Origin: Muribaculaceae bacterium
GTDB taxonomy: Bacteria > Bacteroidota > Bacteroidia > Bacteroidales > Muribaculaceae
Direction: 5' to 3'
Assembly (NCBI GenBank): GCA_029060285.1
Contig: JAIDUH010000096.1
Location: 1-36,124, forward strand
Length of the DNA: 36,124 bases
Part shown: positions 1 through 36,124 of the stretch, one piece after another
How the letters are laid out: each line of letters starts with the position of its first letter
Position numbering within the stretch: the first letter of the stretch is position 1
Notes under the pieces: generated by a model
Database searches by the model: none
What the model saw: only the letters and a program-made list of their open reading frames with translations
Told to the model about the DNA's origin: nothing
Made by a program: the position numbers and the translations under genes

Positions 1-2
1 AT

Positions 3-368
3 CGTAAGGGCTTGGCAATGCCACGGCCTCGTAATGTGCTGATAGCATCCATTATGATAGCACTCCGTGAGGGCTACCGGGATATATATATCGTAGGAGC
101 TGACCACACATGGAGCCGTGACCTATGGGTAGACGACAAAAACCGGGTGATATCAGTCCAGAAACATTTCTATAAGGACAATGACAAGGAATTTGAGCGA
201 GTTGCGCAGGAATACGCCGGCTATCATCTGCATGATATCCTGAATAGCCTGACTATTGCTTTCCGCTCCTACCATCAGATAGCCGCCTACGCCGCTGAAA
301 TCGGAGCCAAGATCACCAACTGCACTCCGGGAAGCTTCATTGACGCATTCCCCCGCGCCTCATTATGA
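3..368 (+). CDS. C-terminal part of a putative glycan-biosynthesis protein (5' truncated)
   Basis: The reading frame is open to the left edge, so this is the 3' end of a longer gene; the ATG at 12 is probably internal. About 121 residues are visible. A predicted helix followed by the strand GYRDIYIVGADHTW resembles the Rossmann-like core of DUF115/MAF-type proteins and of CST-type sialyltransferases, where GYKEIYLxGxD is typical. The end is GAKITNCTPGSFIDAFPR, a pattern I associate with capsule or glycan loci of Bacteroidetes. The stop overlaps the ATG of the antiporter gene by 4 bp (ATGA), so the two are probably co-transcribed. The family assignment rests on motif resemblance only; the catalytic part lies outside the window. 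Confidence 0.55.
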   Translation, partial: RKGLAMPRPRNVLIASIMIALREGYRDIYIVGADHTWSRDLWVDDKNRVISVQKHFYKDNDKEFERVAQEYAGYHLHDILNSLTIAFRSYHQIAAYAAEIGAKITNCTPGSFIDAFPRASL

Positions 369-1693
369 TAAATAACTCGACGACAACGATGACAACGACG
401 ACAACGATGACAACCAAGAAAGGTCTACTCGCCCTATCACCAATGCTGGTCTTCCTGCTTCTATATGTCGCAGTCTCCGCAATAATAGGTGATTTTTACA
501 AGATCCCCATTTCCGTAGCTCTCCTCGCCGCATCTATGTGGGCTATCGTGATCTACCGTGGGAAAAGTTTAAAAGAGCGTATCGAGACTTTTTCTGAAGC
601 TGCAGCCGACAAGGATATCATCTATATGATATGGATATTTGTGCTTGCCGGGGCATTTGCTTCTGTAGCCAAGGAAATAGGAGCGGTAGAGGCTACTGTC
701 AATTTCACCCTAAGCATCTTCCCTCCTCAATATATTGTGCCGACACTCTTTCTTGCAGCATGTATCATTTCTTTTTCTATCGGAACTTCTGTAGGGACAG
801 TAGTTGCCCTTACTCCTTTGGCAGCCGAGCTCGCTTCAGCCGAAGGGGGCAACGTGGCTTTTTTTGTAGGCATAGTATTGGGTGGAGCTTTCTTCGGAGA
901 CAATCTATCTTTCATTTCCGACACGACCATTGCTGCTACCCGTTCGCAAGGGTGTCAGATGCAAGACAAGTTCAAGGTCAATCTGTGGATTGCTTTGCCG
1001 GCTGCCATAATCACGCTGGTTTGCTACCTGTTTCTTGTGCCTGATGTTGCCGTCATAGAATCTCATCAGACCGGTGATCCTTGGTTGATGTTGCCATATC
1101 TCGTCGTAATTATTACTGCCATTCTCGGATTGAATGTCACTCTTGTCCTTACGTTAGGAATAGGATGCGCCATAATTTTAGGTGCGGTCAAAGGCATTGC
1201 CCTTCTCGATATGGCTGGTTTCGCAGGTTCAGGTATCGAGGGTATGGGTGGATTGATTATCATTACTCTCCTTGCTTCCGGGATGCTTGGAGTGATCAAG
1301 GCATGTGGAGGCATCAGCTATATCCTCAATGTTCTCACAAAAAGGATTTCAGGTCTGCGAGGAGCCCAAGCCACTTTGGCAGTCCTTGTCGGGATTGTGA
1401 ATCTGTGCACTGCCAATAACACAGTGGCAATCATCACGGTAGGAAGTCTGTCGAAAGATATTTCAGAGAAGTTTGGCATAGATCCCCGGAAAAGTGCCTC
1501 GATTCTCGACTCGGCTTCTTGCGTGGTGCAGTGTCTGATTCCGTATGGTGCGCAGACTCTGCTCGCTACATCTCTTGCAGGAATTTCTCCGGCAGCTCCC
1601 TTCCCTTACCTTTATTATCCGTGGGCTCTTGGATTAAGCCTGCTGCTGTCGATCATCTTCCTGTTTCCAAGACGCTATTCGCATATGAGATAA
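365..1693 (+). CDS. NhaC-type Na+/H+ antiporter family protein
   Basis: Encodes 442 residues with about 10-12 hydrophobic segments, placing it in the inner membrane. Conserved NhaC-family stretches are visible: SIGTSVGTVVALTPLA, GGAFFGDNLSFISDTTIAA (polar residues within membrane helices, expected in ion translocation) and TANNTVAIITVG near the C-terminus. The likely role is exchange of Na+ (or an organic ion) for H+; NhaC relatives also include malate/lactate antiporters, so the substrate is uncertain. The N-terminus is odd: a perfect 18-bp duplication gives a Thr/Met-rich leader with in-frame ATGs at 365, 389 and 407, so the true start is unclear. The 3' end overlaps the convergent HAD gene by 19 bp. 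Confidence 0.85.
   Translation: MINNSTTTMTTTTTMTTKKGLLALSPMLVFLLLYVAVSAIIGDFYKIPISVALLAASMWAIVIYRGKSLKERIETFSEAAADKDIIYMIWIFVLAGAFASVAKEIGAVEATVNFTLSIFPPQYIVPTLFLAACIISFSIGTSVGTVVALTPLAAELASAEGGNVAFFVGIVLGGAFFGDNLSFISDTTIAATRSQGCQMQDKFKVNLWIALPAAIITLVCYLFLVPDVAVIESHQTGDPWLMLPYLVVIITAILGLNVTLVLTLGIGCAIILGAVKGIALLDMAGFAGSGIEGMGGLIIITLLASGMLGVIKACGGISYILNVLTKRISGLRGAQATLAVLVGIVNLCTANNTVAIITVGSLSKDISEKFGIDPRKSASILDSASCVVQCLIPYGAQTLLATSLAGISPAAPFPYLYYPWALGLSLLLSIIFLFPRRYSHMR
379..414 (+). repeat. perfect 18-bp tandem duplication at the start of the antiporter gene
   Basis: The unit GACGACAACGATGACAAC occurs twice in direct succession (379-396 and 397-414). Each copy holds an in-frame ATG and adds six Thr/Met-rich residues, so gain or loss of a unit would keep the frame but change the leader and the choice of start codon. 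Confidence 0.9.
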
Positions 1694-2328
1694 CGAGTCA
1701 CTCCGACTTCTCTGAATTGATCAGCTGTCTTTTGAGTCGGATTGACCACCACAGTCAGGTTGGGATAAGCTTTGGCTGTCGGGAGATCGTCAGGATGGTC
1801 GGTGATGAACGATTCGAGACGTAGGTTTTCTTCCTCCAGTAGTTTTTCAATGCCATTACGTTTGACATTTCCGCTCATTTCCTCATAATCCCCTTGATTA
1901 TCGGTAAATTTAGTGGCAACGGCTCCTTCATATCCCAACAGACGGCACAATGGAAGTGAATACTCTTCAATGGCAGCCGTGGCAATATATGACAGGCACC
2001 CGATCTTGCGCCTTGATTCCACAAGATCCTTGACATCAGGATTGATCTCCTGGGCAATTATCTCAGCCAAATCTTCCCAATCAGATTCCTCTAGATGGCG
2101 CCGTGCGATGTCGGTAAGATGCCATTTCATCTTGCTATGGTTGATTAGCCTGAGACTTCTTAGCCATATCTGCCATAATGCACTTATGGCAGCTCCGGGA
2201 GCACGTCTTTTAATAAGTATTTTTGGAAGACGCTTCATGAAAATATGCATTGAGTTGCCGGAAATCAATGTGCCGTCAAGATCGACAAAAGTGACTCCTT
2301 TCAGCGGTGTTTGTAATCGTTCGACCAT
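1675..2328 (-). CDS. HAD-superfamily phosphatase (HAD-IB-like)
   Basis: Encodes 217 residues. HAD motif I is FVDLDGTL at residues 14-21, with the expected nucleophile D16 and acid/base D18. A helical cap follows (about 25-120), then the basic NVKRNGIEKLL and motif IV ITDHPDDLP, which would hold the Mg2+-binding acids. A cytosolic phosphomonoesterase is expected; the substrate cannot be read from sequence. The ATG at 2328 lies inside the 3' end of the upstream phosphoribosyltransferase gene (28-bp overlap), implying translational coupling. The 3' end overlaps the convergent antiporter gene by 19 bp. With its neighbours (PRTase, GT2) it may act in nucleotide-sugar or glycan metabolism, which is inference. 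Confidence 0.85.
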   Translation of the reverse strand: MVERLQTPLKGVTFVDLDGTLISGNSMHIFMKRLPKILIKRRAPGAAISALWQIWLRSLRLINHSKMKWHLTDIARRHLEESDWEDLAEIIAQEINPDVKDLVESRRKIGCLSYIATAAIEEYSLPLCRLLGYEGAVATKFTDNQGDYEEMSGNVKRNGIEKLLEEENLRLESFITDHPDDLPTAKAYPNLTVVVNPTQKTADQFREVGVTRYLICE

Positions 2329-2900
2329 GGGAATCTTAATAAGGTTTTGTTTCGGTAAAGTGTGAAGTCTGCATGGATATGGGGATGTCCGGTAGTCTCA
2401 GTCATCACTGCTATCCTGATTTCGGCTTCAGGGTTAATTTCCTTTAATGCCGCGGATATTGCAAATAGAGTGTCGCCACTGTCTATTGCATCATCTATCA
2501 CTAATATGTGAGGTGTATTTGCTTCTTGGAGTATGGAGACCAATCCCTCAGGGAGTTCCACTTTAGGAGCAGGGGCACGCCCTTTGACATTCCTGCGCAG
2601 CGACAATAATTTTGACTCAGCCATCCTCATTAAGTTGAGAATGCTTGTAGGAAGACACCTCAAAAGTCTATTGACCGTTCCGTTCTTGTGCTTTGTAGAC
2701 GGTCTTTGGAGTTTGACATCGAATCTTGCCCCATATCTATCTTCCGGGAAATGGCGGCAGAATGAATCGCATACGAATGCTCCTCCGCGTCTGACCGCGA
2801 CAAGCGCATCAAATTTCTTGCACTCATTTTCTGCCACCATCATCGCGAGCTGCTCCGCATGCCGTTCGAATGCGTTGGGATCTAATGTCAGGACTTGCAT
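2301..2900 (-). CDS. phosphoribosyltransferase-domain protein
   Basis: Encodes 199 residues. The type I phosphoribosyltransferase PRPP loop is clear: HILVIDDAIDSGDTLF, near residue 135. An upstream strand-turn, LVAVRRGGAFVCD, fits the pyrophosphate loop of the family. An Arg/Lys-rich middle region (about 80-120) replaces the usual hood. The natural substrate is unknown; it does not look like a standard purine salvage enzyme, and a catalytic or regulatory role are both possible. It starts 13 bp inside the glycosyltransferase gene and ends 28 bp inside the HAD gene, so all three appear to be one translationally coupled operon. Confidence 0.8.
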   Translation of the reverse strand: MQVLTLDPNAFERHAEQLAMMVAENECKKFDALVAVRRGGAFVCDSFCRHFPEDRYGARFDVKLQRPSTKHKNGTVNRLLRCLPTSILNLMRMAESKLLSLRRNVKGRAPAPKVELPEGLVSILQEANTPHILVIDDAIDSGDTLFAISAALKEINPEAEIRIAVMTETTGHPHIHADFTLYRNKTLLRFPWSNDYKHR

Positions 2901-3832
2901 AATAATCGTATTGCCGGCATTCCCAAATAAGATGCGAGCGCACCGAGTTTGTTTTTTAGCCTCACCTTTCCATCGGCCAGTTCGTTAAAGCGTTGCTCCT
3001 TGATGATCTTGAGGCAACGATCTTGCTGCTCCGGATTGTCGATACCGTTGCGGAGCATTTCGACAAGTATATTGAAATGTGCGCTGAAACGACGGTCGAG
3101 GGCAGCCTTGTACAGTTCAGGGGAACGGCTTTGCATATGCTCTACAATCCTGTCAGTGACATCAAGCACATCGAGGCGTGAATCGCTCCATGTGTTGATG
3201 AAACTTGTCGGATTGTCGCGGTAAAAATATACAGTGCGCTCCAATATGCACACTTTTTCTGTGCGTTCGAACGCCTGGTAGAAAAGATCAAGGTCTTCAT
3301 ACCAGCAGCGTCTGAACCGAAGCGGACTCGTGCCGTTGAATATCGACGACCGAAAAAGTTTCCCGCAGGCACTGTTGAGGATTTTCTTCTGATAGAGTCC
3401 TATAAGTATTGCCTTGTCGGAGGAGACAGTCTCTGCACTCCCCTTTCCTTCAGGCATGCTCGTCGGCACTTCCCTGATATAGTTCCCGGTGACAATCCCG
3501 GCTCCGCTTCTCTCAGCATGCTCCATCATTAAGGAGAGTGCATCCGGAGGCAACACGTCGTCAGCATCAAGGAATGATATCCAGTCTCCGACCGCCACGT
3601 CTATTCCTGCATTTCTGGCGGCTGACAGCCCGGAGTTGGACTGGCTTATGAGTCTGAATCTGGGATCGCGTTCGCAGTATTCGAGACATATGGAGCGGGA
3701 ATTGTCGGTCGACCCGTCATCCACAAGTATGGCCTCGAAGTCTACATATGTCTGTGTCTGCAACGAAGACAATGCATCTCGCAGCCACTTCTCTGCATTA
3801 TAGACGGGGACGATTACAGATATGATTTCCAT
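2888..3832 (-). CDS. family 2 glycosyltransferase
   Basis: Encodes 314 residues. The N-terminal GT-A fold is standard: ISVIVPVYNAEKWL at residue 4, VDDGSTDNS at 37-45, SGLSAARNAG at 67-76, and the metal-binding DAD at 89-91 in SFLDADDVLPP. The enzyme would transfer a sugar from a nucleotide donor to a surface polysaccharide or glycolipid acceptor at the cytoplasmic face of the membrane. No transmembrane segment is evident. It is the first gene of a three-gene minus-strand operon and has a good Bacteroidetes promoter at 3858-3889. Donor and acceptor cannot be told from sequence. Confidence 0.9.
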   Translation of the reverse strand: MEIISVIVPVYNAEKWLRDALSSLQTQTYVDFEAILVDDGSTDNSRSICLEYCERDPRFRLISQSNSGLSAARNAGIDVAVGDWISFLDADDVLPPDALSLMMEHAERSGAGIVTGNYIREVPTSMPEGKGSAETVSSDKAILIGLYQKKILNSACGKLFRSSIFNGTSPLRFRRCWYEDLDLFYQAFERTEKVCILERTVYFYRDNPTSFINTWSDSRLDVLDVTDRIVEHMQSRSPELYKAALDRRFSAHFNILVEMLRNGIDNPEQQDRCLKIIKEQRFNELADGKVRLKNKLGALASYLGMPAIRLLCKS

Positions 3833-3857
3833 AAGACTTCAAAAAGATTCGATGATG

Positions 3858-3889
3858 CAAAGTTAATGATTTATTGTGGAAATGCCAAA
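3858..3889 (-). promoter_or_regulatory. Bacteroidetes-type promoter for the glycosyltransferase operon
   Basis: On the minus strand, TTTG (plus 3886-3889) is followed after exactly 20 bp by TAACTTTG (plus 3858-3865), matching the -33/-7 consensus TTTG and TAnnTTTG. The start codon at 3832 leaves a leader of about 20 nt. The -33 box lies in the T-rich tail of the rubredoxin terminator. Confidence 0.8.
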
Positions 3890-3922
3890 AGAAAGAGCCA
3901 CTGCAATGCTTGCAATGGCTCT
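3885..3922 (-). terminator. intrinsic terminator downstream of the rubredoxin gene
   Basis: Inverted repeat AGAGCCA (3894-3900) and TGGCTCT (3916-3922), extended inward by TGCAA pairing, gives a hairpin of about 12 bp with a very short loop. On the minus strand it is followed by TTCTTTTGG. It separates the rubredoxin gene from the glycosyltransferase promoter. Confidence 0.75.
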
Positions 3923-3946
3923 CTATGATATCTTTTCGACTGAATT

Positions 3947-4114
3947 TTATAGTTCGGGTTCTTCTACGAAGTCATCCTTGCCGACACCGCAGACAGGGCA
4001 TACCCAATCATTGGGGATATCTTCAAACGCTGTTCCGGGGGCGATGCCGCCATCAGGATCACCTGCTTCGGGATCATAAATCCAATCGCATACTTCACAT
4101 CTGTATTTTTTCAT
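3947..4114 (-). CDS. rubredoxin
   Basis: A 55-residue protein. It starts [15 protein letters not shown] and has a second motif [14 protein letters not shown]. The two CxxC pairs (C6/C9 and C39/C42) are the four cysteines that bind a single iron in rubredoxins, and the length is normal. It is a cytosolic one-electron carrier, in anaerobes commonly delivering electrons to rubrerythrin or superoxide reductase for detoxifying oxygen species; no such partner gene is nearby. It stands alone on the minus strand with its own terminator at 3885-3922. The 5' neighbour deoC is divergent. Confidence 0.97.
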
Positions 4115-4228
4115 AGTCAGATAAATTTAAAGGGTTTCTAAATCAGTTTTCACTCTTAAAACCAAATTACCCCCATTTTGGTTTAATATATAGTAGCGAA
4201 TTTTTGATTTTTTTAGAAAGTCCGAATA

Positions 4229-4264
4229 AAAAATTCTAAATTCTAAATTCAATTCTAAATTACA
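4229..4264. repeat. ATTCTAA heptamer repeats upstream of deoC
   Basis: The AT-rich gap between rubredoxin and deoC holds ATTCTAA units in tandem, a degenerate ATTCAATTCTAA, then ATTACAAATTAC just before the deoC start. The same heptamer recurs between the tRNA-Asp genes at 25808-25838. The gap also has TTTG (4176-4179) followed after 18 bp by AATTTTTG, a poor promoter match. Confidence 0.7.
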
Positions 4265-4274
4265 AATTACAACA

Positions 4275-5153
4275 ATGGATAAATACCAAGAAGTGATCGC
4301 AGCGTCAAAAGTGACCGGCAATGATGAAGTCGTAAAGGATGAAGTAAAGAAGATAGTGGATGAGGCGGGCAAATACGCATCAAAAGAAGTTTATGAATTC
4401 CTTCTGAATTCTATCGACCTCACAACGCTCGCAACCGACGACAGCGTGAAAAGCGTAGTGGCCTTCACTGAAAAAGTGAATAATTTTGACAGCGACTATC
4501 CTCAATATAAGAATGTAGCCGCTATATGCGTGTATTCCAATTTCGCAGAAGTGGTCCGCAATACCCTTGACGTACCCGGTGTTGATGTGGCGGTCGTTGC
4601 CGGCTGCTTCCCGAGCGCCCAGACTTTCATTGAAGTGAAGGTGGCTGACGTGGCTATGGCAGTCCTTGGAGGCGCAGACGAGGTGGATATAGTATTCCCG
4701 GTGGGAATGTACAAGGATGGCGACTATGAAGGTCTTTGTGATGAAATTATCGAGATGAAGCATGCTGCACGTGGCGCAAAACTCAAGGTGATTCTTGAAA
4801 CGGGACTTCTAAAGACAGCTGAGGATATCCGCAGGGCTTCCCTGCTATCCCTTTATAGCGAAGCAGACTTCCTCAAGACTTCCACAGGAAAGATTTATCC
4901 CGGGGCAAGCCTGGAAGCAGCTTGGGTGATGTGCCAATGCATCAAGGAATATTATCAGGCTACGGGCCGCAAGGTTGGCTTCAAATGCTCCGGAGGGGTC
5001 CGCACTACAGAAGATGCGCTTAACTACTACGCAATCGTGAAAGAAGTGCTTGGCGACGAATGGCTCTGCCACGACCTCTTCCGCATCGGTGCAAGCTCCC
5101 TTGCCAATGCCGTACTCTCCTCTCTGGAAGGCACTGAAGTAAAATATTTTTAA
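4275..5153 (+). CDS. deoC: deoxyribose-phosphate aldolase
   Basis: Encodes 292 residues. It cleaves 2-deoxyribose-5-phosphate to glyceraldehyde-3-phosphate and acetaldehyde in deoxynucleoside catabolism, in the cytosol. TIM-barrel signatures of the longer, E. coli-like DeoC class are present: GADEVDIVFPVG (acidic catalytic residue), KVILETGLL, the Schiff-base lysine in FLKTSTGK (K201), and VGFKCSGGVRT with the second conserved lysine. The ATG at 4275 follows an AT-rich leader with repeats. No other deo genes are adjacent. The CMP-sugar synthetase gene starts 30 bp downstream, so the two are probably co-transcribed. Confidence 0.95.
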   Translation: MDKYQEVIAASKVTGNDEVVKDEVKKIVDEAGKYASKEVYEFLLNSIDLTTLATDDSVKSVVAFTEKVNNFDSDYPQYKNVAAICVYSNFAEVVRNTLDVPGVDVAVVAGCFPSAQTFIEVKVADVAMAVLGGADEVDIVFPVGMYKDGDYEGLCDEIIEMKHAARGAKLKVILETGLLKTAEDIRRASLLSLYSEADFLKTSTGKIYPGASLEAAWVMCQCIKEYYQATGRKVGFKCSGGVRTTEDALNYYAIVKEVLGDEWLCHDLFRIGASSLANAVLSSLEGTEVKYF

Positions 5154-5183
5154 TATCCCGACCAGTACGAGGGATCCGGAATC

Positions 5184-5894
5184 ATGATGAAGACTTTATA
5201 TCTAATACCGGCACGGGGCGGCAGCAAGGGGATTCCCGGAAAAAACATCAAGAATTTTTTAGGAAAACCCTTGATCTGCCATACTATAGACCAGGCACGG
5301 GAAGCCGGAGCTGACGATGCTGACATCTGCGTAAGCACTGATTCGGAGGAAATCCGGAAGGTGGTGGAGGATTATGGTCTCAAAGTTCCTTTCTTGAGGC
5401 CAGAAAGTCTTGCGACTGACACTGCCGGGACATACGGAGTGATTCTCCATGCTCTGGAATGGTATATTGAGCATGGCATAGAGTATGACCGGGTCGTGCT
5501 TCTGCAGGCCACTTCTCCCCTTCGGCGTCCTGAAGACATCACCCGGGCCATCGAGGCTTGGAAGCCCGGCATCGACATGGTGGTCAGTGTATGCGAGGCT
5601 GCTACCAATCCTTACTATAACGCATTCGAGACAGATGACAAGGGAAACCTGCACATCAGCAAGGGCGACGGGCATTATACGCGCCGCCAGGATGCGCCGA
5701 AGGTGTGGGAATATAATGGTGCCGTGTATGTGATGGATGTGGCGTCGCTGCGGAAAATGCCCATGTCTGAGTTCCCTGTGCGCAAGCCATATGTCATGCC
5801 TGTGGAACGCTCGGTGGATCTGGATACCCCTGCGGATTGGATTCGGGCTGAACAGCTTTGCGGCGCGCGTGGCGGCGGTGACGCTCCAGCATAG
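5184..5894 (+). CDS. acylneuraminate cytidylyltransferase family protein (CMP-nonulosonate synthetase)
   Basis: Encodes 236 residues. It begins MMKTLYLIPARGGSKGIPGK, the CTP-binding loop of CMP-sialic acid synthetases, followed by QATSPLRRPEDI, the substrate-side YTRRQD and the metal-binding SVDLDTPADW. The predicted reaction joins a nonulosonic acid (sialic, legionaminic, pseudaminic or related) to CMP for surface glycan synthesis. It looks like NeuA/LegF/PseF rather than KdsB; which acid is used cannot be told, because no synthase (NeuB-like) or epimerase lies in the window. ATGs at 5184 and 5187 are both possible starts. The last 101 bp overlap the convergent CCA-adding gene. Confidence 0.85.
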   Translation: MMKTLYLIPARGGSKGIPGKNIKNFLGKPLICHTIDQAREAGADDADICVSTDSEEIRKVVEDYGLKVPFLRPESLATDTAGTYGVILHALEWYIEHGIEYDRVVLLQATSPLRRPEDITRAIEAWKPGIDMVVSVCEAATNPYYNAFETDDKGNLHISKGDGHYTRRQDAPKVWEYNGAVYVMDVASLRKMPMSEFPVRKPYVMPVERSVDLDTPADWIRAEQLCGARGGGDAPA

Positions 5895-7032
5895 CACGGT
5901 GGCGGGCAGCGCGTTCCTTTTTGCGGGCTGCCTTTTCATCTTTCTGATGCTGCTGGAGCTCTCTATGGGCTGCCAATTTTTGCTGCCGCTCTTTTTTCAC
6001 CCGGGCTTCGTCCCTGCCTTGGATGATACTTTTCACGTCCTCAGCCAAATCCTTGTCTACCCCCATATTCTTCAGAGCTCTTGCAGCCATCAATCCTCCG
6101 ACATGTTCGTGGCGAGGATAGCGCATCACGCCGGATTTGTCGCGCACAGCTGTGCGAAGCATCCCGACATTTCCGAAGAATGCCGCCAAGCGTTGAGCCT
6201 CATCCTCTATTCCTTCATCTTCAAGACGAGCCACTGCTTCGACTGCAATCTCGAGCAACGATTTATCGCCGGACTCCGGAACACACTCCGACATCTCGCG
6301 CATCAGTTGGTTCATATATTGCAATCCCCCGATTTCGACAAGCCGGCCAAGAGAAGCCTTTACATTATGCCCGAAAAGCATCTTGCGGAACTCGCCGCCC
6401 CAACGCTCCCGTGAGACTATTGCCAATCTTTCCACACTCTTCTTCAATGCCTCCATGGTCGCCTCGTCGATCTTCCAACCGAAACGTGCGGCAAAACGCA
6501 GGCAGCGAAGAATACGGACCGGATCATCATCAAAGGTTTCATACGGGTCTAACGGTGTACGTATTATTCCCTCTTTTATGTCATGGACGCCACGCCCCGT
6601 CATATCCAGGATTTCCCCTGTCTTTATGTTGCGGTAAAGGGTATTGACCGTAAAATCCCTCCTGAAACAATCTTCCTCAATATTTCCGCTGACTACCTCC
6701 GGACAACGGCTCGTCTTGTCGGTGTATTTCTCAGCGCGGGTCTGGACTACCTCAATCTCTTCATCAGGAAACTTGCGCAGACGGAGTTTTGCAGTTCCAA
6801 ACTTACGGAACAACACCGGCATGTCCACCAGATATTTATGACGCAGAAGCCACATAGCGAAATTCACACCTCCATTGGGCAGATCGACTGCTATGTCTAC
6901 ATCATGAATAGGCGCTCCCAGGATTTCATCGCGCACACAGCCTCCTACGGCATAAAGATGGCCCTCCCATTTTGTGCCTTCACTTATCTGCCGGAAATAT
7001 TCCAGGATCTTATGATATGTATTGTCTGTCAT
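5794..7032 (-). CDS. cca: CCA-adding tRNA nucleotidyltransferase
   Basis: Encodes 412 residues from the ATG at 7032; a TTG 21 bp upstream would add seven residues. It adds or repairs the 3' CCA of tRNAs. The nucleotidyltransferase head shows LYAVGGCVRDEILG and the metal-binding DVDIAVD. EEDCFRRDFTVNTLY and the RFAARFGWKID neck follow, all typical of class II enzymes. The C-terminal third has an HD-like remnant around RYPRHEHVGG, then a strongly basic, helical tail. This tail runs antisense over the last 101 bp of the neighbouring synthetase gene. The enzyme is needed here: both tRNA-Asp genes at 25.6-26.0 kb lack an encoded CCA. It is downstream of the MATE gene (41-bp gap), probably in one transcript. 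Confidence 0.9.
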   Translation of the reverse strand: MTDNTYHKILEYFRQISEGTKWEGHLYAVGGCVRDEILGAPIHDVDIAVDLPNGGVNFAMWLLRHKYLVDMPVLFRKFGTAKLRLRKFPDEEIEVVQTRAEKYTDKTSRCPEVVSGNIEEDCFRRDFTVNTLYRNIKTGEILDMTGRGVHDIKEGIIRTPLDPYETFDDDPVRILRCLRFAARFGWKIDEATMEALKKSVERLAIVSRERWGGEFRKMLFGHNVKASLGRLVEIGGLQYMNQLMREMSECVPESGDKSLLEIAVEAVARLEDEGIEDEAQRLAAFFGNVGMLRTAVRDKSGVMRYPRHEHVGGLMAARALKNMGVDKDLAEDVKSIIQGRDEARVKKERQQKLAAHRELQQHQKDEKAARKKERAARHRAMLERHRRHARRKAVQPESNPQGYPDPPSVPQA

Positions 7033-7073
7033 AATCAAGTTTAGCAAGCTCAACTTGGGTTATAGGGTTATGA

Positions 7074-8477
7074 TCATTGATTTATGGTAGCCACAGCGGT
7101 CTTCTTTATATGCTTGATCTGCCATGCAAGCATAAAGCCCGCCACGATCGTGGAAAGAAAGTCTCCTATTGGGAAGCAGGTCCAGACTCCATCAAGCCCG
7201 AACATCGGAGGCAGAATCATAAGCGCAGGTATCAGAAAAATCACCTGACGTGTAAGCGACAGGAAAATTGATTTCGTTGCCATACCGAGTGACTGGAAAT
7301 AATTTGTGACCACTATCTGGAAGCCGACCATCCAGAATCCGATTGTAGTGATGTGCAGGCAATTGACAGCACACGTAATCTGATCGGCGTCCTGCATGAA
7401 CAGCTTGGCGATCATATCGGCATTCGTTGCCCCGATGATCGAGCCCGTAGTTGTGATACATACTGCAGTAAAGGCTGCCATCTTGAGCGTCCGGAAGAGT
7501 CGATCGAATTTCCTTGCTCCATAATTATAGCCCAAAATAGGCTGCATGCCTTGGCAGATACCTATCACCACAAACACAAATATCGTCACAAAACGATTGA
7601 ATACCACTACAGCCGCAATAGCATCGTCGCCACCATATTTGAGCAGAGACGTATTGACTATCGCATTTACACAACTTCCCGCCACATTGATCAGGAATGG
7701 CGACATGCCTATGTACAATATAGAGGTAATGACTCGCCAATTGAACTTAAATGTTCCTCTTTCGAAATGAAGGGTGGTATCCTTACGGAAGAAATGCTGC
7801 ATGACGAATATAGCCGTCACCACCATGGAAATGTCTGTAGCTATCGCGGCTCCCTTGATGCCCCACTTGAAACAGAACAAGAACAAGGGGGCAAGTATAC
7901 AATTGAGGCCGGCTCCGATCATATTGGTCCACATAGCTTTTTTTGGATAGCCCGAAGCACGCATCACATTATTGTAGCTGAACGTTAGGTTCATCAGCAC
8001 CATTCCTGGAAGCACCCACGTAAGGAATTCCTTAGCATACGGCATACTGGCATCCGAAGCTCCAAACAGACGAAGCAATGGCTCAAGGAATATCGCAAAG
8101 GCAGACGTGTAGAGAATACCGATAAGGATGGTGAGCTGTACGGAATTTCCGAGAATGACAGCTGCCCTATGATGATCTTTCTGTCCGAGGACAATTGATA
8201 TCCTGGTCGCAGCACCGGCGCCGATCAGCATGCCAAAAGCCGTCCCGAGGTTCTGCACCGGGAATGTCACCGCAATTCCGGCTACTACATTAGGGTCGTC
8301 AATTGCATGCCCTATCACTATCGAGTCAATGATATTATATAGGGCCATGACCACTGTTCCAATTACAGCGGGCAGACTATATTTCCATAAAATCTTGCCG
8401 ATAGGAGCAGATGAAAGTTCTTTCAAGCGGGCATCCGATGACTCGTTGCCGGATATTTCTTTGGTCTTATCACTCAT
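7074..8477 (-). CDS. MATE family multidrug/cation efflux transporter
   Basis: Encodes 467 residues from the ATG at 8477 (MSDKTKEIS); the longer frame from a GTG at 8525 is less likely. About 12 transmembrane helices in two similar halves are apparent. MATE landmarks include ILWKYSLPAVIGTVVMALYN at the start, GIAVTFPVQNLGTAFGMLIG, and GICQGMQPILGYNYGARK at the second-half start. MATE proteins export drugs or metabolites in exchange for Na+ or H+ across the inner membrane; the substrate is unknown. It is first in a two-gene minus-strand unit with cca. Confidence 0.92.
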   Translation of the reverse strand: MSDKTKEISGNESSDARLKELSSAPIGKILWKYSLPAVIGTVVMALYNIIDSIVIGHAIDDPNVVAGIAVTFPVQNLGTAFGMLIGAGAATRISIVLGQKDHHRAAVILGNSVQLTILIGILYTSAFAIFLEPLLRLFGASDASMPYAKEFLTWVLPGMVLMNLTFSYNNVMRASGYPKKAMWTNMIGAGLNCILAPLFLFCFKWGIKGAAIATDISMVVTAIFVMQHFFRKDTTLHFERGTFKFNWRVITSILYIGMSPFLINVAGSCVNAIVNTSLLKYGGDDAIAAVVVFNRFVTIFVFVVIGICQGMQPILGYNYGARKFDRLFRTLKMAAFTAVCITTTGSIIGATNADMIAKLFMQDADQITCAVNCLHITTIGFWMVGFQIVVTNYFQSLGMATKSIFLSLTRQVIFLIPALMILPPMFGLDGVWTCFPIGDFLSTIVAGFMLAWQIKHIKKTAVATINQ

Positions 8478-8573
8478 TTTTGCATAAGATATTTTATAGT
8501 GGATTCCATTATAATAAACAATCACAATTTTTTATTGTTATACAGATATAGCATAAAATTCCCAAAATGTTAT

Positions 8574-8581
8574 TATATTTG
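8574..8581 (+). promoter_or_regulatory. candidate -7 box for the OmpA-like lipoprotein gene
   Basis: TATATTTG fits TAnnTTTG and lies 56 bp before the start codon. No TTTG is found at the expected 19-21 bp upstream, so the promoter is only half supported. Confidence 0.5.
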
Positions 8582-8636
8582 CATCCGTGATAAAACACTA
8601 AACATATCAAATACTAATCTTAAACACCCAAAGACA

Positions 8637-9323
8637 ATGAAAATCAAAGCATTATCTTGCGTATTCCTTGCTGCTCTCATACTTTTGGCAGGATGTAACA
8701 CAACTAACCTTGGTAAAGGAGCTGCTATCGGCGGCGGCGGTGGCGCAGCATTAGGTGCAGGAATCGGCGCCCTTATCGGTAAAGGTAAAGGAGCCGGAAT
8801 AGGCGCTGGAGTAGGAGCCGCTGTCGGAACTGCAGTCGGAGCCATTATCGGAAAGCATATGGACAATCAGCAGAAGAAACTCGAAGAGGAACTGAAGAAT
8901 GCAGCTGTGGAGAAGACTGAAGTAAACGGCACTCAGGCTATCAAAGTGACTTTCCCGGGTGGTATCCTTTTCGCAACCGGCAAGTCAAACATTCAGCCGG
9001 CTGCTCAGGCAGAACTCACATCTTTCGCTGAGTCTCTTAAGCAGAATCCTCTCACCGACGTTGCCATCGGCGGATATACTGACAACACTGGTTCTATGGC
9101 AGCGAATACAAAGGTTGCTGATGCACGCGCAAATGCAGTTAAGGTATATCTTGAAGGCCAAGGCATTGCCGGCGACCGTATCAAAGCTCAGGGTTATCCA
9201 ATGACCGACTATGTCGCAAGCAACGACACTGAGGCAGGGCGCGCACAGAACCGTCGCGTAGAAATCTACATCTACGCTTCTGACGACATGGTGAAGGCTG
9301 CAGAAAACGGCGAACTAAACTAA
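8637..9323 (+). CDS. OmpA-family outer-membrane lipoprotein with glycine-zipper segment
   Basis: Encodes 228 residues from the ATG at 8637; the frame extends upstream, but the lipoprotein signal fixes this start. Residues 1-20 form a signal with lipobox LLAGC (lipidated C20). Residues about 25-75 are very Gly/Ala-rich (GAGIGALIGKGKGAGIGAG), like the glycine-zipper repeats of YiaD-type proteins. The C-terminal part (about 115-225) is an OmpA peptidoglycan-binding domain with GYTDNTGS and AGRAQNRRVEIYI. It probably tethers the outer membrane to the cell wall. The gene stands alone with two hairpins downstream. Confidence 0.92.
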   Translation: MKIKALSCVFLAALILLAGCNTTNLGKGAAIGGGGGAALGAGIGALIGKGKGAGIGAGVGAAVGTAVGAIIGKHMDNQQKKLEEELKNAAVEKTEVNGTQAIKVTFPGGILFATGKSNIQPAAQAELTSFAESLKQNPLTDVAIGGYTDNTGSMAANTKVADARANAVKVYLEGQGIAGDRIKAQGYPMTDYVASNDTEAGRAQNRRVEIYIYASDDMVKAAENGELN

Positions 9324-9335
9324 ACTGCAAGTTTG

Positions 9336-9355
9336 CATGAATCGCCGGATTCATG
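9336..9355 (+). other. small stem-loop after the OmpA-like gene
   Basis: CATGAATC and GATTCATG form an 8-bp perfect stem with a 4-nt loop, 13 nt after the stop codon. There is no T tract, so it may be an mRNA 3'-end stabiliser rather than a terminator. Confidence 0.5.
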
Positions 9356-9370
9356 AATAGAATTATATAT

Positions 9371-9405
9371 CCACCCTGTGACTTCATATCTCACAGGGTG
9401 GTTCA
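9371..9405 (+). terminator. strong hairpin terminator after the OmpA-like gene
   Basis: CCACCCTGTGA (9371-9381) and TCACAGGGTGG (9391-9401) form a perfect 11-bp GC-rich stem with a 9-nt loop. The downstream tract is TTCATCAT, weak in T, so termination efficiency is uncertain. Confidence 0.65.
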
Positions 9406-9455
9406 TCATATATATTGCATTTTACAAAGACAATAACTTCCTGATTACGACCAGT

Positions 9456-10313
9456 ATGAGAAATATAGGTTTGCCGTTTCTTATCCCTTTTGTTGCAATA
9501 TTCACTATCTTTTTATGCCCGACACGCTCAGAGGCCCAGATACTTGTGCCGGAAGGAGTCACCGAAAACACCGATTCCATCAAGAAATCGATGGACATCG
9601 GCCCGTTCTTTGGCCTTTATAAAGACAATTACTTCGCTGTCGGCACCGACCCCTTCCACACCCCCAACAAATATAATTCCGGAGTTAAATTCCAACTTTC
9701 AATTTCCCAACGACTTACAAACGCCACGCTCCCTTGGGGAACATATCTATACCTGTTCTTTACAGAAAAAGTGTTCTGGGAAGTTTTCCAAAATTCAATG
9801 CCAATGAGCGACTTGAACTTCAATCCAGGCATTGGATGGTCAAAACCATTCTTCATCAAAGACCGATATTGTGGCAAAATGACCCTTATTCTTGAACACG
9901 AGAGCAATGGCAAGGATGGGGATGCTTCGCGTTCCTGGAATAAAGTGTCGCTTGCAGGGAGTGCCTACGTCACCGACTGGCTTTCTGTACACGCAAAGTA
10001 CTGGTATCCTATTGTCGACGGAATGAACAACAAGGATATTCTTAAGTACAGCGGGATTTTTCAAATGGGGTTCCAGCTGAATTCCCACGACCGCCGATGG
10101 ACTCTGGCCACCACTTTCGTAAAGCGCCAAGGATGGAACTTGAATTTCAACTCCAATATCCAGCTCGGCTGGCGCATCCACAAAGCATCAAACCAATACT
10201 TGTTTCTTGACTTCTACAATGGATACGGAGAAGGACTTTTAGCCTACAAGCAATTCCATAATCGCCTGCGTGTCGGTATTCTTATACGACCTAACCTTTT
10301 CTCCGAGTATTGA
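9456..10313 (+). CDS. pldA: outer membrane phospholipase A (OMPLA/PldA family)
   Basis: Encodes 285 residues from the ATG at 9456, close to the roughly 289 of E. coli OMPLA. A signal peptide (1-27, ending SEA) precedes alternating amphipathic beta strands. The catalytic block LEHESNG...SRSWNKV is plain: H148, S150 and N162 match the E. coli triad H142/S144/N156 with the same +6 offset at each residue. OMPLA is an outer-membrane beta-barrel that hydrolyses misplaced phospholipids in the outer leaflet, usually as a Ca2+-dependent dimer. The convergent beta-helix lipoprotein gene ends 14 bp away; the lpxB gene lies beyond it, keeping an envelope theme. Confidence 0.88.
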   Translation: MRNIGLPFLIPFVAIFTIFLCPTRSEAQILVPEGVTENTDSIKKSMDIGPFFGLYKDNYFAVGTDPFHTPNKYNSGVKFQLSISQRLTNATLPWGTYLYLFFTEKVFWEVFQNSMPMSDLNFNPGIGWSKPFFIKDRYCGKMTLILEHESNGKDGDASRSWNKVSLAGSAYVTDWLSVHAKYWYPIVDGMNNKDILKYSGIFQMGFQLNSHDRRWTLATTFVKRQGWNLNFNSNIQLGWRIHKASNQYLFLDFYNGYGEGLLAYKQFHNRLRVGILIRPNLFSEY

Positions 10314-10327
10314 TTTGCCCCGGGAAG

Positions 10328-11734
10328 CTATCTGGCATAGGCTCCGAGGGCAGGATTTCCTCCCTCAAGACGGTTGATTCCATCCATGTCGAAAAGGCAC
10401 TGTGGAGTGACGAATTCTGGATTTCCGGCATTAATGGCCGGAGAATCCTCCTTAAGCCGGTAGTTGAAGTAGTAATCATCACGAATCGTCTCAAACTCTG
10501 GATTTTCATCCCATAGGCAAGATATGAAATGATCATCATCGGAGCCCCCGACGCCAAGCAACACATTGTGCATATAGACTTCCGTGCCTTCAAGATCCCC
10601 GGGAGAAAGCGGAGATGTAATGCCATACACGATACAGTTCTTGAAATCGGCTTTCATTAATGGATTTGTTATGCCGGAACTCTCTTCTCTTGTGAGATAC
10701 GATAATGTAAGTATCGATTCCGGAGAAATGGCGAAAAGATAGTAATTCGCCATAGTGCATTGTACGAAATTGTGGACCCCTCCCCTTAGATAGACCGTGG
10801 CCTCTCCTGCATCGGAAAAGCAGCATCCATAGGCATCCACCCATGCATGTTCCGATCTCAACACATTGCCTTGAGAATTATGGAGCCACGAGTTGACAAG
10901 GATCAGCTTGCTCCTGTCAGTTACACCGCAACTGTCTACGACGACACCGTGCACCGTAGACTGCATTTCGACATATTCCATTCGGTTATCGAAAGATCCT
11001 GCTCCGAATCTGACTCCCTGCCATTGCCCGGCAAGAATCTCATAGCCTGTGTCCGGAAGCACATTGTCAAGCCTGTCGCCCCGCATCGAGACCATTTTCC
11101 CTTCTTTCCCGAGTGCAAGTAGCCGACCGTCGACCTGAAGCATCCCTTTGTCATGGAATAGAAGCCGCGTGCCGGGATCGAGGGTTAGCGTCGCGCCGGC
11201 AGCCACCCGTAGGGTATCAAAGATCACGTATGGCATCTCATCCGTAAAAGTTACGTCTGAGTCTATTGTGACGCCACGCAGGCGCCTTACGTTCTGGCCA
11301 TATGCCTCAAGCACTACAGACTGTGTCACTCCATTAGTCACAAAATCCATCATCCCCTCCACTTTAAATGGATGTTGGGCTCCAGTCGCCACGATCAGGC
11401 ATTCCACAAAAACGAATATCGAATCGTTTGCACGTATCTCCACATTCTCGAATGTCTTTCCCGAAACCCCATCCACATTCATGGTGAAGACTCCGTCGTC
11501 ATTCCTCATTCTGATACTTGAGATATTGACAGCTTTAGATGCTTTGTTAAATACCTTCAGTCGGGCTGTCGGGGTGCCAAGGGCTGTAAACACCGTGTCA
11601 AAACTCAGGGTGTCGGTGGAAAAAGTAAGCAGGTCGGTGGGAGAATCTGTAAAATCGTCAGAAATACAACCCTGCCACAGACCCGAGGTTACCAGAGATA
11701 TGAAGAAAAAAAAGAGTATTCGCATTGTTTTCAT
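10328..11734 (-). CDS. secreted lipoprotein with right-handed beta-helix and choice-of-anchor Q end
   Basis: Encodes 468 residues. The N-terminal signal ends in a likely lipobox (LWQGC, lipidated C23), though W is unusual there. Residues about 35-140 look like an immunoglobulin-like or ASPM-SPD-2-like domain (FDTVFTALGTPTARLKVFN). The middle (about 150-420) carries short beta-helix coils with repeated V/L/I spacing, of the kind that binds polysaccharides. The C-terminus, SPAINAGNP and GINRLEGGNPALGAY, is the choice-of-anchor Q signature. It is probably a surface or periplasmic glycan-interacting protein; no catalytic residues can be named. It is divergent from lpxB with only 34 bp between the start codons. 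Confidence 0.8.
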   Translation of the reverse strand: MKTMRILFFFFISLVTSGLWQGCISDDFTDSPTDLLTFSTDTLSFDTVFTALGTPTARLKVFNKASKAVNISSIRMRNDDGVFTMNVDGVSGKTFENVEIRANDSIFVFVECLIVATGAQHPFKVEGMMDFVTNGVTQSVVLEAYGQNVRRLRGVTIDSDVTFTDEMPYVIFDTLRVAAGATLTLDPGTRLLFHDKGMLQVDGRLLALGKEGKMVSMRGDRLDNVLPDTGYEILAGQWQGVRFGAGSFDNRMEYVEMQSTVHGVVVDSCGVTDRSKLILVNSWLHNSQGNVLRSEHAWVDAYGCCFSDAGEATVYLRGGVHNFVQCTMANYYLFAISPESILTLSYLTREESSGITNPLMKADFKNCIVYGITSPLSPGDLEGTEVYMHNVLLGVGGSDDDHFISCLWDENPEFETIRDDYYFNYRLKEDSPAINAGNPEFVTPQCLFDMDGINRLEGGNPALGAYAR

Positions 11735-11768
11735 ATACGAAAAACGTCTGTTATAACGTAATTATTAT

Positions 11769-12896
11769 ATGAAGTATATGTTAGTTGCCGGAGAAGCTTC
11801 GGGCGATCTCCACGCATCCCGGCTGATGGAAGAAATAAAGAGGATCGACAAGGAAGCGGATTTCCGGTTTTTGGGTGGCGACCTGATGGCAGGGATTGCC
11901 GGACGCCAGCCTGAAATACACATTGAAAAGATGAATGTGATGGGATTTACCGAGGTGATCAAATCATTGCCAACGGTGCTTTCCAATCTCAAGCGCGCAA
12001 AATCTGTAGTCAAGGAATTTCGTCCTGATGTCCTGATATTGGTAGACTACCCGTCGTTCAATCTGAAATTGGCAGCTTACGCACATAAGCTTGGCATCCG
12101 TGTCGACTGGCTTATTGCGCCTAAAGTGTGGGCATGGAAGGAATGGCGCATACCAAAGCTGAAAAAATATCTTTCCAACCTCTACAGTATACTTCCCTTC
12201 GAGACTGCCTACTTCAAAAAGCATGGAATGGATGTTCGGTATGTAGGCAATCCTACAGTGAAAGAAGTGGAAGAATCTTTAGCTCATATACCTCCGAAGA
12301 AGCACTTCCTTGAACGCCAGGGTATCTCCGACACTCGCCCCATAATTGCCATTCTCCCCGGCTCCCGAAGAGCTGAGATACGCAATAATCTTCCCTTGAT
12401 GATAGAGGCTGCCAGGAAATTTCCCGACTATCAGTATATAATAGCGGCGGCCCCTTCAGTGCCCGAAAAGTTTTATCGCTCGATAGCTCAGGATGCAGGG
12501 CTTCAACTTGCATTCGGGGCCACACATACACTTCTAAAGTATTCGGCAGCTGCAATAGTGACATCCGGAACTGCAACCTTGGAGACTGCCGTCATAGGGA
12601 CTCCTCAGGTGGTGTGCTACAGGGGGAACGGATCCCGATTGACCTACGACATCATGAAGAAGCTGCTGCATGTGAAATTCGTATCTCTCCCCAATCTTAT
12701 TGTCGGCAATAATATTGTCACGGAGCTACTGCTTCATAATTGCACGTCGATAAAGATAGCCCGGGCCCTCGGTCCGCTGCTACAGCCTTCTCCTCAAAGA
12801 GATTGGCAGGTAGCAGGCTACCGCAATATGAAAAAGAGGCTCGGCTCAACGGATGCTTCCAAAATAGCTGCTGAATATATCTGCAAGACTCTCTGA
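11769..12896 (+). CDS. lpxB: lipid-A-disaccharide synthase
   Basis: Encodes 375 residues. It condenses UDP-2,3-diacylglucosamine with lipid X to form the beta-1,6 disaccharide of lipid A, at the cytoplasmic face of the inner membrane (GT19 family). Signatures are clear: MLVAGEASGDLHASRLM at the start, VMGFTEVIKSLP, LVDYPSFNLKLA, IAPKVWAWKEWRI, ILPGSRRAEI and SGTATLETAVIGTPQVVCYR. Length and motif order are normal. It is 12 bp upstream of porW/sprE and probably shares its transcript. The 34-bp divergent gap must hold both promoters; it includes the palindrome GTTATAAC, but no clear -7 box. Confidence 0.96.
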   Translation: MKYMLVAGEASGDLHASRLMEEIKRIDKEADFRFLGGDLMAGIAGRQPEIHIEKMNVMGFTEVIKSLPTVLSNLKRAKSVVKEFRPDVLILVDYPSFNLKLAAYAHKLGIRVDWLIAPKVWAWKEWRIPKLKKYLSNLYSILPFETAYFKKHGMDVRYVGNPTVKEVEESLAHIPPKKHFLERQGISDTRPIIAILPGSRRAEIRNNLPLMIEAARKFPDYQYIIAAAPSVPEKFYRSIAQDAGLQLAFGATHTLLKYSAAAIVTSGTATLETAVIGTPQVVCYRGNGSRLTYDIMKKLLHVKFVSLPNLIVGNNIVTELLLHNCTSIKIARALGPLLQPSPQRDWQVAGYRNMKKRLGSTDASKIAAEYICKTL

Positions 12897-12908
12897 AATC
12901 CAACTAAA

Positions 12909-15818
12909 TTGATTGTAAACAACCTACATATTCGCCTTACTCTTATCGTAGCCGCGATTTTGCTCCTCACAGGGTGCGGAACGAAAAAGAACACTGCCAT
13001 TTCCCGCAATTGGCAGGCTTTCAACACGCGGTATAACGTATACTTCAATGGCAACGAGCACTATAAGGAGACATTGAAAGCGATGGAAGATGATTATGAA
13101 GACGACTTCACTCGAATGCTCCTCACTCATCCTGCCGATGCCCGCGCCGACGAAACAATGCCGAGGCCTAAAGGTGATTTCAAACGCACTATTGAGAAAA
13201 TGCAGAAGGCAATACAGCTGCATTCCATCAAAAAGAAACCACCAAAGAAATCAGGCTCTGCCAAAGAAAAGGCTTTCCGTGCCCGCGATGAATTCAATCC
13301 CTTCCTTCACAATGCATGGATCATGCTGGGCAAAGGGCAATATTTCAACGGCGATTTCATGGGAGCGGCAGCCACTTTCATGTATATATCACGCCATTTT
13401 GTCTGGTTGCCTGAAGTTGTCACGGAGGCAATGCTGTGGCAGGCACGGTGCTATGCAGCCCTTGACTGGACTTATGAAGCTGAAAACATACTCGTGAAGA
13501 TCAAAGAAAAAGACCTGACAAATAAAAATCTCAGGCAACTTTATGAGCTTGTGGAAGCATCCTACCTTTTAAAGGCTGGGCGCTATGCAGAAGCGATTCC
13601 GTTCTTGCGTGAGTCGGCACGTGGAGCCGGTGGGGTACAGAAAAATCGTCTTTATTTCCTGCTCGGACAGGCATGCCGGCAAGTCGGGAAAGACGACGAG
13701 GCATATGAGGCATTCAAAAAGGCGGGTAGTGGATTCTCTACCCCTTATCGTCTGAAATTTAACGCACGCATCAAGCAGAGTGAAGTGTTCAGAGGTTCTG
13801 ACATTTCAAGGGAAGTGGCGTCACTGAAGAGCATGACCAGATATCAGCGCAACATCGACTATCTCGATCAGATATATTATGCGATAGGCAATCTGTATCT
13901 CTCAAGAAAAGATACTGCCGAAGCTAAAGCCAACTACCGCCTTGCCGTAGAAAAATCCACCCGTAACGGTGTGGATAAAGCCATGGCCAATCTTGCCCTT
14001 GGCGCGATCTATTTCGATGAGCAGGATTACACCAAGGCTCAGCCCTGCTATTCCGAGGCTCTGCCACAAATTCCGCAGTCTTATCCTGATTATAAGCAAA
14101 TAGCGAGACGATCCGATGTGCTCGACCAGCTTGCCGTATATGCAGGAAATGTAGAACTTCAGGACTCTCTTCTATCCATAGCCAAACTTCCTGAGGATAA
14201 GCGTCAGGAATGGGCTGATGAGGAAGTGAAGAAGCTCAAGCAAAGGGAGAAAGAGGAGGCTGAGGAGGCTGCCCGCGAGGAGGCGATGGCAAATCGGCCG
14301 CAAGGAAATTCTCCCATCGACCAGCAGGGAGGGAATACCGGAATGCAATTTAATACTGACAAATCATGGTATTTTTACAATAACACCACCAAATCTGCCG
14401 GAAAGACAGAATTCCAGCGCCGTTGGGGCGCGCGCAAACTGGAAGACGATTGGCGCAGACGCAACAAGACATCTTTTGCTTTTGAAGATGAAAACCACGA
14501 AGATGAAGAATCGGCTGACGAAGACAATCAGGAGAATGCTCCGGAAGCGGACTCTCAGGAATCAGGCAATGAGGGGGAGCCGGATCACTCTACCGACCCT
14601 CATTATCCTGAATACTATTTAGCTCAGCTTCCAATCTCTGAAGAACAGCAAGCTACTGCCCACGAAGTGATTCAAGAGGGACTCTACAACATGGGGCTGA
14701 TCCTGAAAGATAAGCTCGAGGACTTTCCTGCTGCCACCAAAGAGTTCGACACCCTCCTCGATGATTATCCCGACAACGTATATCGCCTTGATATATACTA
14801 CAATCTGTATCTCATGGCTGCACGTAGCGGCGATAAAAAGGGGATGGAACTATGGAGAAATAAAATTATTGATGAGTTCCCTGACAGTCCTTATGGCAAG
14901 GCTATGACCGATCCCGATTATTTCGAACGGCTCAAGCGCATGCATGAGGTGGAGCAGCAAATGTATGTGGATGCATACGCCGACTATCTGGCAAACAAAA
15001 ACGCCGAAGTGCATGCCATCACACAAAAGATGGAAGAGGATTATCCATTATCTTCCATAATGCCTAAATTTGTATTCATAGATGCACTTTCCTACCTCAC
15101 CGAAGGAGACAATGACCAATTCAAGGAGCGGCTGACTGAATTGCTTAGAAAGTGGCCCGACACAGACATGACAGATGTTGCCGGAGCTATGCTGAAGGGG
15201 CTTAACGAAGGGCGCACGCCCAATTCCGGCTCCACGAATACAAGAGGCATGATCTGGGACATCAGGTTATCATCTTCTGATGAAACGCTATCTTCTGACG
15301 GACAACCGGCACGCTTCGAACGTGATCCTAATTCTCCTCAGTATCTGGTGCTTGCTTATCCGAGAGATGAGATCAACGGCAACCTGCTCCTGTATGATGT
15401 AGCCCGATTCAATTTTTCAAGTTTTGTGGTGAAGGACTTCGATCTTGAGCCCATGAGCTTTGATAATGTCGGAATACTTGTCATCAAGGGATTCAGCAAT
15501 CTCAGGGAATTGGAGAACTACCGTAAGGTTATGGTAAATCGCGACTTCCAGCTTCCTGAAGGAGTGCGCCCGATCATGATCTCCAAATATAATTTTGAAC
15601 TTCTTCTTAAAGAAGGACGTTCTTTTGAAGAGTACTTCCGTTTCGAAGAAAACTCAATGGTGGAAGAAGCCGAGGAGACTGCTCTTGAAGGGGAAGACTT
15701 AGACGAGTCAGACGAATCGAACCAATCTGTCGACTCTGAAAGCCCTGAAAACGCCGAAAACATTGAAAACGGAGAAAACGTTGAAAACACTGAAAACGTT
15801 GAAAACACTGAAAACTGA
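12909..15818 (+). CDS. porW: TPR lipoprotein, PorW/SprE-like
   Basis: Encodes 969 residues. The start must be TTG at 12909 (or a nearby non-ATG codon), because the lipoprotein signal with lipobox LLTGC (C23) lies before the first ATG. After the Cys comes NTRYNVYFNGNEHYKE, characteristic of PorW/SprE. TPR-like helical repeats (about 150-420 and 590-760) follow, separated by an acidic, low-complexity spacer (about 440-580). The C-terminal tail is a run of Glu-Asn repeats. PorW/SprE is an outer-membrane-associated lipoprotein linked to type IX secretion and gliding, thought to interact with the PorX/PorY signalling arm. The porX gene follows directly (7 bp). At 969 residues it is longer than I recall for P. 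gingivalis PorW or F. johnsoniae SprE. Confidence 0.82.
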   Translation: MIVNNLHIRLTLIVAAILLLTGCGTKKNTAISRNWQAFNTRYNVYFNGNEHYKETLKAMEDDYEDDFTRMLLTHPADARADETMPRPKGDFKRTIEKMQKAIQLHSIKKKPPKKSGSAKEKAFRARDEFNPFLHNAWIMLGKGQYFNGDFMGAAATFMYISRHFVWLPEVVTEAMLWQARCYAALDWTYEAENILVKIKEKDLTNKNLRQLYELVEASYLLKAGRYAEAIPFLRESARGAGGVQKNRLYFLLGQACRQVGKDDEAYEAFKKAGSGFSTPYRLKFNARIKQSEVFRGSDISREVASLKSMTRYQRNIDYLDQIYYAIGNLYLSRKDTAEAKANYRLAVEKSTRNGVDKAMANLALGAIYFDEQDYTKAQPCYSEALPQIPQSYPDYKQIARRSDVLDQLAVYAGNVELQDSLLSIAKLPEDKRQEWADEEVKKLKQREKEEAEEAAREEAMANRPQGNSPIDQQGGNTGMQFNTDKSWYFYNNTTKSAGKTEFQRRWGARKLEDDWRRRNKTSFAFEDENHEDEESADEDNQENAPEADSQESGNEGEPDHSTDPHYPEYYLAQLPISEEQQATAHEVIQEGLYNMGLILKDKLEDFPAATKEFDTLLDDYPDNVYRLDIYYNLYLMAARSGDKKGMELWRNKIIDEFPDSPYGKAMTDPDYFERLKRMHEVEQQMYVDAYADYLANKNAEVHAITQKMEEDYPLSSIMPKFVFIDALSYLTEGDNDQFKERLTELLRKWPDTDMTDVAGAMLKGLNEGRTPNSGSTNTRGMIWDIRLSSSDETLSSDGQPARFERDPNSPQYLVLAYPRDEINGNLLLYDVARFNFSSFVVKDFDLEPMSFDNVGILVIKGFSNLRELENYRKVMVNRDFQLPEGVRPIMISKYNFELLLKEGRSFEEYFRFEENSMVEEAEETALEGEDLDESDESNQSVDSESPENAENIENGENVENTENVENTEN
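15746..15817 (+). repeat. 9-bp coding minisatellite in the porW tail
   Basis: Eight successive GAAAACNNN units encode Glu-Asn-X (ENA, ENI, ENG, ENV, ENT, ENV, ENT, EN-stop). The last unit runs into the TGA stop. Because the unit is three codons, copy-number change keeps the frame. Confidence 0.85.
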
Positions 15819-15825
15819 CAACCAT

Positions 15826-17364
15826 ATGACCAAAATACTCTGGGCAGACGACGAGATTGATCTTCTCAAGCCCCACATAATGTTTCTGAAGAATAAGGGC
15901 TATGATATCGTGACTGTAAGCAACGGTCAGGATGCCCTTGACACGCTCGACGCTGGAGGAATATCACTCGTCCTTCTCGATGAAAACATGCCCGGACTTT
16001 CCGGACTCGAGACCCTCTCGCGCATCAATCAGTCACACCCTGATATTCCGGTCATCATGATCACCAAGTCAGAGGAAGAAAATATCATGAACCAGGCTAT
16101 CGGCAACAAAATCACCGACTATCTGATCAAGCCTGTCAACCCGATGCAGATACTTCTATCCTTGAAGAAAAATCTACACAGCGCCAAGATAATAGCGGAG
16201 CAAACCTCCACAAGCTACATGCACGACTTCCAGAAGATATCCGCAGACATCAACGCTGCCTCCTCTCTGGAAGACTGGATGGACTGCTACCGTCGTCTTG
16301 TATATTGGGAGATGAAGCTGTCTGACTCCGAAAGCAATATGGACGAGATGCTCCTGATGCAGAAACGGGACGCAAACTCCAACTTCGCAAAATTCGTGAA
16401 ACGCAACTATGAGTCATGGATCACTTCAAGCCGCGATCATCTGATGAGCCCGGACATATTCAGTCGCCGCATATTCCCAATGCTTGACGCGGGCGACAAA
16501 GTATGCTTCGTACTTATCGACAACTTCCGTCTCGACCAGTGGCGCTGTGTGCAACCGCTTCTCTCGGAGTTCTTCAACGTCAGCGAAGATCTTTACACCA
16601 CTATCCTCCCTACTTCTACCCAATATGCCCGCAATTCCATCTTCTCCGGATTGATGCCACTTAAGATAAAGGAGATGTTTCCAAAGCTTTGGGTAGAGGA
16701 AGATGAGGATGAAGGACTCAACAACCATGAAGAGGAACTGATCGCAACTATGTTGGAGCGCTACCGTCGCAAAGACCGCTTCACATATACAAAACTCAAT
16801 GACTCATCAGCTTGCGAGAAGTTCATCGGCAAATTAAATTCAATCAAAGATGTGCAGCTCAACGTTATTGTGATGAATTTCATCGACATGCTGAGTCATG
16901 CCCGTACGGAATCGAAGATGATACGCGAACTTGCCAACAGCGACGCTGCATATCGTTCGCTGACTGAGTCATGGTTCAAGCATAGTTCAGCGGCTGAGAT
17001 GTTCCGCCGAATAGCAGAGTTAGGCTATAAAGTGGTTCTGACTACCGACCATGGCACTATACGCGTCGACAATCCGATAAAGGTGGTGGGAGACCGTAAC
17101 ACCAATACCAACCTACGCTATAAAGTAGGAAAGAATCTTAACTATAATCCCAAGCAAGTCTACGAGATAAAGGACCCGAAGAAGTATGGATTACCCTCTC
17201 CAAACCTGAGCAGCACCTACATTTTCGCCACCAACGAAGACTTCTTTTCCTATCCCAACAACTACAACTACTACGTGCAGTATTACACCGGCACCTTCCA
17301 GCACGGCGGCATCTCCCTCCAGGAAATGCTCGTCCCCCTCGTCACCCTCACCCCAAAATCCTAA
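15826..17364 (+). CDS. porX: PorX-type response regulator with PglZ phosphodiesterase domain
   Basis: Encodes 512 residues from the ATG at 15826; the frame extends into the upstream repeat, but MTKILWADDE is the receiver start. The receiver domain (1-120) has acidic D8/D9, phospho-acceptor D52 in LLDENMPG, T80 and K102. A helical linker leads to a PglZ (alkaline-phosphatase fold) domain whose expected metal ligands are visible: D232 (LIDNFR), nucleophile region PTSTQYARN (T265), D354/H358 (FIDMLSH), D408/H409 (TTDHGT) and H493 (QHGGIS). In P. gingivalis, PorX with sensor PorY controls type IX secretion, and PorX acts on phosphodiester substrates. The porW gene is adjacent; no porY or T9SS core gene is in the window. 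Confidence 0.9.
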   Translation: MTKILWADDEIDLLKPHIMFLKNKGYDIVTVSNGQDALDTLDAGGISLVLLDENMPGLSGLETLSRINQSHPDIPVIMITKSEEENIMNQAIGNKITDYLIKPVNPMQILLSLKKNLHSAKIIAEQTSTSYMHDFQKISADINAASSLEDWMDCYRRLVYWEMKLSDSESNMDEMLLMQKRDANSNFAKFVKRNYESWITSSRDHLMSPDIFSRRIFPMLDAGDKVCFVLIDNFRLDQWRCVQPLLSEFFNVSEDLYTTILPTSTQYARNSIFSGLMPLKIKEMFPKLWVEEDEDEGLNNHEEELIATMLERYRRKDRFTYTKLNDSSACEKFIGKLNSIKDVQLNVIVMNFIDMLSHARTESKMIRELANSDAAYRSLTESWFKHSSAAEMFRRIAELGYKVVLTTDHGTIRVDNPIKVVGDRNTNTNLRYKVGKNLNYNPKQVYEIKDPKKYGLPSPNLSSTYIFATNEDFFSYPNNYNYYVQYYTGTFQHGGISLQEMLVPLVTLTPKS

Positions 17365-17741
17365 GCCTCATGCCCAGGCGATAAACTGACTTTCAGACTT
17401 CAGTCAGCAGTAAAGTCTTATACAGGTGAAGTACATACATTTACATGTTTTATACCCGGGTTTTACCCATTCTTATCAAATTTTATAGGCAAGTTTTATA
17501 TAGAATCCGCACATTTTAATGGGGAGTCTTATACAAAATTTCAAATTTCAGGGATATTACACAAATTTGAAAAGATAAAAATTCAAACGTAAGACATATT
17601 TTCTGAAGATTCCAGAATGAAGTGCAAAAAATATGGCATTTTTATTTGGACTTCAACCGATAGAGAAAGAAGAGCCTTTCAAGCCGTCTAACCACAATGT
17701 TGGAGAAACATGCAATAAGACAGCTCATATCGAAGAAGTAT
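17365..17741. other. 377-bp AT-rich non-coding gap between porX and the ATPase-nuclease cassette
   Basis: I see no convincing gene here. The segment is AT-rich. It contains an 11-bp direct repeat AGTCTTATACA at 17414-17424 and 17525-17535, with several TTTTATA-like words between. A weak inverted repeat, CTGACT...AGTCAG, lies near 17386-17407. It receives transcription from both sides (porX and the minus-strand nuclease gene), but neither end shows a strong terminator. Confidence 0.6.
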
Positions 17742-18350
17742 TTATACTTCCGCGTCATTTTTAAAATATAGGGGAATACCGTCTGTATCCAACAAGAACT
17801 GCGCTGCAAGTTTCTTCTGATAAGCGTTATGGCGGGGAACAGTACGGTTGAAAACAGCAAAAGCTTCCACATTCACTACATCCTGCAATTTAACGCCTAC
17901 TTTTTTACATCGGTCAACGACATCCATGATGGTTTGAGTCAGCTGAAGTTTAGCCTTCTCATAGTTCCCTTTAATCGATGCTTCCGTATTGTTGGAGGCA
18001 TTGGATTTAAATTCTACAAACCCTAAATAATCATTCGTAAGCAACGCACAATCACATTTACTGTCCGCATAGTAGAGAATTCCATCTATATGCCAAAGAA
18101 AGAGATCTTTATGACTGCGATTGATGACTTTGAACGTTTTATCAGTACCTAAGCCACGAGTATCAAGGAGGAAAATCGAATGCCCGGTATTGACATCATC
18201 GATTATGAATACATTACCTCTGTCAGTCCATTCAAACAGATAATCGAGATAATCACTATCATTTGATACCATTTGGAATACTTTCTGATCTCCAAAAGCA
18301 TCTTTCAGTCGGAGCCGTATGATGGGAGTAAAGTCCATAGTGATTTTCAT
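17742..18350 (-). CDS. uncharacterised protein with PD-(D/E)XK-like nuclease signature
   Basis: Encodes 202 residues that I do not recognise as a named family. The most telling stretch is CDCALLTNDYLGFVEFK (residues 99-115): an Asp (D100), a turn, a hydrophobic strand and E113-F-K115. This is the order and spacing of the PD-(D/E)XK nuclease core. A following helix has Q136 and basic residues. No signal peptide or membrane segment is seen, so it is cytosolic. Its ATG overlaps the stop of the upstream ATPase gene (ATGA, 18347-18350), so the two are translationally coupled and likely work together. An ATP-gated DNA- or RNA-cutting effector is a reasonable guess, but nuclease activity is inferred only from the motif. 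Confidence 0.6.
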   Translation of the reverse strand: MKITMDFTPIIRLRLKDAFGDQKVFQMVSNDSDYLDYLFEWTDRGNVFIIDDVNTGHSIFLLDTRGLGTDKTFKVINRSHKDLFLWHIDGILYYADSKCDCALLTNDYLGFVEFKSNASNNTEASIKGNYEKAKLQLTQTIMDVVDRCKKVGVKLQDVVNVEAFAVFNRTVPRHNAYQKKLAAQFLLDTDGIPLYFKNDAEV

Positions 18351-19543
18351 TCATGGAGTTTACTCTTGTATTCCATCACAGTTCTTTGCAAGGCATCGAA
18401 CTCATCGCCTAATGTTTCCGACACTCCATCCAAGGAGTTATAGTCGATCATGCCGGTCTCATCATCCAGAAGCGAACGACAGTACATACCTCCGTTTATG
18501 TCTTTACCCAAGGAGTAGACCGAACACTCTTTTAAAGTCAGCCTATAAGGATCCGGTAGAATCCCATCGATATATTTCTTGATGCCCTGCCCATATTTTT
18601 CAGCCAACATCCCGGCAAACAGTATGTTGTTCATCGCAGCCAGTAGGTAAGGACTATGAGTCGTGACAGTCAAGGTACGCCCAAGATGTTTCACTGTCTT
18701 AAGCAAATACCTAAACAATTCAACTTGCTTTGTCGGAAAGAGATTGCACTCTGGTTCCTCTATTACATAAGAGGTGTAATACCGTTTTGACACAGCATAA
18801 TTAATCACAAGCATCAAAGGCACAAGAGACTGGATTCCCGATGAGGCTGCTGTCATAGGAATATTCTTATGGGTTTGATCAATTACGATTGAATCTTCGG
18901 TTGCCTCATGCTTGAATTCAATACCCAGTAAAGGAATATCGAAACGCGGGTATTCCGATTTGGCATTCCCAAGCTCCACCATGAATCGAAGAAGATTTTT
19001 AGGAATGGTGGCGTTAGCCAACGCCAATGCAGGCATTAGGTTGGTTAGAACCGAATAGATGATTCTTTCCGCCGGAATATATATGGAATTCGTAACATTA
19101 TCCAGACGGGTGTTAACATCCATATCCCCACCGGTAAATCTCGAGTCTCCAACATTATGACTTTTCGAAAATCTGAGAATCTCATCAGCAATCATCGTTT
19201 TGTCGGAAATCACTTTACCGTCTGTGCTTATCGAAGAGGATATACCTTCTGGACTGCATTCAACGTGAAGATGCCAATCATCATCGATCTCTTCATAAAC
19301 AACTTGGTACTTACCGTCAAGATATACCAGCAGATTATGGTCCTTCAGCATGCTATGCCACGCATCAACATCATCTTTTATCAATCTATACAGGCTTATG
19401 GCATCCGTAAAGACCGCTATGAGTTTTGCCATAGTGCTTTTTCCGATGGCCTGCTCACCTATAAACATATTGATGGTCCGCAATTCCACGGTGGCATTGC
19501 TTATCGGTCCGAAGTTTTCTATGTGCAGTGTTCTCTTTCTCAT
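18347..19543 (-). CDS. ABC/AAA-type ATPase of the OLD/RecF-like class, paired with the putative nuclease
   Basis: Encodes 398 residues from the ATG at 19543; the promoter lies so close upstream that the TTG at 19555 would leave almost no leader. LHIENFGPISNATVEL opens the protein as in AAA_15/RecF-like ATPases. Walker A is GEQAIGKST (29-37), the signature-like SSGIQSLVP is at 234-242, Walker B is YVIEEPECNLFP (259-270) with an EEPE core instead of the usual DEPE, and the H-loop TTHSPYLL is at 294-301. A YIPAER motif lies at about 155. A TOPRIM domain (as in OLD) is absent; the downstream gene probably supplies the nuclease. Similar ATPase-effector pairs occur in anti-phage defence; that role here is inference. 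Confidence 0.85.
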   Translation of the reverse strand: MRKRTLHIENFGPISNATVELRTINMFIGEQAIGKSTMAKLIAVFTDAISLYRLIKDDVDAWHSMLKDHNLLVYLDGKYQVVYEEIDDDWHLHVECSPEGISSSISTDGKVISDKTMIADEILRFSKSHNVGDSRFTGGDMDVNTRLDNVTNSIYIPAERIIYSVLTNLMPALALANATIPKNLLRFMVELGNAKSEYPRFDIPLLGIEFKHEATEDSIVIDQTHKNIPMTAASSGIQSLVPLMLVINYAVSKRYYTSYVIEEPECNLFPTKQVELFRYLLKTVKHLGRTLTVTTHSPYLLAAMNNILFAGMLAEKYGQGIKKYIDGILPDPYRLTLKECSVYSLGKDINGGMYCRSLLDDETGMIDYNSLDGVSETLGDEFDALQRTVMEYKSKLHE

Positions 19544-19568
19544 GATTCCGGGCAAAAGATTTGACTCA

Positions 19569-19600
19569 CAAAATTAACGAAAAAAATCCTTACAGCCAAA
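19569..19600 (-). promoter_or_regulatory. Bacteroidetes-type promoter for the ATPase-nuclease cassette
   Basis: On the minus strand, TTTG (plus 19597-19600) is followed after exactly 20 bp by TAATTTTG (plus 19569-19576), an ideal -33/-7 pair. It predicts a transcript starting about 20 nt before the ATG at 19543, so the two genes form their own transcription unit. Confidence 0.8.
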
Positions 19601-19957
19601 TATATCTTGAATACATCACCATATCACCCACCAACTTTTTCGGCCTCTCATCGCTCCACACGGCTCTTTCATTTAGCTTCTCTCTTCCAAAAGTACATGA
19701 TTGTGATGCGAACTCAGTGAGCACATTCCTCCCCCCCGGCGGTCGCTGCATGATAGAGCCATCGGAAAGACATCATAACTGAAAGATCCCTGCCATATAG
19801 AGCAAACCCGGGAAAACGATTCTGTTCGTTTTTCCGGGTTTGCCCTTCCATTATACCTTAATATTTCTAACAATTCGTTATGCTTTACTTATAAGACATC
19901 ACAAATTGAAATAAGTTGCATCCTCGCCAATCACTTTTAGCAATTTTTCACATTTAT
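19601..19957. other. non-coding gap between the ATPase cassette and the DUF2461 gene
   Basis: No supported gene is seen in about 350 bp. The segment contains a run of seven C (about 19731-19737) and the large hairpin at 19802-19843. Short open frames on both strands have no recognisable start context or domain. Confidence 0.55.
19802..19843 (-). terminator. large hairpin, probable terminator for the DUF2461 gene
   Basis: GCAAACCCGG (19802-19811) pairs perfectly with CCGGGTTTGC (19834-19843), and the inner A-rich and T-rich arms extend the stem to about 18 bp. The stem lies about 115 nt beyond the DUF2461 stop on the minus strand. U-rich tails are weak on both sides. Confidence 0.55.
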
Positions 19958-20650
19958 TTATCTTCTTTTGGGAGTACGGACAGCCAACTCAGGATGCTCT
20001 TCGAGTGTAAAGTTGAAGAAATCATCATAGGGCTTCAATATTCGGAAGAGATTTGAGAGCTTTTTGACAATATTTTTTGATGCCATATCCCTGTCCGTAA
20101 GTGTGGCGGCATATACAAAGCTCTTTGGCTTTAGAAGTTCGATATGTTCCCAGTCTTTCGGGAATCCCTTTGGAGCTGTCTTCAGGGGTTCCTGCCAATA
20201 TGGCTCATAATGTTCCGCAAATTCCGAGTTCTGTATTATGGCAAGATATTCATCAATATTGTTGTAAATTTCACTGCGATATTCTTTCAGCAAAGGAGCT
20301 TCCGGGAACCATGCACCGCCGGCTACAAGACACTCCCCCGGTTGTAAATGCACATAATATCCGCAGAACTCACTCTTCTTTCCTCCTTTTGGATTGATAT
20401 AGATGCCGATGTGATCCTTATAGGGAGTCTTGTCGGCCGAAAAACGGGTATCACGATAGATTCTGTAAAGACAATCCGAGGGTGTCAGCATCGCAGCTTC
20501 CGGCTCTATCTCTGTCAACGCATCAATAAGCTGCTGCGTAAAAGCTTCCACCTGAGCCTTTACCCTCATATATTCATCCTTATGCTCGTTAAACCAGTCA
20601 CGGTTATTGTTAGCCGCCAACTGCTTCAAAAATTCCAATACTTCTTTCAT
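19958..20650 (-). CDS. DUF2461 domain-containing protein
   Basis: Encodes 230 residues from the ATG at 20650, the normal length for DUF2461. Family landmarks are FLKQLAANNNRDWFNEHK at the N-terminus, YRIYRDTRFSADKTPYKDH at about 62-80, GYYVHLQPGE, and KGFPKDWEHIELLKPKSF near the C-terminus. The family is widespread in bacteria and its biochemical role is not established; a cytosolic protein is expected. The frame stays open for 37 more codons upstream, through a GC-rich element, but the family alignment begins at this Met. The divergent ECF sigma gene begins about 200 bp away. Confidence 0.9.
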   Translation of the reverse strand: MKEVLEFLKQLAANNNRDWFNEHKDEYMRVKAQVEAFTQQLIDALTEIEPEAAMLTPSDCLYRIYRDTRFSADKTPYKDHIGIYINPKGGKKSEFCGYYVHLQPGECLVAGGAWFPEAPLLKEYRSEIYNNIDEYLAIIQNSEFAEHYEPYWQEPLKTAPKGFPKDWEHIELLKPKSFVYAATLTDRDMASKNIVKKLSNLFRILKPYDDFFNFTLEEHPELAVRTPKRR

Positions 20651-20663
20651 TCTAAATTTTATT

Positions 20664-20780
20664 AATTCAAGTTTCGCTTGCTCTTGCATAAAGATTTGCA
20701 ATACCTCAGCGCAGGAGCCGCGTTTGTTCTCAGCGAACACCCTCCGGGCGATGCTAAGCAACAGCCTCGGGGAAGCGCTT
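20664..20780. repeat. GC-rich structured element between DUF2461 and the ECF sigma gene
   Basis: This stretch stands out from the AT-rich gap around it. It contains several short inverted repeats (GTTC/GAAC around a GCTGA loop; CAAG/CTTG around CGAAA; TTGCA/TGCAA) and two GCTGAG words on the minus strand. It abuts ATTCTAAATT at 20650-20660, the same word found in the heptamer arrays elsewhere in the window. It may be a dispersed repeat element; no second copy is in the window. Confidence 0.4.
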
Positions 20781-20846
20781 TATAGAAATTATAACAAATA
20801 TCTCTCCGAATTTGTAAGATTCAATATAAAAAGCGTTATATAAGTG

Positions 20847-21347
20847 ATGACAGGCAAAGAATTCGATAGTTTTTTCCGGAAGCTGTATCTTCCATTGGGT
20901 ATGTACGCACTCCGCATCCTTGACGATGCGCAGAGTGCGGAAGATATCGTGGAGGATACATTCATGAAAGCTTGGCAACTTATCGAAGAAGGAAAAGAGA
21001 TAGATGATTTCAAGGCCTATATGTATCGTATGGTACATAATGGCTGTATATCATTCCTGCGCAACAAGAAAGAAACCGTCGGACTCGAATTCGTGCCGGA
21101 AGCTGACGAGGAAGCCGTTGATACTTCAGAACGTGATGCCCGCATCTGGAAAGCAATAGACGAACTGCCTGAAAAATGCCGCGAGGTATTCCTCCTCAGC
21201 AAACGCGACGGACTATCCAACGAAGAAATTGCCGAAAAGATGAATATCTCCGTCAAGACCGTTAAAAACCAGATGACCAAAGCCTTCGCCCGCCTCCGCG
21301 ACTCCCTGTCATCGGGCCACAAACCCTTCTTCCTCCCGTTCCTCTGA
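20847..21347 (+). CDS. ECF-type RNA polymerase sigma factor
   Basis: Encodes 166 residues from the ATG at 20847; a GTG lies one codon upstream. Region 2 is visible at DDAQSAEDIVEDTFMKAW (about 26-43), with the promoter-melting helix FKAYMYRMVHNGCISFLR. Region 4 is the helix-turn-helix LSNEEIAEKMNISVKTVKNQ (about 125-144). No extra C-terminal domain is present. It should direct RNA polymerase to its own operon when released by the anti-sigma protein encoded next. It heads a four-gene surface-signalling cluster: sigma, mini anti-sigma, TonB receptor, DUF4249 lipoprotein. Confidence 0.93.
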   Translation: MTGKEFDSFFRKLYLPLGMYALRILDDAQSAEDIVEDTFMKAWQLIEEGKEIDDFKAYMYRMVHNGCISFLRNKKETVGLEFVPEADEEAVDTSERDARIWKAIDELPEKCREVFLLSKRDGLSNEEIAEKMNISVKTVKNQMTKAFARLRDSLSSGHKPFFLPFL

Positions 21348-21390
21348 CTGCAAAAAAAGAAAAATGAGACATTTTTTCTAAAAAAAAATT

Positions 21391-21435
21391 CCAAGAAGGA
21401 TAGGACCTTTTTCGGACTCTTTCGTCTATAGAGTA
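21391..21435 (+). promoter_or_regulatory. candidate ECF-dependent promoter before the anti-sigma gene
   Basis: The 181-bp gap between sigma and anti-sigma genes contains TTCGTCTATAGAG, with a CGTC core like the -10 region of many ECF promoters, and GGACC 14 bp upstream as a possible -35. The gap is long for an operon, consistent with a second, autoregulated start. Confidence 0.35.
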
Positions 21436-21528
21436 TTCTACTGTTTCACTTCATCGCTCTCATTCCGTATAGGCATCGATTTCTAATCCTGATGACAACG
21501 GAGATAACGATAAAAACAATGAAAACTC

Positions 21529-21975
21529 ATGGATAACAAAAACATCAACTACATCACAAAGCATTATAAAGAAGGACTCTTCGACGTAGAGTCCGCTTTG
21601 CTGCGAATAAAGCAATCCGCCCCAAAATGGTGGACCCGCTCACGCATTGCAGCAGCTTGCATCGGAGCTGTGGTGCTTACAGCAACTGCAGCTGTTTTCG
21701 TGCATAAAAGCTATTTCTGGCAGCCAGCCAATGACACTGAGATAATACAACCCACAAATATCCCCGCTTCTGAAATCATACGCAGCATTGACTTTGAGAA
21801 TGCGCCGCTCCCCACAGTAGTGCAGAAGATCCGGGAAGTCTATGGAGTGGAAGTAACCGACATGCCTGCCGACGCAAGCGAATACTCGCTCTCCCTGCAT
21901 TACGTAGGCTCCGCTACCGATCTCGTGGAGACAATCAACGATATTCTTGATACAGATATGAAAATCCAGGAATGA
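21529..21975 (+). CDS. miniature anti-sigma factor: transmembrane segment plus DUF4974/STN-like domain, no FecR domain
   Basis: Encodes only 148 residues, against roughly 300-390 for a normal FecR-type anti-sigma factor of Bacteroidetes. A short cytoplasmic part (1-38) would hold the sigma factor; one transmembrane helix follows (about 39-62). The rest is periplasmic: IDFENAPLPTVVQKIREVYG and a final LHYVGSATDLVETINDIL look like the DUF4974 domain that ends FecR proteins. The central FecR domain is missing, with no sign of a frameshift. The stop overlaps the TonB receptor start (ATGA, 21972-21975), so the products are made together. It should pass a signal from the receptor STN domain to the sigma factor; this is inferred from gene order. 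Confidence 0.75.
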   Translation: MDNKNINYITKHYKEGLFDVESALLRIKQSAPKWWTRSRIAAACIGAVVLTATAAVFVHKSYFWQPANDTEIIQPTNIPASEIIRSIDFENAPLPTVVQKIREVYGVEVTDMPADASEYSLSLHYVGSATDLVETINDILDTDMKIQE

Positions 21976-24449
21976 TGAGACGCTACTCCATATTATTGAC
22001 TTTACTTATATTCTGCACACTCGGCTTATGGGCGCAGAAAGTCACTGTCAAGGCTATTGACAAGCCTGCCGCCGAAGTATTCCGGAGTATAATGGAGCAG
22101 ACCGACAAGAACTTTGTCTACTCATCGGATCTGCTGAAAGACATGAAGATAACTGTCAGCGTAAATAAAAAGCCCCTAAAGAAAGTGCTCGATGAGATAT
22201 TCCACGACAGCGGAATAAAGTATGAGATTAAAGGCAACAACGTCATCCTTAAAAAGAAGAAAAGCGATGGGCTGCAAAAGAAAGCAATCACTCCAAAGAC
22301 TCATACCGAGACCAAGATCAATATATCCGATAGCGTGCGCGTCACTATGCTTCAACCCGTAGAAGTAGTGTCGCAGTCTGAAAACCATCCCCTTGAGACG
22401 GCTAAACTCGGAGTAAGCACTCTTGGAGCGGCTGACGTCAGGAACACTCCGGCACTGTTCGGAGAGCCGGACCTGATAAAGACTATCCAGATACTCCCCG
22501 GGGTATCTGAATCCACTGCAGGAATAGCAGGGATGAACGTACACGGTGGCAATGCAGATGAGAACTTGTATATTCTTGACAATGTCCCATTGTATCAAGT
22601 GGAGCATTTCGCCGGACTTTTCTCACCTTTCAACACCGATATTGTGAGGCAAACTGATTTCTACCGCACTTCTGTGCCGGCAAGATACGACGGGCGTTTA
22701 TCTTCCTTCCTTGATGTTCATCTCAAGAACGGCAACCGCAACGGCCATCATGGTTCAGCAAGACTCGGACTCACTGCCGGAGCCTTCAATATCTCAGGAC
22801 CAATCGGAAGCAAAACCACCTATCTCGTAGGGCTTCGCCGCTCTTGGTATGATGTATTTACGACACCTATATTCGCCATTGTCAATAGCAGGAAGACGGA
22901 GGAAAAGACCACATTCCAATATCACTTTATGGATTTCAACGCCCGCGTTGAGCATCGATTTTCCGACAAGACCGGCGCGTTCATAAGTGCCTATTACGGC
23001 GACGACCTGCTGAAAGTAGTGACTAAAGACAATTATGCCCTTGATAACTATTATTGCAAAGACAAGCGCAGTTTCAATTGGGGAAATTTCCTTATCCAGG
23101 CAGGCATCAACCATAAATTCCGTCAAAATTTGACCGGAGAGTTTTCCGTAGCTTATTCACGGTATTTTTCTCATATGGGGTATGATTTATTAGAAAACCG
23201 CTCCTCAGCAAGAGACACCATCTCTGAAAGAGAAAAAATGAAAAGCTCCAACAATATCAACACATGGAGCGCACGTGGCGATTTCAGCTTGGACCTTGCC
23301 GAAAACGCCAGGGTCAGATTTGGAGCAGCTTATTCATTACAATCTTTTCTGCCCGACCGCAAGCTGAAAGAATTCACCAACAACGACACCACCCTTGTCA
23401 CAAGAATACCCGGTGAGTACGTCCAAGCCAACGAAGTGGATGCATATATAGAAGATGATTGGAAGATTTCCGACAAATTTCATGCAGAATCGGGCATGCA
23501 TGCTTCTCTTTTCAATATTGGAAGAAAGACCAAATGGGGCATTTCACCGAGGTTTTCCTTAAGTTTTAATCCCACATCTTCCTGGGCATTGAAAGCTGCC
23601 TACAGTCGCACTGTGCAATACGTGCACCGAATGGACGTAACCTACCTTTCGCTTCCTTGCGACAGATGGGTGCCTGCCGTAGGCGACCTCAAGCCTATGA
23701 TCGCCGATAAAATTGGCATCGGAGGATATTGGCAGACGCAAGGCGGCGACTATGCATTCTCCGTGGAGGGATATTATAAATTCATGCACAATCTCATCGA
23801 TTACTGCGATTATTATTATCTTATGATGCCTGCCGGAGACTGGAGCAATCAGCTTACTTCCGGGAAAGGCACGGCAAAGGGGCTCGACTTTGCTGTGGAG
23901 AAGAAAACAGGTAAACTTACAGGACGCCTGAGCTATTCCTTGGCGTGGTCAGACCGTCAGTTTGCCAACCGGAATGGAGGTCATCCTTACCCGGCTCGCT
24001 TCGACCATCGACATACAATAAAGGCTTTCCTGAACTGGGATATAAGCGACAAAGTATCTCTCAATGCTCTTTGGACAGGACACTCAGGCGATCGCTTCAC
24101 CCTCTTGCCACAACGCTTTGAAGTGCCGGATTTTCCTGAAGAATATGGTTCTAGCGAGGATGCCCCTCTGAGAGCCAAGATCAACAATTATCAACTCCCA
24201 TTTTATCACCGCCTTGACCTCTCATGCACTGTAAAGAACCGCCACGGCTATTGGACTTTTAGCCTCTACAATGCCTATTGCAATATGAACACCATTGCTA
24301 TTGTACCCGGAAATACAGAACGACACGGGGAATGGGTCGAAAATGAAAACGGATTATGGGAATTCGTAACCGAATATGGCAATCCAACTTTTCAAAAACT
24401 TAAATTAATTCCAATAATACCCTCAGTTTCTTACACATGGCTATTCTAA
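21972..24449 (+). CDS. TonB-dependent receptor with N-terminal STN signalling domain
   Basis: Encodes 825 residues; ATGs at 21972 and 21975 are both possible. A signal peptide (1-21, ending LWAQ) is followed by an STN domain (about 24-95; KPAAEVFRSIMEQTDKNFVY and KKPLKKVLDEIFHDSGIKYE). A basic linker, a plug (about 140-245; LIKTIQILPGVSES, MNVHGGNADENLYILDNVPL) and a 22-strand-type outer-membrane barrel come next, ending in the aromatic SVSYTWLF. The carboxypeptidase-like domain common in SusC-type receptors is not evident. It would import a TonB-powered substrate and signal via STN to the mini anti-sigma factor. The substrate is unknown; the DUF4249 partner is a common companion. Confidence 0.92.
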   Translation: MMRRYSILLTLLIFCTLGLWAQKVTVKAIDKPAAEVFRSIMEQTDKNFVYSSDLLKDMKITVSVNKKPLKKVLDEIFHDSGIKYEIKGNNVILKKKKSDGLQKKAITPKTHTETKINISDSVRVTMLQPVEVVSQSENHPLETAKLGVSTLGAADVRNTPALFGEPDLIKTIQILPGVSESTAGIAGMNVHGGNADENLYILDNVPLYQVEHFAGLFSPFNTDIVRQTDFYRTSVPARYDGRLSSFLDVHLKNGNRNGHHGSARLGLTAGAFNISGPIGSKTTYLVGLRRSWYDVFTTPIFAIVNSRKTEEKTTFQYHFMDFNARVEHRFSDKTGAFISAYYGDDLLKVVTKDNYALDNYYCKDKRSFNWGNFLIQAGINHKFRQNLTGEFSVAYSRYFSHMGYDLLENRSSARDTISEREKMKSSNNINTWSARGDFSLDLAENARVRFGAAYSLQSFLPDRKLKEFTNNDTTLVTRIPGEYVQANEVDAYIEDDWKISDKFHAESGMHASLFNIGRKTKWGISPRFSLSFNPTSSWALKAAYSRTVQYVHRMDVTYLSLPCDRWVPAVGDLKPMIADKIGIGGYWQTQGGDYAFSVEGYYKFMHNLIDYCDYYYLMMPAGDWSNQLTSGKGTAKGLDFAVEKKTGKLTGRLSYSLAWSDRQFANRNGGHPYPARFDHRHTIKAFLNWDISDKVSLNALWTGHSGDRFTLLPQRFEVPDFPEEYGSSEDAPLRAKINNYQLPFYHRLDLSCTVKNRHGYWTFSLYNAYCNMNTIAIVPGNTERHGEWVENENGLWEFVTEYGNPTFQKLKLIPIIPSVSYTWLF

Positions 24450-25480
24450 AAAAGATAATAATCGCCTCTCTCCCCTTTCTCCTCTATGGCTGCCGGGAAG
24501 ATATAGAACCCCTTATTGACACCAGACCGGTGTTATGCCTAAACTCCCTGATCACTGCAGGCAAGCCCATCGAAGTCTCAGTGACTCGCACATGGGTGTA
24601 TACCGACTCAAAAGGTGGAAATGATCATTCTGTAAGTGATGCCAAGGTCAGTATATATGCAAATGGCAATCTTGTCAGCGACGACTATCTCGCTCAGGAA
24701 GGCGACATCATAAGAATCGAAGCATATAGCAATACTTATGGGTCAGCCTGGGCGGAAGTTACAGTGCCTGTTGCCACGCCAATATCCAACGTCAAATACA
24801 CACCTACGCTCAAGGATTTATGGTATAATGACCGAGAAGAATGGGGAGTATCCTTAGACCTCACCTTCAATATAGCCACGACACTGTCCATACCCAACGA
24901 CCCCCAAGCTAATCTTTTTTACGATCTTGACTTCACCACCTTCTCCCCTGCTAACGAAAAGGATTCAGATTTTTCTGATGATTATGATGCACCCGGTGAA
25001 CTCCTGCGATGGTACACTCCGCCATCGGAAGTACATTTCTATGGAGGAAGTTTCATTCTAAGGGATCCATTCTTCTCTGAATATGTAGGAGCATTCGATG
25101 ATATGATGGATTGGGCCGACATATATGCTTCATTTTTCAGCAACCATCAGTTTAAAGGAAACACTCAAGACATCCATGTGGATTTTCAAGATTGCAGTTT
25201 CAGAATCACACAATGGGATAGAAACCCGGAGCTCCTGGAATGTGGCTACGTATTCACACTTTATTCCATTTCTGAAAGCTACTGCAAATGGCTCAACTAC
25301 CGCTGGCAGAGCGACCAAAGCCTTATGGAAGAAATAATAGATGTTGGTCTTGCCGAACCTATTTGGGGCTACAGCAATGTCTCTACAGGAGCCGGCGTAG
25401 TGGCAGCACAATCTTCAGCCACTGCAACCCTCAATCTTCAAGACTTCTTATTTGATTATATTTCAAAAGAAAGCAAATAA
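24437..25480 (+). CDS. DUF4249 domain-containing lipoprotein
   Basis: Encodes 347 residues, with a lipoprotein signal and lipobox LLYGC (C19). RPVLCLNSLITAGKPIEVSV and the beta-rich N-terminal half match DUF4249, a family found almost always next to TonB-dependent receptors in Bacteroidetes. It probably sits on the outer membrane as a surface lipoprotein capping or feeding the receptor, by analogy with SusD-like lids, though that is not proven for the family. It starts 13 bp inside the receptor gene, so translation is coupled. It ends the four-gene operon. Confidence 0.88.
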   Translation: MAILKKIIIASLPFLLYGCREDIEPLIDTRPVLCLNSLITAGKPIEVSVTRTWVYTDSKGGNDHSVSDAKVSIYANGNLVSDDYLAQEGDIIRIEAYSNTYGSAWAEVTVPVATPISNVKYTPTLKDLWYNDREEWGVSLDLTFNIATTLSIPNDPQANLFYDLDFTTFSPANEKDSDFSDDYDAPGELLRWYTPPSEVHFYGGSFILRDPFFSEYVGAFDDMMDWADIYASFFSNHQFKGNTQDIHVDFQDCSFRITQWDRNPELLECGYVFTLYSISESYCKWLNYRWQSDQSLMEEIIDVGLAEPIWGYSNVSTGAGVVAAQSSATATLNLQDFLFDYISKESK

Positions 25481-25515
25481 ACAATAAAAATTATTCAAAA
25501 AAATTCATACAAAAA

Positions 25516-25547
25516 TTTGCACATAAGAAAAAAAGATTGTAACTTTG
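25516..25547 (+). promoter_or_regulatory. promoter of the first tRNA-Asp gene
   Basis: TTTG (25516-25519), a 20-bp spacer and TAACTTTG (25540-25547) match the Bacteroidetes consensus. The transcript would begin a little after 25550, giving a leader of about 45 nt before the tRNA, which includes a small TCGGG...CCCGA hairpin. Confidence 0.85.
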
Positions 25548-25598
25548 CACTCGCAATCGGGAATAAAAGCCCGAGAGCAACTCCCAACGAGAAATCTT

Positions 25599-25672
25599 GG
25601 TGCGGTAGTTCAGCTGGTTAGAATGCCGGCCTGTCACGCCGGAGGTCGCGGGTTCAAGTCCCGTCCGCACCG
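25599..25672 (+). tRNA. tRNA-Asp (anticodon GTC), copy 1
   Basis: A 74-nt cloverleaf with acceptor pairing GGTGCGG/CCGCACC, D-arm GTTCAGCTGGTTAGAAT, anticodon stem GCCGG/CCGGA-type pairing around CTGTCAC (GTC at 25633-25635), and T-arm GCGGGTTCAAGTCCCGT. The discriminator base is G and the next bases are CCG, so CCA is not encoded and must be added by the CCA-adding enzyme. Confidence 0.97.
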
Positions 25673-25685
25673 CCGAGGAGAGAGG

Positions 25686-25726
25686 AAGAGCAGTATGGTA
25701 AACTTCGGTTTCCTACTGCTCTTTTT
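25686..25726 (+). terminator. terminator of the first tRNA-Asp gene
   Basis: AAGAGCAGTA (25686-25695) pairs with TACTGCTCTT (25714-25723), followed by a T run. The loop contains CTTCGG. Confidence 0.9.
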
Positions 25727-25807
25727 CATTCCGGCAATATACTTATTCCTTATGTATCCTCGTTATTTCCCAAGTTTTTTTAACATCACAACACTCATAT
25801 TTTCAAT

Positions 25808-25838
25808 CAATTCTAAATTCTAAATTCTAAATTCTAAA
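25808..25838. repeat. ATTCTAA heptamer tandem array between the tRNA-Asp genes
   Basis: Four successive ATTCTAA units lie just upstream of the second tRNA promoter, within the stretch that separates the two duplicated units. The same unit occurs before deoC (4229-4264). Confidence 0.85.
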
Positions 25839-25854
25839 TTTTTTCACCGGAAAA

Positions 25855-25886
25855 TTTGCGTGAATGAAAAATTTGTTGTAACTTTG
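25855..25886 (+). promoter_or_regulatory. promoter of the second tRNA-Asp gene
   Basis: TTTG (25855-25858), a 20-bp spacer and TAACTTTG (25879-25886). Both boxes lie exactly 339 bp downstream of their counterparts in copy 1. The leader keeps a CGGG...CCCG hairpin although its loop differs. Confidence 0.85.
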
Positions 25887-25937
25887 CACTCGCAATCGGG
25901 AAACAACACCCGTTAGCAACTCTCACAAGAGAAATTT

Positions 25938-26011
25938 GGTGCGGTAGTTCAGCTGGTTAGAATGCCGGCCTGTCACGCCGGAGGTCGCGGGTTCAAGTCC
26001 CGTCCGCACCG
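25938..26011 (+). tRNA. tRNA-Asp (anticodon GTC), copy 2
   Basis: Identical in all 74 bases to copy 1, with the anticodon GTC at 25972-25974, discriminator G and no encoded CCA. It has its own promoter and terminator. Confidence 0.97.
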
Positions 26012-26024
26012 CCGAGGAGAGAGG

Positions 26025-26066
26025 AAGAGCAGTATTGTTGACTTCGGTCGCGTACTGCTCTTTTTT
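26025..26066 (+). terminator. terminator of the second tRNA-Asp gene
   Basis: AAGAGCAGTA (26025-26034) pairs with TACTGCTCTT (26053-26062), followed by a T run. The stem matches copy 1; the loop differs but keeps CTTCGG. Confidence 0.9.
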
Positions 26067-26126
26067 GTAACGCAGAGGGCGCATAGCAGCTGAAAACGCA
26101 AAACGCAAAAAAATTGTTATACTATC

Positions 26127-26783
26127 ATGATTCTTGATTGCCACACACATAAGCAGACGCCAGACCCTTGCGCAATTATATCGACTTCGCCGATAGGATT
26201 TGTCGCGCAAGGATCTCAGCTGTGGTCGGTGGGGCTACATCCTTGGGACCTCGGACTCTTCTGTGCTGACAACATGCGCATAAAAGACGAAATCTGGGTC
26301 GAACTGGTAGCAGCGGCAGCCTCTCCATATGTTGCCGCCATCGGTGAATGTGGCATTGACCTATCCCACGGAGGTATCCTCGCGACTCAGATGCTTGCCT
26401 TCCGTAAGCAAGCCTTGTTGGCAGAACGACTTAAGAAACCTCTGATCATTCACGCGGTCAAAGCCCACGACATAATCACCGGAATGAAAAAAGACCTAAA
26501 TCCAGAGCAACCATGGATCATACATGGCTTCCGCAATAAGCCTACCATCGCTGAAATATACCTGAAAGCCGGTTGCTGGCTTAGCTTCGGAGAAAAATTC
26601 AGTCCGGAGACCCTCGACATGACCCCAACTGACAGAATCCTTGCAGAAACCGACGAATCCACCCTCTCAATTGACTCGATCATAATGCGTCTCGAAGAAT
26701 CCGCACAAAAGCCACTTCGCAAATCCATAATAGCCAATGGATCGATATTTAAGGAAGGGAGACAGCCCGACCACCCTGTATAG
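26127..26783 (+). CDS. TatD-family metal-dependent hydrolase
   Basis: Encodes 218 residues, shorter than the usual 255-265 of TatD. Metal ligands of the family are visible in order: DCHTH at the N-terminus (H6, H8), the Glu in AAIGECGID, His in LIIHAVKAHD, His in WIIHGFRNKP and Asp in LAETDES. TatD proteins are cytosolic metal-dependent deoxyribonucleases or related hydrolases. The shortening affects loops and not the motifs, so activity is plausible. A hairpin with TGGGAGA/TCTCCCA (26790-26815) follows the gene. Confidence 0.85.
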   Translation: MILDCHTHKQTPDPCAIISTSPIGFVAQGSQLWSVGLHPWDLGLFCADNMRIKDEIWVELVAAAASPYVAAIGECGIDLSHGGILATQMLAFRKQALLAERLKKPLIIHAVKAHDIITGMKKDLNPEQPWIIHGFRNKPTIAEIYLKAGCWLSFGEKFSPETLDMTPTDRILAETDESTLSIDSIIMRLEESAQKPLRKSIIANGSIFKEGRQPDHPV

Positions 26784-26789
26784 CCAATA

Positions 26790-26815
26790 TGGGAGAGCGG
26801 CTTCCCGGTCTCCCA
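26790..26815 (+). terminator. hairpin between the TatD and PCMD genes
   Basis: TGGGAGA and TCTCCCA form a 7-bp stem just after the TatD stop. There is no T tract, so it may be a weak terminator or an mRNA-stabilising stem. Confidence 0.4.
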
Positions 26816-26841
26816 CAGAGTCAAACTTATAAAAACATAAT

Positions 26842-27795
26842 ATGAAAAAAACTATAATTCTGATATTCATCTTTTCCTCCATCCTGCTTTCCGCCCAAAC
26901 CCTACGCTTGGAACCGATAAAATTCGGTGACATGGAAAATTGGGTGACTCGCAACATCACCGAATCAGCGATAATCGGCGGTCAACATAAGACACTCTAC
27001 GAAATTGCCCCAAAAACCACAATCGACGGAAACAAACCTTACAAAAACACCGGAGGATCACCTTGGGCCAATTCCAATGCATTTGCAAAAGTGTGTGGAG
27101 TAGTGAAAGGCTCTACTACAGTATCTCCGGCACAGCGTGGAGGCAGCACTGTAGCAAAGTGTGAGGCGAAGATGGAAAATGTCAAGGCTCTCGGAATAGT
27201 CAACATGGACGTGATGGTGGCAGGGTCAATATTCCTCGGACAGCTTTTTGAACCGGTCACATCCACAAAAGCCGCTTTCAGTAAAATGGAGATGGGAATT
27301 CCCTATTCAAAGCGACCTAAAGCGCTCGTATATGACTACGAAATCGTGATGCCCAAAGACAATACCAGAGTGAAATCTACCGGTTTCAGCAAGCAGAAGA
27401 CCCTCCAGGGCAGAGACAATGCAGAAGTCTACGTTCTTCTACAAAGACGTTGGGAAGATGAGAACGGCAATCTATACGCCAAACGTGTGGGCACAGGACG
27501 GGAGCGCTACAACAAGTCTATTCCATGGACACGCCGGCACGAGCTTCCGATCCACTACGGAGATATCACAAAAGAATCATTCTATAAGCCATGGATGGGC
27601 CTCCTCGACGGAGACAAAGCATACTATGCCCGCAATTCAAAAGGAAAGTTGGTCCCTGTCCACGAAGTGGGCTGGGACGCCCCGGATGCCACTCCCACCC
27701 ACGTCCTCATGATGGCATCAGCCTCCTGCGGCGAACCATTCATAGGCACAGAAGGCCTGACCCTCTACATCGACAACATCAACTTCGGCTTCTGA
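26842..27795 (+). CDS. PCMD (putative carbohydrate metabolism) domain secreted protein
   Basis: Encodes 317 residues with a signal peptide (1-18, ending LLSAQ). It has a MENWVTRNI opening, the central RPKALVYDYEIVMP, and a C-terminus ASCGEPFIGTEGLTLYIDNI. These match the PCMD fold, a beta-sandwich resembling carbohydrate-binding modules and found in Bacteroidetes surface or periplasmic proteins. The molecular role is not established for the family; glycan binding is likely. No lipobox is seen, so it is probably periplasmic or secreted. It lies between TatD and dapB without obvious functional linkage. Confidence 0.75.
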   Translation: MKKTIILIFIFSSILLSAQTLRLEPIKFGDMENWVTRNITESAIIGGQHKTLYEIAPKTTIDGNKPYKNTGGSPWANSNAFAKVCGVVKGSTTVSPAQRGGSTVAKCEAKMENVKALGIVNMDVMVAGSIFLGQLFEPVTSTKAAFSKMEMGIPYSKRPKALVYDYEIVMPKDNTRVKSTGFSKQKTLQGRDNAEVYVLLQRRWEDENGNLYAKRVGTGRERYNKSIPWTRRHELPIHYGDITKESFYKPWMGLLDGDKAYYARNSKGKLVPVHEVGWDAPDATPTHVLMMASASCGEPFIGTEGLTLYIDNINFGF

Positions 27796-27805
27796 CACTC
27801 AAATC

Positions 27806-27866
27806 AGACTAATTAGACCAATTAGACTAATTAGACTAATTAGACTATTTAGACCAATAAGCCCAA
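27806..27866. repeat. ATTAGACTA tandem repeats upstream of dapB
   Basis: Imperfect 10-bp units of the form AATTAGACTA or AATTAGACCA repeat about six times across the 87-bp gap between the PCMD gene and dapB, leaving little room for an ordinary promoter. Confidence 0.85.
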
Positions 27867-27882
27867 TCAAAAATATATTAAT

Positions 27883-28677
27883 ATGAAAATCGCAATAATA
27901 GGCTACGGCAAGATGGGCCACATGATCGAGCAGATTGCTAAAGATCGCGGCCACGAGATAAGCGTCATAATCGACGCAGACAATTTAGCAGACATCGAAT
28001 CAAAGGCTTTCCGCAAGTCGGATGTCGCCATCGAATTCTCCCAACCCGATACAGCCGTCAACAATCTGCTACGGTGCTTTTCAGCTGGCGTTCCAGTAGT
28101 ATGTGGCACTACAGGATGGCTCGACTCTCTTGATGCAGTTAAGTCGGTATGCGAAAGTGGCAAGGGGGCAATGCTCTATAGCTCCAATTTTTCGATAGGA
28201 GTAAATATCTTTGAAGCTGTTAGCCGATATCTTGCCGGTATCATGAACTCATATCCGCAGTACACTCCTTCTATGGAGGAAGTCCACCACATACATAAAC
28301 TCGACCACCCCTCCGGAACAGCAATAACCATTGCGGAAGAACTGATAGCCACATCTAATAAGGTTGACAACTGGAAAGAGCCCGACGAAAACCCTGAAAA
28401 CCCAGAAAATCCTGAAAACACCGACAACTCAAAAACCCTCATCATCTCCCACCGTCGCGAAGGAGAAGTACCGGGCATCCACACAGTAACATGGGATTCT
28501 CCCCAAGATACAATCACGATCTCTCACTCAGCTAAAAGCCGTGAAGGATTTGCCCTGGGAGCTGTGCTTGCCGCCGAATGGCTCGCTGAAAAATGCAAGA
28601 AATTCTCTGTTGGCCCTCTGAAGATAGGTTCGGGACAGACCGGTTTCTTCACAATGAAAGACATGCTAAAATTCTAA
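27883..28677 (+). CDS. dapB: 4-hydroxy-tetrahydrodipicolinate reductase
   Basis: Encodes 264 residues. It reduces the dihydrodipicolinate precursor with NAD(P)H in the lysine and meso-diaminopimelate pathway, in the cytosol. The N-terminal Rossmann loop is IIGYGKMGHMI, followed by VVCGTTGW and the substrate-binding/catalytic HHIHKLDHPSGTA. The C-terminal half ends with FFTMKDMLKF. An oddity is a Glu-Asn-Pro repeat (about residues 168-182) inserted between the catalytic helix and the next strand, encoded by a 9-bp minisatellite at 28387-28428; the enzyme core is otherwise intact. The lysine/DAP product feeds the peptidoglycan pathway. Confidence 0.95.
   Translation: MKIAIIGYGKMGHMIEQIAKDRGHEISVIIDADNLADIESKAFRKSDVAIEFSQPDTAVNNLLRCFSAGVPVVCGTTGWLDSLDAVKSVCESGKGAMLYSSNFSIGVNIFEAVSRYLAGIMNSYPQYTPSMEEVHHIHKLDHPSGTAITIAEELIATSNKVDNWKEPDENPENPENPENTDNSKTLIISHRREGEVPGIHTVTWDSPQDTITISHSAKSREGFALGAVLAAEWLAEKCKKFSVGPLKIGSGQTGFFTMKDMLKF
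28387..28428 (+). repeat. 9-bp coding minisatellite inside dapB
   Basis: GAAAACCCT-like units encode ENP ENP ENP ENT DN. The unit is closely related to the GAAAACNNN repeat at the porW 3' end. Confidence 0.8.
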
Positions 28678-28679
28678 CT

Positions 28680-28786
28680 CTACGTAGTGCGTATCGCGTA
28701 TCGCGATGTCCAATACGCAATACACACCACGCATCACTCAATACGCACCACGCATCACTCAATACGCACCACGCACTACGCAATAA
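28680..28786. repeat. tandem and inverted repeat block between dapB and lepB
   Basis: Three copies of a 21-28-bp unit based on CAATACGCACCACGCATCACT fill the right part. The left part holds inverted versions (GTAGTGCG, GCGTATCG). GTAGTGCG near 28684 can pair with CGCACTAC near 28770, so a transcript would fold back on itself. Confidence 0.85.
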
Positions 28787-28788
28787 CT

Positions 28789-28800
28789 GAGCAAATGCTC
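28789..28800. other. small stem-loop before lepB
   Basis: GAGCA and TGCTC form a 5-bp stem with a 2-nt gap in the linear sequence, 14 nt before the lepB ATG. It may affect translation initiation; it is short and could be chance. Confidence 0.3.
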
Positions 28801-28814
28801 CGTTATATATTATT

Positions 28815-30245
28815 ATGAACTCATTTTTTTCTGACCTCCGCAATCGACTGAAAAGCATACGCCCAACACGTTGGGTGCGCTTCGGCATAGTATCTCTAAT
28901 CTTCTTCCTATGGGTGATCTGGATGCAAAATCCTTGGCTTTTGCTTATCTGGCTTCTGCTCATCGACATATATATCACCGGATACATACCTTGGACTTGG
29001 TGGAAAAAGACCAAGGAACCTGTGCGCACTGTCTTTTCTTGGATCGACGCCATTATATATGCGTTGATTCTCGTATATTTCATTTTTGCTTTTATAGGTC
29101 AGAACTATAAGATTCCCTCCTCCTCCCTCGAGAAGTCACTACTCGTGGGCGACTACCTGTGGGTCAACAAGACCATCTACGGTCCGCGCGTGCCGCAGAC
29201 TCCACTCCATTTCCCACTCGCCCAGCACACCCTACCCATCATCAACACAAAGAGCTATATAGATGAGCCTCAGCTGAAATATCACCGTCTCGCCGGTATC
29301 CGCAACATCGAGCGCGGCGACATTGTGGTTTTCAACTATCCGAACGGTGACACGGTAGCCACAAAAGTTCCAAACCCGGACTACTACCAGATATGCTACG
29401 AGCTGAGCCGACGCGGCATTGACGACCCGAAGGCATACATCGAGGCCAATAAGGCTATGTTTGGCGACATCGTAGTCCGTCCTGTCGACCGTCGTGAAAA
29501 TTATGTGAAGCGTGCAATTGGATTGCCCGGCGAACGACTTCAGATTAAAGACGACGTCATTTACATCAACGGGAAGCCCATCGAAGATGCCGAGAACGTT
29601 CAGTTCAACTATGTGATCCCTGTCAAGGGTACTATTCCTCTTGAAAAATGGCAAGAGATTGGAGTGCGTGCAGAAGACCACGGCAATGCTCCCATACAAG
29701 TGGATGGAATCCCATATATGTTCTACGACGTCCCTCTAACAAAGGAGGCTAAAGCCATTGTCGAAAGTTGGCCCGAGGTAGACGGCGAGCTGATCAAGGA
29801 ATCAAAGACAGGGTTCTACGATCTCGGAGGTATGTTCCCTCTCGGCAACCATTACGGCTGGACTCGTCCTGATATGGGTGAGATATGGATTCCCAAGAAG
29901 GGAGAGACATTAAAACTGACCCTTTGGAATCTTCCAGTCTATGAACGTGCTATCCGAACCTATGAAGGCAACGACCTTCAGGTGAAAGACGGCAGGATTT
30001 ACATCAACGGAAAGGAAACAGACCGCTATACCTTCAAGATGGACTATTACTGGATGCAGGGCGACAACCGCGACCGCTCAGCCGATTCCCGCTATTGGGG
30101 ATTCGTGCCGGAAGATCATATAGTCGGTAGCCCGATGTTCATTCTTGCTTCTTTCGACGAAGAAAAAGGACTCTTTGACGGCAAGATACGCTGGGATCGA
30201 ATCCTGCGCAATGCCAATCCGGACAAAGACGACAAATGGAAATAA
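28815..30245 (+). CDS. lepB: signal peptidase I
   Basis: Encodes 476 residues, much longer than the E. coli enzyme (324) because of large insertions that are usual in Bacteroidales. It cleaves signal peptides of exported proteins at the outer face of the inner membrane. Two or three hydrophobic segments lie at 22-60 and 76-95. The catalytic serine is S104 in KIPSSSLEKSL, where most enzymes have PSGSMxPTL; the general-base lysine is K232 in YVKRAIGLPGE. A C-terminal box WMQGDNRDRSADSRYWG is complete. The next gene (WbqC-like) starts 10 bp inside this one. Confidence 0.95.
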   Translation: MNSFFSDLRNRLKSIRPTRWVRFGIVSLIFFLWVIWMQNPWLLLIWLLLIDIYITGYIPWTWWKKTKEPVRTVFSWIDAIIYALILVYFIFAFIGQNYKIPSSSLEKSLLVGDYLWVNKTIYGPRVPQTPLHFPLAQHTLPIINTKSYIDEPQLKYHRLAGIRNIERGDIVVFNYPNGDTVATKVPNPDYYQICYELSRRGIDDPKAYIEANKAMFGDIVVRPVDRRENYVKRAIGLPGERLQIKDDVIYINGKPIEDAENVQFNYVIPVKGTIPLEKWQEIGVRAEDHGNAPIQVDGIPYMFYDVPLTKEAKAIVESWPEVDGELIKESKTGFYDLGGMFPLGNHYGWTRPDMGEIWIPKKGETLKLTLWNLPVYERAIRTYEGNDLQVKDGRIYINGKETDRYTFKMDYYWMQGDNRDRSADSRYWGFVPEDHIVGSPMFILASFDEEKGLFDGKIRWDRILRNANPDKDDKWK

Positions 30246-30775
30246 TCCCTCCTTATCTTGCGTCTACAGTTTGGCTGCAAGGCAAAGTCTCGCCCCCTTT
30301 ACTCAAGACACGCGACTATACCCGGACACTTATTGAGTCAAACAATCCGCAAGGAATGGTGCTGACAGTGCCGATTGTAGGTGGCAGTTCCGCTGCAAAG
30401 CGTCTGAGACCGGAAGACCTGGAAATTTCTGACCATGGCGACTGGACAAGGATTCATCTTGGCGCAATTGAGGCGGCATATGGCAAGGAGCCATATTTCG
30501 TGCATCTTTTTCCGGAAATTGCATCCGTTATCAATCACTATCCGCAACATCTTGCCACTCTTAACGTTCTATTAATGGAAAAGATGATGGATTTCCTCGG
30601 ATATCGCGACGCTATCGAAGAGATTAAAAAGCTTAGGAATGAAAATCCCGACAGATGCGGAGATATTGCAAAGAGACTGGAGACAAAAATCAACCCTGCC
30701 CACTCCTTCCTCGAGCCCCTGTTCCGACTCGGTCCCGACTCCATCTTCCTCCTTACTGAATGCAAGACAGTGTAG
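30236..30775 (+). CDS. WbqC-like family protein
   Basis: Encodes 179 residues. The start IIPPYLASTVWLQ, the RDYTRTLIESNNPQGMVLTVPIVGG stretch (shown here in part) and the later EAAYGKEPYFVHLFPEI and SIFLLTECKTV segments fit the WbqC family, whose members occur in O-antigen or capsule loci and beside lepB in Bacteroidetes. It is shorter than many members (about 200-230). The exact reaction is unknown; a cytosolic role in glycan assembly is likely. It overlaps lepB by 10 bp, so the two are co-translated. Confidence 0.75.
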   Translation: MEIIPPYLASTVWLQGKVSPPLLKTRDYTRTLIESNNPQGMVLTVPIVGGSSAAKRLRPEDLEISDHGDWTRIHLGAIEAAYGKEPYFVHLFPEIASVINHYPQHLATLNVLLMEKMMDFLGYRDAIEEIKKLRNENPDRCGDIAKRLETKINPAHSFLEPLFRLGPDSIFLLTECKTV

Positions 30776-30825
30776 TTAGCACACTCCGTGCGCGTCACAG
30801 CACGTCAAAAGCAACTTTAAGCATT

Positions 30826-31482
30826 ATGAATTATGCATTAAGACTGATATTGACCATCCTCTTAGCCGCCGTCACCCTCGGCAGCCGCGCCGCCGTGCCC
30901 GACAAAGACGCGCCTCAGATACCCGAATACCAAGGCGATCTAAAAGTGAAGGTCAATCCCGTCAAAGGTTACTACTATTTCCCGGACGAATATGGAGATA
31001 CCGTGCGCATGACAGTCTTCAAGGACTTCTACGTCTATCCACCAATGAAGTTCAAAAACAAGAAGCAGGAAGATTTTTACTGGAAGACCGTCCGCGACGT
31101 CCGCAAGACACTTCCTTACGCCAAACTCGCCTTCGCAACCCTCTGCGAGACATACGAATATATCTTGACAATCCCCGACGAGAAGACACGCGAGAAGCAT
31201 CTCAAGCGCCTTGAAAAAGACATCTTTGAGCAGTATAAACCGGTCGTCAAGACAATGACCAAAAACCAGGGGAAAATCTTGCTCAAGCTCATAAACCGGG
31301 AGACCGACCAGAGCTCATTCAGCATTGTAAAAGCCTTCTTGGGCAGTTTCCGTGCCGGGTTTTGGCAAACATTCGGAAAATTCTTCGGCATGAACATGAA
31401 AGCCGGGTTCCATCCCGAATCAAATAAAGACGACGCAATGATAGATCGCATCGCCTACCTTATCGAACAAGGCCAACTCTAA
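30826..31482 (+). CDS. DUF4294 domain-containing protein
   Basis: Encodes 218 residues from the ATG at 30826, where a signal peptide begins (1-22, ending SRAA). A DTVRMTVFKDFYVYPPMKFK strand and EDFYWKTVRDVRKTLPYAKL helix are typical of DUF4294, a family of Bacteroidetes periplasmic proteins with unknown function. The basic, helical C-terminal half is rich in Lys. The gene follows the WbqC-like gene by 50 bp in the same direction and overlaps the convergent manA by 4 bp. Confidence 0.88.
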   Translation: MNYALRLILTILLAAVTLGSRAAVPDKDAPQIPEYQGDLKVKVNPVKGYYYFPDEYGDTVRMTVFKDFYVYPPMKFKNKKQEDFYWKTVRDVRKTLPYAKLAFATLCETYEYILTIPDEKTREKHLKRLEKDIFEQYKPVVKTMTKNQGKILLKLINRETDQSSFSIVKAFLGSFRAGFWQTFGKFFGMNMKAGFHPESNKDDAMIDRIAYLIEQGQL

Positions 31483-32444
31483 GACCTTGCCGTCAACAAA
31501 ATCCCTTTCCCTGAAAGCTTTACTTCCGTCATGACTGCCGGCAAAAGCACTGTCTCCCCTCTTTTCACCATCATTCCTCCTACACTTACCTCACCATCCA
31601 GACACATGACCACTGTAAAAGAGGAATCGCTGAAATGAAGCTCCATTTCCCCGTCAAGCAAAATACGATTGACCGTGAAATGATCGCAATTGGCTATCTC
31701 GACATATGCCTGCGTGTCATCCACCGGTGCGCTTTTGTAGTCATCATAATAAGAATAGTCTATCGCATCCTTCGCCAGTTCGGTATGTAGTTCGCGTGTG
31801 TTGCCATGAGCATCCCGACGTCCATAATCATATATACGGTAAGTAATGTCGCTCGACTCCTGGATCTCTGCAAGAAGATTTCCGGCGCCTATTGAATGGA
31901 CCCTTCCTGCAGGAAGAAAGAAGACATCTCCGGGAGATGAATCATGCACAGCAAGCAAATCTTCTATAGAATCCTCCTTCACTTTCCCCACGTATTCCTC
32001 CGGTGTCAGAGTCCTGTTGAGCCCGGAATATATTTTGGCCCCTTGTTCAGCCTCAATTATATACCACATCTCGCTCTTTCCCAAACTCCCATGTCGAGCC
32101 ATCGCAAGTTCATCATCAGGATGCACTTGCACCGACAGGTTGTCGTTGGCGTCTATAAGTTTCACGAGCAATGGGAATCTGCCATCATAACGATCCATGA
32201 CATCCTTGCCTACCAACTCAGACCCAAAATTTTCTATAAGCTCAGTGATAAGCATTCCCTTATATGGACCTTCCGATACAACGGATTCATGTCCCTCCAC
32301 TTCCGAAATTTCCCAACTCTCTCCTATTTTCTCCTCAGCTTGCTCTATCCTCTTATACCTGCATATCTTCTCCCCACCCCATATCACACTCTTAAGATAC
32401 GGAGCAAATCGGATTGGTTCCTTTTTAATCATTTTCTTCTTCAT
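31479..32444 (-). CDS. manA: mannose-6-phosphate isomerase, class I
   Basis: Encodes 321 residues. It interconverts fructose-6-phosphate and mannose-6-phosphate in the cytosol, feeding GDP-mannose and GDP-fucose synthesis or mannose use. The Zn2+ ligands are visible: Q106 and H108 in LSVQVHPDD, E125 in GKSEMWY and H183 in PAGRVHSIGAG. The substrate-side arginine lies in TYRIYDYGRRD. The length matches the short, Bacillus-type class I enzymes. Starts at 32444 or 32432 are both possible. The upstream ROK gene overlaps by 20 bp, so they form one operon, and sugar phosphorylation followed by isomerisation is a natural pairing. Confidence 0.95.
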   Translation of the reverse strand: MKKKMIKKEPIRFAPYLKSVIWGGEKICRYKRIEQAEEKIGESWEISEVEGHESVVSEGPYKGMLITELIENFGSELVGKDVMDRYDGRFPLLVKLIDANDNLSVQVHPDDELAMARHGSLGKSEMWYIIEAEQGAKIYSGLNRTLTPEEYVGKVKEDSIEDLLAVHDSSPGDVFFLPAGRVHSIGAGNLLAEIQESSDITYRIYDYGRRDAHGNTRELHTELAKDAIDYSYYDDYKSAPVDDTQAYVEIANCDHFTVNRILLDGEMELHFSDSSFTVVMCLDGEVSVGGMMVKRGETVLLPAVMTEVKLSGKGILLTARS

Positions 32445-33534
32445 CTATCTTTGAAAGTGCAAACGAATAAGCACCGGCAGATATTGCCTTGCTGGCTCCA
32501 AGTTTTGAAAAAGTGACCCCTATGCGCTTCATATCGTCGTATTCTACCGACAGATTGGTGCCTCTGACATTGATCCGCTTTACATTTCCCTTTGCAAAAC
32601 GCTCAAATTCTTTCGGATCATCAAGATCAAACACCTCCATCTGCACCCTTCTCACGCTGTCGCCTCCAAGGGTGGCAAGTTCAGAGCGAAGTTCTTTTAT
32701 CAATGAAGGAAGGATCCACTGACGTGCAGCTGTGATGCCACCTCCTATCACTATTATTCCATCTATGAGCTGCGAGGCTATAGCCATTGCATCCCCCGCC
32801 ATCTCACCGAACTCTGCAAAAGCTTTTCTGGCAGCTTCAACATTTCCTTCCCTCTTTCCTTCCGCTATCTCACAAATTTCCTTTGGCTCATAATTATGAC
32901 CGTAATCCCCTGAGGCCTCAGCATACACGCGTTTTATGGCGCGTATAGCCACTCCATCCTCCACAATTATACCCTTTTTTGACTTATGAGGAAGACAGAA
33001 AGTCTCCACACACGAATTATCACCACAGTTTAGCTTTCCGTTCACCATGATTCCGACTCCAAATCCTGTGCCGAATGTATAGCCCAAAAGATTGCGGAAG
33101 CGTTTCGCACTTCCTGCGGCCGCCAACCGGTGGTTGATTTCAGGCAAGGCTCCACAAAGTGCCTCTCCGTAAGCAAAAAGGTCGCCGTCATTGTTGATGA
33201 AGACAGGGATTCCGAACTCATTCTGAAGCATTGGCCCGAGTGCAACGCCATCGCGGAATGATGGGAAGTTTGGCAGGTATCCTCCGATTATTCCATTGGG
33301 ATAATCAGCCGGACCGGGGAATGCAAAACTGATAGCCACCGGTTTCTCGTCAAGTTTATCGATCACTTCATGAAATCCCTTCACCATTGTGTCAAGGCAA
33401 AGGTCAAGGTCATGTGCATTTGAAGGATAAGTGATCGGATCTGTTATATACTCACAGCCCCGCATTGCTCCAAATACAAAATTGGTGCCTCCTGCATCAA
33501 GTGTTATGACTGTCCTGTCGTCGTGTCTATACAT
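32425..33534 (-). CDS. ROK-family sugar kinase
   Basis: Encodes 369 residues from the ATG at 33534; a TTG 12 bp upstream is less likely. VITLDAGGTNFVFGAM is the ATP-binding phosphate-1 loop (DxGGTx), and INNDGDLFAYGE holds the expected catalytic Asp. GYTFGTGFGVGIMVNGKL is the phosphate-2-like segment. The usual ROK zinc site CxCGxxGC is not present; CGDNSCVETFC may be a substitute. No DNA-binding domain is present, so it is a kinase, not a NagC/XylR-type repressor. The substrate is unknown; the manA gene downstream suggests mannose, fructose or a related hexose. A promoter lies at 33571-33601. Confidence 0.88.
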   Translation of the reverse strand: MYRHDDRTVITLDAGGTNFVFGAMRGCEYITDPITYPSNAHDLDLCLDTMVKGFHEVIDKLDEKPVAISFAFPGPADYPNGIIGGYLPNFPSFRDGVALGPMLQNEFGIPVFINNDGDLFAYGEALCGALPEINHRLAAAGSAKRFRNLLGYTFGTGFGVGIMVNGKLNCGDNSCVETFCLPHKSKKGIIVEDGVAIRAIKRVYAEASGDYGHNYEPKEICEIAEGKREGNVEAARKAFAEFGEMAGDAMAIASQLIDGIIVIGGGITAARQWILPSLIKELRSELATLGGDSVRRVQMEVFDLDDPKEFERFAKGNVKRINVRGTNLSVEYDDMKRIGVTFSKLGASKAISAGAYSFALSKIDEEEND

Positions 33535-33570
33535 ATCGTTGGTCAATTTATTGAAAATCTTCTACAAGCA

Positions 33571-33601
33571 CAAAGTTACTCAAATTTTCCGATTCAGACA
33601 A
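33571..33601 (-). promoter_or_regulatory. Bacteroidetes-type promoter for the ROK-manA operon
   Basis: On the minus strand, TTG (plus 33599-33601) is followed after 20 bp by TAACTTTG (plus 33571-33578). The -7 box is exact; the -33 box is the shorter TTG form. Confidence 0.7.
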
Positions 33602-33716
33602 CTATCTTTACTTGATTTTATATTTTTATGCTCCACACCTGCATTAAAACAAGTTGCGTACTCAATGCGTTATAACCCTAAAAGGGGACTCTCCCAAAAT
33701 CCAATCTAATACGATT

Positions 33717-35936
33717 ATGAAAAAAAATTCCACAGCAAAGCCTTCGAAAAGAATGCGTAAGGCTGAACTTCAAAATAAAATACTGGCTTTTCTTGAAAAG
33801 GAAAACCGCCAATCGTTTAATTATAAGCAAATCGCTTTCGCCATTGATGCCCAAGACTTCAAGATGGATGTCATCAATCTCCTTGAGGAACTCGCCGCTA
33901 ACGATGTGATTCAGGAAGTAGGCCTTGGAAAATACAAAGCGCCGGCAAACCGCGGATCCGAAAATGTCGGCACATTCATCCGCCGCTCCAACGGCAAGAA
34001 TGCCGTGCTCATCGATGATGAACAGATACTGGTGGCAGAACGCAACTCCATGCATGCCCTCAACGGCGACAAGGTGCGCGTCATGATATCAGCGGCACGA
34101 AAGGGCGTCGAGCCGGAAGCGCAGGTGCTTGAGATCATCGAGCCGAAAGACCAGGTATTTATCGGCGAACTTATCGTTGATAAAAACGGTGCACGGCTTG
34201 TGCCTGATTCCAAGTTCCTTGCCGCCGACATAATCCTCAACCGCAACAAACTCAAAGGAGGCAAGAACGGCGACAAGGCAATAGCCCACATCACTATGTG
34301 GAAGGATGAAGAGATGTGTCCAAGAGGCGAAATCGTCGACATCTTGGGCAAGAAAGGTGAGAATACCGCTGAAATGCATGCCATCCTTGCAGAATTCGGT
34401 CTGCCATATAAGTACCCCGAGAATGTGGAGAAAGCTGCCGACAAGATCGGCGCAGGCATCACACCCGAGGAAGTGGCCAAGCGAGAGGACTTCAGAGGAA
34501 TCACCACTTTCACTATCGACCCCCGCGACGCAAAGGATTTCGACGACGCACTTTCAATCAGGACACTCGCCAACGGCAATTATGAAGTGGGTGTCCACAT
34601 TGCCGACGTTACCCACTACGTCACTCCCGGCAGCATCATTGACAAAGAGGCACAGAAACGTGCTACTTCCGTATATCTTGTCGACCGCACCATCCCCATG
34701 CTCCCGGAGCATCTCAGCAACGGGATCTGCTCCCTGCGTCCTGATGAGGAGAAGCTGACTTTCTCTGCCATCTTTGAACTCGACAAAAACGCAAATATTA
34801 TCAATTGCCGCATAGGGCGCACCGTAATCAAGAGCAACCGCCGCTTCACATACGAGGAGGCGCAGGAACGCATCGAGACCGGGGAAGGTGACTATTCTAC
34901 TGAAATCAATATCCTCAACGGGCTCGCCCAGCAACTCCGCAAACGCCGCTATGACAACGGTGCCCTTGAATTTGACCGTGCCGAAGTCCGTTTCGACATC
35001 GACAAGGACGGCAAACCGATCAGTGTCTATTTCAAGGAGTCCAAAGAAGCCAATAAGCTCATCGAAGAGTTCATGCTTCTCGCCAATATTGCAGTGGCTG
35101 AAAAGATAGGCAAGGTGCCAAAAGGGAAGAAAGCCAAGTCGTTCGTATATCGGGTCCATGACAAGCCGGATGAGGAAAAGCTCACGAATCTCAGCCACAT
35201 TGCGGCTCGCTTCGGCTTCAAGATCAATCCAGAAGGGAAGTCCAACCAGGTCAACAAGAGCCTTAACCGAATGCTGAAAGACGTAAAAGGACGCGGCGAA
35301 GAAAATATGCTCTCAATGCTTGCCATCCGCTCCATGGCGAAAGCAATCTACACCACCGACAATGTAGGCCATTACGGACTTGCGGTGCCTTATTACACCC
35401 ACTTCACCTCTCCTATACGCCGCTATCCCGACATGATGGTGCATCGTCTTCTCCAACGCTATGCCGACGGAGGAAGATCCGTGGATAAGATAAAACTCGA
35501 AGACCAATGCAAGCACTCTTCCGACATGGAGCAGCTATCTGCCAATGCAGAACGTGCTTCAATCCGCTATAAGCAGGTGGAATATATGCGCGACCGTCTT
35601 GGAGAAGTCTATGAAGGTGTGATCTCCGGCGTGACAGAGTGGGGATTCTACGTTGAGCTTGACGAAAGCTTATGCGAAGGATTAGTGCCTGTGCGCGATC
35701 TTGCCGACGACTATTACGACTACGACGAGAAAAATTATTGCCTTACGGGCCGTAAGACCCACAAGAAATACACTCTTGGCGATCGCGTGAAAGTTCAGGT
35801 GGCTCGTGCTGACCTCGACAAGAAGCAGCTCGACTTCGCCCTCCTCTCCGACGACGGCAACCCCAACAAACCCCTGAAAGAGAAAAACAAGAAGCACGGT
35901 CGCAACCAGCCGAAATCCGGCCGTCGCTCCAAATAA
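33717..35936 (+). CDS. rnr: ribonuclease R
   Basis: Encodes 739 residues from the ATG at 33717; the frame is open upstream, but KNSTAKPSKRMRKAELQNK is a normal basic start. RNase R degrades structured RNA 3' to 5' in the cytosol. An N-terminal winged-helix-like segment (about 15-75) and cold-shock domains (about 80-210) precede the RNB catalytic domain, marked by TIDPRDAKDFDDALS (about 266-280), whose Asp residues bind Mg2+. HFTSPIRRYPDMMVHRLLQ closes the core. An S1 domain (YEGVISGVTEWGFYVELD) and a Lys/Arg-rich tail follow, as in typical RNase R. It is a single-gene unit ended by the terminator at 35945. Confidence 0.96.
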   Translation: MKKNSTAKPSKRMRKAELQNKILAFLEKENRQSFNYKQIAFAIDAQDFKMDVINLLEELAANDVIQEVGLGKYKAPANRGSENVGTFIRRSNGKNAVLIDDEQILVAERNSMHALNGDKVRVMISAARKGVEPEAQVLEIIEPKDQVFIGELIVDKNGARLVPDSKFLAADIILNRNKLKGGKNGDKAIAHITMWKDEEMCPRGEIVDILGKKGENTAEMHAILAEFGLPYKYPENVEKAADKIGAGITPEEVAKREDFRGITTFTIDPRDAKDFDDALSIRTLANGNYEVGVHIADVTHYVTPGSIIDKEAQKRATSVYLVDRTIPMLPEHLSNGICSLRPDEEKLTFSAIFELDKNANIINCRIGRTVIKSNRRFTYEEAQERIETGEGDYSTEINILNGLAQQLRKRRYDNGALEFDRAEVRFDIDKDGKPISVYFKESKEANKLIEEFMLLANIAVAEKIGKVPKGKKAKSFVYRVHDKPDEEKLTNLSHIAARFGFKINPEGKSNQVNKSLNRMLKDVKGRGEENMLSMLAIRSMAKAIYTTDNVGHYGLAVPYYTHFTSPIRRYPDMMVHRLLQRYADGGRSVDKIKLEDQCKHSSDMEQLSANAERASIRYKQVEYMRDRLGEVYEGVISGVTEWGFYVELDESLCEGLVPVRDLADDYYDYDEKNYCLTGRKTHKKYTLGDRVKVQVARADLDKKQLDFALLSDDGNPNKPLKEKNKKHGRNQPKSGRRSK

Positions 35937-35944
35937 ACTTGTTG

Positions 35945-35970
35945 GGACGCACGGCGCGTGCGTCCTTTCT
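35945..35970 (+). terminator. intrinsic terminator of rnr
   Basis: GGACGCACG (35945-35953) pairs perfectly with CGTGCGTCC (35957-35965) over a 3-nt loop, followed by TTTCTT. The stem starts about 8 nt after the rnr stop. Confidence 0.9.
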
Positions 35971-36014
35971 TCCATTCTCATCCGAATCATTTTAAAAATT
36001 TTTAAGAAAAAAAA

Positions 36015-36046
36015 TTTGGCAGATTCCGCAAAAAGCAGTAATTTTG
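36015..36046 (+). promoter_or_regulatory. strong Bacteroidetes-type promoter of the downstream RNA gene
   Basis: TTTG (36015-36018), a 20-bp spacer and TAATTTTG (36039-36046) form an ideal -33/-7 pair. No ORF follows; the next bases look like a structured RNA. Confidence 0.85.
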
Positions 36047-36052
36047 CACCCG

Positions 36053-36124
36053 GATGAGCCCTCCACGACCAGCTCCCCGTAAATCCCCCAGATCTTGACC
36101 GAAGCAAGGGTAGCGGGTTGAGCG
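36053..36124 (+). ncRNA. ffs: probable SRP 4.5S RNA (5' part, truncated by the window end)
   Basis: Immediately after a strong promoter comes GGATGAGCCCTCCACGACC, then CCCCCAGATCTTGACCGAAG and CAAGGGTAGCGGG. The order CAG-loop-(G)AAGCA resembles the conserved domain IV tip of bacterial SRP RNA, which binds the Ffh protein. The 3' strand needed to close the long hairpin lies beyond the window. The identification rests on that apical motif and the promoter context. Confidence 0.6.

Follow-up and report, generated by a model that had tools for sequence, protein, structure and literature searches.

The window analysed here, i.e., the whole stretch of 36,124 nucleotides of a Muribaculaceae contig, carries two adjacent genes between a porX-type response regulator and a DUF2461 gene (Table 1). 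The upstream gene (A) codes for an ABC-type ATPase and the downstream gene (B) for a small nuclease-like protein. Both ORFs were found as the first-pass annotation had given them, with the stop of A overlapping the longest-ORF start of B by 4 bp. In B homologues the commonest length is 198 aa, and in the alignment position 1 of B is a gap in 68 of 85 rows and positions 2-4 in 76-79. As residues 1-4 are absent from most aligned rows, translation of B probably begins at M5 (first base 18338; 198 aa), and the overlap may simply reflect the choice of the longest ORF. An alternative start of A, a TTG at 19555, would give a protein of 402 aa.

Table 1 Features of the A/B locus and residues of the two proteins
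Feature	Position	Strand	Basis
Left flank, porX-type response regulator with PglZ domain	15823..17364	+	Pfam PglZ 3.9e-35, Response_reg 9.8e-23
Segment absent at the matching site of a same-genus relative (G078, L088)	17363..19830		blastn of flanks
Gene B, 202-aa PD-(D/E)XK-like nuclease candidate (PDC-M29B)	17742..18350	-	ORF
Key residues of B	D89, D100, E113, K115, Q136
Gene A, 398-aa OLD/Septu-like ABC ATPase (AAA_15/AAA_21; PDC-M29A)	18347..19543	-	conserved ATG start
Motifs of A	Walker A GEQAIGKST 29-37; R160; SSG signature 234-236; Walker B EEPE 262-265; H-loop H296
C-terminal extension of A	about residues 325-398
Bacteroidota-type promoter candidate TTTG-N20-TAATTTTG upstream of A	19569..19600	-	sequence read
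Inverted repeat, probable terminator of DUF2461	19799..19846		sequence
Right flank, DUF2461 gene	19958..20680	-	Pfam DUF2461 2.1e-72

The gaps on either side of the pair are AT-rich, as had been noted, with GC contents of 0.34 and 0.41 vs 0.47 for the window. An ideal promoter of the pair's own had also been claimed. No excess of sigma-70 promoters was present, the scan giving 5 vs a mean of 7.5 in shuffled sequences. A candidate of what we take to be the Bacteroidota-type consensus ends about 25 nt before the start of A. However, TAnnTTTG is found at three places in the 200 bp preceding A; in 5 of 12 related loci it lies no more than about 35 nt from the start of A. Rfam at its gathering threshold gave only two tRNAs and one SRP RNA in the window, and the ORFs neighbouring the pair, judged by eye, are unlike reverse transcriptase; a retron was therefore rejected. 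The two tRNA genes, both tRNA-Asp (GTC), lie near each other (25599-26013) and have equal Rfam scores.

The ATPase motifs previously read in A are conserved: G29, G34, K35, S36, R160, S234-G236, E262, E263, E265 and H296 do not vary among the 60 aligned A sequences. In a wider set of chosen rows, K35, S36, R160, G236, E262, E263 and H296 are present in 29/29 and E265 in 28; this set counts one pair twice (L048 and L107), and neither protein of L049, L052, L053, L105 and L118 is part of it, nor is the B protein of L103 or L104. Pfam matched A to AAA_15 (4.9e-21) and also to AAA_21, and among its matches, all of them AAA-type or weak P-loop families, there was no TOPRIM. In PADLOC-DB 2.0.0, PDC-M29A (3e-38) was the best of 101 families, followed by AriA (4.9e-23), with PD-T4-4_A (9.7e-17), PtuA (1.3e-8) and GajA also matching. 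A is labelled OLD-type because the AriA, GajA and PtuA models match it. The top VIA rows of its AlphaFold model (pLDDT 85.5) are PtuA of retrons and Septu (Z 17.4, rmsd 8.8, 297 aligned; Z 17.2, rmsd 4.5, 284 aligned), and Rad50 and SMC heads come after them, from Z 16.5 down. However, Foldseek ranked by E-value puts Rad50 first (6.2e-10), so the likeness to Septu is one of two near-equal readings. Solved structures searched with the A sequence gave nothing significant (best 0.053).

For B, the nuclease-like spacing of D100 and E113-F-K115 had been noted. These residues, together with Q136, are invariant in 71 aligned B sequences, and the motif is therefore not a chance occurrence. D100, ExK and Q136 are also kept in 11/11 distant rows (ten relatives and a second pair in L008, with L100 set apart). 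In the chosen wider set D89, D100 and Q136 are present in 27/27 rows and E113 and K115 in 26/27, the only exception being L114, in which VELK lies two columns off. B thus carries the PD-(D/E)XK signature, i.e., D, (D/E)xK and a supporting Q, and is predicted to be a nuclease. In its AlphaFold model (pLDDT 93.7), D100, E113 and K115 occupy the secondary-structure positions of a PD-(D/E)XK site, and enzymes that we assign to the PD-(D/E)XK class make up 20 of the top 24 VIA rows (e.g., Card1/Can2, FokI, N.BspD6I, HamA). Acetyl-CoA carboxylase rows among these neighbours were judged to be chance. Foldseek gave no match at E < 0.001 in PDB or viral models, the search of solved structures with the B sequence nothing significant (best 0.38), and Pfam and NCBIfam no match at E up to 1. 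Pfam matches of single B rows were scattered and were taken as chance, including interleukin-15 at 9.6e-6.

Two variants were seen on the B side. A shorter type, about 157-165 aa long (of that in L105, 107 aa are seen), with the pattern CD[YF]xF...[VL]ELK follows divergent A genes in L103, L104, L105, L114 and L118. In L100 (G009:C24:14075-14407) a 233-aa protein with a weak PDC-M29B match (1.3e-5) adjoins a 389-aa P-loop protein; ELS replaces ExK, and the catalytic lysine is apparently missing.

A and B form a linked, mobile unit. In the scan of genome contigs, A was directly upstream of B in 12/12 B loci. Conversely, at E up to 1e-25 at least 20 A places, with up to four candidates scored per genome, were found in 15 of 393 order-level genomes. 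A B-type ORF lies directly downstream in 18 of these 20, the window counted: 16 were recognised by a profile from which L100 was excluded, and two (L103, L104) by reading the D...VELK...Q pattern. No B-type ORF followed A at L108 or at L113, where A is a 133-aa piece. Moreover, the distances between A sequences and those between the paired B sequences are correlated (r 0.93; 20 of the 23 pairs, with L049, L051 and L052 left out), and 0/9999 permutations reached this value, although such a correlation would also be expected from linked genes with a shared history. The earlier view that the ATPase and the nuclease-like protein belong together is borne out by these counts.

The distribution of the unit is patchy. 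Among 61 near relatives B is present in one, the window's own genome, and in 0/36 of those at least 90% complete. In the order it is present in at least 10 of 393 genomes and 10 of 207 genera, with up to eight candidates scored per genome; judged by record titles, the family occurs in draft genomes of Muribaculaceae and of Prevotella-type and rumen Bacteroidales. The DUF2461 gene was found in 49 of the 61 genus genomes, and both flanks lie on one contig in five of them, namely G000, G005, G012, G077 and G078 (L085, L088, L091-L093). The interval between porX and DUF2461 differs in all five (0.33 to 38 kb). It is 2.6 kb with the A/B pair in the window, and of the relatives one has an empty site and three have other genes. 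The empty site is that of G078 (0.33 kb, no ORF of at least 80 aa), where the window up to 17362 and from 19831 aligns by blastn around about 100 bp. The insertion can therefore be bracketed at about 17363-19830, and the bases 19831-19866 are kept at the empty site. The presence/absence at this site that had been asked about is thus found among relatives, and the interval may be an integration hotspot. In the others the interval holds one AAA-ATPase_like/PDDEXK_9 gene (G012, 2.1 kb), two genes of this kind plus, among others, an AAA_14/DUF4143 gene (G005, 13.7 kb), or extends over 38 kb (G077). The three AAA-ATPase_like/PDDEXK_9 proteins of G012 and G005 again combine an ATPase and a nuclease. 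Carriage as prophage or plasmid cargo was rejected, as B was unmatched in viral_contigs, plasmids and phages and A in viral_contigs; these scans needed short exact patterns or tblastn matches and may miss distant copies.

The genes around the pair were surveyed in 11 of the 12 related loci (short L005 left out), covering 105 proteins of at least 120 aa within about 6.5 kb. In at least four of the 11, other defence or candidate-defence genes are near, as the first-pass annotation had suggested looking for. L009 has a type II restriction-modification set, L012 HEC-02A/B, L014 HEC-01A, and L008 a second A/B pair (4172-5893), which has diverged from the main one and is located about 3 kb upstream of it. 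The A of this second pair matches PDC-M29A better (2.3e-52) than that of the window. PDC-M13 and PDC-M10 matches occur among the 25 of 58 PADLOC neighbour families listed. Such regions are variable by nature, and the neighbour evidence for defence is therefore suggestive only. Among 10 proteins examined out of the 105, polysaccharide genes were seen near the pair (L008, L012, L013 and L014), i.e., glycosyltransferase, Wzt-type ABC, DegT aminotransferase and GDP-mannose dehydratase genes. In L003 and L011, whose copies are 98% identical, the pair lies downstream of rpoC (among 25 of 106 Pfam families listed), and this location in two genomes suggests a second preferred site after rpoC.

The pair could also be a DNA repair or transposon-associated ATPase-nuclease pair that has no immune role and rides in a variable locus. 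The Rad50-like fold of A would fit such a role, and so would the genes of unknown role (AAA-ATPase_like/PDDEXK_9, AAA_14/DUF4143) at the same site in relatives. However, a pair present in 10/393 genomes is too rare for repair, the inserted segment has only short repeats, no transposase- or integrase-like gene was seen there, and defence genes lie nearby in other hosts. We regard this explanation as highly improbable. This conserved and mobile ATPase-nuclease cassette is most likely a phage defence system.

Among known defence systems, the pair resembles several in its ATPase and departs from them in its partner. The earlier statement that it does not match Septu, PARIS or Gabija/OLD can be retained, since neither an HNH nor a TOPRIM partner or fused domain is present. 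By Z, A is structurally closest to PtuA of Septu and retron Ec78/Eco7 PtuAB, and the PtuA model also matches it, but PtuB is an HNH nuclease, whereas B has no HNH or PtuB match and shows D...ExK...Q. For PARIS, the AriA model matches A, but AriB is a Toprim nuclease and no AriB (Toprim/DUF4435) model matched B; neither a TOPRIM nor an HNH model was matched, in line with the first reading that no such partner is visible. Gabija/OLD membership was rejected on the grounds that A, with 398 aa, has no fused TOPRIM by Pfam. Lamassu consists of an SMC-like LmuB with a Cap4-type LmuA, and shares with the pair the concept of coupling an SMC-like ATPase to a PD-(D/E)XK effector. No Lamassu model was found for A among 25 of the 101 families listed, nor for B, and the absence of Lamassu relatives from the VIA rows of A and B is no evidence against kinship.

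The proposal that the system was undescribed has to be given up, because PADLOC-DB 2.0.0 already lists PDC-M29A/B and a tested system of the same architecture, WonAB, has been published (PMC12137116). By E-value, PDC-M29B (2.8e-7, residues 75-194) was the sole family matched by B, and 70 of the 71 B rows match it. Both genes of the window match the PDC-M29 models and, as in that family, are adjacent on one strand. The pair is thus a member of a catalogued candidate family and not a new category. Differences are that B matches the model over residues 75-194 only and that the window's group has a longer N-terminal part and an invariant C99-D100-C101. PDCs are candidate systems obtained by 'guilt by embedding'; according to a paper that draws on them, most of the set treated there still awaits validation (PMC12988326). 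In the literature searched by name, no phage test of PDC-M29 was found.

WonAB, carried by the V. cholerae WASA-1 prophage, is described as an anti-phage system of an OLD-type ABC ATPase (WonA, AWB73975.1) and a PD-(D/E)xK protein (WonB, AWB73976.1), both of which are needed, together with the residues K34, R182, E300 and H333 of WonA and K71 of WonB (PMC12137116). The same paper assigns it to a broader and as yet uncharacterised family in which ABC-ATPase sensors are paired with nuclease effectors, and groups PD-T4-4 with it (PMC12137116). In the window pair the order is the same, the gene for the OLD-type ABC ATPase preceding that for a small predicted PD-(D/E)xK nuclease, which is a likeness of architecture. 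By numbering only, the four WonA residues may correspond to K35, R160, E263 and H296 of A, the last two being 33 apart in both proteins. WonB has 16.1 kDa, whereas B has 202 (or 198) residues; the shorter B type noted above is closer to WonB in size than the window's B is. The pair differs further in that WonAB is prophage-borne. For PD-T4-4, its PD-T4-4_A model matches A, whereas the only PADLOC match of B is PDC-M29B.

A nuclease-like gene downstream of its partner, patchy and tightly linked, could also be a selfish or stabilising element, in which B would be a toxin restrained by A (toxin-antitoxin) and kept by addiction rather than mainly for defence. However, the catalytic motifs of A are kept in all 29 rows of the chosen wider set, very distant members included, which would be needless for simple sequestration. 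Moreover, WonB overproduction was toxic only with active WonA, and this need for the ATPase argued against a toxin-antitoxin there (PMC12137116). A toxin-antitoxin element is therefore considered quite improbable. Based on the results of this study, the pair is read as a Bacteroidales branch of the class of OLD-type ABC ATPases with PD-(D/E)XK nucleases, with a function that we infer: it is probably a mobile two-gene anti-phage system of that class (PDC-M29; WonAB architecture).

From a unit with intact motifs onward, the A/B complex, trigger, cleavage, target and phage protection are proposed as follows. A would dimerise around ATP and hold B on its C-terminal extension. On sensing an infection signal, A would license B, which would cut nucleic acid with D100, E113 and K115. 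Infection would then be stopped by shutting the cell down (abortive infection) and not by sequence-specific restriction. As a target of B, RNA (tRNA or rRNA) appears somewhat more likely than DNA by analogy, because WonAB spares the chromosome and stops translation, with rRNA or tRNA as the proposed target (PMC12137116), and because Septu/retron-Eco7 and PARIS cut tRNA. E. coli Septu is reported to cleave tRNA-Tyr in the variable loop and to need both ATPase and nuclease (PMC13096335). Alternatively, B could cut DNA and A could serve as a clamp that senses DNA, in the manner of Rad50/SMC or Lamassu, so that invading phage or plasmid DNA would be attacked directly. The highest VIA Z of A is to PtuA, and those relatives of this ATPase class whose targets are known mostly cleave tRNA or block translation; both points argue against direct DNA attack. 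This case is not strong, because PtuA is ahead of Rad50 by about 1 in Z and Foldseek E-values put the two in the opposite order, and we rate direct DNA attack as unlikely.

The anti-phage reading could be carried further by the cysteines. C99-D100-C101 of B, which encloses the putative catalytic aspartate, might be paired with C340 and C355 in the C-terminal extension of A, and the window's branch would then be a distinct immune switch, an ATPase-gated PD-(D/E)XK RNase in which a metal or disulphide at the A-B interface gates cleavage. C99-D100-C101 is invariant in 71 B rows, and C340 and C355 are invariant in 60 A rows. In the chosen wider set, C340 is present in 13/13 rows of the window's branch and in none of 16 A rows that are more distant; of the 14 B rows outside the branch, 9 have lost C101. 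However, S replaces C355 in L007, C355 is also common in distant A rows, and shared ancestry alone would equally give the co-occurrence. Such a switch is considered distinctly improbable.

To our knowledge, few defence systems have been tested in Bacteroidales. The present analysis turns a catalogue entry, PDC-M29, into a testable hypothesis with catalytic residues, a near-constant partner and an insertion with an empty site. It also brings Bacteroidales into the class in which ABC-ATPase sensors are coupled to PD-(D/E)XK effectors and in which WonAB is the member that has been tested.
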